In this document: positions 1 to 64,000 of the stretch, piece after piece
Position numbering within the stretch: position 1 is the stretch's first letter
Layout: every line of letters begins with the position of its first letter
Assembly: GCA_009693045.1 (NCBI GenBank)
Contig: SHXZ01000004.1
Span: forward strand, 62,001-126,000
DNA from: Dehalococcoidia bacterium
GTDB taxonomy: Bacteria > Chloroflexota > Dehalococcoidia > Lucifugimonadales > SHYT01
Length of the DNA stretch: 64,000 nt
Direction: 5' to 3'
The notes under the pieces: generated by a model
Seen by the model: only the letters and a program-made list of their open reading frames with translations
The model's database searches: none
What the model was told of the DNA's origin: nothing
Made by a program: the position numbers and the translations under genes

Positions 1-7
1 CCGCCGT

Positions 8-211
8 CTATAACCCGGAACGCTTGGCGAGGCGCTGCTGGCCCTTGGCTGGGCGCTCCCACCCAAACGCCTCTTCGTGCAATCTACGCAGGTACAACTC
101 GGCGGATGAGGATGGGTATTTAGCCACCGCTCGTCTTCTCAACTGGGCATAGTGACATCGCCTTTGAAGGGTTGTGATTACCCTATTACGAACTACACAG
201 GCGCGCGCCAC
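8..211 (-). CDS. Possible small hypothetical protein (doubtful)
   Basis: This is an open frame of about 67 codons whose C-terminal half looks protein-like (YLRRLHEEAFGWERP), although no family is recognised. It overlaps the stop of the DUF35 gene by a few bases and lies downstream of it on the same strand. No convincing ribosome binding site precedes any in-frame start; TTG or GTG starts inside the frame near 130 are equally possible. It may be the end of a decayed gene or a chance frame. Confidence 0.2.
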   Translation of the reverse strand: MARACVVRNRVITTLQRRCHYAQLRRRAVAKYPSSSAELYLRRLHEEAFGWERPAKGQQRLAKRSGL

Positions 212-714
212 GGCGTGTGTTCCGGCGGCTCGTTACTCAGGCGGAACTGCGGCAGGGCCAGCTTGTCGTCTAGGTCTATGAAACAGACCTCCACTCGCTT
301 GCCGATGGCGACGTTCTCCTGGTCCTCGGGCTTGGTTGGGTCGTTGGGCTTCACCAGGTTGGCCACCATGCGGACGGAAATGTACTCGCCTTCCTCTGCG
401 TTGCGCCAGGGGACGCGGCGCTGCTCGTCCAGGTCCACCAGCACGATGGCGTACGGGACCCAGTCGCGGAAGGCGGGCTGGATGGCCTGCGTGACGATCT
501 GGTAGCTGTATATGGTCCCCTTGCCGCTCACCTGCTGCCACGTCCACTTGAGGGAAGTGCAGAAGGGGCATCCGGCGCCCGGCGCGCCCCGGAGCAGTCC
601 GCAGTCCGAGCACTTCTGCACCATCAGGCGGTGCTGGCGGGCGTGCTCGTAAAACCCCCGGTGCTCCGAGTCCACGGGGCTGACGACGAAACGCATGCCT
701 TTGTACATGGTCAT
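193..714 (-). CDS. Zn-ribbon OB-fold (DUF35) protein, thiolase partner
   Basis: This 173-residue protein has the DUF35 layout: a rubredoxin-like zinc ribbon with Cys35, Cys38, Cys49 and Cys52 (CSDC and CPFC), followed by an OB-fold (GTIYSYQIV and so on). Family members bind acyl-CoA thiolases or ketosynthases and help present CoA substrates. The gene lies downstream of a thiolase on the same strand, which is the classic pairing. The ATG at 714 follows a purine-rich AGAGGG stretch; an alternative ATG lies two codons in. The 169-base gap to the thiolase contains a dispersed hairpin repeat. The real substrate cannot be read from sequence. Confidence 0.85.
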   Translation of the reverse strand: MTMYKGMRFVVSPVDSEHRGFYEHARQHRLMVQKCSDCGLLRGAPGAGCPFCTSLKWTWQQVSGKGTIYSYQIVTQAIQPAFRDWVPYAIVLVDLDEQRRVPWRNAEEGEYISVRMVANLVKPNDPTKPEDQENVAIGKRVEVCFIDLDDKLALPQFRLSNEPPEHTPWRAPV

Positions 715-794
715 GGCGGCTACCCTCTTCTCTTGTCTTCTGTTCTCTTCTCTTTGTCACGCTGAGTCGTCCAGCCCAAGTAACAACGCCCACC

Positions 795-872
795 CCATCC
801 CCACCGACCTAACCCCCGGCCCCTTCCCTCAAGGGGTAGTTGCCTCCCTCCCTTTGATGGGAGGGATTGAGG
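795..872. repeat. Dispersed CCTAACCCCC / TTCCCT-AGGG hairpin repeat
   Basis: A block starting at CCTAACCCCCGGCCCCTTCC runs into a short perfect hairpin with CCCTCCC at 846-852, loop TTTGAT and GGGAGGG at 859-865. The same word order (CCTAACCCCC, then TTCCCT, then AGGG) recurs inside ubiX near 24,872-24,931 and, in weaker form, near 53,805 and 61,069. It separates the thiolase and DUF35 genes and could attenuate read-through between them. Confidence 0.6.
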
Positions 873-883
873 GAGAGGTCCGG

Positions 884-2110
884 TTACCTCCGCATGATGA
901 GCGAGCTGCAGAGCGCGGGCATCGCCCAGCCCATGTTCATCGCGAGCTCAACGTCCTTCACCTGGCGGCAACCGCCCTCGCGGTGGTCGTAGGTGTGGAT
1001 ACCTTCCTGCCATCGCGGGCACGAGTCATCGGCCTGGTGACGGAGCTGGCGGACGTTCTCAATGACCATGTTCATACCGTGGGTGTAGGCCTCGCACAAG
1101 TGGCCGCCGGAGGTGTTGTTAGGCCGCTTGCCGCCCAGCCGCATGACGCCGCTGGTGATGTAGTCGCCGCCCTCGCCCGGCCTGGCGAAGCCGAATCCCT
1201 CAAACAGCAGAAGGGGCGTGAAGGTGAAGGCGTCGTAGCAGCCGGTGAGCTGGATGTCCTCCGGCTCCACGCCCGCCTGGCGGAAGACGATGCGGCTGCC
1301 GTAGTACCCGGCCTGGCGGGTGATGGGGTCGCACTGGTAGTGCATCCCCTGGAAGGGCTTGCCGACGCGCCCGGCCACGGACAGGATGTGCACGGGACGC
1401 TGCTTCAGGTATCGCGCACGATCGGCAGAGGTGATGATGATGCAGGTGGCGTTGTCGGTCTCCACACAGCAGTCCAGCAGGTGGCACGCGGGCTTGACGA
1501 CCCACCGCGAGCTGAGCACGTCGTCCACGGTCACGCGCTTCTTGTAGTACGCCTTGGGATTGTTGGAGGCGTGCTCGCTGTGGATGACCTTGACCGTGGC
1601 AAGCTGTTCGCTGGTGGTGCCGTACTCGTACATATGGCGAGCGAAGGTGAACTGAAAGTTCTGCGCCGCGCTGCTGAGGCCGTAGGAGAGGCTCTCCAGC
1701 GCGGGGCCGGTGATGGTGGCCGCGGCGGGCCGGGCGGCTGCGGGCGTGCCGCCGATGCGCGCCTCGGAGTAGCCGTTCATGGAACGGTACAGCGCAACGG
1801 TATGGCAGTTGCCGTTCTCTATGAGGCCGATGGCGAGGCTGACGAGCGCCTCAGTGCTGGAGCCGCCGCCGGAGCAATCCATGTAGAAGTTGAGCCGCAT
1901 GCCGAGGTCGTGAGAGATGGCGGGGGCGGTGGTGGAATCGTTGCCGTGGTAGCTAAGCATGCCGTCAATCTCGTCGGGTTTGAGCCCCGCGTCGTTCATG
2001 GCCTTACGCACGGCCTCCACACCGAGGGCGCGCACACTTCGGCCCGAGTTCCGCGAGTAGTCGGTCTCGCCGACGCCGACGATACAGTACTTGTCTTTGA
2101 GGTTGCCCAC
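884..2110 (-). CDS. Thiolase-family (SCP-x-like) acyl-CoA protein
   Basis: The 408 residues follow the non-decarboxylating thiolase fold of the SCP-x/lipid-transfer type. The N-terminal IVGVGETDY motif is typical, Cys79 in DCSGGGSS sits at the nucleophile position, and a late GGHLCEAYTHG segment occupies the position of the usual Gly-His motif. Such enzymes cleave or condense 3-ketoacyl-CoA esters, often of steroid side chains or aromatic acids. The DUF35 gene immediately downstream is its expected partner. The ATG at 2110 follows a CCAGGAGGTGACAC leader with a clear AGGAGG. Substrate is unknown; the degenerate active-site spacing leaves open a non-catalytic scaffolding role. Confidence 0.85.
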   Translation of the reverse strand: MGNLKDKYCIVGVGETDYSRNSGRSVRALGVEAVRKAMNDAGLKPDEIDGMLSYHGNDSTTAPAISHDLGMRLNFYMDCSGGGSSTEALVSLAIGLIENGNCHTVALYRSMNGYSEARIGGTPAAARPAAATITGPALESLSYGLSSAAQNFQFTFARHMYEYGTTSEQLATVKVIHSEHASNNPKAYYKKRVTVDDVLSSRWVVKPACHLLDCCVETDNATCIIITSADRARYLKQRPVHILSVAGRVGKPFQGMHYQCDPITRQAGYYGSRIVFRQAGVEPEDIQLTGCYDAFTFTPLLLFEGFGFARPGEGGDYITSGVMRLGGKRPNNTSGGHLCEAYTHGMNMVIENVRQLRHQADDSCPRWQEGIHTYDHREGGCRQVKDVELAMNMGWAMPALCSSLIMRR

Positions 2111-2340
2111 TGTGTCACCTCCTGGGCGGCATTGTACACGGGGTGTAAAGAGTGCGGTAGCCCTTGGGGAGTCAGCGAGGAGTCGGCTGAAGGAAGCGCT
2201 GTTCCAGGGCAGAAGCTAACAGGGCGGTCGGCCACGACCAAAAACGTGACAAGTCCCGTGACAATGTTAATGTTCTTGACACCACCATGTATACTTAATA
2301 CCAGCGACAAGCTTGACGGTAGGAAGAGGAGCAAAAAGGT

Positions 2341-4248
2341 ATGGTTCGCTTCCGGTTGCGTTCTTTGATGGTGCTTGGCATCCTCGTTCTGGCGATGTTC
2401 GCTTTTGCCTGCGCACGAGGGGACAAGGCGGCGGCGCCGGCCCCCGCAACGGCGCCTGCGCCCGTGAAGGCGGCGGCGTCGGCCCCCGCAGCGGCGCCCG
2501 TGCCAACCACCCCAGCTGCTCCTGTTACCGCGCCTGCGCCCGCGGCGCTGGCAGGCCCGCAGTCGCTCGTGCCCGGCGCCCCGGTGTACGATCGTCCGAA
2601 CATTGAGAAGCTCAAGTTCTGGGGGTACTGGAACGACTACCACCAGACCAAGCTGCCGCTGTGGACCAAGGCGAAGTACGGCGGCGAGCTGGTGTCCGTG
2701 AACCAATGGCTGCCCACCATCCAATTCAACGTGCTGAAGAACCTGGGTGACCACCGCTCCATGTTTTACGGCACGCCGTTCAACATTGACATGGGGCTGT
2801 GCAGTCTGCAGGGCCGGGACGCCGACTTTTCAGTCTGCAAGGGCAAGTACGCCAACAACTACAATCGGATCATCACCCCTGCGGCGTTTACCGCCTGGAG
2901 CCAGCCCACGCCGACCACCTACGTGTTCAATATCCGCAAGGGCGTGATGTGGCCGGCGATGCCGCCCATGGCCCGGATAGACCGGGAGATGACCTCCGCG
3001 GATGTGGTTTGGTGGCTGGGGATCATCAAGAAAGAGGGCGCGCTTGCCCCTTACTTCACCCTGGTCAACTCCATTGAGGAAGTGGACCGCTACACTGTAA
3101 AGGTGACCTTGAGCCAGATACACGCCGAATTCATGGTGAACATGGCGAACATGAGTCTGGCGCTGTTCCCGAAAGAGTGCTACGACGAGAAGGACTGCCT
3201 GGTGAACAAGTCCATCAGCCCGGCTCCGTTCCTGTTAAAGGTGGACCAGCCTCGCATCCTGGCAGTCTTTGAGAAGAACCCGGAGTTCTACCTGAAGGGC
3301 ATGCCGTACCTGGACGGCTTCCGCTTGGTGGGCATCACGGACGTGGCAGCCCAAAAGGCTGCCTTTATCTCGGGGAAAGTTGATTCATTAGAGAGCGTGC
3401 AACAGCCCGCGGACATGGAGAACCTCAAGAAGCAGGTGCCGGGGATGAGGGTCGTTGCGGCGACGATCTTCAACGGTCAGGCGATGCGCCCGCAGCTCCA
3501 GGGCCCGCTGGCTGACCTACGAGTGCGACGCGCTCTGACGATGACGATGGACCACCAATCGATGTGGGAAGTGATGTACCAGGGTTATGCTTTCTTCCCG
3601 ACGCTGGTGGCGCGGCATTACTTTGGGGACGAGTTCTTCATGAGCCTGGAGCAGGCCGGCGAAAACTACCAATTCAACCCTACGAAGGCCAAGCAACTCC
3701 TTGTTGAGGCTGGGTTTCCGGACGGTTTCACCACGACCATCACGACCGCTGCTAGGTCAGGGCCGACGTATGACATGATCCTCTACCTGCAGAGCCAGTG
3801 GAAGAAACAGTTGGGCGTCACGGTCAAATTGAATCAGCTTGATACCGTGGCAGCCAATACAGCCCTGTACGCTGGACAATGGGAAGGGCTGTACCCGATG
3901 GGCTGTTACATCCCCGGTTGCTGGGGAGGCGGCGATGAGCCGTTCCTGCAGATGCTCAAGGGAGCGCCCTTGAACTTCCAGAAGATTGACGACCAGAAGA
4001 TTGAGGCGCTGTACCTCAAGGAGCGCGGTGAGTTGGATGCGGCCAAACGCGCGACGCTGCTGTGGGAGTTTGAGCAGTACGAGCTGACGCAGCTCTACGC
4101 GATCCGGTACAGCGGCTTGATGTCATTCGTGATGTTCCAGCCGTGGTCCATGAACTGCGCGACGCAGCAGGTGACCTGGTGCGGCAACACGGACAGCCCC
4201 ACGGCGTGGGAGATGTTTGATCCCGCGAAGTACCCCGGAAAGCGGTAA
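2341..4248 (+). CDS. ABC transporter substrate-binding lipoprotein (SBP_bac_5)
   Basis: A 635-residue extracytoplasmic binding protein of the oligopeptide/nickel type. The signal peptide (MVRFRLRSLMVLGILVLAMF) ends in a lipobox with Cys24, followed by an Ala/Pro-rich linker of about 50 residues that would tether the protein to the membrane. The binding domain fills roughly residues 100-600, with the family segments on ligand contact and hinge (VMWPAMPP, SADVVWWL, DLRVRRALTMTMD). AGGAAGAGGAG lies just upstream of the ATG. No permease or ATPase genes are adjacent, so it is an orphan or served by a transporter elsewhere. A strong terminator follows. Peptide binding is a family default, not shown here. 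Confidence 0.92.
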   Translation: MVRFRLRSLMVLGILVLAMFAFACARGDKAAAPAPATAPAPVKAAASAPAAAPVPTTPAAPVTAPAPAALAGPQSLVPGAPVYDRPNIEKLKFWGYWNDYHQTKLPLWTKAKYGGELVSVNQWLPTIQFNVLKNLGDHRSMFYGTPFNIDMGLCSLQGRDADFSVCKGKYANNYNRIITPAAFTAWSQPTPTTYVFNIRKGVMWPAMPPMARIDREMTSADVVWWLGIIKKEGALAPYFTLVNSIEEVDRYTVKVTLSQIHAEFMVNMANMSLALFPKECYDEKDCLVNKSISPAPFLLKVDQPRILAVFEKNPEFYLKGMPYLDGFRLVGITDVAAQKAAFISGKVDSLESVQQPADMENLKKQVPGMRVVAATIFNGQAMRPQLQGPLADLRVRRALTMTMDHQSMWEVMYQGYAFFPTLVARHYFGDEFFMSLEQAGENYQFNPTKAKQLLVEAGFPDGFTTTITTAARSGPTYDMILYLQSQWKKQLGVTVKLNQLDTVAANTALYAGQWEGLYPMGCYIPGCWGGGDEPFLQMLKGAPLNFQKIDDQKIEALYLKERGELDAAKRATLLWEFEQYELTQLYAIRYSGLMSFVMFQPWSMNCATQQVTWCGNTDSPTAWEMFDPAKYPGKR

Positions 4249-4268
4249 CTTCCCGCGAATCGCTTACA

Positions 4269-4310
4269 CGCGAGGGGCAGGCCGACTCCGGCCTGCCCCT
4301 CGCGCTTTTT
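4269..4310 (+). terminator. Rho-independent terminator of the binding-protein gene
   Basis: A perfect 16-bp stem (4269-4284 with 4289-4304), ACTC loop and CTTTTT tract, 20 bases after the stop codon. This is the clearest terminator in the window. Confidence 0.93.
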
Positions 4311-4457
4311 GCAGCTCAGGTGTTACCCCTTTGGAGAGACGATCACCGCGTTGGCACAATGACGTCAAAAAATGGTACGGGCGGTTCACGAAAGCCCCGT
4401 ACGGAACATCGTGCAACACCATCAGCGAAAAGTGGCGTGGTATCAGAGTCAGCGAAA

Positions 4458-4570
4458 CGGGTAGGGGCGTCCCGACGCGTTGGGACGCCCCTACCCGTAC
4501 TGATGGTGCGCGGGGTTAACAAGGTGGGGCACCACCAGTGGTGTAGGGGCGCACGGTCGTGCGCCCCTAC
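4458..4570. repeat. Two GTAGGGGCG-type palindromes
   Basis: Between 4311 and 4606 there is no gene. It holds two members of a dispersed palindrome family. One has 16-bp arms at 4458-4473 and 4482-4497 (CGGGTAGGGGCGTCCC). The other has 12-bp arms, GTAGGGGCGCAC at 4543-4554 and its complement at 4559-4570. The second matches perfect copies around the transposase near 42.7 kb. Confidence 0.85.
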
Positions 4571-4606
4571 TGTCTGAACGTCGTCCCTTGTTTGAATGAC
4601 GACCGA

Positions 4607-5458
4607 CTAGCTCTTCTTGGCCGCCGCACCTCGGTAGTCGCGGAACGGGGAGTCGCGCTGGTCCAGCGCGGACTTGAGGCCGCGCTCCGCGGCTATTCGC
4701 CGGAACTCCTCAACGGCCGGCGCCATGTGGGCCACGGCGTCGTTCTCGGCGGCGAGCTGCTCCACCATGGCACGGCCCATGTGGTCCAGCGCCTTGTTGA
4801 CGATGCCCTTGTTGGCGATGAGCAGGTCGGTGGGAATCTTGGCGAGCGTTCCGGCTAAGGACTCAACCTCGGCCTCAAGCTGGCTGGCGGGCACGGCCTT
4901 CCACACGAGGCCGATGCGCTCGGCCGTCTTACCGTCCACCGAGTTGCCGGTCATGATCAGGTACTTGGCCCACTGGGGGCCGACGAGGTACGTCCACATG
5001 TGGGTTGGCGGCGAGCCCATGGCGCGGACGGCCGGGAACCCGAACGTGGCGTCCTCAGCGGCGACGATGATGTCGCAGTGGAGCGCCAGGTCGGTCCCGC
5101 CCGCCAGGCAGTAGCCGTGGACCTGGGCGACGACGGGCTTGCTGGTGTTGAGCAGGGTGTCCCAACGACCCTGCGTGCGGCGGAGGTTCTGGATGTCGCG
5201 CCGGATGGTCCTCTGGCGGCGGTCCTCGTCGCTCTCCTGGCGCGGCGTGATGTCGTAGCCGGCGGAGAAGGCGCGGCCGTTGCCCTTGATGACGATGACG
5301 TGCACCTGGTCATCGGCGTCGGCTTCCGCCACCGCTCCGGACAGCTCATTCTGGAGCTGCTGCGAAAGGGCGTTGAGCTTCTCCGGGCGGTTCAGCGTGA
5401 CCCTGGCGATACCGCCGTCCTTGTGGTATTGGATGTACTGGCGCGTGGTGGTGGTCAT
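4607..5458 (-). CDS. Crotonase-family (enoyl-CoA hydratase/isomerase) protein
   Basis: A 283-residue crotonase-fold enzyme. The first oxyanion-hole loop (GRAFSAGYDI, residues 61-70) and the second (CLAGGTDLALHCDI) are clear. The two catalytic glutamates of classical enoyl-CoA hydratase are not kept: the first position is Asp123 and the second is Ala143 (FGFPAV). So simple hydration is unlikely; isomerase, hydrolase or lyase chemistry on a CoA ester is more plausible. It is the last gene of a minus-strand group with two CoA-transferases (125-base gap). The ATG at 5458 follows GAGGAGGGCGCC, a good ribosome binding site. Confidence 0.88.
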   Translation of the reverse strand: MTTTTRQYIQYHKDGGIARVTLNRPEKLNALSQQLQNELSGAVAEADADDQVHVIVIKGNGRAFSAGYDITPRQESDEDRRQRTIRRDIQNLRRTQGRWDTLLNTSKPVVAQVHGYCLAGGTDLALHCDIIVAAEDATFGFPAVRAMGSPPTHMWTYLVGPQWAKYLIMTGNSVDGKTAERIGLVWKAVPASQLEAEVESLAGTLAKIPTDLLIANKGIVNKALDHMGRAMVEQLAAENDAVAHMAPAVEEFRRIAAERGLKSALDQRDSPFRDYRGAAAKKS

Positions 5459-5583
5459 GGCGCCCTCCTCTTTGTCTGTTCCTCGCTCTTCCCTCCTCCA
5501 ACTGAAGAGAGAACCTGCCTGCCTTCGAGACGTTGCTACCTCAGCTTTCCTCCCCTCTTCTTACAAAATGGAGGAATCGACGC

Positions 5584-6837
5584 CTACACCTGCTTGGGCG
5601 TCGTGGGCTTCCGGGCCACGGCCTGACGCTCCTCTAGCGCCGTGATTTCGCCGTCGGTGAGGCCGAGCAGTTCTTTGAGCACGTAGTCGTTGTTCTCACC
5701 GAACCGTGGGGCGGCACGCCAGAATTTGCCGGGCGTTTTGCTCATGCGCCAGACCGGGCCATCCATGGGCCACGTGCCCGCGGCGGGATGAGTCATCGCC
5801 TGGTAGAAACCACGGGCTTTGAGATGCTGGTCCTTGAGCAGGTCAAGGGGGTCCAACACCTTGCCTGCCGTGATGCGAGCCTCGGCAAGGAGCTGAAACG
5901 CGTCTTCTCGGTTGACGTCGGAGGTCCACTGCTCCACGACGGCGTCCAGGGCGTCCTCGTTCCGCTTGCGGGCGGCAGCATCCGCGAAACGTTGGTCTTT
6001 GACCAGCTCCGGCTTGCCCATCACGTTGCACAGCCGGCGCCACTCGTCCTCACTGGTGACGGCGAGGGTCAGCCACTGGTCGTCGCCCGCGCAACGGTAG
6101 CAGCCGTGGGGAGCGAACACGTCGTGACGGTTGCCCTGGGGCTTGCGCAATCGGCGGTTCATGCTCCAGTCCAGCACCGCCTCGCCGATGAGGCCGAGGA
6201 CGTTCTCTCGCTGGGCCAGTTCAATGTGCTGGCCCTTGCCGGTTCGGCGCCGGTAGAGGAGCGCGCCGACGATAGCGCCCGCAGCCGCGACTCCGGCGAG
6301 AGGATCGCCGTAGCTGATGCCGACCTTCTGTGGCTCGTCGCCCACGTAGCCGCTCATGCTGGTGAGGCCCGCGCCGTACTCGGACATGGGGCCGTAGCCA
6401 GCGTAGTTGCGGTGCGGGCCCGAGCGGCCGTACGCCTGCATGGAGAGCATGATGACGGCGGGGTTTGCCTGACGGAGGGCTTCGTAGTGAAAGCCAAGCT
6501 TCTCGGAAACGTCGGTCCGGAAGTTCTCCACAACTACATCAGAAACCTGTACGAGGCGTTTGAATACCGCAAGGCCGTCAGGCTGCCCAACGTCCAGCCC
6601 CAAGCCGTGTTTGTTCCGGTTGTAGGTGTTGAAGTACGGGCTGGTGTCGTAGTACTCGCCGCCCGCGTCAATGTTCAGGCCGCGAATCAGGTCAAAGTTG
6701 CTGGGCGCTTCCACCTTGATGACCTCAGCGCCCATATCGGCGAGGAGCTTGGTGACGTAGGCGCCGGCCCAGACCGTGCCCAAGTCGGCGACGCGCACCC
6801 CAACCAGCGGCATCCTCGTCTGCGGCGACGTGCTCAC
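5584..6837 (-). CDS. CaiB/BaiF family III CoA-transferase (first of tandem pair)
   Basis: 417 residues. The N-terminal segment (VRVADLGTVWAGAYVTKLLA, GAEVIKVE) and the motif RNKHGLGLD are family hallmarks, and Asp178 in SYGDP is the expected CoA-accepting aspartate. These enzymes swap CoA between an acyl-CoA donor and a carboxylic acid. The GTG start at 6837 overlaps the TGA of the upstream paralogue by four bases (GTGA), which implies translational coupling; an ATG lies at codon 9. With the next gene it may form a heterodimer or act on two substrates. The exact acid is not predictable. Confidence 0.9.
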   Translation of the reverse strand: MSTSPQTRMPLVGVRVADLGTVWAGAYVTKLLADMGAEVIKVEAPSNFDLIRGLNIDAGGEYYDTSPYFNTYNRNKHGLGLDVGQPDGLAVFKRLVQVSDVVVENFRTDVSEKLGFHYEALRQANPAVIMLSMQAYGRSGPHRNYAGYGPMSEYGAGLTSMSGYVGDEPQKVGISYGDPLAGVAAAGAIVGALLYRRRTGKGQHIELAQRENVLGLIGEAVLDWSMNRRLRKPQGNRHDVFAPHGCYRCAGDDQWLTLAVTSEDEWRRLCNVMGKPELVKDQRFADAAARKRNEDALDAVVEQWTSDVNREDAFQLLAEARITAGKVLDPLDLLKDQHLKARGFYQAMTHPAAGTWPMDGPVWRMSKTPGKFWRAAPRFGENNDYVLKELLGLTDGEITALEERQAVARKPTTPKQV

Positions 6838-8048
6838 GCGACCGCCTCCCGCACCTGGATGACGCCCGAGGCGGCCAGTCCTGCCAGGCCGCCCTCAGTC
6901 AGTCCGGCCAGCTCAGACAGCACCTCCGCAGTGTGCAGGCCCAGGAGCGGCGCGGGCGAGGCCTCCAGCGGCGTCTCGCTCATGCCGAAGGGCGGGCCGG
7001 GGTACCACTGCCGCCCGAGCGCGGGGTGGTCAAGCTGGCGGAAGAACCGGCGGTGCTTGAGCTGCGGCGAGTCGAACAGCTCCGCCACGGTCAGGATGGG
7101 GCTGACGGGCGCCTTGGTGCGCCCGGCGATTTCAAAAACCTGGTCCTTGGTGTGGTCCATGAACCACTGGTACATGATGGCCTGGAGGGCGTCGTCGTTG
7201 GCGCGGCGCTTGGCGCCGGTAGTAAAGCGGGGGTCGGTCGTCAGCTCAGGCTTTCCCAGGAGGGCGACAATGGCGGGCCAGTTGCGCGGCACCGCCAGGA
7301 TGCCGATGTACCCATCCTTGCAGGGGTAGACGCCGCTCAGGGCCATGCCGTGGTTGCCACGGCGCTTCATGAAGTCGCCGGCATAGGCAGCGCGGGGTCC
7401 GGCGCCCTCCAGCGTGGCCGCCAAGATTTCCATCCCCGCGATGTCCACGTGCTGGCCGGTCCCGGAGAGCTGGGCGCCATAAATGGCGGTGAGTGTGGCA
7501 GCGAAACCATTGAGGCCGAGCTGGTAGTCCGCCTGGTAGCCGTAGGGCCGCAGTGGCGCGCGGTCAGGCTCGCCGGTCATGCTCATCTGGCCGCCCATGG
7601 CGAATATGGTCAGGCTGGTGGCCGGAAGGCTCCGGTACGGGCCCGTCTGGCCGTACGGCGTGAGCGAAGTAACCACGATGGCGGGGTTCACCTCGGCGAG
7701 GCGGTCGTAGTGCAGGCCCCACTGCTGGAGCGTGCCTGGCGGGAAGCTCTCCACCACAGCGTCGCAGTGGCGAGCAATGCGACGGCAGAGGTCGGCGCCT
7801 GCGGACTTCGTCATGTCCAGCGCCACGCTCTGCTTGCCCGTGTTGAGGTGGGCGAAGAGGCCGCTGCGCTCCGGGTGCGGGTCGTCGTTGAGAAAAGGCC
7901 CCGTCCAGCGGGAGACGTCGCCGCGGGTAGGCGGCTCAATTTTGATGACGCGCGCGCCCATCATCGCCATGAGCTTGGTGGCGTACGGCCCGGCCACGAA
8001 GCTGGACAGGTCCAGAATGGTGATGCCGGTGAGGGACTGGTTAGGCAT
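6834..8048 (-). CDS. CaiB/BaiF family III CoA-transferase (second of tandem pair)
   Basis: 404 residues from the ATG at 8048; a GTG nine codons upstream lengthens the frame but adds no family sequence. ITILDLSSFVAGPYATKLMA, ARVIKIEPP and Asp174 (YQADYQLGL) identify the fold and the nucleophilic aspartate. It heads the minus-strand unit that continues into the overlapping paralogue and the crotonase, so the operon probably activates a carboxylic acid to its CoA ester and modifies it next. The two paralogues differ clearly in sequence, so this is an old duplication or separate recruitment. Confidence 0.9.
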   Translation of the reverse strand: MPNQSLTGITILDLSSFVAGPYATKLMAMMGARVIKIEPPTRGDVSRWTGPFLNDDPHPERSGLFAHLNTGKQSVALDMTKSAGADLCRRIARHCDAVVESFPPGTLQQWGLHYDRLAEVNPAIVVTSLTPYGQTGPYRSLPATSLTIFAMGGQMSMTGEPDRAPLRPYGYQADYQLGLNGFAATLTAIYGAQLSGTGQHVDIAGMEILAATLEGAGPRAAYAGDFMKRRGNHGMALSGVYPCKDGYIGILAVPRNWPAIVALLGKPELTTDPRFTTGAKRRANDDALQAIMYQWFMDHTKDQVFEIAGRTKAPVSPILTVAELFDSPQLKHRRFFRQLDHPALGRQWYPGPPFGMSETPLEASPAPLLGLHTAEVLSELAGLTEGGLAGLAASGVIQVREAVA

Positions 8049-8188
8049 GACGGTTTCCGTCCCAAGGCGCTGCACTGGGCGGATTATACGGGCGAAGCAG
8101 GGTAATGTGAAGGGCTTGTGCGTAAGACCCCCCTCTCGTGGCAGAGCATCGAGCGTGTCTTTGAGAGCCGGAGCAATACAATAGACAA

Positions 8189-8653
8189 ATGTTGCACTTA
8201 GCTCCTAACAATGGCCATGTCTTTGAACTGAGCTTGGTCAGCTACCAGTTCCCCGAGCTCAAGAACGAACGGTACGATTCCGACTGGCTCAGGATTCGGT
8301 TTAGAGTCGTCCACCCTCGTGGTGAATGGACTGGGATTGCATCGAGCCTCTTCACCTGGGAAGTCACAGGCTTGTCTGAGTGGTTTGATACTATCGCCAA
8401 CGGTGATGCAATTGAACCGGAGATTGGCTTCATTGAACCGAATCTGTTGTTTCGTTTGGTTGACGATGTGTCCGGCGGCAAATGCCTTCGGGTCTACTTC
8501 GAAATTGAATGGCGCCCTCCCTGGGCACGATCACACACATTTCCGGATTGGCCTCTTTTGGTCGAGTTCCCGCTACAAGAAATCGATCTTAGGACGGCTG
8601 CTGCAGTGCTTCGCGAAGACCTAAAGTCGTACCCGCAGCGGGCGGAATATTAA
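8189..8653 (+). CDS. WapI-like immunity-family protein (orphan), tentative
   Basis: A 154-residue soluble protein with no signal or membrane segment. The pattern of an N-terminal SYQFPE strand, YDSDWLRIRFRV, then FTWEVTGLSEWFD and an acidic C-terminal half resembles WapI-type immunity proteins of contact-dependent toxin systems; this is a recalled resemblance, not a computed match. Base composition is near 50% GC, clearly below the flanking genes, which suggests transfer. It converges on the M24 peptidase gene, sharing the TTAA at the two stops. No toxin gene is next to it. Confidence 0.5.
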   Translation: MLHLAPNNGHVFELSLVSYQFPELKNERYDSDWLRIRFRVVHPRGEWTGIASSLFTWEVTGLSEWFDTIANGDAIEPEIGFIEPNLLFRLVDDVSGGKCLRVYFEIEWRPPWARSHTFPDWPLLVEFPLQEIDLRTAAAVLREDLKSYPQRAEY

Positions 8654-9825
8654 CCCAACTTCACAACCAGCCGCTGGGGCGGCGTGGTCACCTCCGGGCC
8701 GCGCTCCGACAGGTACACGTCTATCTCCGAGCGAACGCCGAACTCCGGCAGGTATATCCCCGGCTCAATGGTCACGCCCAGCCCAGTCAGCAACTCCCGC
8801 GTGTCCTTGGTCTCCCACGAGTCCAGGTTCACCGCGTCGCCGTGCACCTCGCGGCCCAGGCTGTGGCCGAGCCGGTGAGTAAAGTATCTGCCGTAGCCTG
8901 CCTTCGTTATGTAACCCCGTGCTAGGCGATCCACTTGCCAACCCTGGACGCGCCTCCCTTCGCGGAATGCCTCCGCCATGAACTCCAGCGCCGCGTCCCG
9001 CGCGCCGATGACAGCCCGAAAGACTCGCTGGTGCTCTTTGGGAACGCGGTTGCCGACGTAGCCCACCCACGTGATGTCGGCGTACATGGCGTCGTCGCCG
9101 TGGCCACGCGCCCACAGGTCTATGAGCACCCAGTCGCCCGCCTGGATGCGGCGGCGCTCCTCCGGCGACGGCTCAAAGTGGGGGTCGCTGGCATGGGCGT
9201 TAACGGCCACTGTGGGGCCTTCCGTCGCCTCCAGGCCCTCACGCGCGTACTCGTCGCGGATGAACTGCGCCACGTCCCACTCGGTGGGCTTTTTGTTCGC
9301 CGCTTCGCGGATAAGCGTAAAGGCGCGATCAACAATGTGTGTAAGCTTGGCAGCGGCGTCACGGTGCGACGCGAGCTGCCCTGGTGTCCAGCGCTGCGTG
9401 GCGTGCTGGAACAGGTCCGCGGACGAGACGACGCGGACGCCGAGAGAGCGCACCATCTCCAGCGTCCCCGCGTCCACGCGGGAGGCGCGCGGCAGCTCGG
9501 CGCGTGGCGAGTACTCCATCGCCACGGTGCGGACGCCGGTGAGGAGGCGGCGCGCCTCAGCAATCATCTGCCGCCGGTTGGCGAACACGGCCACGGACGC
9601 GCCGAGGTGCGCCAGGCGCCCGGCGTCCACGTGGTGTGCCAGGAAGCGCGGTTCGCCCTCGCGCGGCACCAGGCACCAGCAGGACCGCGTGATGTGGCTC
9701 ACCTGCCCCACCAGACTGCGGAACACCGGGTTCATCCCTCGGTAGTCATACACCAGCCACGCAGGGATACGGCGCTGGCGCATGAAGGCCTGGGCGTCGG
9801 CGACGGCTTGGGTGAAATCCGCCAT
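8650..9825 (-). CDS. M24-family metallopeptidase (Xaa-Pro aminopeptidase-like)
   Basis: 391 residues with an N-terminal creatinase-type domain (about 1-160) and a C-terminal pita-bread domain. Metal ligands are visible as the Asp of DLWARGHG, the Asp of MYADITW, His in HRLGHSLG, Glu in IEPGIYL and Glu in VRSEIDV. Such enzymes cut X-Pro bonds in the cytoplasm or hydrolyse creatine-like amidines. The ATG at 9825 follows a GGAGGTACTC leader. It is a single-gene unit convergent with the WapI-like gene. True peptide specificity is undetermined. Confidence 0.9.
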   Translation of the reverse strand: MADFTQAVADAQAFMRQRRIPAWLVYDYRGMNPVFRSLVGQVSHITRSCWCLVPREGEPRFLAHHVDAGRLAHLGASVAVFANRRQMIAEARRLLTGVRTVAMEYSPRAELPRASRVDAGTLEMVRSLGVRVVSSADLFQHATQRWTPGQLASHRDAAAKLTHIVDRAFTLIREAANKKPTEWDVAQFIRDEYAREGLEATEGPTVAVNAHASDPHFEPSPEERRRIQAGDWVLIDLWARGHGDDAMYADITWVGYVGNRVPKEHQRVFRAVIGARDAALEFMAEAFREGRRVQGWQVDRLARGYITKAGYGRYFTHRLGHSLGREVHGDAVNLDSWETKDTRELLTGLGVTIEPGIYLPEFGVRSEIDVYLSERGPEVTTPPQRLVVKLG

Positions 9826-9951
9826 GAGTACCTCCGGCCACCTGCCCAGCGATGATACGGGTGCGCGCTCCCGTGGACAAGTCTTTTCTCGGCGGAGGGC
9901 AAGGTGCTAATATCTCCCGTGTCCGCACCACATTCGCTGTGAGGTTAGCCT

Positions 9952-11145
9952 ATGCCCGGCCCGCTGGAAGGCACCGTCGTCCTGGACCTGACGTGGATCC
10001 TCTCCGGCCCGTACTGCACCATGATGCTCGCCGACATGGGGGCCGACGTCATCAAGGTGGAGCGACCCGGCTACGGCGACGCCTCGCGGGGGACCGCGCC
10101 CGTCATCGGCCAAGACAGCGCCTACTTCATGAGCATCAACCGCAACAAGCGCAGCGTCAGTCTCAACTTGCAGGCCCAGCGCGGGCGCGAGCTGTTCCTG
10201 CGCCTGGTGGAGAAGGCGGACGTGGTCGCGGAGAACTTCACGCCCGGCACCATGAAGCGCCTGGGCATTGACTACCCGGTCCTGGAGAAAGTGAACCCGC
10301 TCCTCGTGTACTGCGCCATCTCCGGGTTCGGGCAGACGGGGCCGTACACCGAGCGCTCGGCGCTGGACATCGTGGTACAGGGCATGGGCGGCGTAATGAG
10401 CATCACGGGCGAGGAGGGCGGCAGGCCGCTGCGCGTGGGCGCGCCGGTGGGCGACATCAACGCGGGCATGACGGCGGCGATGGCGGTGTGCGCGGCGCTG
10501 GTGGAGCGGGCGAAGAGCGGACGCGGCCAGATGGTTGACGTGAGCATGCTGGACTGCCAGGTGGCGCTGGTTGAAAACGCCATCTCGCGGCACATTGCCA
10601 CGAGCGAGACGCCGGGGCCGCTTGGGACTCGCCACGCCGTGATGACGCCGTTCCAGGCGTTCCCGACGAAGGACGGCTGGCTCGTCGTGGGCATCACGGG
10701 CAGCAACCCGGGGCACTGGCCGCTCTTCTGCTCGGCCCTCGGCCGCGTGGAGCTAATTGACGACCCGCGCTACCTTACGCCCTGGGACCGCACGCAGCAC
10801 ATCCGCGATCTGGAACCGGTGCTCACCGACGCGCTTAAGCAGCGTACGACCCAGGAATGGCTGGACGAAATGATTCCGCTGGGCATCCCGTGCGGACCGG
10901 TTAACACCGTTCCGCAAGTCGTCCGCGACCCGCAGGTGCTGCACCGGGAGATGCTTGTGGAGATGCCGCACCCGAGGCTCGGGACGTGGACGTTCACCGG
11001 CGTGCCCGCCAAGCTCTCGCGGACGCCAGGGAAGGTGCGCATCCCGCCGCCGGACCTGGGCCAGCACACGGACGAGGTGCTGGGCAAGCTGCTTGGGATG
11101 GGCGTGGAGGACGTGGCGGCGCTGCGGAAGGACGGGGTGGTGTAA
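9952..11145 (+). CDS. CaiB/BaiF family III CoA-transferase (third copy)
   Basis: 397 residues with VVLDLTWILSGPYCTMMLA, ADVIKVERPG, RNKRSVSLN and the catalytic Asp168 in PVGDINAG, so an active formyl-CoA-transferase-type enzyme is expected. The final 130 bases (11,016-11,145) are nearly repeated at 12,955-13,084, where only the tail of a paralogue survives. The gene is followed after about 190 bases by a flavin monooxygenase on the same strand; coupled function is possible but the second gene has its own ribosome binding site. Confidence 0.92.
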   Translation: MPGPLEGTVVLDLTWILSGPYCTMMLADMGADVIKVERPGYGDASRGTAPVIGQDSAYFMSINRNKRSVSLNLQAQRGRELFLRLVEKADVVAENFTPGTMKRLGIDYPVLEKVNPLLVYCAISGFGQTGPYTERSALDIVVQGMGGVMSITGEEGGRPLRVGAPVGDINAGMTAAMAVCAALVERAKSGRGQMVDVSMLDCQVALVENAISRHIATSETPGPLGTRHAVMTPFQAFPTKDGWLVVGITGSNPGHWPLFCSALGRVELIDDPRYLTPWDRTQHIRDLEPVLTDALKQRTTQEWLDEMIPLGIPCGPVNTVPQVVRDPQVLHREMLVEMPHPRLGTWTFTGVPAKLSRTPGKVRIPPPDLGQHTDEVLGKLLGMGVEDVAALRKDGVV

Positions 11146-11338
11146 CACCTGAGTGGCTCGCGTCTCTACCAGTGGCAACTCTCCCTACCGACTTGCCCCG
11201 CCATACCGTCATCGATTACCCCGAAGCTACGGCACCCAGCCACTGTTCCTGCTCGCACCCAAGAAAATAACGAGATAAGACTTGACAACCTGCTGCACAT
11301 TGTCAGACAGTAACGGAACAGACACGAAAGGAGAAGCC

Positions 11339-12598
11339 ATGTTCATCGGGCACTTTACTGAGCGACCTTGGCAGGATCCCAAGTCAGGTCTTACGGGACA
11401 GGTTACTATTGACATGGAGGTTAGCAACCGGCTTTATGATCCGAAGGTAGGCCGACAGCTCTACAATCGGTATCTCGACGAGCGCGTGTACGCCGAAGAG
11501 GTCGGCTTCGACGGCGTCGCGATGAACGAGCACCATTCCACGCCTTTCTGCATGGGTGGCGTGGTCAATGTCGAGGCGCACATTCTGGCCCGCATCACCA
11601 ATAGGGTCAAGATCGTCATCATCGGGAACCTCTTGCCGTTGTGGGACGATCCTCTCTGGCTCGCTGAGCAGATCGCTGTGATGGACATGATCTCCGGCGG
11701 GCGCGTGGTGTGTGGCTGGGTGCGTGGGACTGGCCGCGAGAGCATCTCGCACAACATCAACCCCACGATCAACTGGGAACGCTACCAGGAAGCACACGAT
11801 TTCGTGATCAAGACCTGGACGACACCCGGGCCGTTCCGCTGGGAGGGCAAGCACCTGCAGTATCGCTACGTGAACCCCTGGATGGTGCCCTACCAGAACC
11901 CTCATCCGCCCATCTGGATCCCCGGCGCCGCTAGCCGCGCGACGGTGAAGTGGGCAGCGACCAACGGGTTCCCCTACGTCATGATCGCGGGCGACCTGGC
12001 ACTGGCGAAGCTGTCCTTTGACTACTACAAGGAAGTTGCGGCGGAGAGCGGCTACCAGTCGGGCACCGAGCACGTGCTAGACATGGTGAAGGTGCACGTG
12101 GACGAGACCGAACAACTGGCCGAGGAAACCGCTCGCAAGTATCTGGGCGGCGTGAGCAACCCCTTCATTGAGGGCAACGAAGGTGGCGTCCGTCCATGGG
12201 TCCAGGGCTTACCGGGACTCAACCCCCGCACGGCGAATGCGCGGATGCCAGTCGCCGCAACGCTGGCGGCGGGGCGCGGCGGCGCGGTGGGAAGGCTATC
12301 ATTTGAGGATCAGGTGAAGCAACACCGGATCATCTACGGCACTCCGAAGACGGTGATGCCGAAGATCCGGCACGTAGTAGAGCTCCTGCGGCCTGGCGGC
12401 GTTATCTTCTGGGACGGCGATGGCTCCATGACCCACGACGACCAGATGCGCAGCCTGCGGCTCTTTGGTTCAGACGTTATCCGGGCCACCCGTGAGCTTG
12501 GCAAGGAGTTGGACCTGAAGGGGCCGTTTGATGTCACGCCGGTCACCGGCATGACCCTTGCGGGTCGCCCGGGTTCGGTTTCCGGGTTCGAACACTAG
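11339..12598 (+). CDS. LLM-class flavin-dependent monooxygenase (paralogue 1)
   Basis: 419 residues of the bacterial luciferase-like family. Diagnostic parts are the N-terminal EEVGFDGVAMNEHH strand-loop, the VKIVIIGNLLPLWDDP core, DMISGGRVVCGWVRG (flavin phosphate region) and NPHPPIWIPG near the middle. These enzymes use reduced FMN or F420 to oxygenate or reduce organic substrates. The ATG at 11,339 sits five bases after AAAGGAG; an in-frame ATG 19 codons earlier has no such site. It is about two thirds identical by eye to the interrupted copy at 27.3 kb. SAR202-type Chloroflexota are known to carry many such paralogues. Confidence 0.92.
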   Translation: MFIGHFTERPWQDPKSGLTGQVTIDMEVSNRLYDPKVGRQLYNRYLDERVYAEEVGFDGVAMNEHHSTPFCMGGVVNVEAHILARITNRVKIVIIGNLLPLWDDPLWLAEQIAVMDMISGGRVVCGWVRGTGRESISHNINPTINWERYQEAHDFVIKTWTTPGPFRWEGKHLQYRYVNPWMVPYQNPHPPIWIPGAASRATVKWAATNGFPYVMIAGDLALAKLSFDYYKEVAAESGYQSGTEHVLDMVKVHVDETEQLAEETARKYLGGVSNPFIEGNEGGVRPWVQGLPGLNPRTANARMPVAATLAAGRGGAVGRLSFEDQVKQHRIIYGTPKTVMPKIRHVVELLRPGGVIFWDGDGSMTHDDQMRSLRLFGSDVIRATRELGKELDLKGPFDVTPVTGMTLAGRPGSVSGFEH

Positions 12599-12616
12599 GC
12601 ACTCGCGGGTTGTTGG

Positions 12617-12659
12617 GCCAGAGGGGGAGCCCCACACTGAATGGGGCTCCCCCTCTGGC
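12617..12659 (+). terminator. Hairpin after the monooxygenase gene
   Basis: A perfect 18-bp inverted repeat (12,617-12,634 with 12,642-12,659) with a 7-base loop lies 18 bases after the stop codon. No T tract follows, so it may act weakly or be a repeat-derived hairpin. Confidence 0.6.
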
Positions 12660-12676
12660 GTTCCGCTCGCACGCCG

Positions 12677-12916
12677 CGCCTCCAACAGCCTGGCCATCCG
12701 GTGGAGACGCAATGAGATGCAATAGTCCTTTCTGGCGCAAGTGCCTGGCAATTCCCAAATTCTTGCCAGGTTGCTGACGGTGGTATCAATCCCTACGTTC
12801 GCCGTGTCGAACTCAGGCGCGAGCACTTTCAGGACGTGGTCGATGGCGCAGTCTCTTGGCTTGTCTATGGCATAGACCAGGTGGGCGCCATTGCCGCCGC
12901 AGTCATGGTGGGTCCC
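12677..12916 (-). pseudogene. Remnant of a phage/plasmid-type primase
   Basis: Read on the minus strand, this stretch gives CGGNGAHLVYAID, then VGIDTTVSNLARIWELPGTC and LHRMARLLEA. These match, in order and spacing, the catalytic core of prim-pol/helicase primases, where intact versions read like SGNGYHLLY-ID, VD-TVFNPARIWKLYGT and RPHR. Neither end of a full gene is present and key residues are changed, so this is a fossil of an integrated element. The identification is by remembered motif order and should be tested. Confidence 0.55.
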
Positions 12917-12954
12917 GACTACCCTTGGTCGGCATTCCTGGCCTTGGGAACCAT

Positions 12955-13084
12955 CTCGCGGACGCCTGGGATGGTGCGCATCCCGCCGCCGGACCTGGGC
13001 CAGCACACGGAGGACGTGCTGGGCAAGCTTCTGGGCATGGGTGTGGAGGACGTTGCGGCGCTGCGGAAGGACGGGGTGCTGTAA
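12955..13084 (+). pseudogene. Duplicated 3' end of a CaiB/BaiF CoA-transferase
   Basis: This piece encodes SRTPGMVRIPPPDLGQHT and the rest of the C-terminal 42 residues seen at the end of the CoA-transferase at 9952-11,145, with about nine in ten bases the same. The upstream sequence is unrelated (primase remnant on the other strand), so all catalytic parts are missing. It is a scar of duplication, deletion or replacement. Confidence 0.85.
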
Positions 13085-13144
13085 ACCCGGGCCTGTGAGA
13101 CGGGAAGGGCCGACCTGGTGCTGAATGTCAGGGAAGACGACTCT

Positions 13145-13562
13145 GTGCTGACTAAGCCGCTGCAAGACTACAAGCGGTTCTTGCTGCGCGGCAACGTCGT
13201 TGACATGGCGGTGTCGGTAGTCATCGGCGCGGCCTTTGGGGCGGTGGTCAAGTCTGCGGTAGAGGACCTGGTTACGCCGCTCATCGGCATCTTCGGCAAA
13301 ACAAGACTTCTCCGACTACGCGTTCACCATCCGGGGGAGCACGTTCCGTTACGGGGAGTTTGTCAATGAAGTCGTGGCTCTACTGATCGTGGCTGCGGTG
13401 TTGTTCTTCCTGGTTGTGATACCTATGAACGCGCTCATCGCCGGACAGCGCTCAGCGTCGCCGCCGGACCCCACCACGCGGAAATGCCCGGAATGCCTCA
13501 GCGACATTCCCATCGCTGCTCGCCGGTGCGATTTCTGCCCGTCTCTCGTGTCGACGATGTAG
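13145..13562 (+). pseudogene. mscL: mscL, large-conductance mechanosensitive channel, frameshifted
   Basis: The first part reads [20 protein letters not shown], the conserved first transmembrane helix of MscL, up to IGIFGK. One extra A in the AAAA run at 13,298-13,301 then shifts the frame; removing it restores [12 protein letters not shown], the second helix (VVALLIVAAVLFFLVVIPMN) and a C-terminal zinc-ribbon tail (CPECLSDIP, CDFC). The GTG at 13,145 follows AGGGAAGA. The intact product would release solutes during osmotic downshock. A homopolymer lesion could be real or an assembly error; everything else is conserved, which favours error or a very young mutation. Confidence 0.88.
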
Positions 13563-13648
13563 GTGATAAGTGCTTGAACGCAGACGTCGTTCGCTCGACT
13601 TCTCACACGGTGGTCAAAGGACCTGCAATCATTGTTAGAAGTTAGCAG

Positions 13649-13720
13649 TGGGCCCGGTAGGGATCGAACCTACGACCAACCGGTTATGAGCCGGTCGCTC
13701 TACCATTGAGCTACGGGCCC
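13649..13720 (-). tRNA. tRNA with CAT anticodon (Met, or Ile2)
   Basis: A 72-base cloverleaf on the minus strand: acceptor GGGCCCG/CGGGCCC, D-arm GCTC/GAGC, anticodon stem ACCGG with loop CTCATAA, T-arm GTAGG-TTCGATC-CCTAC, discriminator A. The anticodon is CAT. It lacks the unpaired 1-72 end of initiator tRNA, so it is elongator Met or the lysidine-modified Ile2; the two cannot be separated reliably here. CCA is not encoded. Confidence 0.95.
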
Positions 13721-13743
13721 GTGGCGCGTCGCGCGGAGGCGGG

Positions 13744-14523
13744 TCAGGCCGATGCCAGACTATTGCCCGGAGCCTGCGCCGCCCGTATCCGCTCGTCCAG
13801 CTTTCGGACCTCCTGGACATCGTTGTCCAGGAGCTTGTAACACCGGTCCAGGTACAGCTGCGCGAGCAGCGCCCCAGCCGACGATGAGTCGCATGCAGCG
13901 TTCACCAGCCCGTCCGCGGCGCAGTTTGCGGGTAGCCGCTTGGCCAGCGCCGTGATTTCCGTCGTGGTCTCCTGCACCAGCCGCTGGTCGTTGCCGCCAA
14001 GCGCAAACCGGAGCGTGCCAATGAGCTTGGTGATCTCGGCCAGGCGGTCCCGGTCGCTCATGAACTCGGAGAGCACCTCGTTCACGCTCAGGCCGCTCAG
14101 GTCAGGCTGGCCCGCGGGCGCGTGGGACTGGGGCGACGGCATGGCGGCCGCGTGCACGTTGTACGATTCCGCGTACTCCTGCACCTGGTCGTTCACGCGC
14201 TCCAGCACAAGTTGGACTTGTGTTATGTCAATCTCGCCGCCGTACAGCAGGTCTTCGTCTCGCGCGTCGGCGAGATGCCTGAGGCGCTCAACGCTCTCCA
14301 TCGGCTCCGGCACCGGCGGAAACGCGAACGCGGAGAGGCCCCTCGCCATCAGCTCCGCGGCGTGCGGCGCCAGGAAGGGCGGCATGTATCGCACGACATC
14401 CACGGAAACGGGCAGGACGACCACGTACGTCGCCAGGAGCTTCCCGCCATTGGCGGCGTCGCGGTAGTACAACAGCGCGTGGCCCTTGGGTCGCGTGGCG
14501 TCGCCGCGCTCAAACGTCAGCAT
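13744..14523 (-). CDS. Hypothetical protein with helical C-terminal half
   Basis: 259 residues, not recognised. The N-terminal third (LTFERGDATRPKGHALLYYR, then KLLATYVVVLPVSVDVVRYM) looks like a small alpha/beta domain. A Pro/Ser-rich linker near residues 125-140 leads to a mostly helical C-terminal half rich in Leu, Asp and Glu (SGLSVNEVLSEFMSDRDRLA and on). No signal peptide or membrane helix is seen. The gene ends just downstream of the tRNA on the same strand, with about 24 bases between. Normal GC content and codon use suggest a resident gene. Confidence 0.7.
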   Translation of the reverse strand: MLTFERGDATRPKGHALLYYRDAANGGKLLATYVVVLPVSVDVVRYMPPFLAPHAAELMARGLSAFAFPPVPEPMESVERLRHLADARDEDLLYGGEIDITQVQLVLERVNDQVQEYAESYNVHAAAMPSPQSHAPAGQPDLSGLSVNEVLSEFMSDRDRLAEITKLIGTLRFALGGNDQRLVQETTTEITALAKRLPANCAADGLVNAACDSSSAGALLAQLYLDRCYKLLDNDVQEVRKLDERIRAAQAPGNSLASA

Positions 14524-14660
14524 GAGGCATCGCCGTTCCCCTCGTCTTATTCTAGTATTATAGCGTTCATACGAGCGTCACGGTTTGCGGCAAACTGAAC
14601 GGCTTCGTCGCTCGGACGGTTAGCGTACCAAAGCCCCAAACGTCATGGAGGACGCCGGCG

Positions 14661-15023
14661 ATGGCCAGCCACGTTGAGGAATGCCTGCTCTGCGGCCTGA
14701 GCTACGTCGTCACCGACGGCTCCGTTGACGTGGACGACGACAACCTCCGTCTCCTTAAGTGCCAGGACAGCATCTCCTGCGCGGAGCGCTAGCTGGTGAA
14801 ATTCCTTGGCGGTAGGCCCATCAACGTGGAGTCCATCGTCGTGATTGGTCAAGACCCGAATCCTCCGCCCGCCTTTGAGGTGGGATACCACCTTCGCGGG
14901 GACGGTACCAAGAGGCGGCGTTTCACCTTTCAGGTCCATCCTGAAAGCGACCTGCACCGGTGGACCGAGCACTATCATCTGATGGAGAACGGCGCGGACA
15001 TGACCAGCGGGTTTGTCCCTTGA
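14661..15023 (+). pseudogene. First of three tandem CxxC/EHYHL-family genes, amber-interrupted
   Basis: The frame starts at ATG 14,661 after GGAGG and reads CLLCGL, then SCAER, TAG at 14,790-14,792, then LVKFLGGRPINVES and EHYHLMENGADMT. Both following paralogues have Trp (ERWLRKYLSG, ERWLRRYLSG) at the TAG position, so TGG to TAG is a single-base change. The remaining sequence is unbroken to 15,023, which means the lesion is recent, suppressed or an error. Function of the family is unknown; see the next two genes. Confidence 0.8.
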
Positions 15024-15056
15024 AGACGCTCCAGCGCACTTGCGAGGCGGCCTGAG

Positions 15057-15422
15057 ATGGCGTACCACGTTGAAGGGTGCGCCCTGTGCGGCTTGAGCGC
15101 CCTTATCCGCGACGCCGCCATTGACCCCGGCGGGCGCGAGGACCAATACTTCTGGTGCCCGGACGTGGATGCCTGCGCGGAACGGTGGCTGCGGAAATAC
15201 CTGAGCGGGCGGGCGGGCGTTATTGAGTCTGTCACCCAGCTTGGCCGCGGCCCGTCCCAGCAAGCGGTCTTTGAAGTGCATTACTCGCCGCAGACTGCGG
15301 ATGGCCTCAAAAAACGGGTCCTCATGCCGGAGGTCCACCCCGAGAGGGACCACCACCGTAGCAGCGAGCATTACCATCTGATAGAGTTTGGCGCGGACGT
15401 GACCGATTCGTTCGCAGGATAG
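15057..15422 (+). CDS. Second tandem CxxC/EHYHL-family protein
   Basis: 121 residues. Two cysteine groups (CALC near the N-terminus; WCPDVDAC about 30 residues later) could bind one zinc ion. The middle holds ERWLRKYLSGR and a short beta-rich stretch with RVLMPEVHPE; the end is SSEHYHLIEFGADVTDSFAG. The last part, with HYH and acidic residues, is the best conserved across the three copies. It has no signal peptide. ATG 15,057 follows GAGGCGG. The three genes lie head to tail with 27-33 base gaps and are probably co-transcribed. No known family is recognised; a zinc-binding regulator is a guess. Confidence 0.75.
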   Translation: MAYHVEGCALCGLSALIRDAAIDPGGREDQYFWCPDVDACAERWLRKYLSGRAGVIESVTQLGRGPSQQAVFEVHYSPQTADGLKKRVLMPEVHPERDHHRSSEHYHLIEFGADVTDSFAG

Positions 15423-15449
15423 CGGAGCGGGCGCCGGCAGCGCGAGGAC

Positions 15450-15890
15450 GTGTTCCGCCTCGCGAAATGGCTGGGGCGAGGAGTTGGCGTGGTCATTCTC
15501 AACGCCTGGGAGCGCCAGCAGGTAAACCGGCTCGGCGATCCGGGGTGCCCGCTCTGCGGACACAACTGGGCCGCCCGCGACGGCACCAACACCGGCACGG
15601 TGGAGCCGTGGTCCAGCTGGTGCACCGACAAAGCCGCCTGCGGGGAACGCTGGCTCCGCAGGTACCTGAGCGGCCGTCCATTAACCCTGGAGTCGTTGAC
15701 TTTGTTGGGCCGCGGCCCGCAGCAACAGGGCGTGTTTGAGATAATCTACCGCCCCGGCGCCGACGGCGCGGAGTCGAAGAAGCGCGTCCTGATGCCCGAG
15801 GTGCGCCCCGGCGGCGACCTGCACCGACGGTCGGAGCACTACCACCTCATTGAGTTCGGGGAGGACATTACGGACTCGTTCGCCCCATAG
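15450..15890 (+). CDS. Third tandem CxxC/EHYHL-family protein
   Basis: 146 residues, longer at the N-terminus (MFRLAKWLGRGVGVVILNAW) than copy two, then CPLCGHNW, WCTDKAAC, ERWLRRYLSGR, KKRVLMPEV and SEHYHLIEFGEDITDSFAP. The extra N-terminal stretch has hydrophobic residues but is too short and charged for a confident membrane helix. The start is GTG 15,450; no ATG lies before the first cysteine pair. Spacing between cysteine groups is larger than in copy two, so the metal loop tolerates insertion. Function unknown. Confidence 0.72.
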   Translation: MFRLAKWLGRGVGVVILNAWERQQVNRLGDPGCPLCGHNWAARDGTNTGTVEPWSSWCTDKAACGERWLRRYLSGRPLTLESLTLLGRGPQQQGVFEIIYRPGADGAESKKRVLMPEVRPGGDLHRRSEHYHLIEFGEDITDSFAP

Positions 15891-16031
15891 CGCCCTAGAG
15901 CGCCGACGCCCACGCGCATCCCCTGCAGGCCAATGGACGCAGACTGAACTCAAGAAGCAACAGATTTGTGAAGACCCTCAAGACACCGTTCACCGACAGT
16001 CTTCAGAGTACGTCGCTGGGAGACCCCCCCC

Positions 16032-16517
16032 TTGACCGACCAACTCGCCGAGGCCGTAGCCACCCTGCTCCGTGACCACGGCAAACGCGTGGCCGTCGCG
16101 GAGGCGACGGCGTGCGGCCTCGTCATGCACCGCCTCGGCGCCGTTCCCGGCGCGTCCCGATACCTCATCGGCGGCGTCGTTGCCTACTCCAACACCACCA
16201 AGCGCCAGGTGCTCGGCGTGGACGAAGCAGCACTGGCCCAGGGGTCCGTGAGCCAGGCGTCCGTGCAGGCGATGGCCCGCCGCGTGCGCGAGCTGCTCGG
16301 CGCCGACGTCGGCCTCGCCGACACCGGCATCGCTGGGCCTACCGGCGGCGGCCCGGACCGCCAAATCGGCCTCACCTACGTGGCCCTTTCCGCCGCCGAC
16401 GCCGACGCGTGGGAGCGGCACATCTTCCAGGGCGACCGACTCGCCAACCAGCGCCAGACCGCCGACGCGGTGCTTGACCTCCTCAAGCGGTACCTCCAGT
16501 CGCTCCCGCGTCCGTAG
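16032..16517 (+). CDS. CinA C-terminal/PncC-type amidohydrolase
   Basis: 161 residues matching the stand-alone CinA C-terminal domain, which deamidates nicotinamide mononucleotide in NAD recycling. VAVAEATACGLVMHRLG replaces the usual AESCTGGL segment, and DTGIAGPTGGGPDRQIGLTY is the conserved glycine-rich active-site loop. Because AESCTGG is changed to AEATACG, activity should be tested rather than assumed. The TTG at 16,032 lies eight bases after GGGAGA. The gene is monocistronic and is followed by about 185 bases without a gene. Confidence 0.85.
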   Translation: MTDQLAEAVATLLRDHGKRVAVAEATACGLVMHRLGAVPGASRYLIGGVVAYSNTTKRQVLGVDEAALAQGSVSQASVQAMARRVRELLGADVGLADTGIAGPTGGGPDRQIGLTYVALSAADADAWERHIFQGDRLANQRQTADAVLDLLKRYLQSLPRP

Positions 16518-16702
16518 GCGCAGATGCCTGAGCGGGCGACGGACTCCTGTAAATCAAGCCAACCGATGACCTCATCGGCTGTCCTCTCACACCTCTTGCG
16601 CCTTGCGAGCAACAATATCCCTCGGTTGGGGCAAGCCGACAGGGCTGCCAGAACGTAGCATTGGTTGAGGACCGTGACCTACTTGTCCAATAGGAGCAAG
16701 GC

Positions 16703-18829
16703 ATGACTGCAAACCGGGCCACCTCGCTTGCCCTCTTCGTTGCCATCGGTCTCCTGGCAGTCGTTGGCATCCTAGGATGGCGCAGCGTCTCCGCCCAGAA
16801 CGCCCAAACACGCGAGCAGATTGCCCAGGTTGCTCAGACCCTCGCGGCGGTCCGGGGAGAGACCGACGCCAAGCTCGTCTCGCTGGCCCAGGACGTCGGC
16901 GCGATCAAGGCCGACGTATCCAAGGCCCAGTCCGCGCTCGGCACCGCGACCAGCGACCTGTCCCAGGTCAAGAGTGGACTTACCGTCGTTTCCACGGACC
17001 TCGTCAAGCTCAACACCTCGGCAAGCGAGACCTCCCGCCTCGCCTCCACCATCAAGACCGACCTTGCGTCCGCTTCGGCCAAGTTAGACAAGACCGACAC
17101 ACAGACCCAAGCCCTGCTCAAAAACGTCGCGGCCCTCCAGACGACGTCCACCAGCGTAGGGAACCGCGTCGGCGCGGCGGAGGCCGGCATTAATCAGATG
17201 TCCACGACGGTCAGTCAGATCAGCGCTGATGTGCTCCGGCTCCAGCAGGCGGTCGCCGCGCAGGCCGCCGCCGTGGGCGCCGCGACAGGCACAACGGCGA
17301 GCCTCTCATCGGCCATCCTCTCCGTCACCGGGGGCGTCAGCCTTCAGATCAGCCCGTCCACACCCCTTGCGGGCCAGGACGTGGACTTCACGCTCCGGGG
17401 CCTCCAGCCTTGGCAGCAGGTAACCGTCAGCCTCCTTCAACCCAGCGGCGTACCTGCCGACTGGATCACCGAGCGCGAGGCCTACGTCAAAGACGGTCAG
17501 GGTAACAGGTCCACGCAGCAGGCCCTCTATCCCGATGAGAGCGGCACGGTCACATGGACGCGTATCGGCGCCAGGGATGGCGAGGGCACCTGGAACGTCC
17601 AACTCTCGCTCAACGGGGCGACTCACACCGTCCCCTACCAGGTGTCTCAGCTCCAGCTCAGCACCGAGCGTATTCAGCGTTTCGGCCTTGATCTCAGGCG
17701 TTACCAGGGCCTCTCCTCCGACGTGTATTTCTCCAGCGGCGTTCCATCGGCTCTGGTGCTGGACCTTCAGGCCCATCTTTACACCGCCCGCGCCGCTCTT
17801 GCGCAGCGCCTTGGGCTCCAGAGCCGCACCATTCCCGACCTGTACCTCTTCGCCGACCAGACGCTTTTTGCAGCGGCAGGCCGCGCCATAGGCATTACCG
17901 TGACCTGGGAAGACGGCTTCCTCACCACGAGGAGGCCCTTTCCGGGTATCTATTTGAAGACCGACACCCTGGGGACTGCGTTACGGAGCGGACTGACCCA
18001 CGAGTATGTTCATCTGCTTCTTGAAGAAAAGGCGCCGCTCCTTGTCCCAGATTGGCCAGCCTGGGTCAACGAAGGCGCCGCGAGGTACTTTGAATATGAT
18101 CCTGGCATTCATGCTCAGTCATATGCAGCTCTACGAGCCAAGGTGTATGCGGGAATTGACGAGACAAAACAAGCAGCGGCGGCAGGCTCGCTTTTCTCCT
18201 TAGCCGCTCTGGAAAGTCAACAGGACTGGATTCGCCAGCCTGACCCGGACAGGGCTTTACTGCAGTACGCAGAGTCCTATCTGGCAGTGCGCTTCCTCGT
18301 TGAGCGCTTTTCCGAGTCGGCTCTTCCGCTCTTGCTCAACAAACTCGCCGAGGGATTACCCCTCGCCCAGGCCATCCAGGCCGCCACGGGCCAGACGTAC
18401 ACGGCGTTTGAGCAAGCGTACCGCAGCTGGATCCGCGACTGGCAAGATCCGGAGCGGCAAGCCGCGAACTCGTATGATTCCTCGGTCAATAGCCTTATGG
18501 CCGAGTGGCGCCAGATAGCAGCACAGCGGGAAGCCCTTATTGGAGATACAGCCCCCGCCACTCGCGATCTCCTGGTCGCCCAGGCGACTTTATTGCAACA
18601 ACGTTCGGTCGCGCTTACTCCACCCACAGGATGGAATGGGCTGCACCAAGAACTCACCACGTTCCTGTCACGGGCCGTTGTCTGGCTTGACCTTCAGCGG
18701 AAGTATTACGGTACGGGCAACGACACGCAACGAGTAGCGGCTAACGCCATGATACCGGAGATCAACGCCCGCGATTTCATCGTTCGTCTCAACCTCGGCG
18801 ACCTCGCCTTCCAATACCAACTGCCCTAG
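16703..18829 (+). CDS. Membrane-anchored coiled-coil protein with gluzincin peptidase domain
   Basis: 708 residues in four parts: a short N-terminus and one membrane helix (about 8-25); a long coiled coil with heptad spacing (about 30-190, QNAQTREQIAQVAQTLAAVR onward); a beta-sandwich-like region (about 205-320); and a peptidase-MA-like domain. The domain has H433-E434-Y-V-H437 and Glu457 in WVNEGAARYFE, the HExxH plus Glu zinc set. The protein is probably outside the membrane, anchored and extended by the coil. AGGAGC precedes the ATG by about five bases. Substrate unknown; the C-terminal 200 residues are helical and unassigned. Confidence 0.88.
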   Translation: MTANRATSLALFVAIGLLAVVGILGWRSVSAQNAQTREQIAQVAQTLAAVRGETDAKLVSLAQDVGAIKADVSKAQSALGTATSDLSQVKSGLTVVSTDLVKLNTSASETSRLASTIKTDLASASAKLDKTDTQTQALLKNVAALQTTSTSVGNRVGAAEAGINQMSTTVSQISADVLRLQQAVAAQAAAVGAATGTTASLSSAILSVTGGVSLQISPSTPLAGQDVDFTLRGLQPWQQVTVSLLQPSGVPADWITEREAYVKDGQGNRSTQQALYPDESGTVTWTRIGARDGEGTWNVQLSLNGATHTVPYQVSQLQLSTERIQRFGLDLRRYQGLSSDVYFSSGVPSALVLDLQAHLYTARAALAQRLGLQSRTIPDLYLFADQTLFAAAGRAIGITVTWEDGFLTTRRPFPGIYLKTDTLGTALRSGLTHEYVHLLLEEKAPLLVPDWPAWVNEGAARYFEYDPGIHAQSYAALRAKVYAGIDETKQAAAAGSLFSLAALESQQDWIRQPDPDRALLQYAESYLAVRFLVERFSESALPLLLNKLAEGLPLAQAIQAATGQTYTAFEQAYRSWIRDWQDPERQAANSYDSSVNSLMAEWRQIAAQREALIGDTAPATRDLLVAQATLLQQRSVALTPPTGWNGLHQELTTFLSRAVVWLDLQRKYYGTGNDTQRVAANAMIPEINARDFIVRLNLGDLAFQYQLP

Positions 18830-18929
18830 CGCGGTCCTCGCGCCTGCACGCTATTCCACGACACCAAGCCGGGAAGTGCGGGTGCTATACTGAGAGAAAG
18901 GCGCCGCCGCGCCCCCAGATGTTCTCCGA

Positions 18930-19004
18930 GCGGGAGTAGCTCAGTGGTAGAGCTCCTGCCTTCCAAGCAGGATGTCGTGGGTTCAAGTCCCATCTCCCGC
19001 TCCA
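18930..19004 (+). tRNA. tRNA-Gly (TCC)
   Basis: Acceptor GCGGGAG/CTCCCGC, D-arm GCTC/GAGC, anticodon stem CCTGC with loop CTTCCAA (anticodon TCC), T-arm GTGGG-TTCAAGT-CCCAT, discriminator T and an encoded CCA at 19,002-19,004. The 187 bases after it contain no gene I can support; such tRNA 3' ends are common integration sites but no integrase is present. Confidence 0.97.
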
Positions 19005-19191
19005 TTCGCATCACAAAGCCACAAACAACCACTAGCCCCCCAATTTGACCCCCACTTGACAAGGACACAACGCACCACGACACCATAACTCGGCAAGCCG
19101 GCAGAGTTCAGGCAGACCACCTCGTCAAGGCCGCCAAACCTCCATCCATTAGCCCTATCAGTCGCCTACGCGAGCCGGCGTCAAAACAGAA

Positions 19192-20313
19192 TCACGGCCA
19201 TGACGTTGGGCTGCTCTGCCCGAAGCTGGAGACCACCGCGAAGATGTCGTTGATCGTCACCGCGCCGTCGCCGTTCTGGTCCACGAAGCGGCCCTGGGCG
19301 TCAAGCCGGCTCGGCGGGCTCGTGCCGAAGGCTGCCACCACCGCTGAGATGTCCAGAATGGTCACGGCCGTGTCATTGTTGACCAGCCCGGCACGGAGCT
19401 GCACGGTAGGAAGAGTCACGGCGCTGCTGCCCACCTGGACATCAGCGCGCTGGGCCGACAGGTACCCAGACGCCAAGGCAGTGAAGGTGACGGCCCCCGC
19501 GCCCACGTTGGCGAACTGGAACGTGCCGTCCATCGCGACGTTGGCGGTGATGTTGCCGGGGCTCATGGTGACCGTGGCGATGCTGTGGCCCACGCCCGCA
19601 GGGAAGGTGGCCGTGCGCCCCTGGAGCATCACCGTGCCGCTGACGGTAACCCCCGTCAGGACCTGAAGGGTGTTGGTCTGGCCGGGCCCGATGGTCGTGC
19701 CGCCGTCCGTGAACTGCGTCCCGAACGCGCCGCCTGTCAGAAGGCTCAGGATGGGGTTGGCGGTGCCAACTCGGGTCAGCACAAAGGTCATGACGTTCCC
19801 CGTGGTGACGACGACGTTGACTGCTCCGGCGGCATGGCCTGGCGTGGTGGCGGTTATGGTGGTGGCGTTGACGACGGTGACGGCGGTGGCCGCCGTGCCT
19901 CCGAAACTAACCGTGGCACCGGACAGGAACACCATGCCTGTCAGTATCACCGCCGTGCCACCGGAGGCCGGGCCGCTGGCGGGCGCCACAGAGCTCAGGG
20001 TGAGTGGGACCCCGGTGACCTGAAGGGTGTTGGTCGCGCCGGGGGTGATTCCCGTGGCGCCGTCGAAATACTGCGTTGGAGAGGCCCCGGTCCGGCCAAT
20101 CGTCAGCGCCACGTCTCCGGCTAATGCCCGCGTGAGCACGAAGCTCAGGGCGTCCCCCGTCGTCGCGGCCACGTTGCCGCTGGCGAGCTGGCAGCCGATC
20201 AGCGTACCACCGCTGGCCGGAGCCGGCGCGACCACCGTTGCCCCTGCGAAGATGCCGATGCACGCTGGAGAAGTGACGGTCACGGCGCCGGAATGCTGGA
20301 TGTTGACCTGCAC
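19192..20313 (-). pseudogene. C-terminal half of surface protease: repeat/TIG modules and dockerin-like tail
   Basis: This frame begins directly after the TGA of the protease frame and in the same reading frame, so it is best read as its continuation. It holds two copies of a 60-residue module (SFVLTRALAGD and TFVLTRVGTAN, each ending TNTLQV), an IPT/TIG-like domain (VAPASGPASGGTAVILTG), a carboxypeptidase-regulatory-like segment (TVSGTVMLQG) and a C-terminal dockerin-like pair (VTILDISAVVAAFG and DQNGDGAVTINDIFAVVSSF). The second EF-like loop has all Asp/Asn ligands. As a separate gene it would start with GTG at 20,313 and have no signal peptide or ribosome binding site. Confidence 0.75.
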
Positions 20314-22398
20314 TCAGTCCACCTCGGCAGAGACGTTGGCGGCCTGCGCCTTGATCGTCGCCGAGTTGTTGACCGAAGGGAGGTTGGCGCCCACGGGGCT
20401 AAACTGCGTGAAGGTGGCGCTGGAGTTCATGACGGCGGCAGCGTTCACGCCGCTGACCCGACCGCTGCCGAAGATGTTGTCCAACCCCGGAGCGCCCAGG
20501 TCCACGGCGGCGCCCACGATGGCAGCGCGCAGGGCGGCCCGGTCCGCCGCCGGGTTGTCCCCTGGCTCGCCTTGCTTGAGGTCCGGCCGGTACGAAAGCA
20601 GCAGCGCCGCCAGTCCCGCCACGTGCGGCGCCGCCGCGGAGGTCCCGGAGAAGCTGCTGGGGAAGCCGCCGAAGCCGGTCACGTCCACCCCGTCGATGCC
20701 GGTCACGTCCGGCTTGGTGACGCCGTTCCTGGTGGGCCCGCGAGAGCTGAACGGCTCGATGTCGTCCAAGCCGGGGTCCCCAGCGGCGATGGCCCCCACG
20801 GAGACCACGCCACCACCCACGTCGCTGGGGGCAACCAAGCTGCCGGCCATGGGGTTGAAGCAGAGGAACGTATTAGTCCCTGGCCATGGCGTCCCGCCGT
20901 CGGGCAAGAAGAGCTCCAGCGTCTTGGGCGATGAGAGGTTGCCGAAGTTCTGGATGAGGATGTCCAAGACCAGGATCGCGGCAGTGGTGTTGGTGAAACC
21001 CAGGATCTCAAAAGGGTTCCTGGTTACCAACCTATTGTCGTCTACGCTGGCAGCTACGACAGGGCCGGCAGGATTCACCCGCAGAAAGAGGTCGTAATCG
21101 GTCGTTGCGCTGCCGAAAGTATCGTTCCAGGTGAGGGCAACCCTTATGGTCTGGCCTGGGGGTATCCTGATGGCATTACCGATGGACGGGTTGCTGCCGG
21201 TGGCATGAGTCGTGGAGGCCGAGGACGCAAAGCTATGCAAGGCGCCGGTGCAGCCGGAGCTGACGGAAGGGGTTCCCTCCACGCCGGAGTTCACAAACAG
21301 CCCAGCGTAGTGGCGCAACGCCTCGTAGCCCCCCGCGGTGTAATAGCCGCGCATTGCGTTCGTCGCACGGTTGAGCTCCTCGGCCAGGTTCGTGGAAAGG
21401 GCGCTGGTCTGGTCATTTGCGTTGCCAAAGAAGCCCAGGTCATCCACAACCACATCGGCGTTGGCCGCCAGGAAGTCGACGGCTGCTATGAATTCCAGCG
21501 ATGTCCCCACGTTGGCGAAGAGCAATTGGGCGCCTGGAGCGATATCGTGGACAATCTCCAACATCGCCGTGCCCTCAGCGCCGTCCTCCAGGTCGCCGTT
21601 GGCGCGGAAGGACTGGGCGATGACCCCTCCCGTCGTGGAGACGAGCTTGCCGGCACCGTCCCGGTTCAGGGTCGTGGCAGACAGGTCTCCGGCAGCGATG
21701 AATGCGGCCAGGCCCGCGATGCCGTCCGATATCACCCCTACCCGGACGCCGCTGCCGTTCACCCCGACGGCGACCCGCAAGGAGGAGAAGCTCAGGAGCG
21801 CGTCCCCCTGGGTGAGCCGCGAGCCAACCCTATAAACCGGGTAGTCCGGCGCCACCAGGTACGAGACGTAGATCTGCTCGGCCATGGGCCCCAAGGCCCG
21901 GACCGGGATGCTGCACTGGACCAGGCCCCTTTGCGTGTCCTCTCGCTCGATCACGACCCCCAGCGCCCGCATGCTTTCGCGCTCCTCGGGGCCAAGGCGG
22001 GTGACGCGCATGGAGACTTGGAGCCGTCCCGCCTTGTCCAGGCGCAGGAGCCCGGCGTTGAAATGGGCCTGGAGCTGGGGACTGGCCTCTGCAAGGGCCT
22101 CCGGGGTCACAGCCTCCCCCTCAGGCAGCTCCGCCGCCACTTGCGCGAGCATGGCCAGGGCGGTGAAAAACTCGGGGTGCTTCTTTGGCACGGCGGCCGT
22201 GGGAGGCAGGGCGCCAAGCACACCAGGGACAAGTGTTCGCAACCGGGCCGCGTCTTCCGCGGAGAAGTTTCTCGCCAGGGTTTGTATCAGTGAAACGCGA
22301 CGCATCGCGGCCTGGCCGGACACCTGCTGCATGACGGCATCGTATGCCGCCGAGAGCTTCCTCGCTGTCTCTTCAGGCAGATCAAGCCAGACCCTCAA
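20314..22398 (-). CDS. Subtilisin-fold (S8-like) protease domain protein
   Basis: 694 codons. The S8 fold is seen from Asp225 (GVISDGIAG) to Ser587 (FSGTSAAAPHVAG). At the place of the catalytic His-Gly-Thr stands Glu275-Gly-Thr (AEGTAMLEIVHDIAPG), so the triad would be Asp, Glu, Ser, as in sedolisins, unless His284 substitutes. After the domain, SATIKAQAANVSAEVD and the sequence beyond the TGA (VQVNIQHSG) look like the start of a proprotein-convertase P-like domain cut by the stop. The start is TTG 22,398 directly after a TAA; ATG codons lie at residues 23 and 32. No signal peptide is visible, which is odd for a dockerin-bearing protein and hints at a truncated 5' end. Confidence 0.8.
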   Translation of the reverse strand: MRVWLDLPEETARKLSAAYDAVMQQVSGQAAMRRVSLIQTLARNFSAEDAARLRTLVPGVLGALPPTAAVPKKHPEFFTALAMLAQVAAELPEGEAVTPEALAEASPQLQAHFNAGLLRLDKAGRLQVSMRVTRLGPEERESMRALGVVIEREDTQRGLVQCSIPVRALGPMAEQIYVSYLVAPDYPVYRVGSRLTQGDALLSFSSLRVAVGVNGSGVRVGVISDGIAGLAAFIAAGDLSATTLNRDGAGKLVSTTGGVIAQSFRANGDLEDGAEGTAMLEIVHDIAPGAQLLFANVGTSLEFIAAVDFLAANADVVVDDLGFFGNANDQTSALSTNLAEELNRATNAMRGYYTAGGYEALRHYAGLFVNSGVEGTPSVSSGCTGALHSFASSASTTHATGSNPSIGNAIRIPPGQTIRVALTWNDTFGSATTDYDLFLRVNPAGPVVAASVDDNRLVTRNPFEILGFTNTTAAILVLDILIQNFGNLSSPKTLELFLPDGGTPWPGTNTFLCFNPMAGSLVAPSDVGGGVVSVGAIAAGDPGLDDIEPFSSRGPTRNGVTKPDVTGIDGVDVTGFGGFPSSFSGTSAAAPHVAGLAALLLSYRPDLKQGEPGDNPAADRAALRAAIVGAAVDLGAPGLDNIFGSGRVSGVNAAAVMNSSATFTQFSPVGANLPSVNNSATIKAQAANVSAEVD

Positions 22399-22516
22399 TT
22401 ATGGACGGAGGTCGTTCGTTTGCAATCTCCCCGCTGCCGTCGGCGCCGCTGTCCCATTTCGAAGGCAAAGTGGGGCCGTATTCTCGCCGCCGCTCCGCGT
22501 CCGCAGCTGCCGGGAC

Positions 22517-24337
22517 CTAACCCCAATACTCCTTCCACCGCTCGTCCACCTTCCGCACGACGTCCGGGTCCATCCGGAGCACCTCGGGGTAGCCCGGCTT
22601 CCACGTCGCGTCGATGCCCATGGCGCCTCGGTACGTCGGCTGGACACCTGTGAGCCTCGCCTCCGTGAACAGCACGTCGCGGGCCGGGTCAAACCGCATG
22701 AAGATGCCCCACAGCAGCGCGTCGTCATCGTCCAGGTCCACGTCCGCGCTCACCGCCGCGATGACCCTCACGCCCTGCATCTCATGGGCCGTCACCAGCC
22801 GCTCCAGCACCGAGCGAGCAGGAAAGTCCACCTGCACAGCGAGCAGCGTGTCCTCGACGAGTCTCCATCGCTTGATCTCCGGGCAGATGGCCTTGAGGTC
22901 GGCGCGCAAGACCGGCCCTTCGCCGACGCGTTCAGTCGCCGCGTCCGGGCCTCGCGAGTGTCCCGGCATCGTCGCCTCAAGCGGCAAGCCGGCGCCGGGC
23001 TTGCTCGTCGCATCCAGCACCATGCGGCTGCCCAGGTGCATCTGGTAGCTCGTGAAGTCCAGCGTGTCCAGCGCCACGCGGGAGAGCAGGGTGAAGTCCC
23101 GCTCCGGGCTGAAGTTTCGCCGGACCGCCCGAAGCACCGCGCGGAAGTCGCGGACGTTCACGTCCGGGTCCACCAGGATGAGGCACTTGGTCAGTGAGAG
23201 CTGGCCCTCGCCAAGGAGCGCGAGCGCCGTCTTCACGGGTTCCTTCACGTGCCGCCCCTGCACGGCGGCGACGACCAGGTTCACGAACCCCGCCTGGTAG
23301 TACGACCACAGGTCGGTGACCTCCGGGTGCAGCAGCCGCACGAAGGGCCGCAGCAGCGCCTGCGCCGTCTCGCCCCAGAACCGCTCCTCCTGCGGCGGCC
23401 GACCTACCACGGCGGCGGGGAACACAGGGCTGCGGCGCCTGGTGACGGCGCGCAGGTGGAACACGGGAAACGGCGCCGCCTCCGAGTAGTGCCCCAGGTG
23501 GTCGCCGAACGGGCCTTCGATCCTCCGCTCGCCGGGTGGCGCAACGCCCTCCAGCACGAACTCCGCGTTGGCCGGGACCTGCCCGCGTATCGTCTTGCCG
23601 CGCGCCATGGGCGTCGGCTTCCCCCGGAGCAGCCCCGCGAAGACCAACTCCTCCAGCATCTCCGGCAGCGGCAGCAGCGACGCCAACATCAGCGCCGGGT
23701 CGCCGCCCAGGACCACGGCCACCTCCAGCGGCTCGCCGCGCTCCTCAGCCTCCACGTAGTGGAACCCGCCGCCGCGCCCGAGCTGCCAGTGCAGCCCCGC
23801 CGTCGTCTCGGAGTACACCTGCATCCGGTAGACGCCCAGGTTGCTTCGTCCAGTCTTCGGGCTGCGCGTGAGCACCAGCGGCCACGTGAGGAATCGCCCG
23901 CCGTCACGCGGCCAGCTTCTGAGCGCGGGCAGCGAAGTGAGATCGCCGGGGCGCTCCAGCACCTGCTGGCTGATGGCGTTGCGGACGCCGACGGTGCGGG
24001 CGGCGCGGAGCCGGAGCAGCGTGCTCCTGTTCCGCCACAGCGCCCTCGGCGACGGCGGCATCAGTTCCTGCACCGTTCGCACGACGCTCTCGCCGAACGC
24101 TCCCGGCTCCATGCCCAGCGCCATGCGCACGCGCCGCTCGCTGCCGAACAGGTTGATGACCAGCGGGTACCGCGAGCCGGCGACGCTCTCAAACAGCAGC
24201 GCCGGCCCGCCCTCGCGGACCACGCGCGTGTAGACCTCCGTGATCTCCATCGCTGGGTCCACGGTCGCGCGGACGCGCTTGAGCTCGCCGTGGCGCTCAA
24301 GGTCGGCGATAAAGGACTGAAGATCAGCGTATGGCAT
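22517..24337 (-). CDS. UbiD-family decarboxylase
   Basis: 606 residues from ATG 24,337 (MPYADLQSF); upstream frame codons add no family sequence. UbiD features: DLERHGELKRV near the start, RSNLGVYRMQVYSETTAGLH and GDPALMLAS in the prenyl-FMN domain, PANAEFVLEG, then EGPFGDHLGHYS with the catalytic Glu region. These enzymes decarboxylate aromatic or alpha,beta-unsaturated acids using prenylated FMN. The length and position next to UbiX and UbiA point to menaquinone synthesis (the MqnL role in the futalosine route) over aromatic degradation, although no other mqn genes are in view. Confidence 0.92.
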   Translation of the reverse strand: MPYADLQSFIADLERHGELKRVRATVDPAMEITEVYTRVVREGGPALLFESVAGSRYPLVINLFGSERRVRMALGMEPGAFGESVVRTVQELMPPSPRALWRNRSTLLRLRAARTVGVRNAISQQVLERPGDLTSLPALRSWPRDGGRFLTWPLVLTRSPKTGRSNLGVYRMQVYSETTAGLHWQLGRGGGFHYVEAEERGEPLEVAVVLGGDPALMLASLLPLPEMLEELVFAGLLRGKPTPMARGKTIRGQVPANAEFVLEGVAPPGERRIEGPFGDHLGHYSEAAPFPVFHLRAVTRRRSPVFPAAVVGRPPQEERFWGETAQALLRPFVRLLHPEVTDLWSYYQAGFVNLVVAAVQGRHVKEPVKTALALLGEGQLSLTKCLILVDPDVNVRDFRAVLRAVRRNFSPERDFTLLSRVALDTLDFTSYQMHLGSRMVLDATSKPGAGLPLEATMPGHSRGPDAATERVGEGPVLRADLKAICPEIKRWRLVEDTLLAVQVDFPARSVLERLVTAHEMQGVRVIAAVSADVDLDDDDALLWGIFMRFDPARDVLFTEARLTGVQPTYRGAMGIDATWKPGYPEVLRMDPDVVRKVDERWKEYWG

Positions 24338-24397
24338 GGCACCCATTCTACGGGTCGCGGCGTCACCACGGTATAGCCAAAGGTGCGACAAGAAAAC

Positions 24398-24429
24398 AAG
24401 TAGGGGCGATTTATGAATCACCCCTACTT
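24398..24429. repeat. GTAGGGG-type palindrome upstream of ubiD
   Basis: Arms of 14 bases (24,398-24,411 and 24,416-24,429) pair with one mismatch (AAGTAGGGGCGATT). It lies between the ubiX stop and the ubiD start and belongs to the family with members at 4.5, 42-43.6 and 48.5 kb. Confidence 0.75.
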
Positions 24430-24457
24430 CGGAGTGAACGCTGACCCTTGCCGAACA

Positions 24458-25165
24458 CTACTCATCCGGTAACTCCACCTGCTTCGCTTCACCACGCCAC
24501 CGCCTCGTCAGCGCGCTCTCCAGCCCCAGCCGGTCCAGGATTCGCCCGACGATAAAGTCCACCAGGTCATCCACCGACTTCGGGCGGTGGTAGAAGCCGG
24601 GCATCGCCGGCAGCACCTCGGCGCCCGCCTCCGTCACCGTCAGCATGTTCCGCAGGTGGATGCGGCTCAGCGGCGTCTCCCGCGGCGTCAAGATGAGCTG
24701 CCGCCGTTCCTTGAGCATCACGTCCGCCGCGCGCTCCACCAGGTTGGACGACGCCCCCGCCGCGATGCGTCCCAGCGTCCCCATGCTGCACGGCACGATC
24801 ACCATCGCCTTGCTGGGGTACGACCCGCTGGCAATGGACGCCCCCACGTCGTCGTTGCCGAACAGCTCCAGGCCCCCCCCTTCTCCTTCAGGGAAGGGGG
24901 GAAGGGGGTTAGGTCCGGAGGGGAGGGGGGCGAACCTGCCTTGAGCAACACCCAAGGAGGGTGCGGCCAAAAACGCCTTCCACTGCCGTTCCCGCTCCGC
25001 CACCGTGCCACCCAGGCGCAGCCCCTCCTCCACCTCCATCACCTTCTCGCCGGAGGCCGAGGCCACCAGCTTTACGACGTGCTCCATCGCAAGCAGCGCC
25101 TGGAGCAGCCGCCGCGCGTACGGTGCACCGCTGCCGCCCGTAACCCCTACAATGTAGATCGCCAT
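24458..25165 (-). CDS. ubiX: UbiX-type flavin prenyltransferase with repeat-encoded insertion
   Basis: 235 residues, about 35-45 longer than usual. VGVTGGSGAPYARRLLQAL is the FMN-binding start, GNDDVGASIASGSY and VPCSMGTLGRIAAGAS are the active-site signatures, and LTPRETPLSRIHLRNM follows as expected. UbiX makes the prenyl-FMN cofactor for UbiD, its neighbour. Residues about 79-98 (PLPSGPNPLPPFPEGEGGG) have no counterpart in the family and are translated from a dispersed hairpin repeat at 24,872-24,931. The insertion falls in a surface loop before LELFGNDD, and the frame is kept, so the enzyme may still fold. ATG 25,165. Confidence 0.92.
   Translation of the reverse strand: MAIYIVGVTGGSGAPYARRLLQALLAMEHVVKLVASASGEKVMEVEEGLRLGGTVAERERQWKAFLAAPSLGVAQGRFAPLPSGPNPLPPFPEGEGGGLELFGNDDVGASIASGSYPSKAMVIVPCSMGTLGRIAAGASSNLVERAADVMLKERRQLILTPRETPLSRIHLRNMLTVTEAGAEVLPAMPGFYHRPKSVDDLVDFIVGRILDRLGLESALTRRWRGEAKQVELPDE
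24872..24931. repeat. Dispersed hairpin repeat inserted in ubiX
   Basis: The sequence contains CCCCCCCTTCTCC, a short loop and GGGAAGGGGGG, followed by AGGGGGTTAGGTCC, the complement of the CCTAACCCCC word seen at 795. The length is a multiple of three in effect, since the ubiX frame continues on both sides. Confidence 0.75.
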
Positions 25166-25221
25166 TTCCGTACTCCGTCACTCCGCAGGGGCGCACTGCG
25201 CGCCCTCGCCCACCGCCCGCC

Positions 25222-26118
25222 TCACGCCACCGCCGTGTCGACCACCACGAACACAAAGTGCACCATGCTGATCAGTCCGTTCATCGTAAAGAATGCCCGG
25301 TTCAGCCGCGAGAGGTCGTCCGGCTTCACCAGGCGGTGCTGGTACACGAAGCACATCGCCGCCACGCCGAGGCCTGCGTAGTACCACGGCCCCACGTGCA
25401 GGAACAGCCCGAGGACGAGCAGCGCCGTGGACGTGCCCACGTGCATCAGCCGCGCAACCCACAGCGCCCGCGCCACGCCGAAGTCCGCCGCGAACGAGTG
25501 CAGCCCCAGCCGCCGGTCGACCTCGGCGTCCTGGCACCGGTAGAGCGTGTCAAACCCCGTGTTCCACAGCGCGGACGATACGCCCAGCAGAACCGGCGTC
25601 AGGCCGATCTCACCCCGCGCGGCCACCCAGACGCCCGACGGGATGAGGAAGTACACCAGCCCGATGGAGAGGTTGCTTCCCCAGAAGAAACGCTTGGGGT
25701 ATGGCGACATGACCAGCGCGGCGACGACCGCCGGCCACAGCACGCTCGGCCAGAAGCCAAGCTGGTACGACGAGCCGACGAACAGCCCCAGCGACGCCGC
25801 GATGAACAGCAGCACCTCAAGCCGCTTGAGCCGTCCCGCCGGGATGGCGCGCCGCTGGTTCCGGGGTATCCGCTTGTCAAGGTCGGCGTCGGCCAGTCGG
25901 TTGATGGCCATCCCCGCGAAACGCGCGCCGGTGAACGCCAGGGTGATCCAGAGGAGGACGTGGAACCGAGGCAGCCCATCCTCGGCCAGGAAGAGCGCCA
26001 TGTACGCGAATGGCAGCGCGAAGACCGTGTGCTCAGGCCGGACGGTCTCCAGCAGGTCGCGGACCTTCCGGACCAACAGCGGTTGCATCTGGACAGGAGC
26101 AGTCGCGCTCTGGCTCAT
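25222..26118 (-). CDS. UbiA-family prenyltransferase (menaquinone route likely)
   Basis: 298 residues with eight to nine hydrophobic segments. The first Asp-rich site is NRLADADLDKRIPRNQRRAI; the second is DTLYRCQDAEVDRRLGLHSF, both needed for Mg-prenyl-diphosphate. This combination matches the UbiA-like enzymes (MqnP type) paired with UbiD and UbiX homologues in futalosine-pathway bacteria. The three genes run in the order ubiA, ubiX, ubiD on the minus strand with gaps of 56 and 120 bases and are probably one unit. ATG 26,118 follows a GAGGGAAGTGC leader. It could instead prenylate another aromatic acid. Confidence 0.9.
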   Translation of the reverse strand: MSQSATAPVQMQPLLVRKVRDLLETVRPEHTVFALPFAYMALFLAEDGLPRFHVLLWITLAFTGARFAGMAINRLADADLDKRIPRNQRRAIPAGRLKRLEVLLFIAASLGLFVGSSYQLGFWPSVLWPAVVAALVMSPYPKRFFWGSNLSIGLVYFLIPSGVWVAARGEIGLTPVLLGVSSALWNTGFDTLYRCQDAEVDRRLGLHSFAADFGVARALWVARLMHVGTSTALLVLGLFLHVGPWYYAGLGVAAMCFVYQHRLVKPDDLSRLNRAFFTMNGLISMVHFVFVVVDTAVA

Positions 26119-26298
26119 GCACTTCCCTCACGCGAGAGGATTCTTGCCGCAGTTTCGCGGTCGTCGCCGCCTGAACGGCCAAGGCGAGTATAGCCGTGAC
26201 CAGTGGCGACGGTCAATCGCTGGCGTGCCGCAACCTTTTGTGAAAAACTAGCGTTATCCTCAAAGACATCTTGCCTAAACCACCACACTTCACGGCCT

Positions 26299-27133
26299 AT
26301 GTTTGGGAGACCATTGCTAGGAATCCTGTTTGCAACCGTGGTCGCCGTGATGGCGACAGCCTTCGGCCAGCAGTCCTCCAGAGACACCAGCGTCTTACAA
26401 CCGCCCTCCGCCACCGCCTCCAACGGCGCGCCTCGCGCAGCCCAGGCCAAGGCCTCAGCAGCTGTCACACCGCCCGCGAGCGCGGTGCAATCCCAAGCGT
26501 CAGCCTCCGCAAGCGTCGCGTCATCCTCCACGACGCCACCAGCACCGCCAGCTGCGACCCAGAGTGACGCTGCGCCCTCGTCGCAGCAAGGCGCCCGGCT
26601 CGCCGTCCTCCACGGCAGCAAGGCCACCTACATCGTCCGCGAGCAGCTCGCGGGCGTGGGCTTCCCGTCGGACGCCGTCGGCGCTACCACCCTCGTGACT
26701 GGCGCCATCGTTATGACAACCGATGGCAAGGTCATTTCGGCCCAGTCACGCCTCACCGTTGACTTGCGCGGCCTCACCAGCGACGACTCGCGGCGCGACC
26801 GATTTGTCCGGAACACCACAATCCGCACCGTCCTCTACCCCACCGCCCAGTTCGGTCCCGGCGGAGGCGGTCGGTCTCGCGTGGCCGCTGCCCGCCTCTG
26901 GAAGCGCCACGTTCCAGTTGAAGGGCGACATGACCATCCGAGGCGTCACCAAGCCGCTGACCTGGGACGTGACGGCCACGTTTTCCGACGCCCAGATCGC
27001 GGGGACCGCGACCACCGCCTTCACCTTCGCCGACTTCGGCCTTAGCGTTCCGCGAGTCTTCATCGGCCTCAGCATGGAGGAGACCATCTGGCTCAACGTG
27101 GACTTCCAGTTGGGCGTCACCACAACGGGCTAG
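26299..27133 (+). pseudogene. YceI-family exported protein, frameshifted
   Basis: From ATG 26,299 the product starts with a signal peptide or anchor (MFGRPLLGILFATVVAVMAT), then a 90-residue Ala/Ser/Pro/Gln linker, then the YceI lipocalin-like barrel (VVMTTDGKVISAQSRLTVDL). At 26,851-26,860 one extra G breaks the frame; in the next frame the barrel continues without a gap (VPAEAVGLAWPLPASGSATF, MTIRGVTKPLTWDV, SVPRVFIGL) to the stop at 27,133. YceI proteins bind isoprenoid-like lipids in the periplasm or at the membrane. Both halves are otherwise conserved, so a sequencing error is as likely as a mutation. Confidence 0.82.
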
Positions 27134-27321
27134 TCGCCGCCGCCTTCCGGCACGAAGGGTCCTTCCTTGCTGACCTGGGTACCGGATGGTATTATCCCGA
27201 TGAATTTCATGCCGCAAAGCACGTATCAACGACTCAGGACTTCCAACGAGCAAACGGTTCGTGATCTTGTGCGCCACCACCGACTGAGCAAGACCACTTT
27301 GGGGTGAAGAGAGGAGCGGAC

Positions 27322-28593
27322 ATGTTCATCGGCCACTTCACGGAGCAGCCCTGGCAAGACCCCAAGACCGGCATTATGGGCACCCAGACCGGCACCGCCG
27401 TCTTCTTCAAAGAGGACCTGGGCATCAGCAACAGCCTGTACGATGCGCCTTTGGGCGCCGCGCTTTACAACAGGTATCTGGACGAGAAGGTGTACGCCGA
27501 CTAGATCGGCTTCGACGGCCTGATGCTGAACGAGCACCACAGCACGCCGTTCTGCATGCAGAGTGTCACGAACACGATGGCGTCCGTCCCGGCGCGCATC
27601 ACGAAACGGGCCAAGATCACCATCTTGGGCAATCGGTTGCCGCTGCGGGACGACCCGCTCTGGCTGGCGGAGCAGATTTCAATGATGGACATGATCTCCG
27701 GCGGGCGCGTGATATCCGGCTTGGTGCGCGGCACCGAGCGGGAGAGCATAGCCCACAACGCCAACCCCAACATGAATTGGGACCGGTACCAGGAAGCGCA
27801 CGATTTTGTGGTGAAGGCGTGGACGACGCCCTGGCCGTTTCGCTGGGAAGGGAAGCACTACCAGTACCGCTACGTCAATCCCTGGGCGATGCCACTGCAA
27901 AAACCGCACCCTCCCATCTGGATCCCCGGCACCGCCAGCCGCTCCACGGTGAAGTGGGCGGCGGAGAACCACTTCCCGTACGTCATGATCGCAGGCAACC
28001 TGGGACTCGCGCGGTTGTCCTTTGGCTACTACAAGCAGGTGGCTGCCGAAAACGGCTACGAGTCCGGCACACACCACGTGGCGGACTTGGTGAAGCTGCA
28101 CGTGGACGACACTGAGGAGCTGGCGGAGGCGACAGCCCGGAAGTTCCTCTCAGGCGTCAGCAACCCGTTCCTGACCGGCAACGAGGGTGTGGTCAAGCCC
28201 TGGCTCATGAACCTTCCAGGACTGAACCCCCGGACCACGGACGCCCGCATGCCGGTGGCGCAGAGCTTAGCCGCCGGCCGTGGCGGGCCAGGGCGCCTTG
28301 GGTTTGAGGAGCAGGTCAAGCAGTACCAGATCATCTATGGCACGCCCAAGACGGTGATCCCCAAAGTACGCCACGTATTAGAGTACCTGCGGCCCGGCAG
28401 CATCTTCTTCTGGGACGATGACGGCGGCATGACCCACGACGACCAGATGCGCAGCCTTCGGCTGTTCGGCCAAGAGGTGCTCCCCGCTACCCGTGAAATT
28501 GGCAAAGAGCTGGCCCTCGTGAGCCCCTTTGAGGTGGACGACGGCGTTGGATACGACCAGGCTGCCTGGAGGAAAGCGCGCGGGCGGGCCTAG
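27322..28593 (+). pseudogene. LLM-class flavin monooxygenase (paralogue 2), amber-interrupted
   Basis: Paralogue of the enzyme at 11.3 kb (MFIGHFTEQPWQDPKTG). The frame is stopped by TAG at 27,502-27,504, where paralogue 1 has Glu in VYAEEVGFDG; here it is VYAD-stop-IGFDG, one base from GAG. The remaining 363 codons stay in frame and keep DMISGGRVISGLVRG, KPHPPIWIPG and the C-terminal GGMTHDDQMRSLRLFGQEV. ATG 27,322 follows GAGAGGAGCG. Restart at 27,523 (ATG CTG AAC) would lose the first strand and part of the flavin pocket, so the gene is inactive unless the stop is read through or wrong. Confidence 0.88.
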
Positions 28594-29380
28594 GCCCTGC
28601 CGCGCCGAAACACCACGTTCCCCCGTGTCCTGACCCTCGGCGGTCCGTGAGTTCTCCGCCGCGGCTGATGACATCGCCGGTGCGTCGCGCGTTCCGGTTT
28701 CCGACCGCGGCGGCTCGTTCACCACGGGCGGTACGGATGTGGCCGGAGCCCGCCGCCGTCTCCTGCCGCTTCGTGCTGCTCCGTGCAACCGGCCACCTTG
28801 CCTGAACGACCTCTCTCGTTCCACACGGGCTTTGCTCCGGGAGAGCGACGCGCGCCGCTTTACGGCCTTGACGGTGGGTGCTAGCATGGCCCAATATCGG
28901 GGTTCGCCACCACGTTCTCGCGTACCACGCCACAAGCCTCATCACCCTCAGTGAAGGGGGCCTGTCTGATAGAAACCACACGCCAAACAAACACGCCACA
29001 AACAGCAAATTGCCCGACAGAAGGGGTGCACAACGACAGTAAGGCCACCAAAGTATGATGACCACAAATTTAGGGAGGAGGGCATAGATTTAGGTTCACA
29101 AAAGGAAAAGTTCGTCACTAACGGCGGATTTGTGCCATTTGGCGGGAAAAGACAGGTTCAAATAATTTGCCCGTCTTATTCTCAAGTTGCAATGGACACG
29201 ACTCTATTACATACGGAAAAGAACGCCAGGAGATGACCTGGAAAAGCTACAAGCTCACAGACAGCAAAGCATAGCGACATTCTGCATTTTGATTGCCACT
29301 GGTTGTGCTTTAGTTTCGATATAGACTGGATAGCGATGTTCGGGCAGAATTGCGGTATGCCCGATAGGAGTTAGGTCGGA
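28594..29380. other. Gene-poor gap with low-GC segment
   Basis: No supported gene. The first 350 bases are GC-rich with no recognisable frame. From about 28,960 to 29,370 the composition falls well below that of the neighbours. A plus-strand frame without start codon runs here after a TAG near 28,971 (including VRPPKYDDHKFREEG and VTNGGFVPFGGKRQVQIIC) to a TGA near 29,236; it reads like protein but was not identified. The end of the gap presumably carries the promoter for the nucleotidyltransferase. Confidence 0.5.
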
Positions 29381-30517
29381 ATGTTCGCTGTCGTCCTCGC
29401 CGGTGGCGAAGGCACCCGCCTCCGCCCGCTCACCCGCACCATCGCCAAGTCCATGGTGCCCGTGCTGAACCGCCCATTCCTGGAGCACCTCATCGCACGC
29501 CTGGCCCGCCACGGCATCAGCGACGCCGCCTTCACCCTCGGCTACCGCGCCGACCAGGTGGAGGCCCACTTCTCGTCCCGCCGCTTCCGCAACGTCGGCC
29601 TCCACTTCACGCGCGAGGAGGTCCCCCTCGGCACCGCGGGCGGCGTCAAGGCCCTCGCCTCGCTCCTCACCGAGACCTTCCTCGTCCTCAACGGCGACAT
29701 CTACACCGACCTGGACCTCACCGCCGCCCTGGACTTCCACCGCCGCAACAAGGCCCTCGTCACCATCGTCCTCACGCCGGTGGACGACCCCACGCCCTAC
29801 GGCATGGTGGAGACCGAGCCGGACAGCCGCATCCGCCGCTTCCTGGAGAAGCCCGCGCCCGACCAGGTGACGACCGTGTGGGTCAACGCGGGCACGTACA
29901 TCATGGAGCCGGCGGCGCTGGAGCTGGTGCCGCCGAATGGCCCCTACATGTTTGAGCGCGGCCTGTTCCCCACGCTGCTGGAGCGCGGCGAGCCGCTCTT
30001 CGCCTACAAAAGCACGTGTTTCTGGTCCGACCTCGGCACGCCCCGGCGGTACCTGGACCTGCATGAGCAGCTCCTGCTGGGCCGCATAGACACGCCAGTC
30101 CCTGGCCACCAGCTCCGCCCAGGCGTCTGGTCCGGCCAAGGCTGGGAGGTGGACGCCTCAGCCCAGCTGCACGGCCCGGTCGTGATGGGCAACGGCTGCA
30201 CGATCGGACCTGGCGCCGTGCTCCAGGGGCCGCTGGTGCTTGGCGACGGCGTGGTCATCGGCCAAGACGCCCGCGTCTCCGGCAGCGTGCTCTGGGCGGG
30301 CGTCCGCGTCGGCGACAAGGCGGTCGTGGAAGGCAGCATCCTGGGCAACGGCGTCGCCATCGGCGAGGGCAGCTTCATCGGCAACGGCTGCGTCCTCGCC
30401 GACGGCGCGTCCGTTGGCAGCGGCAACCGCCTGGAGCGCGGCATGACGCTCGGGCCGGGCAAGCGGCTGGAGGACGGCGCGGTGTTCTTTCTGCTAGGAC
30501 CCGCGTCGCACCGATGA
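29381..30517 (+). CDS. Sugar-phosphate nucleotidyltransferase with hexapeptide-repeat C-terminus
   Basis: 378 residues. The Rossmann-like transferase domain (1-235) carries LAGGEGTRLRPLTRTIAKSM, the NTP-binding signature, GTAGGVKALAS and LNGDIYTDLD with the metal aspartate. From about 255 a left-handed beta-helix is built from repeated hexapeptides (VVMGNGCTIGPGAVLQGPLV and on). Enzymes of this design make GDP-mannose, dTDP-glucose or similar; the GTRLRPLT and GTAGG forms favour mannose-1-phosphate guanylyltransferase-like function, but the base specificity is not certain. A decayed methyltransferase frame starts five bases after the stop and may once have been co-transcribed. Confidence 0.9.
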   Translation: MFAVVLAGGEGTRLRPLTRTIAKSMVPVLNRPFLEHLIARLARHGISDAAFTLGYRADQVEAHFSSRRFRNVGLHFTREEVPLGTAGGVKALASLLTETFLVLNGDIYTDLDLTAALDFHRRNKALVTIVLTPVDDPTPYGMVETEPDSRIRRFLEKPAPDQVTTVWVNAGTYIMEPAALELVPPNGPYMFERGLFPTLLERGEPLFAYKSTCFWSDLGTPRRYLDLHEQLLLGRIDTPVPGHQLRPGVWSGQGWEVDASAQLHGPVVMGNGCTIGPGAVLQGPLVLGDGVVIGQDARVSGSVLWAGVRVGDKAVVEGSILGNGVAIGEGSFIGNGCVLADGASVGSGNRLERGMTLGPGKRLEDGAVFFLLGPASHR

Positions 30518-30521
30518 CCCG

Positions 30522-31186
30522 ATGGTGGAGCGCATCGCCCGCGAGCTGCGCTCCGGCTAGACGCTGCTGGACGTCGGCGCCGGCGCGGGCCGCTACGCGC
30601 TGCCTCTGGCCCTGTGCTGCCGCCACGTCACCGCCGTGGAGCCTTCGCCCGCGATGGGTAAGGGCTTTCGCGCCGTGGCCGCCGAGGCCGGCATCGCCAA
30701 CGTCTCGCTCGTCCAGGCCGCGTGGGAGGAGGCCAACGTCCGGCCCGCGGACGTGGCGCTCTGCTCCAACGTGCTCTACACCCTCCGCGACGCCGAGGCG
30801 TTCATCCGCAAGCTGGACCGCCACGCGCGCGCGAGAAGGTGCTGGTCATCGTGCACACCGAGGCTCCGCTCTGGAAGGCCATCCACGGCGAGGAGCGCCT
30901 GCGCCTGCCCGCGCTCAAGGAGCTGCTGGAACTGCTCTGAGAGATGGATTGCTACCCCGACGTGGAGATGCTGCCGGTCCTGCCGCGCCGTGGCTGGGAA
31001 TCGTGGGACGCGGCGAAGCAGCAGTTCATGGGCACCCTGTTCGTCACCCATGGCAGCGCCAAAGAAGCGCGCCTGGAACCAGCGATGCGAGAGCTGCTCG
31101 TGCAGACAGAAGGCCGCATCTCGGTGCGCGGCGGTCAGCCTGGGCGACCCGCCCTCGTAAACTGGCGGCCTGGTGACCGATCCTGA
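30522..31186 (+). pseudogene. Class I SAM-dependent methyltransferase, three lesions
   Basis: Reading through the lesions gives VERIARELRSG, TAG (30,558-30,560), TLLDVGAGAGRYALPLAL (the SAM-binding motif I), VTAVEPSPAM (motif for ribose binding) and NVLYTLRDAEAFIRKLDR. A one-base slip in the GCGCGCGCGAGAAGG run near 30,835 moves the frame to VLVIVHTEAPLWKAIH, then a TGA at 30,938-30,940, and the same frame goes on to MDCYPDVEMLPVLPRRGWES and the stop at 31,186. Three independent lesions make real decay more likely here than error. Substrate unknown. Confidence 0.82.
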
Positions 31187-31200
31187 CTCTTTGTATAGAC

Positions 31201-31236
31201 AAAGGGCCGGATGGACAGCTATCAATCCGGCCCTTT
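31201..31236. terminator. Inverted repeat between decayed genes
   Basis: A 12-bp perfect stem (AAAGGGCCGGAT at 31,201-31,212 with 31,225-31,236) and 12-base loop separate the converging methyltransferase and PAS remnants. The terminal AAA/TTT would give each strand a short U run, so a weak bidirectional terminator is likely. Confidence 0.6.
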
Positions 31237-31278
31237 GCGCTTCAATCTCGTTACCCATTGGCTTGTAGGCCGATCTGG

Positions 31279-31730
31279 CTATGCGCTTTGCCCCGCGCCC
31301 GTCTGCTGCTCCAGCTCCGCCAGGCGCCGTCGCGTCTGCCACTCCTCGTTCCAGCGCTTCGTTACGTCGCGCATGATCGCCACGATGCCCGCCACCTTGC
31401 CTGCGCTGTCCTTGACAAGCACAATGCTGAACTCAATGGAGATGCGCGTCCCGTTCTTGTGCATCGCAGGCACCGCGAGGAGGTCACGTCTGTACTTTGT
31501 CTCGCCGCTCTCCATCACCCGGTCGTATCCGGCCCAATGCTGGTCCCTTGCCGCTCCGGCAGGATCAGGTCCAGCGATTGCCCGATGGCCTCCTGCGCGG
31601 TGTAGCCGAACACCGCTTCCGCGCCGCCGTTCCAGACCTAGATGGCGCCGTTCCACTCGGCGAAGATCACGGCGTCTGCCACGTTCTCCACAATGTGCCA
31701 GTACAGTTGCGCCCGCTCACGCTCCTGCAT
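31279..31730 (-). pseudogene. PAS-domain protein, stop and frameshift
   Basis: From ATG 31,730, which follows AGGAGAGGAGGG, the product reads MQERERAQLYWHIVENVADA, then AVIFAEWNGAI and a TAG at 31,638-31,640, then VWNGGAEAVFGYTAQEAIGQ and SLDLILPER. Near 31,560 the frame slips and resumes as RDQHWAGYDRVMESGETKY, then LLAVPAMHKNGTRISIEFSI and RDVTKRW. That is one complete single-PAS sensor of the kind common in this phylum. One stop and one frameshift remain, so it is either decayed or badly assembled. It carries no output domain. Confidence 0.82.
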
Positions 31731-31966
31731 AGCGCCCTCCTCTCCTGGCTTCACGCTGCCGATTTTACGCTGATGGTATGCCCTGGCGCGTGATTGCGCT
31801 ACTGGACGCAACAACCGCCACCTCCAGCCTGCGCAGCATAAAGCGCGCATGCGTTCCTCTTGATTCGCGCCGCCCCATGCAAACGAGTCCCTTTTCTTGT
31901 TGCCCCTTGCTTGCTATAGTAGGCGGAGGCAAGAGGGCCGACGTATTTACACGAAAAGGAGCACGT

Positions 31967-33106
31967 ATGCCACTGGACCCGCAAGCCCGAAAGTTGCTGG
32001 ACCAAATGGCCGCGCTTGGCGCGCCTCCGCTGGGGACTCTGCCGGCCCCGCAGGCCCGCGCGGCCATGAAGGGCCGCCCGACGATGCCCGGACCCGCCGT
32101 GTATCGTTCCGAAAACTACTATGTGGCCGGTCCGGCGGGCGCAGTGCCCATCCGCATCTACACGCCCCTGGGCGCCGGGCCGTTCCCCGCCCTTGTGTGG
32201 TACCACGGCGGCGGGTGGGTGTTCGGCGACCTTGACGGGGCCGACGGGACGGCGCGCCACTTGTGCGTCGGCGCGGGATGCGTGGTGGTGTCGGTGGACT
32301 ATCGCCTCGCCCCGGAGGCCAAGTTCCCGGCCGCGGCAGACGATTGTTACGCCGCAGCCGCATGGACAGTCAAGAACGCGAGCATGCTCAACGTGGATCC
32401 CAAGAAAGTCGCCGTGGGCGGCGACAGCGCGGGCGGCAACCTGGCCGCAGCGGTCACCCTCATGGCCCGCGACAGGAATGGCCCCAAGCTCGCCGCGCAG
32501 GTGCTCGCGTACCCGGTCACCGACTGGAACTTTAGCACGAAGTCGTACACCAAGAACGCCAACGGCTACCTGCTCACCAAGAGCGCGATGGTCTGGTTCT
32601 GGGACGAGTACCTGTCAAAGGCGTCCGACATAGACAACCCCTACGCCGCTCCCATGAAGGCCAAGAGCCTTAAGGGACTGCCGCCCGCCCTGGTTCTCAC
32701 CGCCGAGTTTGACCCGCTCCGCGACGAGGGCGAGGCGTACGCTACGCGCCTCCAAAAGGATGGCGTACGGACGGTCTACACGCTCTACCCAGGCATGATC
32801 CACGGCTTCTTCGGCATGTCGGCGGTGCTGGACAAGGGCAAGCAGGCCGTCCGGCAGGCCACCGACTTCCTCAGCGAGACCTACGGCGGCAGCTCAGCAG
32901 GCGGACGCGCTCAGGCAACGCGCCGCCCCGCGGCACGCGCACGCGCCACCAAGAAAACCACCGCGCGAGCACCCGCCAAGGCCGCGCCCAAGACGGCCGG
33001 GAGGACAACCGCCCGGACCCCAGCGAGAGCGACGACAAGGGCCACAGCCCGGCCATCGGCGAGCCGCGGGCGCCCGGCTGCGGCGCGGCGGGCTTCTCGC
33101 CGCTAG
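31967..33106 (+). CDS. HSL-type alpha/beta hydrolase with histone-like basic tail
   Basis: 379 residues. The catalytic domain (about 1-308) is a hormone-sensitive-lipase-type esterase: HGGGW at 80-84 (oxyanion hole), GDSAGG with Ser154, Asp249 in EFDPLRDEG and His279 in IHGFFG. From about residue 310 to the end comes a 70-residue tail made almost only of Ala, Arg, Lys, Thr and Pro (ATKKTTARAPAKAAPKTAGR is one part), like histone H1 or phasin-type basic tails. ATG 31,967 follows AAAAGGAG. Such tails bind DNA or polyanions, so the enzyme may be held at the nucleoid or on a polymer granule. The tail could also be a composition artefact of repeat expansion. Confidence 0.9.
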   Translation: MPLDPQARKLLDQMAALGAPPLGTLPAPQARAAMKGRPTMPGPAVYRSENYYVAGPAGAVPIRIYTPLGAGPFPALVWYHGGGWVFGDLDGADGTARHLCVGAGCVVVSVDYRLAPEAKFPAAADDCYAAAAWTVKNASMLNVDPKKVAVGGDSAGGNLAAAVTLMARDRNGPKLAAQVLAYPVTDWNFSTKSYTKNANGYLLTKSAMVWFWDEYLSKASDIDNPYAAPMKAKSLKGLPPALVLTAEFDPLRDEGEAYATRLQKDGVRTVYTLYPGMIHGFFGMSAVLDKGKQAVRQATDFLSETYGGSSAGGRAQATRRPAARARATKKTTARAPAKAAPKTAGRTTARTPARATTRATARPSASRGRPAAARRASRR

Positions 33107-33278
33107 CCCAACAGGCTCCCACCGCGCAGTGTTGCAAGCGGGTGCCCGGCGAACAGGGCGCCCGCTATCGTTCGTCAAGCGCCTCCCTCTGACCACGGGC
33201 GGACCGCACGGCGATACACGACAGTCACAGCATGCATCGCCATTTCACACAGGCATACCGCGGTCTCACAGAGGTTAG

Positions 33279-33305
33279 TTTACACTTATGTAAGTGTATG
33301 ATAAT
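33279..33305 (+). promoter_or_regulatory. Promoter with palindromic ArsR operator
   Basis: TTTACA (33,279-33,284) and GATAAT (33,300-33,305) are separated by 15 bases. An 8-bp inverted repeat, TACACTTA/TAAGTGTA (33,281-33,298, 2-base spacer), fills the spacer. The next gene begins at 33,314, so the product would repress itself by blocking polymerase. Confidence 0.65.
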
Positions 33306-33313
33306 CTTCTTGC

Positions 33314-33637
33314 ATGTTAGATACGACCCTCCAGGCAATCGCGGAACCACGACGACGGGTAATCCTCGGCCTTGTCCTGGACCGGGAGCTTTCCGCCGGC
33401 GAGATCGCGTCGCACTTTGACGTTACGCGCCCCGCCATCTCGCAGCACCTTGCCGTCCTGAGCGCGGCGCGGCTGGTGACGGTGCGCCGTCACGGCGCCA
33501 GGCGCCTCTACCGCGCTCGGCGGGAGGGCCTGCGCGAGCTCCGCGCGTACCTAGACCAGTTCTGGGACGAGCGCCTTGGTCTTCTCAAGAAAGCCGCAGA
33601 GGCTGAAGAGCAGAGAACTCAACGACGTGACGCATAG
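33314..33637 (+). CDS. ArsR-family transcriptional regulator
   Basis: 107 residues with a winged helix: AIAEPRRRVILGLVLDRELS, then EIASHFDVTRPAISQHLAVL (recognition helix) and the wing VTVRRHGARRLYRARREG. The metal-binding cysteines of ArsR/SmtB are absent, so it belongs to the non-metal group that usually sits before an AHSA1/SRPBCC gene. That is the case here: the next frame overlaps its last 11 bases. The palindrome in its promoter suggests autorepression. The ligand is unknown. Confidence 0.92.
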   Translation: MLDTTLQAIAEPRRRVILGLVLDRELSAGEIASHFDVTRPAISQHLAVLSAARLVTVRRHGARRLYRARREGLRELRAYLDQFWDERLGLLKKAAEAEEQRTQRRDA

Positions 33638-34099
33638 AACGACGGACGCCATAGAGAAAGAGGTCCGTATCGCGGCTCGCCCCGAGACCATCTTCGCCTT
33701 CTTCACCGACCCCAAGAAGATGGTCTTATGGAAAGGGATCACAGCGGAGCTGGAACCTCGACCCGGCGGAATCTACCGCGTCAACGTGACCGGCAAAGAC
33801 ATCGCCCGGGGCCAGTACGTGGAGATCACGCCACCCCGGCGCATCGTGTTCACGTGGGGCTGGGAGGGCGAGGGGTACCCGCTCCCTCCCGGCGCGTCCA
33901 CCGTTGAGATCACGCTCGTTCCGGACGGCGACGTCACCATCGTCCGGCTCGGCACTACGGCCTGTCGGCTGCCCTCAGGGACGAACACGCGATGGGGTGG
34001 GAGCACTACCGGGCGCGCCTCGCCATCGCCGCGCCCGGTGGAAACCCAGGTCCGGAACCGATGGTGGGCCAGATGCCAAGCAGCACGCCAAAGCGGTAG
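33627..34099 (+). pseudogene. AHSA1/SRPBCC-domain protein, frameshifted
   Basis: A GTG start at 33,627 inside the regulator's end gives AIEKEVRIAARPETIFAFFT, then KKMVLWKGITAELEPRPGG and VEITPPRRIVFTWGWEGEGY, an AHSA1 fold. Near 33,950 one base is missing and the C-terminal helix continues in another frame as HYGLSAALRDEHAMGWEHYR up to 34,099. With the ArsR regulator this is a common pair in which the lipid-binding-type protein handles a hydrophobic ligand or stress. The break removes the conserved long helix from the translated product. Confidence 0.82.
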
Positions 34100-34204
34100 G
34101 CTGTCAGGCAATGGGACAGCGCAAAAGAGGGGAACAGGCGCGCCGGTGAGCCCGGGCGCCGGTCGCCCCCGAAATGCCAAACGACCAGCAGAGGAGGAAA
34201 GAAC

Positions 34205-34453
34205 ATGCCGAAGTTCATTGACCACCACCCTATGCCCGCAATGCCGCCCGCGATGGCGAAGCAGATCGCAGACCAGATCAAAGCGGGGAAAGCCGACCGG
34301 TTCGGCGTGAAGGGGCTGAACGTCTTCGCCGGCACGGGCGAGGCATGGTGCCTGTAGGATGGCCCGAACGCTGACGCCGTCTGCAAGTCGCACGATGCAA
34401 TGGGGATCAAGCTGGACAAGGGCCGTGTGTCCGAGGTGACGGTGCTAGCCTAG
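34205..34453 (+). pseudogene. Small DUF4242-like protein, amber-interrupted
   Basis: ATG 34,205 follows GAGGAGGAAAG. The frame reads MPKFIDHHPMPAMPPAMAKQ, GVKGLNVFAGTGEAWCL, TAG at 34,355-34,357, then DGPNADAVCKSHDAMGIKLD and RVSEVTVLA to a TAG at 34,453. The whole is about 82 codons and looks like the small ferredoxin-like DUF4242 family, where this place is usually Ser or Thr before an acidic-Pro-Asn segment. TCG to TAG is a one-base change. Frame and composition are otherwise normal. Confidence 0.72.
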
Positions 34454-34567
34454 CCGCCGTTGACGCCGAGGCGCCAAAAGGCCCGCCCCAGGACCGGGCA
34501 ACGCGGGATCACCTTCAGGCCAGGGGCAACCATGGCGACATCGGTCTTGGGTCAATACAGAACGGTC

Positions 34568-34595
34568 GGGGCGGGGCGAACTGACGCCCCGCCCC
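34568..34595. terminator. GC-rich hairpin after the DUF4242-like gene
   Basis: 11-bp perfect stem GGGGCGGGGCG (34,568-34,578 with 34,585-34,595), loop AACTGA, no T run. It lies in a 286-base gap between genes. Confidence 0.5.
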
Positions 34596-34739
34596 ACACG
34601 AGCCGCTACCCCGCCCAGCAACCGCGACCGTTGTGGCGCGTTCATCTTGTTTAGGCTGGGTGGGCTCCATGTCTTGTACCCAGTAGTCGGCGCGTTGGGC
34701 TGTAAGTTCGCACCAGCCATCGAACAAAAAGGAGGCGAT

Positions 34740-35102
34740 ATGCCTAACCCAATGGTGCACTTTGAGCTGCCTACCAGGGACCCAGCGAAGAGCCATAAAT
34801 TCTACGGCGACCTGTTTGGCTGGAAGATCAAGGCGATCCCGCAGATCGACTACGGCCTGATAGACACGGACGTGAAGGGCGGCATCGGCGGCGGCATCAC
34901 CAAGACCAGCGGCCAGCCAACCGACCGCGTAACGTTTTACGTTGAAGTCGACGACCTTAACGCGTATCTGCGGAAGGCCGCGCGGATGGAAGCCAAGATA
35001 GTCGTGCCGGTCACCGTGGTCCCCAAGATGGTCACTTTTGCGGTGTTCTCGGACGCGGATGGCAACATGATCGGTCTCGTCAAGGCGGAACCGCCTCGGT
35101 AG
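34740..35102 (+). CDS. VOC-family (glyoxalase-fold) protein
   Basis: 120 residues: MVHFELPTRDPAKSHKFYGD, LFGWKIKAIP, then GGIGGGITKTS, RVTFYVEVDDLNAYL and VFSDADGNMIGLVK, two beta-alpha-beta-beta-beta units as in glyoxalase and related proteins. His7 and a late Glu/Gly position resemble metal ligands but the last one (NMIGL) is not the usual Glu. ATG 34,740 follows AAGGAGGCGAT. It closes the group with ArsR, AHSA1 and the DUF4242-like gene; all are small ligand-binding proteins. Function is unknown. Confidence 0.88.
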   Translation: MPNPMVHFELPTRDPAKSHKFYGDLFGWKIKAIPQIDYGLIDTDVKGGIGGGITKTSGQPTDRVTFYVEVDDLNAYLRKAARMEAKIVVPVTVVPKMVTFAVFSDADGNMIGLVKAEPPR

Positions 35103-35211
35103 AAAGCACCCCAAACCTTCCACCAATCTTTGTGTCATCGTGGGTGACATTGCACGTGACACGCGGTAACCGCCACATTCACTCGGGGATGGCGCAACAA
35201 CGCTGGCATAC

Positions 35212-35264
35212 CGTGAAGCCAAGAGAGCGGCGGGAGGAACCCTCCCGCCGCTCTCGGCTTCACG
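35212..35264. terminator. Bidirectional hairpin between VOC and molybdenum-subunit genes
   Basis: A 15-bp perfect stem GAGAGCGGCGGGAGG (35,223-35,237 with 35,241-35,255) is extended by a further 9 bp after a two-base bulge, ending in CGTGAAGCC. It lies just beyond the stop of the minus-strand gene. The long stem and converging genes fit a terminator for both. Confidence 0.75.
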
Positions 35265-35280
35265 TGCAACGGCGCTCCAG

Positions 35281-37674
35281 TTACTCCACGTGCTCCGTGG
35301 CCTCACCCTGGGCGGCAGCGGTCGTCACGGGCGCGGCCTGGATCGCTTTCATATCCACCGGGTCGTCGTGGCCCTGGCGGATCGCAGCCGCGATGCGGCC
35401 CGGGTGCATTGGCAGGTGCTGCATGCGCACGCCCGTGGCGTGGAAGACGGCGTTGACGAGAGCGGCAAGCGGCGGCACCAGGGGGACCTCAGCCACGCCG
35501 CGCACGCCGAAGGGGTGGCCCGGATTGGGCACCTCTACGATGACCGTCTCAATCCGCGGCAGGTCCAGCGCGGTGGGCATGCGGTAGTCAAGGAACGTGG
35601 GGTTAGCCATCTGGGCGTTCTGGTTGAAGAAGTACTCCTCGTTCAGCGCCCAGCCGATGCCTTGGGTGGCGCCGCCCTGGAGCTGGCCCTCCACGTAGCT
35701 GGGGTGGATGGCGGTGCCCACGTCTTGAACGGTGGTATAGCGGAGAATCTGGACCTTGCCGGTCTCCGGATCCACCTCAACGTCGGCGATATGGAAGGCA
35801 AAGGCGCCACCCACACCCCGTGGGTGCACTGCCGCGCGGCCAACAACCGGCCCGCCGGTATCCAGCAACCTCGCGGCGAGCTGCTTAAACGTCATCTTGA
35901 GCGCGGGGTCCGACTTGTGCTGGAAGACTGCGTCCTTAAGGTCCACGTCCTGTGGCTGGACCTCCCAGATGCGGGCGGCGCGCTCAATCATCTGGCGCTT
36001 CACGTCCTGGGCCGCCTCGTAGGTGGCCCAGCCGGTCTTGAAGGCGACCGAGCTGCCACCCGTCGTGGAAGTGAAACCGACGGAGTCCGTATCGCCTACC
36101 TGGGGGTGGACGTCCTCGGCGGGAAGGCCAAGCACCTCCGCTGCATGCATCGCGGCCACGGTCCGGCTGCCGCCAATGTCCGGCGAGCCTTCCACGAGGC
36201 TGATGGTGCCGTCCGAGTTGACGGCGGCGGTGCAGCTTGACGGGCCAGTCCCGTTAATCCAGAAGCCGCTGGCCACGCCACGCCCGCGCCACTTGCCGGT
36301 GAGTTGAGACTTGTACTGGGCGCTGTTCTTGGCGGCCTGGAGCATCTCTATGTTGCCGATCCTGGGGAAAACAGGACCGCTGACGCGCCGCGTGCCCTCC
36401 TTGGAGGCGTTGAGCAGGCGAAAGTCTATGGGGTCCATCTTGAGCTTCTCACAGATCTCGTCAACGATGGTTTCGCAGGCGAGGGCAGCAGCGGGAGCGC
36501 CCGGAGCGCGGTACGCAGCGACCTTGGGATGGTTGACGACGATGTCGTAGCCTTCCACCCGCGCGTTGGGGATGTCGTAGGGGCCGAGGATGCACTGCGC
36601 GCCCGCGTTGACAGGCGAGCCGGGGAAGGCGCCGGCGGTGTAGATGAGCGTGGCATCTGCGGCGATGATGCGGCCCTGCTTGGTGACCCCCATCTTGAAG
36701 CGGAGATAGCCACCCGATGTTGGGCCGGTGCCCTCAAACACCTCGGTGCGGGTCATGGTCATCTTGACCGGCTGGCCGGTCTTCATGGCGAGCAAGGACA
36801 CCACGGGCTCCAGGTACACCGACGTCTTGCCGCCGAAGCCGCCGCCGATCTCCATTGGGATGACTTTGACCTTGGACACCGGCAGGTTCAGCAGGCGCGC
36901 GGTCTGGTCGCGCATGGCAAACTGGCCCTGGGAGCTGCACCAGATGGTCAGCGAGCCGTCCGCGCTCCAGCGGGCCGTGGCCGATTGCGGCTCAATGTAC
37001 CCCTGGTGAACGGGTTGAGTGCGGAACTCCCGCTCCACGACAATGTCGGCTTCCCGAAACCCTTTCTTGATGTCGCCGACCTCAAAGACGAACTGGTTGG
37101 CGATGTTGCTCCCCTTGGCGGGGTCGTTGTCGTCGCGATAGCCGCCCGCGCGAATGTTGGGGTTGGTGATGGTCTGGAGACGCTCGTGGAGCAGCGGGGC
37201 GTCCGGCTTCATCGCTTCCAGCGCGTCAATAACGGCGGGAAGGACATCGTACTCCACCTTGATGAGGGAGAGTGCTTCCTCGGCCACGTGGGCGTTGATG
37301 GCGGCTACCGCGGCGATGGCGTGGCCCCGGTAAAGCGCCTTGTCGCGGGCGAGAACGTTCATGGACATGAAGCCCATGTTCTGGAACGCGCCCTCGCCCA
37401 GGTCCATGACGCGGGCGGAGATATGCGGCATGTCCTTGCCGGTGACAATGGCCCTGACGCCCGGGTGGGCCAGCGCCTTGCTGACGTCAATGGACTTGAT
37501 GCGGGCATGGGCGTGCGGGCTGCGGAGCATCTTGCCGTAGAGAAGGCCGGGCAGGCGAATATCGGCCCCGTATTGGGCGCGGCCTGTGACCTTGTCCACG
37601 CCGTCGTGGCGGATGGGGCGCGTGCCGACAACTTTGTAGTTGGCGGGGCCTCCGGGCCGTACGGTGGTGGTCAT
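35281..37674 (-). CDS. Xanthine-dehydrogenase-family molybdenum subunit (lone copy 1)
   Basis: 797 residues from ATG 37,674, which follows GGGAGGATA. The start GTRPIRHDGVDKVTGRAQYG and IGGGFGGKTSVYLEP (molybdopterin contact), AAYRAPGAPAAALACE and the end GVRGVAEVPLVPP are family signatures. The catalytic Glu is kept but its motif is GVAE instead of the GVGE in the two paralogues here. These enzymes hydroxylate carbon centres of purines, aromatic heterocycles or aldehydes, or oxidise CO. No iron-sulfur or flavin subunit gene is adjacent, so it would need the partners at 45.9-47.3 kb or others. Confidence 0.92.
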   Translation of the reverse strand: MTTTVRPGGPANYKVVGTRPIRHDGVDKVTGRAQYGADIRLPGLLYGKMLRSPHAHARIKSIDVSKALAHPGVRAIVTGKDMPHISARVMDLGEGAFQNMGFMSMNVLARDKALYRGHAIAAVAAINAHVAEEALSLIKVEYDVLPAVIDALEAMKPDAPLLHERLQTITNPNIRAGGYRDDNDPAKGSNIANQFVFEVGDIKKGFREADIVVEREFRTQPVHQGYIEPQSATARWSADGSLTIWCSSQGQFAMRDQTARLLNLPVSKVKVIPMEIGGGFGGKTSVYLEPVVSLLAMKTGQPVKMTMTRTEVFEGTGPTSGGYLRFKMGVTKQGRIIAADATLIYTAGAFPGSPVNAGAQCILGPYDIPNARVEGYDIVVNHPKVAAYRAPGAPAAALACETIVDEICEKLKMDPIDFRLLNASKEGTRRVSGPVFPRIGNIEMLQAAKNSAQYKSQLTGKWRGRGVASGFWINGTGPSSCTAAVNSDGTISLVEGSPDIGGSRTVAAMHAAEVLGLPAEDVHPQVGDTDSVGFTSTTGGSSVAFKTGWATYEAAQDVKRQMIERAARIWEVQPQDVDLKDAVFQHKSDPALKMTFKQLAARLLDTGGPVVGRAAVHPRGVGGAFAFHIADVEVDPETGKVQILRYTTVQDVGTAIHPSYVEGQLQGGATQGIGWALNEEYFFNQNAQMANPTFLDYRMPTALDLPRIETVIVEVPNPGHPFGVRGVAEVPLVPPLAALVNAVFHATGVRMQHLPMHPGRIAAAIRQGHDDPVDMKAIQAAPVTTAAAQGEATEHVE

Positions 37675-37891
37675 CATTATCCTCCCTTGTAGCTTGATGT
37701 GGCTCCAGCACGATAGCTGGGGATATTGTAGCCTATCGTGCAACCCCTGTGCGCCTTGACACCCCGTGAGGCGCCGCTAAAATCGGACGAGAGTTCTTGT
37801 GTGGCGACGGCGGTTGTCATTGCGCGCCAGCAACTTAGGCTTCCCAAGACGACGCCCCAATAGAGAAGTTGGCCCCTGGGAGGAACGACCG

Positions 37892-40498
37892 ATGACCACG
37901 GGAACCGCGTACCGATTGCCCGCCCACGTCAAGCCGCTCAAGTACGAGCTGACGCTGGAGCCCGACCTGGAGAAGTTCACCTATCGCGGCGAACAGACGG
38001 TGCAGGTCCAGGTGACGCAGCCCACCGACCGCATCGCGGTGAACGCGCTGGACCTGAGCATCGCGGACGTGCGCGTGCGGCTGCCGAACGGGACCGTCGT
38101 GCCGGCGCGGGAGGTGACGCTGGACCACCATACCGAGCGGGCGACGTTCGTGTTTGGGCAGCAGATCCCCGCCGGCACGTTGGCGCTGAGCATGACCTTC
38201 ACGGGCACGCTCAACGACCAGCTGCGCGGCTTCTACCGAAGCCAGTACACCGATGCCGAGGGAAAGCAGCGGTACCTGGCGACGACGCAGTTTGAGGCGA
38301 CGGACGCGCGGCGGGCGTTCCCGTGCTGGGACGACCCGGCGGTGAAGGCGACGTTCCAGGTGACGCTCGTTGCGCCGCACGGGAACGTGGCCATCTCCAA
38401 CACGCCGGTGACGAGCGAGACGACGCACGCCAACGGTTCCAAGGCGTTCAAGTTTGCAGAGACGCCCAAGATGTCCACGTACCTGCTGTTGTTCATCGTC
38501 GGCGACATGGCGTCGGTGGAGGCGAAAGCGCCCAACGGGACACAGGTGCGCGTTTGGACGACGCGGGGCAAGGAGCAGCAGGGTCACTTCGCGCTGGAGA
38601 ACGCGGTGAAGCTGTTGGGGCAGTTCAACGACTACTTTGGCATCCCGTACCCGCTGCCCAAGCTGGACCACATCGCCATACCGGACTTCGCGGCGGGGGC
38701 GATGGAGAACTGGGGCGCCATCACGTACCGGGAGACGGCGCTGCTCTACGACCCGGCGACCTCGGCGGCCAACACCCAGCAACGCGTCCTGGAGGTCGTG
38801 GCGCACGAGATGGCGCACATGTGGTTCGGCGACCTGGTGACGATGGAGTGGTGGGACGACCTGTGGCTGAACGAGAGCTTCGCCTCGTGGATGGGCGACA
38901 AGATGGTGGACCAGGCGTATCCGGAGTGGCAGATGTGGACGCAGTTCGTGTTCCAGGACACGACGGCGGGGCTGAGCCTGGACGGGCTGCGCAACTCGCA
39001 CCCCATTGAGCAGCGCGTGGAGAACCCGCACGAGATCCGCGAGCTGTTTGACGCGGTGAGCTACAGCAAGGGCGCGTCGGTGCTGCGGATGCTGGAGGAC
39101 TACGTGGGGGCGGAGGGATTCCGCGCGGGGTTGCGGCGGTACATCGCGGCGCACCAGTACGGGAACGCGCGGACGGAGGACCTGTGGAAGGCGCTGGACG
39201 AGGCCTCCGGCAAGCCCGTGACAACGGTGATGAACACGTGGATCAAGCAGATGGGGTACCCGGTGCTCCAGGCGGAGGCGCAGCGACGCGACGGCGACCT
39301 GCGCGTTCAGCTATCGCAGCGCCACTTCCTGTACGACTACCAGCCCGGCGTGGACGACCGTGATCCGGCGCTGTGGCAGGTGCCTGTCAACGTTCTGCGG
39401 GCCAAGACGCAAGGTAGGAAGTCTTCGTTACTGACGGAGCGGCAGGGCGCGGTGGAGATGGGCAAGGGAACGGCGCCCGCGGCGCGGGACTGGTTCAAGC
39501 TGAACGCCGGGCAGACCGCGTTCTACCGCGTGAACTACCAGACGCAGGAGTGGGAGCGGCTGCGGGCGGCGGTGGAGGCGATGGAGCTGCCGCCGACGGA
39601 CCGCCTGGGCCTGCAAGACGACGCGTACGCGCTGATGCGCGCGGGCATGGCGCCGGCGACGACGTTCCTGTCCCTGGCGTCGGCGTACAAGGGCGAGACG
39701 GACGCCTCGGTGTGGCGCGACCTGGCGACGGGCCTGCGAGGGATGGAGTCGCTGCTGGCGGACGAGGCGTTCCTGGCCAAGTACCAGGCGTTCGCGCGGG
39801 AGCTGTTCCAGCCCATCGCCCGCAAAGTCGGGTGGGACGCCAAGCCGGGGGAGGGCCACCTAGACGCGATCCTCCGCAGCACGGTGCTGGGGCAGGCCGC
39901 GGGCTACGGCGACGACGAGGTACTGATGGAAACGAAGTCGCGGTTCACGCGCTTCTTGAACGACCCGAAGTCGCTGCACCCGAACCTGCGCGGCGTGGTG
40001 TACAACGCCATGGCCCACCAGGGCGACCGTAGCGTGTACAGCACGCTGTGGGACCTGTACAAGGCCGCGCCGACCCAGGAGGAGAAGATGCGCTTCCTGG
40101 GAGCGCTCACTGGGTTTGAGCAGCCGGTGCTGCTGCAGGAGACGCTGGAGCGGTCGCTGGGGCCGGACGTGCGTTTGCAGGACTCGGTGCTGGCGGTGGG
40201 AGGCGTGGCGGGGAACCTGCACGGGCGCGACCTGGCGTGGGAGTTCATCAAGTCGAACTGGGGCGAGTTTGACCGCCGATACGGCGACGGCGGGTTCGCC
40301 ATCACGCGACTGGTGGCGACAACCGGCGGGTTCACGACGGCGGAGCACGCGCGGGACGTGGAGGAGTTCTTCAAGACGCACCCTGCGCCGTCGGCGACGC
40401 GGACCATCCAGCAGTCGCTGGAACGCATCGGGCTGAACGTGCGGTGGCTGGGGCGCAACCGGAAGGAGCTGGGCGACTGGTTCGCGGCGCGGGCATAG
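37892..40498 (+). CDS. M1-family aminopeptidase
   Basis: 868 residues. GAMEN (269-273), the zinc site H305-E-M-A-H309 and Glu328 in WLNESFASWM are all intact, and KQMGYPVLQAE marks the start of the C-terminal ERAP-type helical domain. The enzyme removes N-terminal residues from peptides in the cytoplasm; no signal peptide is seen. ATG 37,892 follows GGGAGGA by seven bases. It stands alone, divergent from the molybdenum-subunit gene with about 217 bases between. Residue preference is not predicted. Confidence 0.95.
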   Translation: MTTGTAYRLPAHVKPLKYELTLEPDLEKFTYRGEQTVQVQVTQPTDRIAVNALDLSIADVRVRLPNGTVVPAREVTLDHHTERATFVFGQQIPAGTLALSMTFTGTLNDQLRGFYRSQYTDAEGKQRYLATTQFEATDARRAFPCWDDPAVKATFQVTLVAPHGNVAISNTPVTSETTHANGSKAFKFAETPKMSTYLLLFIVGDMASVEAKAPNGTQVRVWTTRGKEQQGHFALENAVKLLGQFNDYFGIPYPLPKLDHIAIPDFAAGAMENWGAITYRETALLYDPATSAANTQQRVLEVVAHEMAHMWFGDLVTMEWWDDLWLNESFASWMGDKMVDQAYPEWQMWTQFVFQDTTAGLSLDGLRNSHPIEQRVENPHEIRELFDAVSYSKGASVLRMLEDYVGAEGFRAGLRRYIAAHQYGNARTEDLWKALDEASGKPVTTVMNTWIKQMGYPVLQAEAQRRDGDLRVQLSQRHFLYDYQPGVDDRDPALWQVPVNVLRAKTQGRKSSLLTERQGAVEMGKGTAPAARDWFKLNAGQTAFYRVNYQTQEWERLRAAVEAMELPPTDRLGLQDDAYALMRAGMAPATTFLSLASAYKGETDASVWRDLATGLRGMESLLADEAFLAKYQAFARELFQPIARKVGWDAKPGEGHLDAILRSTVLGQAAGYGDDEVLMETKSRFTRFLNDPKSLHPNLRGVVYNAMAHQGDRSVYSTLWDLYKAAPTQEEKMRFLGALTGFEQPVLLQETLERSLGPDVRLQDSVLAVGGVAGNLHGRDLAWEFIKSNWGEFDRRYGDGGFAITRLVATTGGFTTAEHARDVEEFFKTHPAPSATRTIQQSLERIGLNVRWLGRNRKELGDWFAARA

Positions 40499-40679
40499 GC
40501 AGAGCGCGCCCCATTCGCTTCGCTCAGGGCAGGCTCTGCACCCAACACCGCGAAGGAAGTGACTTGGTTTACGGAGGAGGCGCGCGCGGGAGGTCTTGGA
40601 GACTCTGAGGTGGACTGGATGCGAGGGGATTACGGATTCTTCGCCCCACTAGAAAGACAGCCATCGAAAATGCTTCTGG

Positions 40680-40725
40680 AAATAGGCGAGGAAAAACCTG
40701 TTTACAAGGGGGGCCTCGCCTATTT
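40680..40725 (-). terminator. Hairpin overlapping the dehydrogenase stop
   Basis: Arms AAATAGGCGAGG (40,680-40,691) and 40,714-40,725 pair perfectly around a 22-base loop. It covers the stop codon region of the minus-strand gene at 40,720. The 221 bases between this and the M1 gene hold no supported gene. Confidence 0.6.
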
Positions 40726-41697
40726 GCGTAACTTCTTCAGCGCGTCCGGGTTGATCACCCGCACGGGTTCACCAGAGAGGAAGCCTCGGATGTCCTCCAC
40801 GGTCTCCTGGTAGAACTGCTCGTAGGTCTCCTTGGTGACGTAGCCCAGGTGCGGCGTCAGGACGACATTCTCCAGGGAGAGGAACGGGTGGCCAGGCGAC
40901 AGCGGCTCCTCGTCAAACACGTCTAGGCCCGCGCCGGCGATGCGCTTGGCGCGCAGCGCGTCCGCCAATGCCTCCTCGTCCACGATGGGCCCGCGCGAGG
41001 TGTTGACGAGGTAAGCGGTTGGCTTCATCATGGCCAGCTCGCGGGCGCCGATGAGGCCGCGCGTGCGGTCGCTGAGGCGCGTCTGGATGGTGACGACGTC
41101 GGACGTGCGGAGCAGCTCGTCCTTGGAGATGAGGCGTGCGCCGTGCTGGGCGGCGCGCTCGGCAGTGAGGTTCTGGCTCCACGCCACCACGTCCATGCCG
41201 AGGGCCTTGCCGACGGCGCAGACCTGCAAGCCGAGCCTGCCGACGCCGATGACGCCCAGCCGCTTGCCGTTCGCGCCGATGCCCACCGAGACCTGCCATT
41301 TGCCTTCTCGGACGGCGCGGTCCTCGGCGGGGATGTTGCGGAGCAGTGCAAAGATGAGGCCCCACGTCAGCTCGGCGGTGGGGTAGCCTAGGACACCGGT
41401 GCCGGATACCGCAATGCCGAGCTCGGTGGCGGCCTGCACGTCTATGGCCGCGTTGCTCATGCCGGTGGTGACGAGGAGCTTGAGGCCAGGCAGACGCTGG
41501 AGGACGGAGCGAGGGAACGCAGTGCGCTCGCGCATGGCGCAGACCACCTCGAAGCCCTGGAGTCGCCTGGCGAGGGCGCCCGGGTCCTTGAGGTGATCGC
41601 GGAAGACCTGGACCTCTGCGCCGCGGGGGAGCACGGTCCAGTCGGCGTAACTCAGGGCGACGCCCTGGTAGTCGTCAAGGACGGCGATCCGGGTCAT
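40720..41697 (-). CDS. D-2-hydroxyacid dehydrogenase family protein
   Basis: 325 residues. NAD-binding GVIGVGRLGLQV, catalytic Arg in TRLSDRTRGLIG, Glu in DVFDEEPL and His in TPHLGYVTKETYEQF complete the family triad. Such enzymes reduce 2-oxo acids with NAD(P)H; close relatives act on glyoxylate, hydroxypyruvate or phosphoglycerate. The first 16 codons (MTRIAVLDDYQGVALS) occur again at 42,299-42,345 as a truncated copy, bracketing a DUF4258/DUF2283 cassette upstream. The substrate is not predictable. Confidence 0.92.
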   Translation of the reverse strand: MTRIAVLDDYQGVALSYADWTVLPRGAEVQVFRDHLKDPGALARRLQGFEVVCAMRERTAFPRSVLQRLPGLKLLVTTGMSNAAIDVQAATELGIAVSGTGVLGYPTAELTWGLIFALLRNIPAEDRAVREGKWQVSVGIGANGKRLGVIGVGRLGLQVCAVGKALGMDVVAWSQNLTAERAAQHGARLISKDELLRTSDVVTIQTRLSDRTRGLIGARELAMMKPTAYLVNTSRGPIVDEEALADALRAKRIAGAGLDVFDEEPLSPGHPFLSLENVVLTPHLGYVTKETYEQFYQETVEDIRGFLSGEPVRVINPDALKKLRK

Positions 41698-41722
41698 AAC
41701 GCCTCACCCTCACCCTCACCAC

Positions 41723-41968
41723 TTAACGTGGAGAGGGGAATTCGTCCTCTCGCAGAGGGCAAACCGAGCACTTAGGGGCGGCTTGGAACCCTATTCTACG
41801 GGGTTGGGCCACGCGGCGGGAGGCATCCAGGATCTCCAGAGAAACAAGGTTGCCCTGCGCGTCATAGTCCAGCACGGTGCCAGGCTTATCCTCGTCGCTC
41901 TCCGTTACCGGGGTGTCCTGCAAGATCACGGTCAGCGTATCCGTTTGCAGGTCATAGATGACTTTCAT
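41723..41968 (-). CDS. DUF2283 protein
   Basis: 81 residues from ATG 41,968, which follows GGAGGCAATCCCC. MKVIYDLQTDTLTVILQDTP, then DEDKPGTVLDYDAQGNLVSL and EILDASRR is the standard DUF2283 pattern of beta strands. These small proteins are usually found right after a DUF4258 gene and are suspected antitoxin-like partners. The frame is open upstream through that gene, so the two could also be fused by loss of the DUF4258 stop. The C-terminal tail (CSVCPLREDEFPSPR) comes from repeat-like sequence. Confidence 0.85.
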   Translation of the reverse strand: MKVIYDLQTDTLTVILQDTPVTESDEDKPGTVLDYDAQGNLVSLEILDASRRVAQPRRIGFQAAPKCSVCPLREDEFPSPR

Positions 41969-42244
41969 GGGGATTGCCTCCAGTATTTCACGACCCTTGC
42001 TCGTCCGGTAGGTGGTGACGACTTCTGCTGGGCTTCTGTCGGTGTCCACAAAGACGCGAATCAGATACTCGCGGCCTGCGAGGACTACGCGGTTCTGCAA
42101 CGCCAAGCGTCCCGGCCGGACCTGATCGGTCTACTGAGGAGCTGCCAAGACCCCTCGCACCTGCTCCTCTGTGACGCTGCACCGTTCCATTTCAAGGCGG
42201 GCGTGGTCTGTTATCACGTAGGCGGAGACTGGGCGCGGTTTCAT
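41969..42244 (-). pseudogene. DUF4258 protein, amber-interrupted and fused to DUF2283
   Basis: The frame begins at ATG 42,244 and reads VSAYVITDHARLEMERCSVT, EEQVRGVLAAPQ, TAG at 42,131-42,133, then TDQVRPGRLALQNRVVLAG, EYLIRVFVDTDRSPAEVV and TTYRTSKGRE. This is the DUF4258 domain, a compact RelE/BrnT-like fold. At the TAG, relatives carry Gln or Glu, one base away. Its own stop is absent and it runs into the DUF2283 gene. Toxin-like function is family speculation; the lesion makes it inactive if real. Confidence 0.8.
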
Positions 42245-42298
42245 TCTACCCCACCAGGGTCAGAGCGCGCGCTTTAGGTACGATGTGCAACGACGTGG

Positions 42299-42345
42299 CT
42301 CAGGGCGACGCCCTGGTAGTCGTCAGGAACGGCGATGCGGGTCAT
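42299..42345 (-). pseudogene. Truncated copy of the 5' end of the hydroxyacid dehydrogenase gene
   Basis: 47 bases match 41,651-41,697 at 44 positions and encode MTRIAVPDDYQGVALS. It is a direct repeat flanking the DUF4258/DUF2283 genes at a distance of about 600 bases. Confidence 0.85.
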
Positions 42346-42359
42346 GGTTCCCCTTTTCT

Positions 42360-42437
42360 GTAGTCAGGGCGCACTGCGTGCGCCCTGACTACAGGATACG
42401 CCATGCGATCGTTAGGGCGCACGCGGTGCGCCCCTAC
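42360..42437. repeat. Two GGGCGCAC palindromes downstream of the transposase
   Basis: The first has 15-bp arms (GTAGTCAGGGCGCAC at 42,360-42,374 with 42,378-42,392). The second, 42,411-42,437, is an imperfect copy of GTAGGGGCGCAC and its complement that overlaps the transposase stop. Confidence 0.85.
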
Positions 42438-43003
42438 AGAGAGCGAGACGCTATCCCGTTAGCGGAGTTCAGGTCGTCGTTCGACCATTGGAACGGGTTA
42501 GCGGCGATGTATTCTCGGATGCGGTTGAATTCGGCCTGGTCACGGATGACATGTTCGTAGTAGTTGCGTTGCCAGACAGGAGAGCCAGGGTTGTGGCGTA
42601 CCTGATTAATCTGTTTGGTGGCGGAAGCCTTGAATCCGGCGACAAGGGACCCTAAGGATTTTGGTGATCTCTGTAGGGGCGCACGGCCGTGCGCCCCTAC
42701 AGACTTGTCCGCGCTACGTTCCGGTGTTGGAGAGAAGAGAACGATGGAGTGGAGGTGGTTTGGCATGACAACAAAGGTGTCTACCTGGACCTCACGACGT
42801 ATTGATGCGGTCCGTAGCCATTCGACCCGGACGATTCCGCCAGGATCATTGAGATGCATGCCGTCGTTAGCGATTTCGCCAAAGAGGGGTTCGCGTTGGT
42901 AGGTGCAGAGGGTGAGGAAGTACGCACCGGCCGACGAGTAGTCATAGCCCGAAAGATGGATAGAACGTCGGTGATGGAGGTCGGGGTGGTAGTGGGCGGG
43001 CAT
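42434..43003 (-). CDS. REP-associated tyrosine transposase (RAYT, Y1/IS200-like) with internal palindrome
   Basis: 189 residues from ATG 43,003. YDYSSAGAYFLTLCTYQREP is the N-terminal strand, MPNHLHSIV the HUH metal motif, and RNYYEHVIRD holds the catalytic Tyr, followed by IREYIAANPFQW. The perfect 28-base palindrome at 42,673-42,700 lies inside the gene and is translated as VGAHGRAPLQ between the HUH motif and LGSLVAGFKASATKQIN. Frame and catalytic residues stay intact, so the enzyme may work. Upstream, the palindrome at 43,045 gives the same peptide in frame, but no start supports that extension; TATAAT ends 7 bases before the ATG, suggesting a near-leaderless message. RAYTs move or process REP-type palindromes. 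Confidence 0.92.
   Translation of the reverse strand: MPAHYHPDLHHRRSIHLSGYDYSSAGAYFLTLCTYQREPLFGEIANDGMHLNDPGGIVRVEWLRTASIRREVQVDTFVVMPNHLHSIVLFSPTPERSADKSVGAHGRAPLQRSPKSLGSLVAGFKASATKQINQVRHNPGSPVWQRNYYEHVIRDQAEFNRIREYIAANPFQWSNDDLNSANGIASRSL
42673..42700. repeat. Perfect GTAGGGGCGCAC palindrome inside the RAYT gene
   Basis: 28 bases, fully self-complementary (arms GTAGGGGCGCACGG and its complement). Identical to the copy at 43,045-43,072. Confidence 0.95.
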
Positions 43004-43044
43004 GGGGAGAATTATACGCGGGACGGAGGTGGATTTGGCGAATT

Positions 43045-43145
43045 GTAGGGGCGCACGGCCGTGCGCCCCTACGGACGGGGACGGACGGTTGGCCCGTTGA
43101 GGCGAGAGGTGCACGCGGACGGGGTGCACGGCCGTGCGCCCCTAC
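43045..43145. repeat. Palindromes upstream of the RAYT gene
   Basis: A perfect 28-base copy at 43,045-43,072 and a partial one at 43,121-43,145 that lost its outer left arm. Between them CCCGTTGAGG and GCACGCGG are unmatched. They lie 42-142 bases upstream of the start codon. Confidence 0.9.
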
Positions 43146-43169
43146 GGATGGGCGCGGAGGCGGGTGCCA

Positions 43170-43439
43170 TCACCCGCCCGCGATGGCGGGGACGAAGTGA
43201 ACCTCGCTGTCCGCCTTGACCTGCTCCATAAGGCCCAAGTGGGAAACCTCGCCGTCCACGACCACGGCGATCTCGGGGCGCAGGCGATCGTCCTCTGGGT
43301 CGTACAGGTGCTCAAGGATGTCCGGATAGTTCTTGCCGAGGTTGAACACAATTTGCCGGACGGATGCGCCAGGCACCTCAAGGCGCTTGGCCCCGCCGGT
43401 GAGCTTTTGCATCATGGGGGGGATCCAGACGTCTGCCAT
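43170..43439 (-). CDS. MoaD/ThiS-family sulfur carrier
   Basis: 89 residues with a ubiquitin-like pattern (RLEVPGASVRQIVFNLGKNY, then RPEIAVVVDGEVSHLG and VHFVPAIAGG) ending in Gly-Gly, the residue pair that is adenylated and thiocarboxylated. It could supply sulfur for molybdopterin; the molybdenum hydroxylase operon ends about 190 bases upstream on the same strand, which favours a MoaD role over ThiS. It is longer than minimal MoaD, so it might be a MoaD-like paralogue for another carrier pathway. Confidence 0.85.
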   Translation of the reverse strand: MADVWIPPMMQKLTGGAKRLEVPGASVRQIVFNLGKNYPDILEHLYDPEDDRLRPEIAVVVDGEVSHLGLMEQVKADSEVHFVPAIAGG

Positions 43440-43553
43440 GGCGGGCCTCGTGTGCTGGTATGCCTATTCGTCGCCCCTCCATGATGGAGCGAGGAAGGCG
43501 TTTTTGCAACTCCAACAGCGCCCTTTGGCCGGGCAAGTGTTGGTCAAGAAGCG

Positions 43554-43588
43554 CTGGTAGGGGCGGGTTCAAAACCCGCCCCTACCAG
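43554..43588. repeat. GTAGGGGCGGGTT palindrome
   Basis: 16-bp perfect arms (CTGGTAGGGGCGGGTT at 43,554-43,569 with 43,573-43,588) and CAA loop, downstream of the coxL-like gene. It may also act as its terminator. Confidence 0.9.
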
Positions 43589-43628
43589 TTAGCCAACAAA
43601 AGGCTGCTCCGAGGTGTCTGCTCCCGCC

Positions 43629-45911
43629 TTAGCGCTTGCCGTTGCCCTTGGCCTGGATAGCGGCGAGGACGGCGCCGGGGGACATGGGCAGGTCGGTCAT
43701 GCGCACGCCAATGGCGCGCTTCATGGCGTTGGCGACGGCGGCGGGCGGCGGCACGATGGGCACCTCGCCGACGCCGCGGACGCCGAAGGGGTGACCGGGG
43801 TTCGCCACTTCCACGATGACGGTGTCAATCATCGGCAGATCAAGGGCCGTCGGCATGCGGTAATCCAGGAACGTGGGGTTGGCCATCGTCCCCTGGTTGG
43901 TGAAGAAGTACTCCTCGTTGAGGGCCCAGCCAATGCCCTGGGCGACGCCGCCCTGCATCTGGCCTTCCACGTAGCTGGGGTGGATGGCCTTGCCGGCGTC
44001 CTGAACGATGGTGGCGCGGAGGACCTGGGTCTTGCCGGTCTCGGGGTCAACCTCAACGTCGGCGATGACGGCGGCGAAGGCGGGGCCGACGCCGCGGGCG
44101 TCCACGCTGGCGCGCCCGGCGAGAGGGCCGCCGGTGGTGAGGAGCCTGCCCGCGAGCTCCGTGAAGGTCATCTTCCGCTCGTAGGAGGGCTTGAGCTTGA
44201 ACTCGCCCTTCTCAAACTCCACGTTGTCGGCCGTGGTCTCCCATATCTTGGCGGCGCGCTCAATCAGCTGCTTCTTCAGGTCCTGGGCCGCCTCGTAGGC
44301 GGCGAGGCCGCCCTTGAAGGCGACGCTGCTGCCGCCGGTGAGGCTGGTGTAGCCGATGGAGTCGGTGTCCACGACGGTGGGGGTCACCTTATCGGCGGGA
44401 ATGCCGAGCACCTCGGCGGCCTGCATGGCGATGGCGGCGCGGGTACCACCGATATCGGCGGCGCCCTCAATAAGGCTGACGGTGCCGTCTGGGTTCATGG
44501 CGATGTAGCAGCTTGCCGGCCCCCCCGCGTTGAACCAGAAGCCCGCCGCGAAGCCGCGGCCTCGGTTCTTGCCGGTGAGGGGCGTCTTCCAGTGCGGGTG
44601 GTTCTTGGCGGCCTGCAGGACCTCCATGAAGCCGACCTTGCCGAAGGCGGGGCCGTCCACGCGGCGGTCACCCTGCTTGACGCCGTTGAGGATGCGGAAG
44701 TCAATGGGGTCCATCTTGAGGTTCTCGCACAACTCGTCCACGACCGACTCCACAGCCATGGCGGCGTGCGTTGCGCCGGGCGCGCGGTAAGCGGCGGTCT
44801 TCTGCTTGTTGACCACCACGTCGTAGCCGTCCACCTGAGCGTTGTCCAGGTTGTAGCACGCCAGCGCGCACATGGCGCCGGCGTTGACCGGGGAGCCGGG
44901 AAAGGCGCCCGCCTCAAACATCAGCGAGACCTCTGCGGCGGTGATACGGCCTTCCTTGTTGGCGCCCATCTTGACCTTCATGTAGCTGCCCGGCGTGGGG
45001 CCTGTGCCCTCAAACACTTCGGTGCGAGACATGATGGCCTTGACCGGGTGGCCGGTCTTCTTGGCGAGGAGAGCGACCACCGGCTCCAGGTACACACCCA
45101 GCTTGCCGCCAAAGCCACCACCAATCTCCGTGGGGATGACCTTGACGTTGGACTCCGGGATCTTGAGCAGGGTGGCGACCTGGGAACGGACGTTGAAGGA
45201 GCCTTGGGTGCTGCACCAGATGGTGAGCTTGCCATCCACGTTCCAGTTGGCCGTGGCGGCGTGCGGCTCAATGTACCCCTGGTGGACCGCGGCGGTGTTG
45301 AACTCGCGCTCCACCACCACGTCCGCCTGCTTGAAGCCGTCTGCGGGCTCGCCCTTCTTGAAGCGGAAGTGGTTGGCAATGTTGCTGTGTTTGGTGGTGC
45401 GCTGGCCGAACTCCTGCATCAACATGTCCTCGTGCAGGAGCGGGGCGCCGTCCTTCATGGCGTCAAGGACGTTCAGGGCGGGAGGGAGGACCTCGTAGTC
45501 AACCTTGATGAGCGAAAGGGCTTCTTCCGCGATGTGGGCGCTGGTGGCGGCAACGGCGGCAACCGCCTGGCCTTTGTACAGCACTTTGTTGCCCGCCAGG
45601 ACGTTGCTGCTCAGGAAGCGTAAGCGGACGGCGGTCTCGCCCAGATCCTGCATGCGGTCTGAGGCCACAGCGGGGATGTCGGCGGCGGTGATGACGGCCC
45701 TGACGCCCGGCAATGCCGCAGCCTTGCTGGTGTCAATGGACTTGATGCGGGCGTGTGGGTGCGGGCTGCGGAGGATCTTGGCGGACAGCAGCCCGGCCAT
45801 CTGGATGTCGGCAGCGTACTTGGCCCGACCAATGACCTTGTCCAGCCCGTCATGGCGGATGGGGCGGGTGCCAATAACGCTGTACTCGGGCGCCGGAGCG
45901 GTCGTCGTCAT
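43629..45911 (-). CDS. Xanthine-dehydrogenase-family molybdenum subunit (operon copy)
   Basis: 760 residues. IGTRPIRHDGLDKVIGRAKY, IGGGFGGKLGVYLEPV, AAYRAPGATHAAMAVE and GVRGVGEVPIVPP (with the catalytic Glu) are all present. It is the third gene of a complete operon: the flavin subunit, iron-sulfur subunit and this one, in the usual CoxM-CoxS-CoxL order. Its ATG overlaps the iron-sulfur subunit stop by four bases. The motif that marks form I CO dehydrogenase (AYRCSFR) is not seen, so an organic substrate is more likely. It is closely related to the lone copies at 35.3 and 57 kb. Confidence 0.95.
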   Translation of the reverse strand: MTTTAPAPEYSVIGTRPIRHDGLDKVIGRAKYAADIQMAGLLSAKILRSPHPHARIKSIDTSKAAALPGVRAVITAADIPAVASDRMQDLGETAVRLRFLSSNVLAGNKVLYKGQAVAAVAATSAHIAEEALSLIKVDYEVLPPALNVLDAMKDGAPLLHEDMLMQEFGQRTTKHSNIANHFRFKKGEPADGFKQADVVVEREFNTAAVHQGYIEPHAATANWNVDGKLTIWCSTQGSFNVRSQVATLLKIPESNVKVIPTEIGGGFGGKLGVYLEPVVALLAKKTGHPVKAIMSRTEVFEGTGPTPGSYMKVKMGANKEGRITAAEVSLMFEAGAFPGSPVNAGAMCALACYNLDNAQVDGYDVVVNKQKTAAYRAPGATHAAMAVESVVDELCENLKMDPIDFRILNGVKQGDRRVDGPAFGKVGFMEVLQAAKNHPHWKTPLTGKNRGRGFAAGFWFNAGGPASCYIAMNPDGTVSLIEGAADIGGTRAAIAMQAAEVLGIPADKVTPTVVDTDSIGYTSLTGGSSVAFKGGLAAYEAAQDLKKQLIERAAKIWETTADNVEFEKGEFKLKPSYERKMTFTELAGRLLTTGGPLAGRASVDARGVGPAFAAVIADVEVDPETGKTQVLRATIVQDAGKAIHPSYVEGQMQGGVAQGIGWALNEEYFFTNQGTMANPTFLDYRMPTALDLPMIDTVIVEVANPGHPFGVRGVGEVPIVPPPAAVANAMKRAIGVRMTDLPMSPGAVLAAIQAKGNGKR

Positions 45912-46396
45912 CTCGCCTTAACCTCCTGCATCTTCTTGGATGCATCCATGACCGCGCGGATGATCTTGTCGTAGCCGGTGCAGCGGCACAGGTTGCCTGC
46001 GAGCCACAGGCGGATGCGCTGCTCCGAGGGGTTCGGCTCGCGATCCAAGAGGGCCTTGGCGGCCACGATGAAGCCTGGGGTGCAGATGCCGCACTGAAGA
46101 GCGGCGTTCTCAAGGAAGGCCTGCTGGATGGGGTGCAGGCCCGCGGGCGTGGCGATACCCTCAATGGTGGTGACGTTCTTGCCTTCGGCCTCGACGCCGA
46201 GGACTAAGCAGGAGGTGACCATGCGGCCGTTGAAGAGGACGGTGCAAGCGCCGCAGTTGCCGTCGTTGCAGCCTTCCTTGGAGCCGGTGAGGCCAACGAC
46301 GTCGCGCAGGACCTCCAGAAGGCTCTGGCGCGGCTCGCAAAGAAACTCAGTGGCTTCCCCATTGATCGTCGTGCGGACGTGGACCTTATCGGCCAT
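45908..46396 (-). CDS. 2Fe-2S subunit of molybdenum hydroxylase
   Basis: 162 residues. The plant-type ferredoxin cluster (GCNDGNCGACTVL plus SCLVLG) and the second helical-domain cluster (CGICTPGF and NLCRCTGYDKI) are intact, so electrons can pass from the Mo centre to FAD. It sits between the flavin subunit (4 bases upstream) and the molybdenum subunit (4-base overlap). Nothing unusual in length or spacing. Confidence 0.97.
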   Translation of the reverse strand: MADKVHVRTTINGEATEFLCEPRQSLLEVLRDVVGLTGSKEGCNDGNCGACTVLFNGRMVTSCLVLGVEAEGKNVTTIEGIATPAGLHPIQQAFLENAALQCGICTPGFIVAAKALLDREPNPSEQRIRLWLAGNLCRCTGYDKIIRAVMDASKKMQEVKAR

Positions 46397-46400
46397 CTGG

Positions 46401-47282
46401 CTAAGCCCCCCTTGCTCGTTGAATCGCGATGTGGAGCGTCCTACGCGTCAAGACGCCGACCAGTTGCTTGCGGAACTCAATCGTGCCGCGCATGTCGGTG
46501 ATGGGCCTCGCGGCTGCCACGGCGGCGTCAGCGGCCGCCTGGATGGCCGCTTCGTCCGTTACGGCCTTTCCGGCCAGCGCCTGGCCCGCCGCGGTGACGA
46601 AGAGCGGGGTGGGCGCGACGGAGGCAAGCGCCACGCGCGCGGACGTGATGCGCTGCTTGGCGCTATCCAGCACCACGGATGCGCCAACGCCCGCCACGGC
46701 GATGTCCATCTCGTTCCGAGGGATGAAGCGGAGGTAGGCGGCGCCGGAGTTGGGCGCTGGCGCTGGGATGCGGACGGCCACCAGGATCTCGCCGTTCTGC
46801 AGGAGGTTTCTGCCGGGAGCGGTACAGAACTGCTCCATGGGCACGGAGCGCGTCCCGTTGGGGCCCGCGATGGAGCAGGTCGCGCTCAGGGCGATGAGGG
46901 CGGGGATGGTGTCGCCGCTGGGGGCGGCGTTGCAGACGTTGCCGCCCACGCTGGCGCGGCCCTGAATCTGCACGCTGCCGATCAGCTCGGCGGCGTCAAT
47001 GAGGCCGGGGTACATGCGGCGGACGGTAGCGTCCTCATAGACGTGGCAGCAGGCCACTGCCGCGCCGAGGTACAGCCCCTCCCGCGGGTCGTAAGAGAGC
47101 CTGGTCAGCTCCGGGATGTTCTTAAGGTCCACCAGGGTGTTCACTTGCGGGCGCCGCCCAACCCGGAGCTGCACCAGAACGTCGGTGCCGCCGGCAAGCG
47201 GGCGCGCAGCGTCGCCCTTCTGGGCGAGCAAGGTGATCGCATCCTTCAAAGTCTTCGGCGCGGTGTATTCCAGCGTTTGCAA
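46401..47282 (-). CDS. FAD-binding subunit of molybdenum hydroxylase
   Basis: 293 residues. LQTLEYTAPKTLKDAITLLA is the N-terminal strand, RPLAGGTDVLVQLRVG the FAD pyrophosphate loop, and GSVQIQGRASVGGNVCNAAP with SGDTIPALIAL the second flavin motif. The frame upstream extends to 47,471, but the best start is TTG 47,282, seven bases after AAAGGAGG. It is the first gene of the three-gene unit; no promoter is obvious upstream. Confidence 0.93.
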   Translation of the reverse strand: MQTLEYTAPKTLKDAITLLAQKGDAARPLAGGTDVLVQLRVGRRPQVNTLVDLKNIPELTRLSYDPREGLYLGAAVACCHVYEDATVRRMYPGLIDAAELIGSVQIQGRASVGGNVCNAAPSGDTIPALIALSATCSIAGPNGTRSVPMEQFCTAPGRNLLQNGEILVAVRIPAPAPNSGAAYLRFIPRNEMDIAVAGVGASVVLDSAKQRITSARVALASVAPTPLFVTAAGQALAGKAVTDEAAIQAAADAAVAAARPITDMRGTIEFRKQLVGVLTRRTLHIAIQRARGA

Positions 47283-47497
47283 GAACCAACCTCCTTTGCG
47301 CAATCCCTTGGCGGCTCCACTCGGCAGCCAGCAGCTGGGTCTTGCGTCCTGCATCATGCGCTCTGTGCATAGTACGCAAAGAACGCGCGTTTGTGAAGCC
47401 CCACTGCTCCGATGTTGCCGAGGGTGGACGCAAGCCTGACGAGTGAGTATGGTACAAGGGACATGCAGCAAGCCCTCAAAGAGAAACAGGAGGAGCG

Positions 47498-47917
47498 ATG
47501 CCAGACACCATCAAGGTCTCAACGGTGCTGCCGGCAACCCCCGAGCAGATCTACCGCGCCTGGCTGGACGCGCGCGAGCACGGGTTGTTCACGCGCAGGA
47601 AGGCGACTGCCCAAAAGCGGGTCGGTGGGAAGTTCACCGCGTGGGACGGCTACATTGAGGGCGAGACGCTGGAGCCAAACAAACGCATTGTGCAAGCCTG
47701 GCGGACGACCGAGTTTCCTGAGGGCAGCCCTGACTCGCGGCTAGAGGCGCTGCTGGAGCCTGCCAAGGGGGGCACGAAAGTCACTCTGGTGCACACGAAC
47801 ATCCCAAAGGGGCAAGTGGCAGACCTGAAGCAGGGGTGGGTTGACTATTACTTTGAGCCGATGAAAGCGTACTTTGGGCAGGACTCAGCCCAAAAAAAGA
47901 AGGCGCCAAAAGGGTGA
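47498..47917 (+). CDS. AHSA1/SRPBCC-domain protein
   Basis: 139 residues: TIKVSTVLPATPEQIYRAWL, then GGKFTAWDGYIEGETLEPNK and KVTLVHTNIPKGQVADLKQG with a final long helix (WVDYYFEPMKAYF) and a Lys-rich tail. It has the START-like fold of the Aha1 C-terminal domain. ATG 47,498 follows AGGAGGAGC. It stands divergent from the molybdenum operon with about 215 bases between and may bind a hydrophobic ligand; no regulator is adjacent. Confidence 0.9.
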   Translation: MPDTIKVSTVLPATPEQIYRAWLDAREHGLFTRRKATAQKRVGGKFTAWDGYIEGETLEPNKRIVQAWRTTEFPEGSPDSRLEALLEPAKGGTKVTLVHTNIPKGQVADLKQGWVDYYFEPMKAYFGQDSAQKKKAPKG

Positions 47918-48075
47918 AGCGACTCGGGAGACGTGGTGGTCGGCGAAGCGTGTAGAGGCGAGATACACCTCGACCCTACGGCTGTTGAGCGACGTCATTC
48001 GCATCGTTCGCCGGTAGCCACGCACCGGACGGCGTGTGCTAAAATACGGCCATCATCGGGACGAAAGGAGCGGAC

Positions 48076-48399
48076 ATGATCTACGAGCTGCGGGTCTACG
48101 AAGTCATGCCGGGGAAGATGGGGGCGCTGAACAAGCGGTTCGCGGAGATTACCCACGGGTACTTTCAGAAGTACGGCATCAAGGAGATCGGGTACTGGAC
48201 CGCGATGATCGGAACGAGCGGCGAGCTGACCTACATGCTGTCGTACCCTGATCTGGCGGCGCGGGAGAAGGCATGGGCCGCGTTTGGCGCCGACGCGCAG
48301 CGCCAGAAGGAGTTCGCGGAGACGGAGAAGGACGGGCCGCTGGTCGCCAGGATCCACTCGTCCATCCTGTCACCAACGGCGTATTCGCCGCTGAAATAG
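48076..48399 (+). CDS. NIPSNAP-family protein
   Basis: 107 residues: IYELRVYEVMPGKMGALNKR, FAEITHGYFQKYGIKEIGYW and LTYMLSYPDLAAREKAWAAF fit the dimeric alpha/beta-barrel NIPSNAP domain. ATG 48,076 follows AAAGGAGC. Small single-domain members in bacteria have no known reaction; similar folds are monooxygenases or degrade small organics. It converges on the PAC2 gene across a very long palindrome. Confidence 0.9.
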   Translation: MIYELRVYEVMPGKMGALNKRFAEITHGYFQKYGIKEIGYWTAMIGTSGELTYMLSYPDLAAREKAWAAFGADAQRQKEFAETEKDGPLVARIHSSILSPTAYSPLK

Positions 48400-48462
48400 G
48401 GTAGGCCAACTCGAGGACCACCACGGAGCGCGGACGTGGTAGGTGGCGCGGTGTGTGTAGTA

Positions 48463-48547
48463 GCCCAAGCTACTGGTGTCTAAAAACGCAGAAGGGGCGG
48501 GTCTTTGACCCGCCCCTTCTGCGTTTTTAGACACCAGTAGCTTGGGC
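48463..48547. terminator. Perfect 41-bp inverted repeat between convergent genes
   Basis: Arms 48,463-48,503 and 48,507-48,547 are exactly complementary, with a TTT loop. The centre is a family-type GGGGCGGGTC palindrome and the outer part has TTTTTAG on both strands. It should work as a terminator for both NIPSNAP and PAC2 messages, and it may have arisen by an insertion and its inversion. Confidence 0.9.
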
Positions 48548-48571
48548 AGCAGGAACTCGCCGTGCTAGAGG

Positions 48572-49459
48572 TTAGCCCTCTTCCAAGCGCCTGCCCTGCT
48601 CCGCCAGGAACTGCTCAATGCCCGGAGGGAGCGGCGTGACGTTCCCCTGGGGCTTCTCCTGCTCCGCCGTCCGGGTGTCGTAGTGGGCCTCCAGGCGACG
48701 CACGAGGCGCTTGGCCTCGGGGTTGCGCTCCATCTGGGCGCTCAGCTCCTCGTACTGCTCCAGCCCCATTTCCGGCTGGGCCACCCGCGCCGGGAGCGGG
48801 TAGAAGTTCCCAAGCGCTTCAAGGAGGCGGGCCGTGCCGGTGAAGTCCTCTTCAATCTGCAGGTACTGGGGCAGGTGGACCATGAAGCTCATAGTCTCCA
48901 CACCCTGGGCTTCCAGCTTGTTGTTGAGGAGCCCCAGGATGGTAGTCGGCCCCTCGTACTGGCCCCAGCGGCGCGTCGTGACGCCTTTGATGTCGTTCAT
49001 CGGTTTGCCGTCAAGCGTGCCGGTGACCAGCAGCGGGCGGGTGTGCGGCACCGCGTCCCACATGCCGCCCAGACGGCACTGGCGCTTGACGTTGAGCGCC
49101 TTGAACAGGTCCACGAGGCTCTCAACGTACGCCTCCGCGAAAGCGTGGGGCTCGTAGATGCGGCAAAGGAGGAGGTCCGGCGGCTCGGGACGACGAGCGA
49201 GACTGATGGTGGTATTGGGGATGGTCAGCGTGCGCTTGCCGTCTATGTTGCGGGTGACGGGGCGATAGCGCGTGAAGTCGAAGAAGACGCCGGGCGTGGC
49301 GAGATTGGCGATCTGCTTGGCGCCGAAGTGCTGCTCAAGCCGCGTCAGGGACAGGGTGCCCACGTTGCCCGCGTCAATCCACGGGTGAAGGATGGAGATG
49401 ACGTGGGCGTCGCGCACCTCCGGGAGGGGGTCAACAACCTCAAACGCACCGATCCGCAT
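48572..49459 (-). CDS. PAC2-family protein
   Basis: 295 residues from ATG 49,459 (MRIGAFEVVDPLPE). HVISILHPWIDAGNVGTLSL, FFDFTRYRP, and TTILGLLNNKLEAQGVETMS are PAC2 features; the C-terminal third is helical and acidic. PAC2 proteins are relatives of proteasome assembly chaperones and occur in actinobacteria and Chloroflexota with or without a proteasome. No proteasome gene is near. The product is a cytoplasmic soluble protein. Confidence 0.85.
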   Translation of the reverse strand: MRIGAFEVVDPLPEVRDAHVISILHPWIDAGNVGTLSLTRLEQHFGAKQIANLATPGVFFDFTRYRPVTRNIDGKRTLTIPNTTISLARRPEPPDLLLCRIYEPHAFAEAYVESLVDLFKALNVKRQCRLGGMWDAVPHTRPLLVTGTLDGKPMNDIKGVTTRRWGQYEGPTTILGLLNNKLEAQGVETMSFMVHLPQYLQIEEDFTGTARLLEALGNFYPLPARVAQPEMGLEQYEELSAQMERNPEAKRLVRRLEAHYDTRTAEQEKPQGNVTPLPPGIEQFLAEQGRRLEEG

Positions 49460-49716
49460 AGCTGCTTTATCGTGACAGACTGGACGCGGATTTGCAAGCC
49501 CGTTCCTCATTAGCCCCACGGACTTTCAGTTGTCTGATCCCTTAATCGCCCCCGCAAGTCTCCAGAGACTCGGCCCTATGAGCGAGGAGGGAGTCAAGCA
49601 CATAACCGAAAAATACCGATGTTTGATTGAGTTGACCTCACGCTGGTAGAATCACATCGTTGCCTTCCAGCGGTGTGATTCTGTACCAGGTTGGTTGAGC
49701 GATAGGAGGTTCAGGC

Positions 49717-50151
49717 ATGACAACTTCCCCCCTCGTCGTTGACGACAAGAAGGTCTATTCATTCACGAAGACCATCACGGCGCGAGATGTTGAACTGTTT
49801 GCCCAGGTGTCCGGCGACGATCAGGCCCTCCACCTGGACGAGGCTGTCGCCGCCAAAAGTCGCTTCAAGCACCGGATCGCCCATGGCATCTTGACCGCGG
49901 GACTTATTTCCGCCGCCCTTGGGACCCGGGTGGCGCCGGGCCAGGTCGTCATCTACATGGGGCAGACCCTGAAGTTCTTGGCGCCGGTGTTCTTGGGCGA
50001 CACCTTGACCGCCGAGTTGCGCGTGATCGGCGTGAACGCGCCCAGGCGGCAGGTGACCCTTAACGCACGCATCGTGAACCAGCAGGGCGTTGAGGTCGTT
50101 AGGGGGGAGTCCCAGGTGATGATAGAGCCGTACGCCGAGCAGACTCCGTAA
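49717..50151 (+). CDS. MaoC-family (R)-hydratase
   Basis: 144 residues with the hydratase-2 signature: FAQVSGDDQALHLDEAVAAK, SRFKHRIAHGILTAGLISAA, the Asp and His of the active site being in GDDQALHLD and HRIAHG. It hydrates trans-2-enoyl-CoA to (R)-3-hydroxyacyl-CoA. ATG 49,717 follows AGGAGG. It is followed after 85 bases by a two-gene CoA-transferase; a shared role in acid metabolism is likely. The usual size of a single hot-dog domain. Confidence 0.93.
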   Translation: MTTSPLVVDDKKVYSFTKTITARDVELFAQVSGDDQALHLDEAVAAKSRFKHRIAHGILTAGLISAALGTRVAPGQVVIYMGQTLKFLAPVFLGDTLTAELRVIGVNAPRRQVTLNARIVNQQGVEVVRGESQVMIEPYAEQTP

Positions 50152-50236
50152 TCTCGGCCCCCCGGTTCTCCACGTTTCTCTGCAGACGGCACGCAGGCGT
50201 TAAAGGCGGGCCATAAACAGCCGCAGGAGGGTAGGC

Positions 50237-51004
50237 GTGGGCCAGAAAGTCTACCGGACGTTTGAAGAAGCTGTGCGCGATATCCCCGATAGCGCGAGCA
50301 TTCTCATCCCTGGTTTCGGGCCCGGCGTGCCGCTTAACTTGCTTCGCGCGCTCTACCACCAGGGCGCGAAAAACCTGACCTTGATCGCCAACGGCGCGGG
50401 CGGGCCGGCGACTCCGGGCCACGAGAACACGATCACCAGTGGCACGCTCGTTGAAGCGGGCCGCGTGCGAAAGGTGATCTTAGCCTTCACCGGCGCGACG
50501 CATCCATCCAGGCGGTCGGTGCTGGAAGAGCTTCAGGAGACCGGCGAGATTGAGGCGGAGCTAACGCCTCAAGGGAGCCTGGCGGAGCGCATTCGCGCGG
50601 GCGGCGCGGGCATTCCAGCCTTTTACACGCCGGCCGGCGTCGGCACGGAGATCGCCAACGGCAAGGAGCATCGCGTCTTCAACGGCCGGACGTACATCCT
50701 GGAGGAGGCGATCACGGCCGATTACGCGTTCATTCGGGCGTGGAAGGCCGACACCTTCGGGAACCTCATCTTCCGCCGCGCTCAGCGCAACTTCAACCCC
50801 ATCATGGCGACGGCCGCGCGCTGCACCATCGTTGAGGTTGAAGAACCCATCGCGTCGGAGGGCGAACTGGACCCCGACCAGGTCCACACGCCGGGCATCT
50901 TTGTGCACCGGATCGTGAAGATCCCGCCTCCGCCAGAGGGGATTTTGCACGCCAACCCGGCCAATGCCGCGCCAGCCCACGGGCCGGCGCCGGCGTCGCC
51001 ATAG
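50237..51004 (+). CDS. CoA-transferase subunit A (family I)
   Basis: 255 residues. DSASILIPGFGPGVPLNLLR is the CoA-binding GxGxxG-type loop, then LTLIANGAGG, GGAGIPAFYTPAGVGTEIAN, and YAFIRAWKADTFGNLIFRRA, the 3-oxoacid CoA-transferase alpha pattern. The start is GTG 50,237 after GCAGGAGGGTAG. It pairs with the beta subunit 34 bases downstream. Substrate could be acetoacetate, 3-oxoadipate or glutaconate. Confidence 0.92.
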   Translation: MGQKVYRTFEEAVRDIPDSASILIPGFGPGVPLNLLRALYHQGAKNLTLIANGAGGPATPGHENTITSGTLVEAGRVRKVILAFTGATHPSRRSVLEELQETGEIEAELTPQGSLAERIRAGGAGIPAFYTPAGVGTEIANGKEHRVFNGRTYILEEAITADYAFIRAWKADTFGNLIFRRAQRNFNPIMATAARCTIVEVEEPIASEGELDPDQVHTPGIFVHRIVKIPPPPEGILHANPANAAPAHGPAPASP

Positions 51005-51038
51005 ACCTGGCGGGTAGACACGGAAAGGGGTACGGCCA

Positions 51039-51704
51039 ATGCAAAAGACACCGTTGACGCGTGAACTCATGGCGGCGCGGACCGCAGCCGAGTTTCAGGA
51101 CGGCTGGATTGTCAACCTGGGCGTGGGCATGCCGACGCTGTGTTCAGATTTTGTCGTGCAGGGACGTAAAGTCATCTTCCACTCCGAGAACGGCGTGATC
51201 GGCTACGGCAGAAACGTTTCGGGTGACAACGCTGACCCCAACGTGGTCAACGCGGGGCTCCAGACCGTGGAGCTCATGCCGTTCGCATCCATCGTCCACC
51301 ACGCGGACGCGTTCGGCATCGTTCGGAAGGGGCTTCTGGACGTTGGCGTTCTCGGGGCCTACGAGGCGGCCGCGAACGGCGACTTCGCCAACTGGAAGCT
51401 GGCGGGCCGGAAGGGCGGCGGCATCGGCGGGGCCATGGACATCGCCGCATCCGCCAAACGCATCTTCGTCATGATGGAGCACACCACGCGCGACAAGGCG
51501 CCGCGGCTCTTGAGGCGCTGCACGTTGCCGATCACGGCCCCGGGCGTGGTGAAGCTCATCATCACCGACTTGGGCGTGTTTGAGCCTCTGGGCGAGGCCT
51601 TTCGCGTCAAAGAGATCGCGCATGGCCACACCCTGGAGGAAGTGCAGGCGCTTACCGGCGCCCCGCTCGTGGTTGACGGGCCGCTCACAGAGGTCCAGGT
51701 CTAA
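51039..51704 (+). CDS. CoA-transferase subunit B (family I)
   Basis: 221 residues. WIVNLGVGMPTLC and the catalytic glutamate in FHSENGVIGYG, then SIVHHADAFGIVRKGLLDVG, and GKGGGIGGAMDIA-type loop (GRKGGGIGGAMDIAASAKR). Complete and in register with subunit A. Together they transfer CoA between acids. The following 15 bases lead into decayed sequence. Confidence 0.93.
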   Translation: MQKTPLTRELMAARTAAEFQDGWIVNLGVGMPTLCSDFVVQGRKVIFHSENGVIGYGRNVSGDNADPNVVNAGLQTVELMPFASIVHHADAFGIVRKGLLDVGVLGAYEAAANGDFANWKLAGRKGGGIGGAMDIAASAKRIFVMMEHTTRDKAPRLLRRCTLPITAPGVVKLIITDLGVFEPLGEAFRVKEIAHGHTLEEVQALTGAPLVVDGPLTEVQV

Positions 51705-51728
51705 GCAGGCCTCTCGATGCGACCCACC

Positions 51729-51839
51729 CCGCGAGTTCAGTCTCAGCTTGCCCAGGATGTTCGTGACGTGCGTTTCCACCGTGCGCTTGGTGACGACCAG
51801 CTCGTCGGCGAAGGCGCGGTTGGTCTTACCCTGCGCTGC
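51729..51839 (-). pseudogene. Fragment of a LuxR-type HTH
   Basis: About 37 codons on the minus strand read TNRAFADELVVTKRTVETHV, then TNILGKLRLNSR. This is the recognition-helix part of a LuxR/FixJ response-regulator output domain. The rest of the gene is missing on both sides, so it is a remnant. Confidence 0.8.
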
Positions 51840-51895
51840 GGGCGCGGCTGGCAAAACGTAAACTCGACTCGCTTGTTTATGCCAATCGTATCTTG

Positions 51896-52426
51896 TTATT
51901 TCGCCGTCATCTTTCTCTCGATCGATGCCATGCGAATTGATTTGTCCAAGTTCAGACATATCTCAGATGCACGAACCAAATCTTCCGGTTCTGTAACCAC
52001 TTGCTCATGGACACTGTCGGGTACGTCGTCTAATCGGAACGCGTGCTGATAGCAGTCGAGCACGATGTCTTCGACAACACGATCTTTCATTCGGATGCGT
52101 TCTTCTGCTGTGGTACAGGCCTTTAAAAGTTCAACGAGTCGCGGATATCCCACATTGATGTCAACAATCAGCCAACTTTCCTCTGAATGCTCGGTCTTCT
52201 CGCCCCAGTACGCACATTCGTTATCGGGAATGCTCAGTAAGTCGCGGTACTTCTCAAGCGAAGCGCTCAGGGGACTGATGTTCTTTTCGAGTAGCAATTC
52301 CTTCAAGGATTCCTTGTCGGCATCATTTGCTGCGCAGAAATGGATCTCAGGACGTACAGACTGTTTACGTTGGCGCTCACGCTCTTTAGGCTTTGGGGCA
52401 ACCCCAACAGCAAGCCTGGCGCTCAA
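51896..52426 (-). CDS. Hypothetical protein, possibly 5'-truncated
   Basis: 176 residues from a TTG at 52,426, not recognised. The frame is open upstream at least to 52,508 (VRPDNESAGEIEIVLQTTDG before the start) with no ATG, GTG or TTG, so the beginning may be lost at the junction with the quinone oxidoreductase gene, whose stop lies at 52,509. The protein is acidic, helical, with Trp-Gly-Glu patches (ECAYWGEKTEHSEESWLIVD). GC content is about 48%, well below the neighbours, so the gene was probably transferred. No RBS for the TTG. Confidence 0.55.
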   Translation of the reverse strand: MSARLAVGVAPKPKERERQRKQSVRPEIHFCAANDADKESLKELLLEKNISPLSASLEKYRDLLSIPDNECAYWGEKTEHSEESWLIVDINVGYPRLVELLKACTTAEERIRMKDRVVEDIVLDCYQHAFRLDDVPDSVHEQVVTEPEDLVRASEICLNLDKSIRMASIERKMTAK

Positions 52427-52508
52427 CGTCCGTCCGTCTGTGGTTTGAAGAACTATTTCGATCTCCCCGGCGCTTTCGTTATCGGGTCGGACTGCGCGGC
52501 CAACGGCA

Positions 52509-53492
52509 TCACCCCACGCTCAGCACGATCTTGCCAAAGTTGGCGTTGGACTCCATGTAGGCGTGGGCCTCGGCGGCCTTCTCCAGCGGGAACACCGAGT
52601 CCACGACGGGCTTGATGGTCCCGTTGGCGAGGAGCGGGACGACCTGGGCCGCGAACTGCTGCGTCAGCGCGATCTTCTCTTCAATGGGCCGCGCCCGCAG
52701 CACCGTGCCGAAGACCCGCAGCCGCTTACCCATGAGCGCGCCGAGGTTCGTCTCCACTTTGCCGCCTCCCATCGTGCCGACGAGGACGATGCGCCCCAGC
52801 GTCGCCAGCGAAGCGAGGTTGGCTTCCCAGTACGGCCCGCCCACCAGGTCAAGGATGACGTCCACGCCGCGCCCGCGCGTCTTCTCCTGGACCACGGCGC
52901 GGAACTCCTGCTCGCGGTAGTTGATCCCCACGTCCAGGCCAAGCGCGCGGGCCTTTTCCAGCTTGTCCGCCGAGCCTGCGGTGCCGAACGTGGCCGCGCC
53001 AACGCTCTTGGCGAGCTGCACCGCCGCCGTGCCCACCCCGCTCCCGACGGCGTGGACGAGAGCGGTCTCGCCGAGCTTCAGCCCGCACTGGTTGAACAGC
53101 GCGTCAAACGCGGTGAGGAAGACCTCCGGCAGCGACGCTGCCTCCACGAAGCTCAGGTTTGCCGGGATGGGCGCCACCATGCGCGCGTGGGTGACAACGC
53201 GCTCGGCGTAGCCGCCGCCTCCGAGCAGCCCGAAGACGCGGTCGCCAACCTTCACCTCGGTGACGCGCTCGCCTAGGGCGCGCACGACGCCCGCCATCTC
53301 CAGCCCCGGCACGTCGGCGCGGATGCCGGGAGGAGCGGGGTAGCGGCCGCGGCGCTGGGCGAGGTCGGCCCGGTTGAGCGCGGTGGCCTTCACGTCCACC
53401 AGCACGTCGTCGGGGCCGGGTACAGGCTCCGGGATCTCCTGGACCTTGAGGACCTCAGGGCCGCCGGGCTCCGTGATCAGGACTGCGCGCAT
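52509..53492 (-). CDS. NAD(P)H-quinone oxidoreductase, PIG3-type MDR protein
   Basis: 327 residues of the zinc-free medium-chain reductase group: AVLITEPGGPEVLKVQEIPE, ALNRADLAQRRGRYPAPPG, GLEMAGVVRALG, then the cofactor loop LVHAVGSGVGTAAVQLAKSV. It reduces quinones or enones with NADPH. ATG 53,492 follows GGGAGGAATAGCT. Substrate assignment rests on family only. It precedes the low-GC hypothetical gene on the same strand, with no intergenic gap. Confidence 0.93.
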   Translation of the reverse strand: MRAVLITEPGGPEVLKVQEIPEPVPGPDDVLVDVKATALNRADLAQRRGRYPAPPGIRADVPGLEMAGVVRALGERVTEVKVGDRVFGLLGGGGYAERVVTHARMVAPIPANLSFVEAASLPEVFLTAFDALFNQCGLKLGETALVHAVGSGVGTAAVQLAKSVGAATFGTAGSADKLEKARALGLDVGINYREQEFRAVVQEKTRGRGVDVILDLVGGPYWEANLASLATLGRIVLVGTMGGGKVETNLGALMGKRLRVFGTVLRARPIEEKIALTQQFAAQVVPLLANGTIKPVVDSVFPLEKAAEAHAYMESNANFGKIVLSVG

Positions 53493-53952
53493 AGCTATTC
53501 CTCCCGATTCATGACCCTTTGACGACGACGCAGGGTTTTGCAGGCGTCATTCTGAGCCGCAGCGAAGCGGAGGTGAAGAATACGTACCTTGCTGTCTGGG
53601 GTCAAACGCTCGCCCAGCGCCGACACGTCCGGCTCGGCGCCGTCGCTCCCGAGGCGATCACGAGGCCTCCCGCTTTGGCGCGGCGCTACTCATGTCGCCT
53701 GCGGTTGCCATGAGGATTGTATGCGGTGCCGTGGTCGGCGGCTACGCTGTGCGGCGGATAAGGCTTGGATTCGCATGACTGGAGGGTGGTAGATAAACGC
53801 TCTCCTCCTCATCCTAACCTTCTCCCGCCAGCGGAGAAGGAATTTTTGGACTGCTTCAGGCATCCTCACCCTCGTCCCGAGTCATCGCCATCCCCTCTCC
53901 AATCCTTCGACGTGTCGCCTGCCCGCTGTCCCTGCCATTCTTCCGCACCTTG
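53493..53952. repeat. Gap with decayed dispersed repeats
   Basis: No gene. GTCATTCTGAGCCGCAGCG followed by AAGCGGAGGTGAAGAAT at about 53,547-53,582 is a dispersed motif with a relative near 62,159. Around 53,805-53,848 CTCATCCTAACCTTCTCCCG and GGAGAAGGAA form an imperfect hairpin of the family found at 795 and in ubiX. Confidence 0.55.
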
Positions 53953-54669
53953 CTACTCCAGCACGATACGCTTGAACGACTCGGCGTACTGCATGCCGCT
54001 CGGTTTGCCCGCGTCGCTGCGCCATTCCCGCAACAGCGCCGCAACCCGTTCGCCGTCAACCTGACTCGCGTGGGCCTGCAACGCCTTGATGGCGGTCTCC
54101 AGCGTCTCGCTCACGTCAACCCAGTGGTTGGGGTGCTCCGCATCCAGCACCCACACCTCGCGCACCTTGTGCGGCTCAAGCCCCTCTGCGAGCAGCTCCG
54201 GGAACGTCAGGTGGTCCCGCGCGGCGGGGTACGTGGCGGCGAGCGCGGCCTCGGCGGCGGCAAAGTGGTCGGGGTGCCCAAGATAGCCGTCGCTGGTCAG
54301 GGTCCGCGTCGGGTTGCCCGTGATGAGGATGTCCGGCTTGAATCGGCGTATCTCCCGAGCGACGTCGCGCCTCAGCTCAAGACTGGACTGGAGGTAGCCG
54401 TCCGGGTATCCAAGGAACACCACGTCCTTCAAGCCGAGTACCTTCCCTGCGGCGACCTGCTCATCCTTCCGCATCTCCGCGAGCTGCCGAGGGGTGATTG
54501 AGCGGTCCTCCGTGCCCTTGCTGCCGTCCGTCACCACCACGTACACCACCTCCATACCGTCGCGGCACAGCTTCGCCACCGTACCCGAGCACGAGTAGTC
54601 GGCGTCGTCGGGGTGGGCCATCACAACCATGGCGCTGCGAAGTGGCTTTTTAGATTGTTCTGACGACAT
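53953..54669 (-). CDS. PIG-L family N-acetylglucosaminyl deacetylase-like
   Basis: 238 residues. AHPDDADYSCSGTVAKL holds the metal site (HPDD), GYLGHPDHFAAAEAALAA the second ligand (HPDH). These zinc enzymes deacetylate N-acetylated sugars or sugar-linked compounds. ATG 54,669 lacks a strong RBS. Several such genes are common in this phylum; the natural substrate cannot be inferred. Confidence 0.92.
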   Translation of the reverse strand: MSSEQSKKPLRSAMVVMAHPDDADYSCSGTVAKLCRDGMEVVYVVVTDGSKGTEDRSITPRQLAEMRKDEQVAAGKVLGLKDVVFLGYPDGYLQSSLELRRDVAREIRRFKPDILITGNPTRTLTSDGYLGHPDHFAAAEAALAATYPAARDHLTFPELLAEGLEPHKVREVWVLDAEHPNHWVDVSETLETAIKALQAHASQVDGERVAALLREWRSDAGKPSGMQYAESFKRIVLE

Positions 54670-54761
54670 TCAACACGCAGCCTCTCGGCCCCGCGGGGCG
54701 TGGCATCAACAAGGACGGGCCGCTGAACAGAACCCAGGCCGCGCGCGCCACGCCGGAGGAC

Positions 54762-55844
54762 CTAGGCGAAGCTCTTCAGCTCCTTCACGGTTGCCGCGTC
54801 CAGCTTCTTGACGACCGCCGCGACCAGCGTCACCGCGCGGTCAAAGTCGGCCCGGCTGATGACGCCGTTGTGCGAGTGCAGGTACCGCGTGGGCACGCTA
54901 ATGTTGATGGCGGGGACGCCGCAACGGTTGCGCTGCATCGCGGAGCCGTCTTGGCCGTAGCCCGCCAACACGTTGAACTGCACCGGGATGCCGTTCTCCT
55001 TGGCCACGCTCATGACCATGTCGCGGAACTTTCGGTTCGGCAGCATGGAGCTGTCGTGGAGGAAGATACCCGGCCCGTCGCCAAGCCTCTCCTGCGCGTC
55101 GTTCTGCGACGTGCCGGGGTAGTCGCTCGCCACGCCCGACTCCAGGTTGATCCCGATGTCCGGCCCCACCTGGAAGCTGCTGGTCTGGGCGCCGCGCAGG
55201 CCCACTTCCTCTTGGACCGTGGACACGGCGAACACCGTGTTTGGGTGCCCGGTGTCCCTCAGCAGGCGCGCGACCCCAATCATCACCGCGAGGCCGACGC
55301 GGTCGTCCCAGGCCTTGCCCAGATAGAGTCCCCCATCGTTCAGCGTGACGAACGTGCTGTCCGGCGAGATCGGGTCGCCGGGGAAGATACCCAGGCGCTC
55401 CTCCGCGTCCTTCTTGCTGGCCGCGCCCACGTCAATGAACATATCCTGCCGCTTGAACGGCTGGTTGCGCTCCTCAAATGGGATGACGTGGACCGTCTTC
55501 AGCCCCGTGACGCCACGGACGAGCCCCTTCTGCGTCAGGATAACCCAACGCTGGTTGATGATGGACTGGTCGTGGACCCCCCCTAGCGCCTGAAACTTGA
55601 TGAACCCGTCGGGCGTGATGTACTTGACCATGTGTCCCACTTCGTCCATGTGGGCGGCCATCATAACGCGAGGCGCGTCGCTTGCACCCTTGAACCGCGC
55701 GATCAGCGAGCCGACCCCATCGGTCTCAAGATCGTCGGCGAGGGGCGCGAACTCGCGGCGCATGATCGCCCGCACCGGCTCCTCAAAGCCGCTGGGGCCG
55801 TGCGCGTTGGAAAGCTCCTCAAGCAACCGCTGGACCTTTGGCAT
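54762..55844 (-). CDS. M42-family metallopeptidase
   Basis: 360 residues. MMAAHMDEVGHMVKYI has the first metal His/Asp, AWDDRVGLAVMIG the bridging Asp, STVQEEVGLRGAQTS the catalytic Glu pair, and QRNRCGVPAINISVPTRYLH, with HSHNGVISRADF, the last His. All expected ligands are present, so it is an active dinuclear aminopeptidase of the glutamyl-aminopeptidase or deblocking type, forming large cytoplasmic assemblies. ATG 55,844. It lies upstream of the PIG-L gene on the same strand with 92 bases between. Confidence 0.95.
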   Translation of the reverse strand: MPKVQRLLEELSNAHGPSGFEEPVRAIMRREFAPLADDLETDGVGSLIARFKGASDAPRVMMAAHMDEVGHMVKYITPDGFIKFQALGGVHDQSIINQRWVILTQKGLVRGVTGLKTVHVIPFEERNQPFKRQDMFIDVGAASKKDAEERLGIFPGDPISPDSTFVTLNDGGLYLGKAWDDRVGLAVMIGVARLLRDTGHPNTVFAVSTVQEEVGLRGAQTSSFQVGPDIGINLESGVASDYPGTSQNDAQERLGDGPGIFLHDSSMLPNRKFRDMVMSVAKENGIPVQFNVLAGYGQDGSAMQRNRCGVPAINISVPTRYLHSHNGVISRADFDRAVTLVAAVVKKLDAATVKELKSFA

Positions 55845-56025
55845 CAGTTACCACCCTCCCGACTTCGCAAGATTGCAGGAGACGCGCCTAACGCATGGAA
55901 GTGCATAAGCACGCACCGCCCCGCGAGGATAGCAGAGCAACATCGCGTCCTACAATGGCCTGACGGTCAGGCCATTCGTTGTTGGAAAACCACTCGCCCC
56001 GAGAGGCCACAGCATGGGATAAACA

Positions 56026-56061
56026 AAGAGGCCCGAGCTATTAGTCGAGCTCGGGCCTCTT
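56026..56061 (-). terminator. Terminator of the zinc-ribbon gene
   Basis: 14-bp perfect stem (AAGAGGCCCGAGCT at 56,026-56,039 with 56,048-56,061). Read on the minus strand it is followed by CTTTGTTT. It lies about 190 bases after the minus-strand stop at 56,254. Confidence 0.8.
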
Positions 56062-56253
56062 CATCTTGCCCTGGATGCAGCGCCATAGCTGTGCTGGAGC
56101 GCCCCTGGAACTGGCGCGCGAACCATAGCCCCGACGGGATGCGAATCCCTACGCGCCGAAACTGTTGGCTTCGTCGCCGATGTGAACCGCCACAAACAAA
56201 CGACGAGGCCGCACGTTGCTATGAGGCTTTGGGAACTCGCCCAGCCTAAACGC

Positions 56254-56583
56254 TTACCGCCTGGCGCTGCGCCCACCCATCTGGCTGAAGCAGTCGCTGC
56301 AATACACAGGCCGATCGCCGCGCGGCTGGAAGGGGACCTGGGCCGGTTTGCCGCACTGCGCGCAAACCGCGGTGTACATCTGGCGCGGCCCGCCGCCGAA
56401 TCCGCCACTGCCACCGCTGCTGCCACCGCCGCCGGTCTCGCTCCGCCGGGTCTGCCGGCACGAAGGGCAGCGTCGCGGCTCGTTGACGTACCCCTTCTGC
56501 TGAAAGAACTCCTGCTCGCTCGCCGTGAACGCGAATCCCTGACCGCAGTCCCGACACGTAAGGGTCCTATCCTGGAACGGCAC
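56254..56583 (-). CDS. Double zinc-ribbon protein
   Basis: 109 residues from GTG 56,583, which follows AAAGGAGG by seven bases. The first half (VPFQDRTLTCRDCGQGFAFT, then FFQQKGYVNEPRRCPSC) is the small zinc-binding domain common in bacteria and the second holds CAQCGKPAQVPFQPRGDRP and YCSDC, with a Gly/Ser-rich linker between. Both CxxC pairs are complete. These proteins are cytoplasmic and of unknown job, perhaps RNA- or ribosome-associated. The upstream frame continues to 56,652 but without support. Confidence 0.92.
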   Translation of the reverse strand: MPFQDRTLTCRDCGQGFAFTASEQEFFQQKGYVNEPRRCPSCRQTRRSETGGGGSSGGSGGFGGGPRQMYTAVCAQCGKPAQVPFQPRGDRPVYCSDCFSQMGGRSARR

Positions 56584-56987
56584 CGGTGACCTCCTTTTCG
56601 CTTTTCCCGCTTGGAGTTGTAGGTTGATTCCGGTCACCGTTGTCCTGGGCACTCTTGGATTCGGAGCGCGCGGTTCACGGGGAGCCGGTCACCTGCCCAT
56701 CACAATACCATATTCAGAAAAAAAGCAATAGTGGGGCGTGGCAGAAGCCCAGATTTTCCATTGTCATTCCGCGGCTACTGGCGCTTATGGCAACCGCTGC
56801 GTCTGACAAGAAGGGCGAAAACGACGGGGCGCGCAAAGGCCCTGCCTGCCTAGCGCAGCGGGCTTGACAGTGTCCTTCACGCGGGATACGGTACGCACAA
56901 CACCCCGAGCGAGGCTCGCGCATGGCGGCGAACTTCGCGCATAGCGCAACGCCGCAGCGATCGCTCGAGCAAAAGGAGAAAGCGCAC

Positions 56988-59300
56988 ATGACGACGACAG
57001 CAGACCGACCGGCGCAGAGCCCCACTTCCTTCAAGGTGATTGGCACCCGCCCAATACGCCACGACGGTTTGGACAAGGTGACGGGCCGCGCCAAGTACGG
57101 CGCGGACATCTCCCTGCCCGGCATGCTCCACGGCAAAATCCTCCGCAGCCCGCACGCCCACGCCCGCATCAAGTCCATAGACACCAGCGCGGCGGACAAG
57201 TTGCCGGGCGTCAAAGCGGTGGCCACAAGCAAGGACTTCCCCATCCTGAAGGACGGGATCCTTGACTTTGGCGAAACACTGGACAATGCCAAGATGCTGG
57301 CGGAAAAGCTCCTCGCGCGCGACAAAGTGCTCTACAAGGGCCACGCCGTTGCCGCCGTCGCGGCCACCGACGCGCACATCGCGGAGGAGGCACTCTCCCT
57401 CATCAAGGTGGACTACGAGGTCTTGCCCGCCGTGCTAGACGTGCGCGAGTCCATGAAGGACGGCGCCCCGGTCCTCCACGAAACCCTGACCACGGCCTTC
57501 AAGGTGGAGCAACAGGCCCGCGGCACCAGCACGGGCAAGCGGAGCAACATCGCCAGCCACTTGCAGTTCAAGCGCGGCGACCTGGAGCAGGGGTTTAAGG
57601 AAGCCGACGTGATCGTGGAGCGGGAGTTCACCACCACGATGGTTCACCAAGGATACATTGAGCCCCACGCCTCCACCGCGTTCTGGGCTCCGGACGGTCA
57701 CATCACCGTCTGGACCTGCACCCAGGGCACGTTCGGCGTGCGCGCCTCCACCGCCGCAATCGTGGGCGTCCCGGAATCCATGGTCAAGGTCATCCCCATG
57801 GAAATCGGCGGCGGGTTCGGGGCAAAGCTCACCACCTACCTTGACCCCGTGGCCGCCATCCTGTCCAAAAAGAGCGGCCATCCCGTCAAGATCGTCATGA
57901 CGCGCAAAGAGGTATTTGAGAGCACCGGACCCACCTCCGGCACCTACATGCGGTGCAAGATGGGCGCCACCAAAGACGGGCGCATCACCGCCGCGGAGCT
58001 GTACCTGGCCTACGAAGCCGGCGCGTATCCCGGCTCGCCCGTGGGCGGCGGATGCACGAGCAGCTTCGGCCCCTACAAGGTTGAGAACATGCTGGTGGAT
58101 GGGTACGACGTGGTACTCAACAAGCCCAAGACGCAGGCCTACCGCGCGCCTGGCCAGCCCCAGGCGGTCTTCGCCGTAGAGCCTGTCGTTGACGAGCTGG
58201 CAGAAAAGCTCGGCATGGACCCGCTGGAGTTCCGCCTGAAGAACGTGGCCCAGGCCGGGGACCGGATGCCCGCCGGCGTGGTCTATCCGCGCATCGGGTG
58301 CAAGGAAATGGAAGAGGCCATGAAGGCTCACCCCCATTACAAGACGCCCTTGACCGGGCCGAACCGCGGCCGCGGCGTTGCCGTCGCGTATCGCAACCAC
58401 CAGGGCGGCGTCTCCTCCGCCACCCTCAACGTCAACGACGATGGCACCGTCAGCCTCGTGACCGGTGCCGTGGACATTGGCGGAACGCGCACTTCCGTGG
58501 CCATGCAGGCAGCCGAGGCGCTTGGCCTCACCGCCGAACAGGTTATCCCCACCGTCGTGGATACCGACTCGGTGGGCTGGACCGGCTCGACCGGCGGCAG
58601 CCGCATCACCTTTGACACGGGTCTGGCCGCCATCGCCGCCGCCGAAGAGGTCAAGCAACAGATGCGTGCGCGCGCCGCCAAAATCTGGGAGGTCCAGCCC
58701 GCGGACGTGGAGTTCAAAGACGGCGTCTTCACCTGCGTCAAGAACCCCGGCGACACCATGACGTTCAAGCAGCTCGCCGGCAGGCTCCGCCGAACCGGCG
58801 GCCCCATCACCTGCTCGGCCTCAAACCCCACCACGGGCGTCGGGCCCACCTTCGCCGGAAACATCGTGGACGTGGAGGTGGACCCGGAGACGGGCAAGGT
58901 GCAGGTCTTGCGCTTCACCGCCTTCATGGACTGCGGCAAGGCCGTCCACCCCAGCTATGTAGAAGGGCAAATGCAAGGCGCCTCGGCCCAGGGCATCGGC
59001 TGGGCGCTCAACGAGGAGTACTTCCTGAGCAACGATGGCGCCATGGTCAACTCCACCTTCCTGGACTACCGCATGCCCACCGCGCTGGACACGCCCATGA
59101 TTGAAGCCGTGCTGATCGAGGTCCCCAACCCCAGGCATCCATACGGTCTGCGCGGCGTCGGCGAGGTCCCCATCGTGCCGCCGCTGGCCGCCCTCGCCAA
59201 CGCCGTCTACCGCGCCACAGGCGTTCGCATGACCAAGCTGCCCATGTCCCCCCCGACCATCGTGGAGGCGCTCAAGACCAAGCAGTCCAAGAAGAAGTAG
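56988..59300 (+). CDS. Xanthine-dehydrogenase-family molybdenum subunit (lone copy 2)
   Basis: 770 residues from ATG 56,988, after AAAAGGAGAAAG. IGTRPIRHDGLDKVTGRAKY, IGGGFGAKLTTYLDPVAAIL, AYRAPGQPQAVFAVE and GLRGVGEVPIVPP with the catalytic Glu are present. It resembles the operon copy at 43.6 kb closely over its full length but is on the other strand with no iron-sulfur or flavin genes beside it. It probably borrows electron-transfer subunits, unless they lie outside the window. Substrate unknown; the three copies may cover different molecules. Confidence 0.95.
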   Translation: MTTTADRPAQSPTSFKVIGTRPIRHDGLDKVTGRAKYGADISLPGMLHGKILRSPHAHARIKSIDTSAADKLPGVKAVATSKDFPILKDGILDFGETLDNAKMLAEKLLARDKVLYKGHAVAAVAATDAHIAEEALSLIKVDYEVLPAVLDVRESMKDGAPVLHETLTTAFKVEQQARGTSTGKRSNIASHLQFKRGDLEQGFKEADVIVEREFTTTMVHQGYIEPHASTAFWAPDGHITVWTCTQGTFGVRASTAAIVGVPESMVKVIPMEIGGGFGAKLTTYLDPVAAILSKKSGHPVKIVMTRKEVFESTGPTSGTYMRCKMGATKDGRITAAELYLAYEAGAYPGSPVGGGCTSSFGPYKVENMLVDGYDVVLNKPKTQAYRAPGQPQAVFAVEPVVDELAEKLGMDPLEFRLKNVAQAGDRMPAGVVYPRIGCKEMEEAMKAHPHYKTPLTGPNRGRGVAVAYRNHQGGVSSATLNVNDDGTVSLVTGAVDIGGTRTSVAMQAAEALGLTAEQVIPTVVDTDSVGWTGSTGGSRITFDTGLAAIAAAEEVKQQMRARAAKIWEVQPADVEFKDGVFTCVKNPGDTMTFKQLAGRLRRTGGPITCSASNPTTGVGPTFAGNIVDVEVDPETGKVQVLRFTAFMDCGKAVHPSYVEGQMQGASAQGIGWALNEEYFLSNDGAMVNSTFLDYRMPTALDTPMIEAVLIEVPNPRHPYGLRGVGEVPIVPPLAALANAVYRATGVRMTKLPMSPPTIVEALKTKQSKKK

Positions 59301-59344
59301 CGCGGTATTCTCTCTACTCTTTGGGGCTCCTTAAGCCTACAGCA

Positions 59345-60116
<772 letters not shown>

Positions 60117-61296
60117 CGCACTCTCCTTCTTTTCTCATGAGCTCCGTCTCGGGCTCACTTGGCCTCGTCGCCCACGCGGCACATCGTGTTTGTGATGATG
60201 CCAGGGCCGAGCATGTCGTATCCTTCGCCCTCCGTTGTCACAACTTCGTCTCCGGATCACTCGGCCTAGTGCCTCACCTGGGTGATCTTGGTAACCTTGT
60301 TGTGTTGCACGCGGTTGATTCCTCCTTCTCGTGTTCGCCCTCGCTGTGGTCTATCGGGTCCTGACCTGCGTGATGAGGCTTCCTTGGTGGGGTTACGTTC
60401 GTAGCCGCGTCTCTGGGAGGTATCCTGTGTTTGGCGCCGTCCAACCGCTGGCTTCTCCACCTCTGTTCCTGGAGCTTTCTGGCCGGAGAGCAATGGGTTG
60501 TTGTACCGCATGGGGCCGATTGCCCTACCCGACGTATACCGAGGTTATACTCGTCGCATCCCAGGAACGAGTTGCGCTGACACGTGCGACTTCCATCGAA
60601 GAACCGTACATGATGCACGCCAATTCCTCTGCTCTACTCTCTCCGCATAATCTCGGTCAGGGCTATGGGAACGTTGGTGCACCGGGCGAGAGCGGAGGCA
60701 GGTCGCTTGCCGCGCACCAGTACCAAGACGTGATGCCAGTCCACCGGGCAAATGGCTAAGTACCGATTCTGCTTGAACGTGTCATAAGGCCTCGTTTCGC
60801 GTCGCATCCTGTCCCGTGGGTCGGTCACCACGTTGTCGCAACTTGTACTGAGTCTACGAACAAATTGACAGCGTATGGCGCTCAACCTCATCCACTGCCC
60901 CCTCGGAGCCTGTCCTGAGCGAAGCGAACGATCAGGCGAGGGGGTGTTGCGAGCCACGCGCCGACGTAAACACGTGGGGGCAAGGTCTTTAGAGTCTGTA
61001 ACAAAATCCGCAACAGTGGACGCATGGCGCTTCACCTGCCTGCGTGCTTATTGGTCAGCAAGCAAGTCCCTTCCCCCTTAAGGGGGAAGGTTAGAATGGG
61101 GGTGAAACGCGTCTTGCCCAGCCACAAAACAGTTTTGTTACGCGCTCTTAGGAACCCACACCGCGACGTGCCGCTATTCTTCAGAATCGGCGTCACTACT
61201 CTGGCGTTCACGCTCCAAAGCCGCTATTGTTTCCCCGATGGAACTCGCTAAAATCCACGGGCTTGGCGCGCCACCAAATGGAATGGGAGGATGGGA
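60117..61296. other. Gene-poor gap of about 1.2 kb
   Basis: No frame here is convincing. At 60,140-60,270 the motif GTCTCCGGATCACTCGGCCT recurs in varied form about 100 bases apart. Around 60,905 a TGAGCGAAGCGAA word resembles the repeat at 53,550. At 61,069-61,090 a 22-base perfect palindrome (CCTTCCCCCTT and its complement) followed by AGAATGGGGGTGA belongs to the CCTAACC hairpin family. The promoter of the next crotonase should lie at the end. Confidence 0.55.
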
Positions 61297-62142
61297 ATGC
61301 CGGACCTCTTGTACGACAAGCACCCCAGCCGGCACTACGCGCTCTTCACCATGAACCGCCCCGAGCGCCTCAACGCCCTGGGCGGCGCCATGCAGCAGGA
61401 CCTGGAAGCGGCGCTGCTGGACTTCACCAACGACCCGGAGATGCGCGTCGGCGTCATGACGGGCGCCGGCAGGGCCTTCTCCGCGGGCGCCGACTTGAAA
61501 GAGATGAGCCAGCGCAACACCCGCTCGTCCGAGGTTGAGGAGCGCTTCGCGCACGGGGATATCACTGCCGAGGAGCGTCTGCGCCAGCTCCCTGGCGCAC
61601 GGCGTCTCCGCGACGGGGCAGGCCTTCTCAACTCCCCGCTGTCCAACAACCCCAAGCCCTTCATTGCCGCCATCAACGGGCTGTGCATCGCAGGTGGGTT
61701 TGAGCGCGCCATGGACTGCGACATCCGCATCGCGTCCACAGAGGCGTACTTCGGCCTGTTTGAGGTCAAGCGCGGCATCCTTGCCGACTACGCCATCCAC
61801 CACGCCGCGCGGCTCATGCCCTTCGGCGAGGCGATGTACCTCCTCCTCACCGGCGACACCATGAGCGTCCAGAACGCCCACCGCACCGGCCTCGTCCACG
61901 AGGTGCTGGAGCCTGCCCGCCTCATGCCCCGCGCCGTGGAGATGGCCGAGACCATCGCCTCCAACGCGCCGCTCTCCGTGCAGGGTTCCAAGGCCGTCAT
62001 GCAGTTCTGGCGCCAGTACGCCATCGCCGAGTCGCTGCGCATGGCGCAATGGGTCAACCAGGTGGTGCTCACCTCGGAGGACTCCCGCGAAGGCCCCCGC
62101 GCCTTCGCCGAGAAACGCAAGCCTGTGTGGCAGGGGCGGTAG
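61297..62142 (+). CDS. Enoyl-CoA hydratase/isomerase
   Basis: 281 residues. The oxyanion-hole segments are GAGRAFSAGADLKEMS and GLCIAGGFERAMDCDIR. Unlike the crotonase at 4.6 kb, both catalytic glutamates are at the expected places: Glu136 (GGFERA) and Glu156 (FGLFEVKRG). A hydratase reaction on enoyl-CoA is therefore plausible. ATG 61,297 is chosen over 61,291 because GGGAGG ends directly at the earlier one. A nitroreductase gene follows on the same strand. Confidence 0.93.
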   Translation: MPDLLYDKHPSRHYALFTMNRPERLNALGGAMQQDLEAALLDFTNDPEMRVGVMTGAGRAFSAGADLKEMSQRNTRSSEVEERFAHGDITAEERLRQLPGARRLRDGAGLLNSPLSNNPKPFIAAINGLCIAGGFERAMDCDIRIASTEAYFGLFEVKRGILADYAIHHAARLMPFGEAMYLLLTGDTMSVQNAHRTGLVHEVLEPARLMPRAVEMAETIASNAPLSVQGSKAVMQFWRQYAIAESLRMAQWVNQVVLTSEDSREGPRAFAEKRKPVWQGR

Positions 62143-62277
62143 GAGACCCCGCAGACGTCGTTCTGAGCCGGAGCCTCAGCGGCGGCGAAGAATCCGTTAC
62201 CCGTGCTCTCCAAACCTCAGAGACACCGACCCCATCACAACCAATCTGGGTAATCTGCGAAATCTGCGGAGGCGCAC

Positions 62278-62922
62278 ATGGACTTCTTTGACGTGGTGCA
62301 CACCCAGCGCTCCATCCGGCGCTTCAAACCCGACTCGGTACCGGACGACGCGCTCTGGAAAATACTGGACGCCACCGTCCGCGCGCCCAGCGGCAGCAAC
62401 CTCCAGCCGTGGATATGGCTCGTCGTCCGCGAGCAGGCCAAGCGCCAGGCCATCGCCCGCGCCGTCCGTGCCCTCTTCTCCACCGGCGGCGGCACCACGC
62501 GGATGCGCGAGCGGGCCACGGCGGAGCGGGACCCCAGCCAGCGCCGCGTCATGCTCACCGCCGCCGACTTCTTTGACGACGTGGCCGCCGCGCCCGTGCT
62601 CATCATCCCGTGCCTCGTGGGCGTCACATCGCCCACCACAGACGCCCGGAGCCTCCTGGCCGGGTCCTCCATCTACGGCGCGGTACAGAACATGATGCTC
62701 GCAGCACGCGCGGAGGGCCTGGGCACCGTCCTGACCACGTTCCAGGCTGGCATAGAAGACATGCTGCGCCGCGAGTTCCACCTGCCGCCCGAGGCCGTGC
62801 CGGTGGCCGTCGTCCCCGTCGGCTATCCTGACCGGCAGCGTTTTGGCCCTACGACGCGCAAACCCGTCGACACCGTGACCTACTGGGACGACTGGGGCGC
62901 AACCAGGAAGCGGGGTGAATGA
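62278..62922 (+). CDS. Nitroreductase-family protein
   Basis: 214 residues: DVVHTQRSIRRFKPDSVPDD, APSGSNLQPWIWLVVREQAK and the central SSIYGAVQNMMLAARAEGLG, then PVAVVPVGYPDR, the flavin-binding pattern of the FMN-dependent nitroreductases. It reduces nitro groups, quinones or other enones. ATG 62,278. About 135 bases separate it from the crotonase gene; a partial relative of the GTCATTCTGAGC repeat lies between. Natural substrate not known. Confidence 0.93.
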   Translation: MDFFDVVHTQRSIRRFKPDSVPDDALWKILDATVRAPSGSNLQPWIWLVVREQAKRQAIARAVRALFSTGGGTTRMRERATAERDPSQRRVMLTAADFFDDVAAAPVLIIPCLVGVTSPTTDARSLLAGSSIYGAVQNMMLAARAEGLGTVLTTFQAGIEDMLRREFHLPPEAVPVAVVPVGYPDRQRFGPTTRKPVDTVTYWDDWGATRKRGE

Positions 62923-62958
62923 ACTGGCGAATGGCTTCGGGTGGTCAGGGAGATCAGT

Positions 62959-64000
62959 GTGTCAAACCGAATTAATCATCCAACCGAGAAATGGCTTCAG
63001 ACGCTACTGCAAACGTTCCGGCAAGCGAAAAAGGATCCAGCGCTTGCTATCCATATATCCAACTTGGACGACTTCTCCGATCCTATTCAACTCCACCTGT
63101 TCTGATTCACCGCAGAGAAGTATCACATTAGCTATGGTGCGTTGTTGAGCACCAGGCTGTCTGGCTTTCCTGACGGCTTTGTGCAAGTTATCGGTCCTTT
63201 AGAACCCGCCAACCAGCGAAGCGTTCTATTGGAATGTCTCAGGTCCTCGATGTGGGATGAGGAAGTCGACGATCCTATGTTTCTTAGTGTCGGCGATAGG
63301 ACAGCGCGCGAGTATCTTGTTCACCTACTCGCAAGCGAAAGACAGAAATTTGAGAGGTGCTTGCTGAACAGCTTGTACTCTAACGATTCTCTTAGAAGAC
63401 CTTTGGTGGGTTCTAAACAAGTGATACCTGGACGTGAATTTGTTTGGGAGATATACGGAGACTTCTTGGCTCTCGAGCCTCATGAACTACTGAGTCCCAT
63501 TGTCACCCGTACGACAAATCAAGCAAGCCCCCCAACTTCCACGAGTTCTACGCGAGAGCCGATGAAGAACTTGCAAGGCTTTGGGACGTTCTTCTACCCG
63601 CAGATATGGGTAGATGACATACCAAGGCCCTCCGTGGAGGAGATCATAGAATGCAAGAAGGGCAACGAACTCTTTGAATGCGCCTCAGGCATTCGGTGGA
63701 GAATACAAAGGGAAGATTTTCGTCATCAACCAAGATGGGTTCATAGGATTGCAGGCCGAGTCTCCACGTCAGGCTACAGAATTACTGAATGAACTAATGG
63801 CTACTGCCTGGCTTGCCGACATTGACGTCTGGTCCACGCGGGAGTTTGAACTCGGACCAGTAGAGATCGACCCTGAGAAACAGGTGATTGGGAGTCGTTC
63901 ATCATCATTGGTTTCTTTGCGGCTAGCCCCCTTGTTTGATCTCGGGAGAATGAATACAAATTCCACCGTGGAGACTTTTATGGCCAGACTCCGACGAGTG
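62959..64000 (+). pseudogene. Low-GC hypothetical gene with stop and frameshift, cut by window end
   Basis: From GTG 62,959 the frame reads NRINHPTEKWLQTLLQTFRQ and IQLHLF, TGA at 63,103-63,105, then FTAEKYHISYGALLSTRLSG, GFPDGFVQVIGPLEPANQRS and FGTFFYPQIWVDDIPRPSVE. Near 63,690 the frame slips, after which FGGEYKGKIFVINQDGFIG and TAWLADIDVWSTREFELGPV continue past the last base. GC is about 48%, against 62-68% in neighbours, so it was probably acquired. No family recognised. The part after the slip could be a separate overlapping gene. Confidence 0.6.

Follow-up and report, generated by a model that had tools for sequence, protein, structure and literature searches.

On the minus strand of the window (the 64,000-nucleotide stretch of DNA analysed here), positions 22398–19192 encode a subtilisin-like protease with Glu in place of the usual catalytic His, followed after a TGA by a tail of surface modules in the same frame. 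Is this locus a working protease, a pair of genes, or the remains of a single gene, and does the Glu belong to this copy alone or to its relatives as well?

Layout of the divided gene

The sequence-only reading had described one frame split by a TGA, and this description was borne out. ORF A (20314–22398, minus strand; 694 aa), a small-protein fragment fused to a Glu-type (hereafter E-type) subtilase, and ORF B (19192–20313, minus strand; 373 aa), a stranded C-terminal tail, share one reading frame and are separated by the TGA at 20316–20314. The codon after the TGA is GTG, with a GAGG 8 nt upstream of it, and ORF A itself opens at a TTG "start" right after an in-frame TAA (22399–22401, minus strand). 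Since ORFs of 356 and 362 aa are also present on the strand opposite ORF A and ORF B, an open frame alone is little evidence here, and the coding nature of the two ORFs was shown by their domain matches. Pfam Peptidase_S8 (PF00082) matched ORF A above its cut-off at aa 521–646, the only S8 match in the genome that carries the window (1.85 Mb in 15 contigs, 82.8% complete). The catalytic subtilisin-fold domain spans aa 184–655 (20434–21849, minus strand) and is preceded by a propeptide-like region at aa 66–183 (21850–22203, minus strand).

ORF B contains a TIG/IPT domain (19795–20001, minus strand; 47.8 bits, above the Pfam cut-off), a carboxypeptidase regulatory-like domain (19396–19596, minus strand; CarboxypepD_reg, 20.1 bits, below the cut-off of 32.3), and a dockerin-like domain (19240–19383, minus strand). 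The last of these scored 22.7 bits against a Dockerin_1 cut-off of 22.9 when the protein was searched and 26.4 bits, above the cut-off, in the genome scan; judged from its sequence, which we compared with that of L117, its second Ca-binding loop is intact and its first EF-hand loop is degenerate. The surface modules expected after the TGA were thus found for the TIG domain and, close to the cut-off, for the dockerin; the regulatory-like domain, of a kind that recurs beside dockerins elsewhere, had not been named. A P-domain-like motif said to straddle the stop found no support, as Pfam P_proprotein gave no match there at E ≤ 1 or at E ≤ 0.1 in profile searches that may miss remote forms. We also considered a hidden cohesin in the stop-straddling region and dropped this idea because a local profile built from 10 cohesin stretches of the class, one of which (L209) had an uncertain reading frame, had no hit in the tail. 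The fold predicted for the read-through tail from the single sequence had a mean pLDDT of 39.9 and was uninformative.

The arrangement of the E-type relatives indicates that the stop divides a former single gene, as the sequence-only reading had proposed: these homologues carry their C-terminal modules within one ORF, and among those that we read none was seen to keep a separate downstream gene. An independently started second gene was rejected because the relatives keep one ORF, with weak reinitiation retained as a rival that is weighed below. Dockerin_1 matched above its cut-off in the same ORF as an E-type S8 domain in five named Chloroflexota records (L132, L135, L136, L137, and L170), which were picked from 12 candidate loci because their tails looked dockerin-like. 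An ORF of 1542 aa in G050 joins S8 to a carboxypeptidase-regulatory domain, and in other relatives the C-terminus is a short hydrophobic segment resembling a sorting signal (in L006, IPTL_CTERM scored 14.9 bits, below the cut-off of 20.5). The pair of regulatory and dockerin domains is found in other genomes behind unrelated domains as well and can therefore be regarded as a mobile surface cassette. No E-type S8 with an identical TIG, regulatory, and dockerin tail was seen in other genomes, so the exact ancestral gene has not been seen.

Two side observations concern the relatives and the class at large. At L035 (G032:C1:6000-25000), subtilase-type ORFs stand in tandem at about 5700–14600: a His-type one split over two frames, an E-type one with a sorting-signal-like tail, and a third, which is followed by Calx-beta-like repeats. 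Elsewhere in the class, cohesin and dockerin sometimes lie in one ORF or in adjacent ones (e.g., G488:C48 and G379:C148).

Lesions of the window copy and their explanation

The N-terminus of ORF A is foreign to the rest. The fragment covering aa 1 to about 62 (22213–22398, minus strand) has no signal peptide and matches residues 70–130 of a separate protein of about 160 aa found in genomes of the same order; in the pairwise comparison, aa 1–65 matched residues 69–132 of this small protein with 50% identity over 64 aa, and the TAA upstream of ORF A aligned to its residue 69. It is thus the C-terminal half of the small protein (162 aa in L040) that is matched; among the 250 genomes of the order, seven gave this match, counting the fragment described here. 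Homology to the intact E-type subtilases starts with the propeptide-like region, these homologues aligning to ORF A only from about aa 56–68 onward. A hydrophobic stretch was present in all 16 of the homologue N-termini scored (17-mer Kyte-Doolittle values of 1.96–2.83). The N-terminus of the window copy reached a maximum of 1.22, and the frames in the 120 bases upstream did not exceed 0.29; neither contains a hydrophobic segment like that of the homologues. The small protein itself, which has no Pfam family, occurs in six other genomes of the order (L040:3322-3810, L017, L018, L020, L021, and L083), and in L020 the reading frame runs on into it from a response-regulator-like receiver domain.

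Within the protease, Tyr358 (TAC; 21325–21327, minus strand) replaces the Asn of the oxyanion hole (Asn155 in subtilisin), which is Asn in 34/34 and 75/77 homologues in two alignments. The TGA falls after the protease domain. Immediately ahead of Glu275, a loop of 6–7 residues is missing that occurs in those close homologues in which this region is covered. The disabling lesions, namely the foreign N-terminus, Tyr358, and the TGA, are absent from the relatives. The sequence-only reading had implied a working protease and had overlooked the foreign N-terminus, the lack of a signal peptide, and the Tyr; with the oxyanion Asn and the signal peptide both lost, the implied activity does not hold for this copy.

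Other measures of the window copy were still normal. Among 146 columns invariant in seven close relatives, 12 (8.2%) are changed in it, within the 0 to 12.3% of those relatives; its end branch of 0.58 equals the tree median; and GC3 is 0.84 in ORF A after the fragment and 0.85 in ORF B, with 0.68 in the fragment. Since the conserved columns, branch length, and GC3 are unaffected, any decay would have to be recent.

The position of the locus was compared with two genomes of the same family, which keep its flanks, a peptidase-MA gene and tRNA-Gly on one side and ubiD on the other, and differ in the genes of the interval; a whole-genome search found no match to ORF A in either. The interval between tRNA-Gly(TCC) and ubiD (window positions 18930–22517) has different contents in all three family genomes, at 3.2 to 6.2 kb, and is possibly a rearrangement hotspot.

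We think it probable that the window copy derives from a secreted E-type subtilase of several domains, ending in a dockerin-type tail, and that it was inactivated recently. The ancestral gene would have encoded in one frame a signal peptide, a propeptide, the protease, and TIG, carboxypeptidase-regulatory-like, and dockerin-like domains, and its tail would have located the protease at or close to the cell surface. A rearrangement in the variable tRNA-Gly/ubiD stretch may have removed the promoter and signal-peptide end, so that the propeptide became fused to the C-terminal part of a small, unrelated gene; the oxyanion Asn would then have changed to Tyr, and the TGA would have arisen just after the protease domain. 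We infer this order of the lesions, and likewise that no functional product is made.

The TGA and the Tyr could be assembly errors, the genome being metagenome-derived, and it is conceivable, if unlikely, that the organism has an intact gene for one long protein, the TGA and perhaps Tyr358 being errors of sequencing or assembly. Such a reading would agree with the frame and codon bias kept after the TGA, with the five Chloroflexota ORFs that combine an E-type S8 domain with a dockerin, and with the frame breaks in other E-type copies from metagenome-derived genomes (L071, G169:C81; L072, G065:C5), which may themselves reflect decay or assembly error. It leaves unexplained, however, the foreign N-terminus with the missing signal peptide, as well as Tyr358 as a second independent lesion. 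Quite unlikely, in our assessment, is a repurposing of the locus, in which the helices of the small protein and a dead cytoplasmic subtilase fold would form a pseudoenzyme and ORF B would be made by termination-reinitiation at the TGA-GTG. The GAGG 8 nt before the GTG and the unraised level of substitution in conserved columns are consistent with this idea, but the fusion was found in no other genome among the 250 of the order, where the matches to aa 1–65 are separate small ORFs; the fragment begins right after a stop and without an ATG; and TIG and dockerin domains are of extracellular types, which reinitiation would leave in the cytoplasm.

Decoding of the TGA as selenocysteine was tested because the genome has its own tRNA-Sec gene with the anticodon TCA (73.5 bits against a gathering score of 47, and also found by ARAGORN). 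We rejected it as very improbable: despite this tRNA, no SECIS-like fold better than shuffles was found, three RNA windows after the TGA giving z values of −1.11, −0.64, and −0.32, and the RNA after the TGA had no Rfam match. Moreover, the site showed neither a redox motif nor a homologue with Cys, and ORF B and a neighboring gene also end in UGA. The tRNA-Sec gene lies outside the window (G000:C12:158100-158191, L215), and because of its presence the genome may make selenoproteins.

Recent inactivation thus remains the preferred reading; taken alone, the window copy would represent the ordinary decay of a surface-protein gene and would be of modest interest.

Glutamate at the His position and the E-type clade

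We then aligned 36 homologue segments obtained by whole-protein searches of relatives in which no motifs were used. The His slot was covered by 34 of them and was occupied by His with textbook motifs in 22 and by Glu in 12. The Glu segments have EGT, in a few cases EGS or EGR, and mostly S-D-G where the His-type segments have D-x-G. Glu275 of the window copy (21574–21576, minus strand) aligns ungapped with the HGT of the His-type relatives. The alignment confirmed the numbering of Asp225, Glu275, and Ser587 (20638–20640, minus strand; GTSAAAPH) given in the sequence-only reading. The Asp it had named is present, but the canonical Asp32 slot is held by Ser224, Asp225 being the next residue (Ser224 and Asp225, 21724–21729, minus strand). 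Subtilisin numbering was fixed with a profile of 11 His-type relatives, whose Asp, HGT, N-x-S, and GN motifs fell on the active-site motifs of subtilisin BPN'.

A scan of named genomes yielded 80 loci, from Chloroflexota, Acidobacteriota, methanogenic archaea, Gammaproteobacteria, Patescibacteria, and others, of which 78 were aligned and 77 covered the His slot; some are the same records as genomes from the whole-protein searches. The patterns used were E[IV][VI]HDIAP and G[VL]I[ST]DGI[AFN]G, and the loci are therefore biased toward S/T-D-G. In this set the His slot is Glu in 75/77 loci, the nucleophile slot is Ser in 75/75, and the oxyanion slot is Asn in 75, Ser in one, and Asp in one of 77. 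The Asp32 slot is Ser in 70/77, and the Asp225 slot is Asp in 58/77 and Asn in 14/77. Given these counts, Glu at the His64 slot is a trait of the clade and not peculiar to the window copy, and Asp225 is not fully conserved.

A further position separates the two types. The residues Asp319-Asp320 (21439–21444, minus strand) occupy subtilisin positions 124–125, where His-type relatives have Ser125; slot 320 is Asp in 12/12 E-type segments and Ser in 21/22 His-type segments of the 36-segment alignment (one count for slots 124–125 left out the His-type L194), and it is Asp in 76/77 scanned loci. The two types thus differ in joint core changes of Asp32 to Ser, His64 to Glu, and Ser125 to Asp. In a quick tree built without the active-site columns, the E/H label required one change, and the separating branch had an SH-aLRT value of 99; the 66 rows of this tree were about every second row of the 80-locus alignment, with spotted duplicates and short pieces omitted.

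These features raise the possibility, which we put forward tentatively, that the subtilisin fold of the E-type clade has an active site of a third kind, a Ser-Glu-Asp arrangement with the Asp at the Ser125 position and a subtilisin-type Asn oxyanion hole. In the intact relatives, Glu275 would act as the general base for Ser587, as in sedolisins, and Asn358 would hold the oxyanion. Near-invariant and predicted to adjoin Glu275 and Ser587, Asp320 is the best candidate for the missing third acid. The acid would then lie on the strand segment that bears Ser125 in subtilisins, a place distinct from both the Asp32 slot and the Glu helix. The intact E-type clade is for this reason of more interest than the window copy, and it deserves biochemistry.

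Comparison with known dockerin systems, subtilases, and sedolisins

The dockerin-like tail had been taken to imply cohesin partners. No cohesin (PF00963) match was found in the 82.8%-complete genome at E ≤ 1, and the genome has one dockerin match above the cut-off. The expectation is reasonable for the class, since 59 of its 79 dockerin-bearing genomes also have a cohesin match (383 genomes in all, 73 with cohesin; odds ratio 61). The cohesin and dockerin sets of the class look like non-cellulosomal surface systems. With the dockerin- and cohesin-containing extracellular proteins of such systems, ORF B shares a C-terminal Dockerin_1-like domain, and 59 of the 383 class genomes have both dockerin and cohesin; ORF B differs in that its own genome has no cohesin match and one Ca-loop of its dockerin is degenerate.

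The model of ORF A (694 aa) had a mean pLDDT of 66.6, and its best structural matches (VIA) were subtilisin chains, with Z values of 26–28 and deviations of 2.5–3 Å over about 245 residues. Pro-kumamolisin (1t1e) was ranked 33 by Foldseek, and sedolisins were absent among the 50 VIA rows, which alone proves nothing. Proteins with the EGTAMLEIVHDIAPGA motif are probably filed in CDD under "Peptidases_S53_like" (cd05562), a name found in no paper of the collection searched. An ED-S family also appears in a passage of PMC9549277, which cites Siezen et al. 2007 for it.

Likeness to the S8 subtilases (clan SB) lies in the subtilisin fold (Z of about 27 with BPN'-type chains) and the Ser nucleophile, and for the intact E-type relatives also in the oxyanion Asn, which the window copy lacks. 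The slots of the Asp32-His64-Ser221 triad are occupied in the window copy by Ser224, Glu275, and Ser587, and the clade as a whole departs from S8 in having Glu for His64, Ser for Asp32, and Asp at the Ser125 position. According to passages of a 2024 structural survey (PMC11593635), residue 125 contacts both the base and the nucleophile and is Ser in the main subtilase groups, the Asn and the Ser/Thr groups, with two exceptions outside these groups, PCSK9 and a thiazoline oxidase/subtilisin-like protease.

With the S53 sedolisins (serine-carboxyl proteinases), the clade shares a related fold, a Ser nucleophile, and a Glu at the position homologous to His64; the homology of the S53 Glu to the subtilase His is stated in a passage of PMC6278154. 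The sedolisin Asp is the fifth residue of the base-acid peptide (Glu+4), and the sedolisin oxyanion residue is also Asp, as described in PMC11593635. The likeness to sedolisins suggested by the sequence-only reading is therefore half right: the Glu stands at the sedolisin-homologous position, but both the Asp at Glu+4 and the oxyanion Asp, two defining residues, are absent, and sedolisin membership was rejected. In place of the former, the window copy has Met279 and the 77 loci have Met in 50, Leu in 17, Ile in nine, and Val in one; in place of the latter, the E-type oxyanion residue is Asn, and the Ser at position 125 is replaced by Asp. The E-type clade, in which Ser fills the acid slot, Glu is the presumed base, and Asp stands at position 125, fits neither the S8 nor the S53 type.

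Follow-up and report, generated by a model that had tools for sequence, protein, structure and literature searches.

The locus analyzed here raises the question of why a transposase gene carries, in frame within its own coding sequence, a perfect copy of the palindrome by which it is surrounded. Few bacterial repeats are as common as REPs, whose mode of spread is unsettled. The gene is located in a window of 64,000 nucleotides (the whole stretch of DNA analyzed; contig SHXZ01000004.1 of a Dehalococcoidia bacterium), to which all positions below refer. The first-pass annotation had proposed either a tolerated self-insertion or a regulatory loop in which the protein binds its own gene or message.

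The RAYT Gene and Its Product

Open-reading-frame analysis, profiles and structural modeling revealed a gene encoding a REP-associated tyrosine transposase (RAYT/TnpA_REP, 189 aa) on the minus strand (gene position 43003–42434). The ORF begins with ATG and ends with TAG (42434–42436). The ATG at 43003 is most likely the true start, and a 231-aa version requires a GTG start and an N-terminal extension that runs through the upstream REP. The HUH motif MPNHLH (residues 80–85; 42749–42766, minus strand) and the catalytic tyrosine region (Y148/Y149 of WQRNYYE; 42557–42562, minus strand) were located by alignment. Among 71 aligned sequences, M80, P81, H83 and H85 of the HUH motif were invariant, and W144, Q145, R146 and Y148 were invariant or nearly so. 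Both NHLH (residues 82–85) and WQRNYYE (residues 144–150) are intact in the window RAYT.

The protein matched the NF047646 profile (REP_Tyr_transpos) with E = 5e-20 and 71.8 bits, just below the curated cut-off of 80, and the PF01797 profile (Y1_Tnp) with E = 2e-4, also just below the curated cut-off; the best-scoring stretch of the profile matches begins 3' of the insert. AlphaFold produced a model with a pLDDT of 85.7 and a pTM of 0.81. The top PDB match of this model was the E. coli RAYT–REP complex (4ER8, E = 2.3e-7), and the ISDra2 and IS608 transposases were also among the best fold matches; a search of the PDB by sequence gave no match at E 0.01. The E. coli protein, which is in complex with a REP hairpin in that structure, likewise has a single-tyrosine HUH fold, but its identity to the window RAYT is 18%. 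The window protein contains an HUH motif and a single catalytic tyrosine in an IS200-like fold, and its gene is flanked by GTAG REPs that are found genome-wide, as is characteristic of RAYT/TnpA_REP.

For TnpA_REP subclass 2.4, the published text describes REPs inserted in frame between HuH and Y, "double-foot" REPs among them (Quentin 2018, PMC6006769), so that the window case belongs, by that description, to a known kind. Both traits, namely double-foot REPs (GTAG...CTAC) and the in-frame insertion, are present here. The motifs of the window RAYT (NHLH, WQ and YIAANP) agree with those of subclass 2.4 (NH[IFV]H, WQ and YIxNNP) in WQ and differ in the L of the HUH motif and in an A in place of N. 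The locus is best explained as a REPtron composed of a RAYT of the subclass 2.4 kind and its cognate double-foot GTAG REPs. Neighboring genes on the minus strand (40723–45911) encode a D-2-hydroxyacid dehydrogenase, a DUF2283 protein, a ThiS/MoaD-like protein and a molybdopterin-binding subunit of the xanthine dehydrogenase type.

The Inner Palindrome and the Surrounding REPs

As the first-pass annotation had stated, a perfect 28-nt palindrome, GTAGGGGCGCACGGCCGTGCGCCCCTAC (GTAG...CTAC), is located inside the RAYT ORF (42673–42700), where it is read in frame as VGAHGRAPLQ (residues 102–111). With the adjoining TCT/AGA included, this internal double-foot REP (minus strand) becomes a 34-nt perfect palindrome (42670–42703). 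Residues 100–107 have a pLDDT below 50 in the AlphaFold model, and the insert is predicted to lie in a disordered loop leading from the strand at 83–90 to the helix at 117–136, away from the folded core.

The palindromes that had been reported around the gene were also found. A REP identical to the internal one is located about 40 bp upstream of the gene (43045–43072), and a partial REP with three mismatches and one foot lost lies at 43118–43145 (minus strand). Downstream, a REP at 42411–42437 (minus strand) provides, with the TAG of its GTAG foot, the RAYT stop codon, which is also the case in 30 of the 192 homologues surveyed below; it is accompanied by a GTAGTCAGGGCGCAC... hairpin with 17-bp arms (42358–42394). 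A REP of a different subfamily, with GGGTT arms, was identified through hairpin and pattern searches (43554–43588). In the window, GTAGGGGCG occurs 13 times against 0.68 ± 0.82 expected, and none of 100 shuffles reached 13.

The same palindrome had been placed at three distant sites, and this held for 4543–4570 alone, where one base is changed. The palindrome at 24400–24427 has the GTAGGGGCG tip in common with the inner one, but its arms are different. The site at 48475–48535 is of the GGGTC type: it is a 61-nt hairpin with 29-bp arms, which contains a GGGGCGGGTC REP-like core within a longer palindrome and has no GTAG foot. Another strong hairpin (12617–12659; 18-bp arms, GCCAGAGGGGGAGCCCC...) is unrelated to the GTAG REPs.

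Genome-Wide Copies and RAYT Paralogues

Pattern searches of the source assembly (1.85 Mb, 83% complete) revealed 15 copies of the inner palindrome at no more than three mismatches and 54 GTAGGGGCG...CGCCCCTAC hairpins of several subfamilies and arm types; a reversed-pattern control returned none. The longest ORFs across the other copies of the inner palindrome match no Pfam family; therefore, those copies look intergenic, and the presence of REPs inside other genes of this genome was rejected.

The genome contains five RAYT genes. The other four are 42–53% identical to that of the window over the matched stretches and are not recent copies of it; the reading frames of paralogues C and E are interrupted by an in-frame stop. 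Each linker was compared with the 1.5-kb flanks of each gene, and the longest exact match was recorded. The linkers of A (the window RAYT), B, D and E matched their own flanks over 29, 23, 28 and 31 nt, respectively, against 9–15 nt for the flanks of other paralogues. Paralogue C, with 13 nt to its own flank, was left uncounted because its linker is only vaguely REP-like. Four different palindromes are located in the same linker of A, B, D and E, each matching the flanks of its own gene.

Hairpins in the Linkers of RAYT Homologues

The survey included 192 distinct homologues, of which 78 came from named genomes of many phyla and the rest from the phylum of the window, including the same order, this phylum being taken as Chloroflexota on the basis of named relatives; they were chosen as best hits, many of the loci are metagenome-assembled and the hairpin thresholds were set by the analysts. 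Linker length varied from 11 aa to more than 100 aa. In 57% of the 192 linkers, but in 0.9% of same-length windows from those genes and 0.7% of shuffles, the stem score reached 9 or more. Sequence shared with the flanks of the gene itself (score of at least 16) occurred in 42% of linkers, compared with 1.4% of control windows, and for 79 of the 81 flank-matching linkers the own flank ranked in the top 6 of 192. Hairpin density was 5.2 per kb in the linker, 0.04 in the N-domain and 0.08 in the C-domain; outside the domains it was 2.3–2.4 per kb at up to 100 bp and 0.12–0.17 at 800–1500 bp.

The linkers contained double-foot elements in 79 cases, single-foot elements in 18, hairpins without a foot in 17 and no element in 70; eight of the 192 carried an inverted, REPIN-like pair of single-foot REPs with a spacer. 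The GTAG foot was read as VGA in 51 linkers and as xRG in 23, and the TAG-stop frame was not used in any. The tolerated self-insertion proposed in the first-pass annotation is well supported by these data: the inserts are nearly confined to a single disordered linker, they correspond to the REP that flanks the gene in question, many homologues lack them or carry decayed ones, and two of the three frames are used, never that of the GTAG stop.

Elements were 28 or 29 nt long, never a multiple of three, so that each in-frame event needed one or two extra or missing bases. A frame-neutral 30-nt unit was rejected, as the comparison of linkers with flanks gave no enrichment of 28-nt over 29-nt elements. 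An exact empty site was sought among the homologues surveyed and none was found. A fixed CT cleavage dinucleotide beside the inserts was also rejected, CC being the commonest and CT just mildly raised. Pairing extended beyond the feet, as a sign of a palindromic target, was 0.45 against 0.36 expected at +1 and close to expectation farther out, and no claim is made from it.

Two further observations concern the elements themselves. In L144, L155 and L156, the two linker ends still carry the REP arms GTAGGGGCGACCCG and CGGGTCGCCCCTAC, which are separated by about 70 nt, as though the REP had been split by an insertion or contained a long REPIN spacer. Near-identical REPs were found beside RAYTs of distantly related bacteria (L059/L077, L024/L090 and L081/L082), a similarity of sequence suggesting that entire REPtrons were transferred or that recognition classes are shared.

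Turnover and Decay of the Inner Copies

Independent sister pairs with a flanking REP were compared, and the inner copy fitted its own flanks better in 33 pairs and the sister's in 3, with 4 ties; thus, in 33 of the 36 decided pairs it was closer to the flanks of its own gene. In two homologues (L107 and L113), the inner hairpin is degraded while the outer hairpins remain paired, and insert-free linkers of 11–20 aa are present among the homologues. The RAYTs L139 and L214 (genome G207, contig C3) have cores that are 97% identical and very different copy numbers of a 15-nt half-REP encoding NVGAK. Linker arrays comparable to these tandem arrays were observed in L026, L087, L105, L183, L202 and L229.

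An insert in all distant homologues had been named beforehand as evidence against self-insertion. The outcome is mixed: more than half of them do have one at the same place, but the palindrome is mostly a different one, and this favors repeated insertion with turnover over a single fixed insert of ancestral origin.

Discussion

We consider it probable that the inner palindrome results from repeated local self-insertion, which is tolerated in the loop alone and renewed with the turnover of the REP family. The protein, which its sequence and fold show to be a RAYT, would cleave its own REP in the form of single-stranded DNA and move it, mostly over a short range, so that new REPs would land chiefly beside or within the RAYT gene. 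Selection would remove the copies that hit the folded HUH and Tyr halves or the TAG frame, and in-frame copies in the disordered linker, which connects the HUH strand to the helix that follows, would be tolerated as about 10 extra residues, probably without a function. Inner inserts later decay, grow via half-REP tandem repeats, or are joined or replaced by newer copies, and for this reason the inner REP tracks the current flanking REP of its gene. Gene conversion is a possible route of such renewal.

This reading is weakened by the failure to find an exact empty site and by element lengths that are never a multiple of three, and two further results are not predicted by simple tolerance. A hairpin occupies the linker in 52% of genes, the upstream 150 bp in 26% and the downstream 150 bp in 25%, and the partner arm is intact in 60% of feet inside linkers against 35% of flanking feet, although the latter difference may reflect the greater number of single-foot REPs in the flanks. 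Since the occupancy is twice that of the neighboring DNA and exceeds what simple tolerance would give, there is room for a site preference, for slower loss in a coding anchor or for a function, e.g., autoregulation. If the latter were true, the inner REP would be a maintained cis element: the RAYT would limit its own production by binding the hairpin, either in its mRNA or in its gene when single-stranded, and lineages would repeatedly re-acquire the hairpin at the same position. Both the occupancy and the intactness are in line with this, as are the renewal of the inner copy in step with the flanks and a paired double change in the linker of a cyanobacterial pair (Nodosilinea) (TTTGCA/TGCAAA vs. 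ATTGCA/TGCAAT), by which the stem is preserved. However, the Nodosilinea variant was also found elsewhere in a related genome, and the double change is therefore explained by copying. In addition, about 36% of the homologues (70/192) have no recognizable element, short linkers without an insert occur, and the inner copies of L107 and L113 have decayed next to outer ones that are still paired. Autoregulation is unlikely. A self-renewing element with an autoregulatory or self-marking role, rebuilt from the current REP at a fixed position of the enzyme gene by RAYT lineages across bacteria, is likewise a quite unlikely reading of the inner hairpin.

Another explanation is a single ancestral insertion that drifted, through mutation or gene conversion, in step with the flanking REPs, which agrees with the location of every insert in the same linker. 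On a tree built from the RAYT protein core, with the linker left out, at least 29 changes of insert presence are required, where shuffles average 48, and arm class, followed in 75 genes, changes 39 times against a shuffled mean of 60. Presence and arm class therefore cluster on the tree beyond shuffles, as common descent would have it, and the trait is partly inherited and partly renewed. The number of arm-class changes itself speaks against a single insertion, as do the variation of the inserts in frame (51 vs. 23), number (one to several), offset and type (double-foot vs. inverted single-foot pair with spacer) and the many genes without an insert, so that this explanation is very unlikely. 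An origin of the palindrome by chance, or from the usual low-complexity coding of a linker, for which the GC-rich linker codons could be cited, is refuted by the controls (28/28 identity to the flanking copy, own-flank matches and shuffles) and has practically no probability.

Repeated local self-insertion can be compared with known systems. As described in the published text, subclass 2.4 (PMC6006769) is similar to the present case in its double-foot REPs, its variable peripheral linker and its scattered distribution across many phyla; the present case differs in belonging to Chloroflexota and in the five paralogues found in one genome. The present analysis adds controlled frequencies of insertion, the matching, gene by gene, of linkers to their own flanks and the turnover in sister pairs, which were not found in the published text of that paper, its supplement aside. 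It also adds to the description of subclass 2.4 the inverted single-foot pairs and the half-REP tandem arrays in the linker. For subclass 2.2, to which the E. coli RAYT belongs, no REP insertions within the gene are given in Quentin's table (PMC6006769).

GTAG REPs, their in-frame intragenic copies in other genes and the TAG stops that they give to flanking ORFs are described in the text of Di Nocera et al. 2013 (PMC3733652). The likeness to the window locus lies in the GTAG-tagged hairpins beside RAYT genes and in the GTAG feet donating TAG stops, whereas insertion into the RAYT itself is not reported in that text. Rickettsia palindromic elements (RPE), as cited there (PMC3733652), are also in-frame palindromic repeats inside protein genes, but they strike many unrelated genes, and the survey presented here concerns the element's own enzyme.

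Inner REPs that match their own flanks and turn over with them constitute a natural record of recent, local and RAYT-specific movement. They provide paired sets of enzyme and substrate, for example the paralogues A, B, D and E described here, that are useful for tests of cognate recognition.
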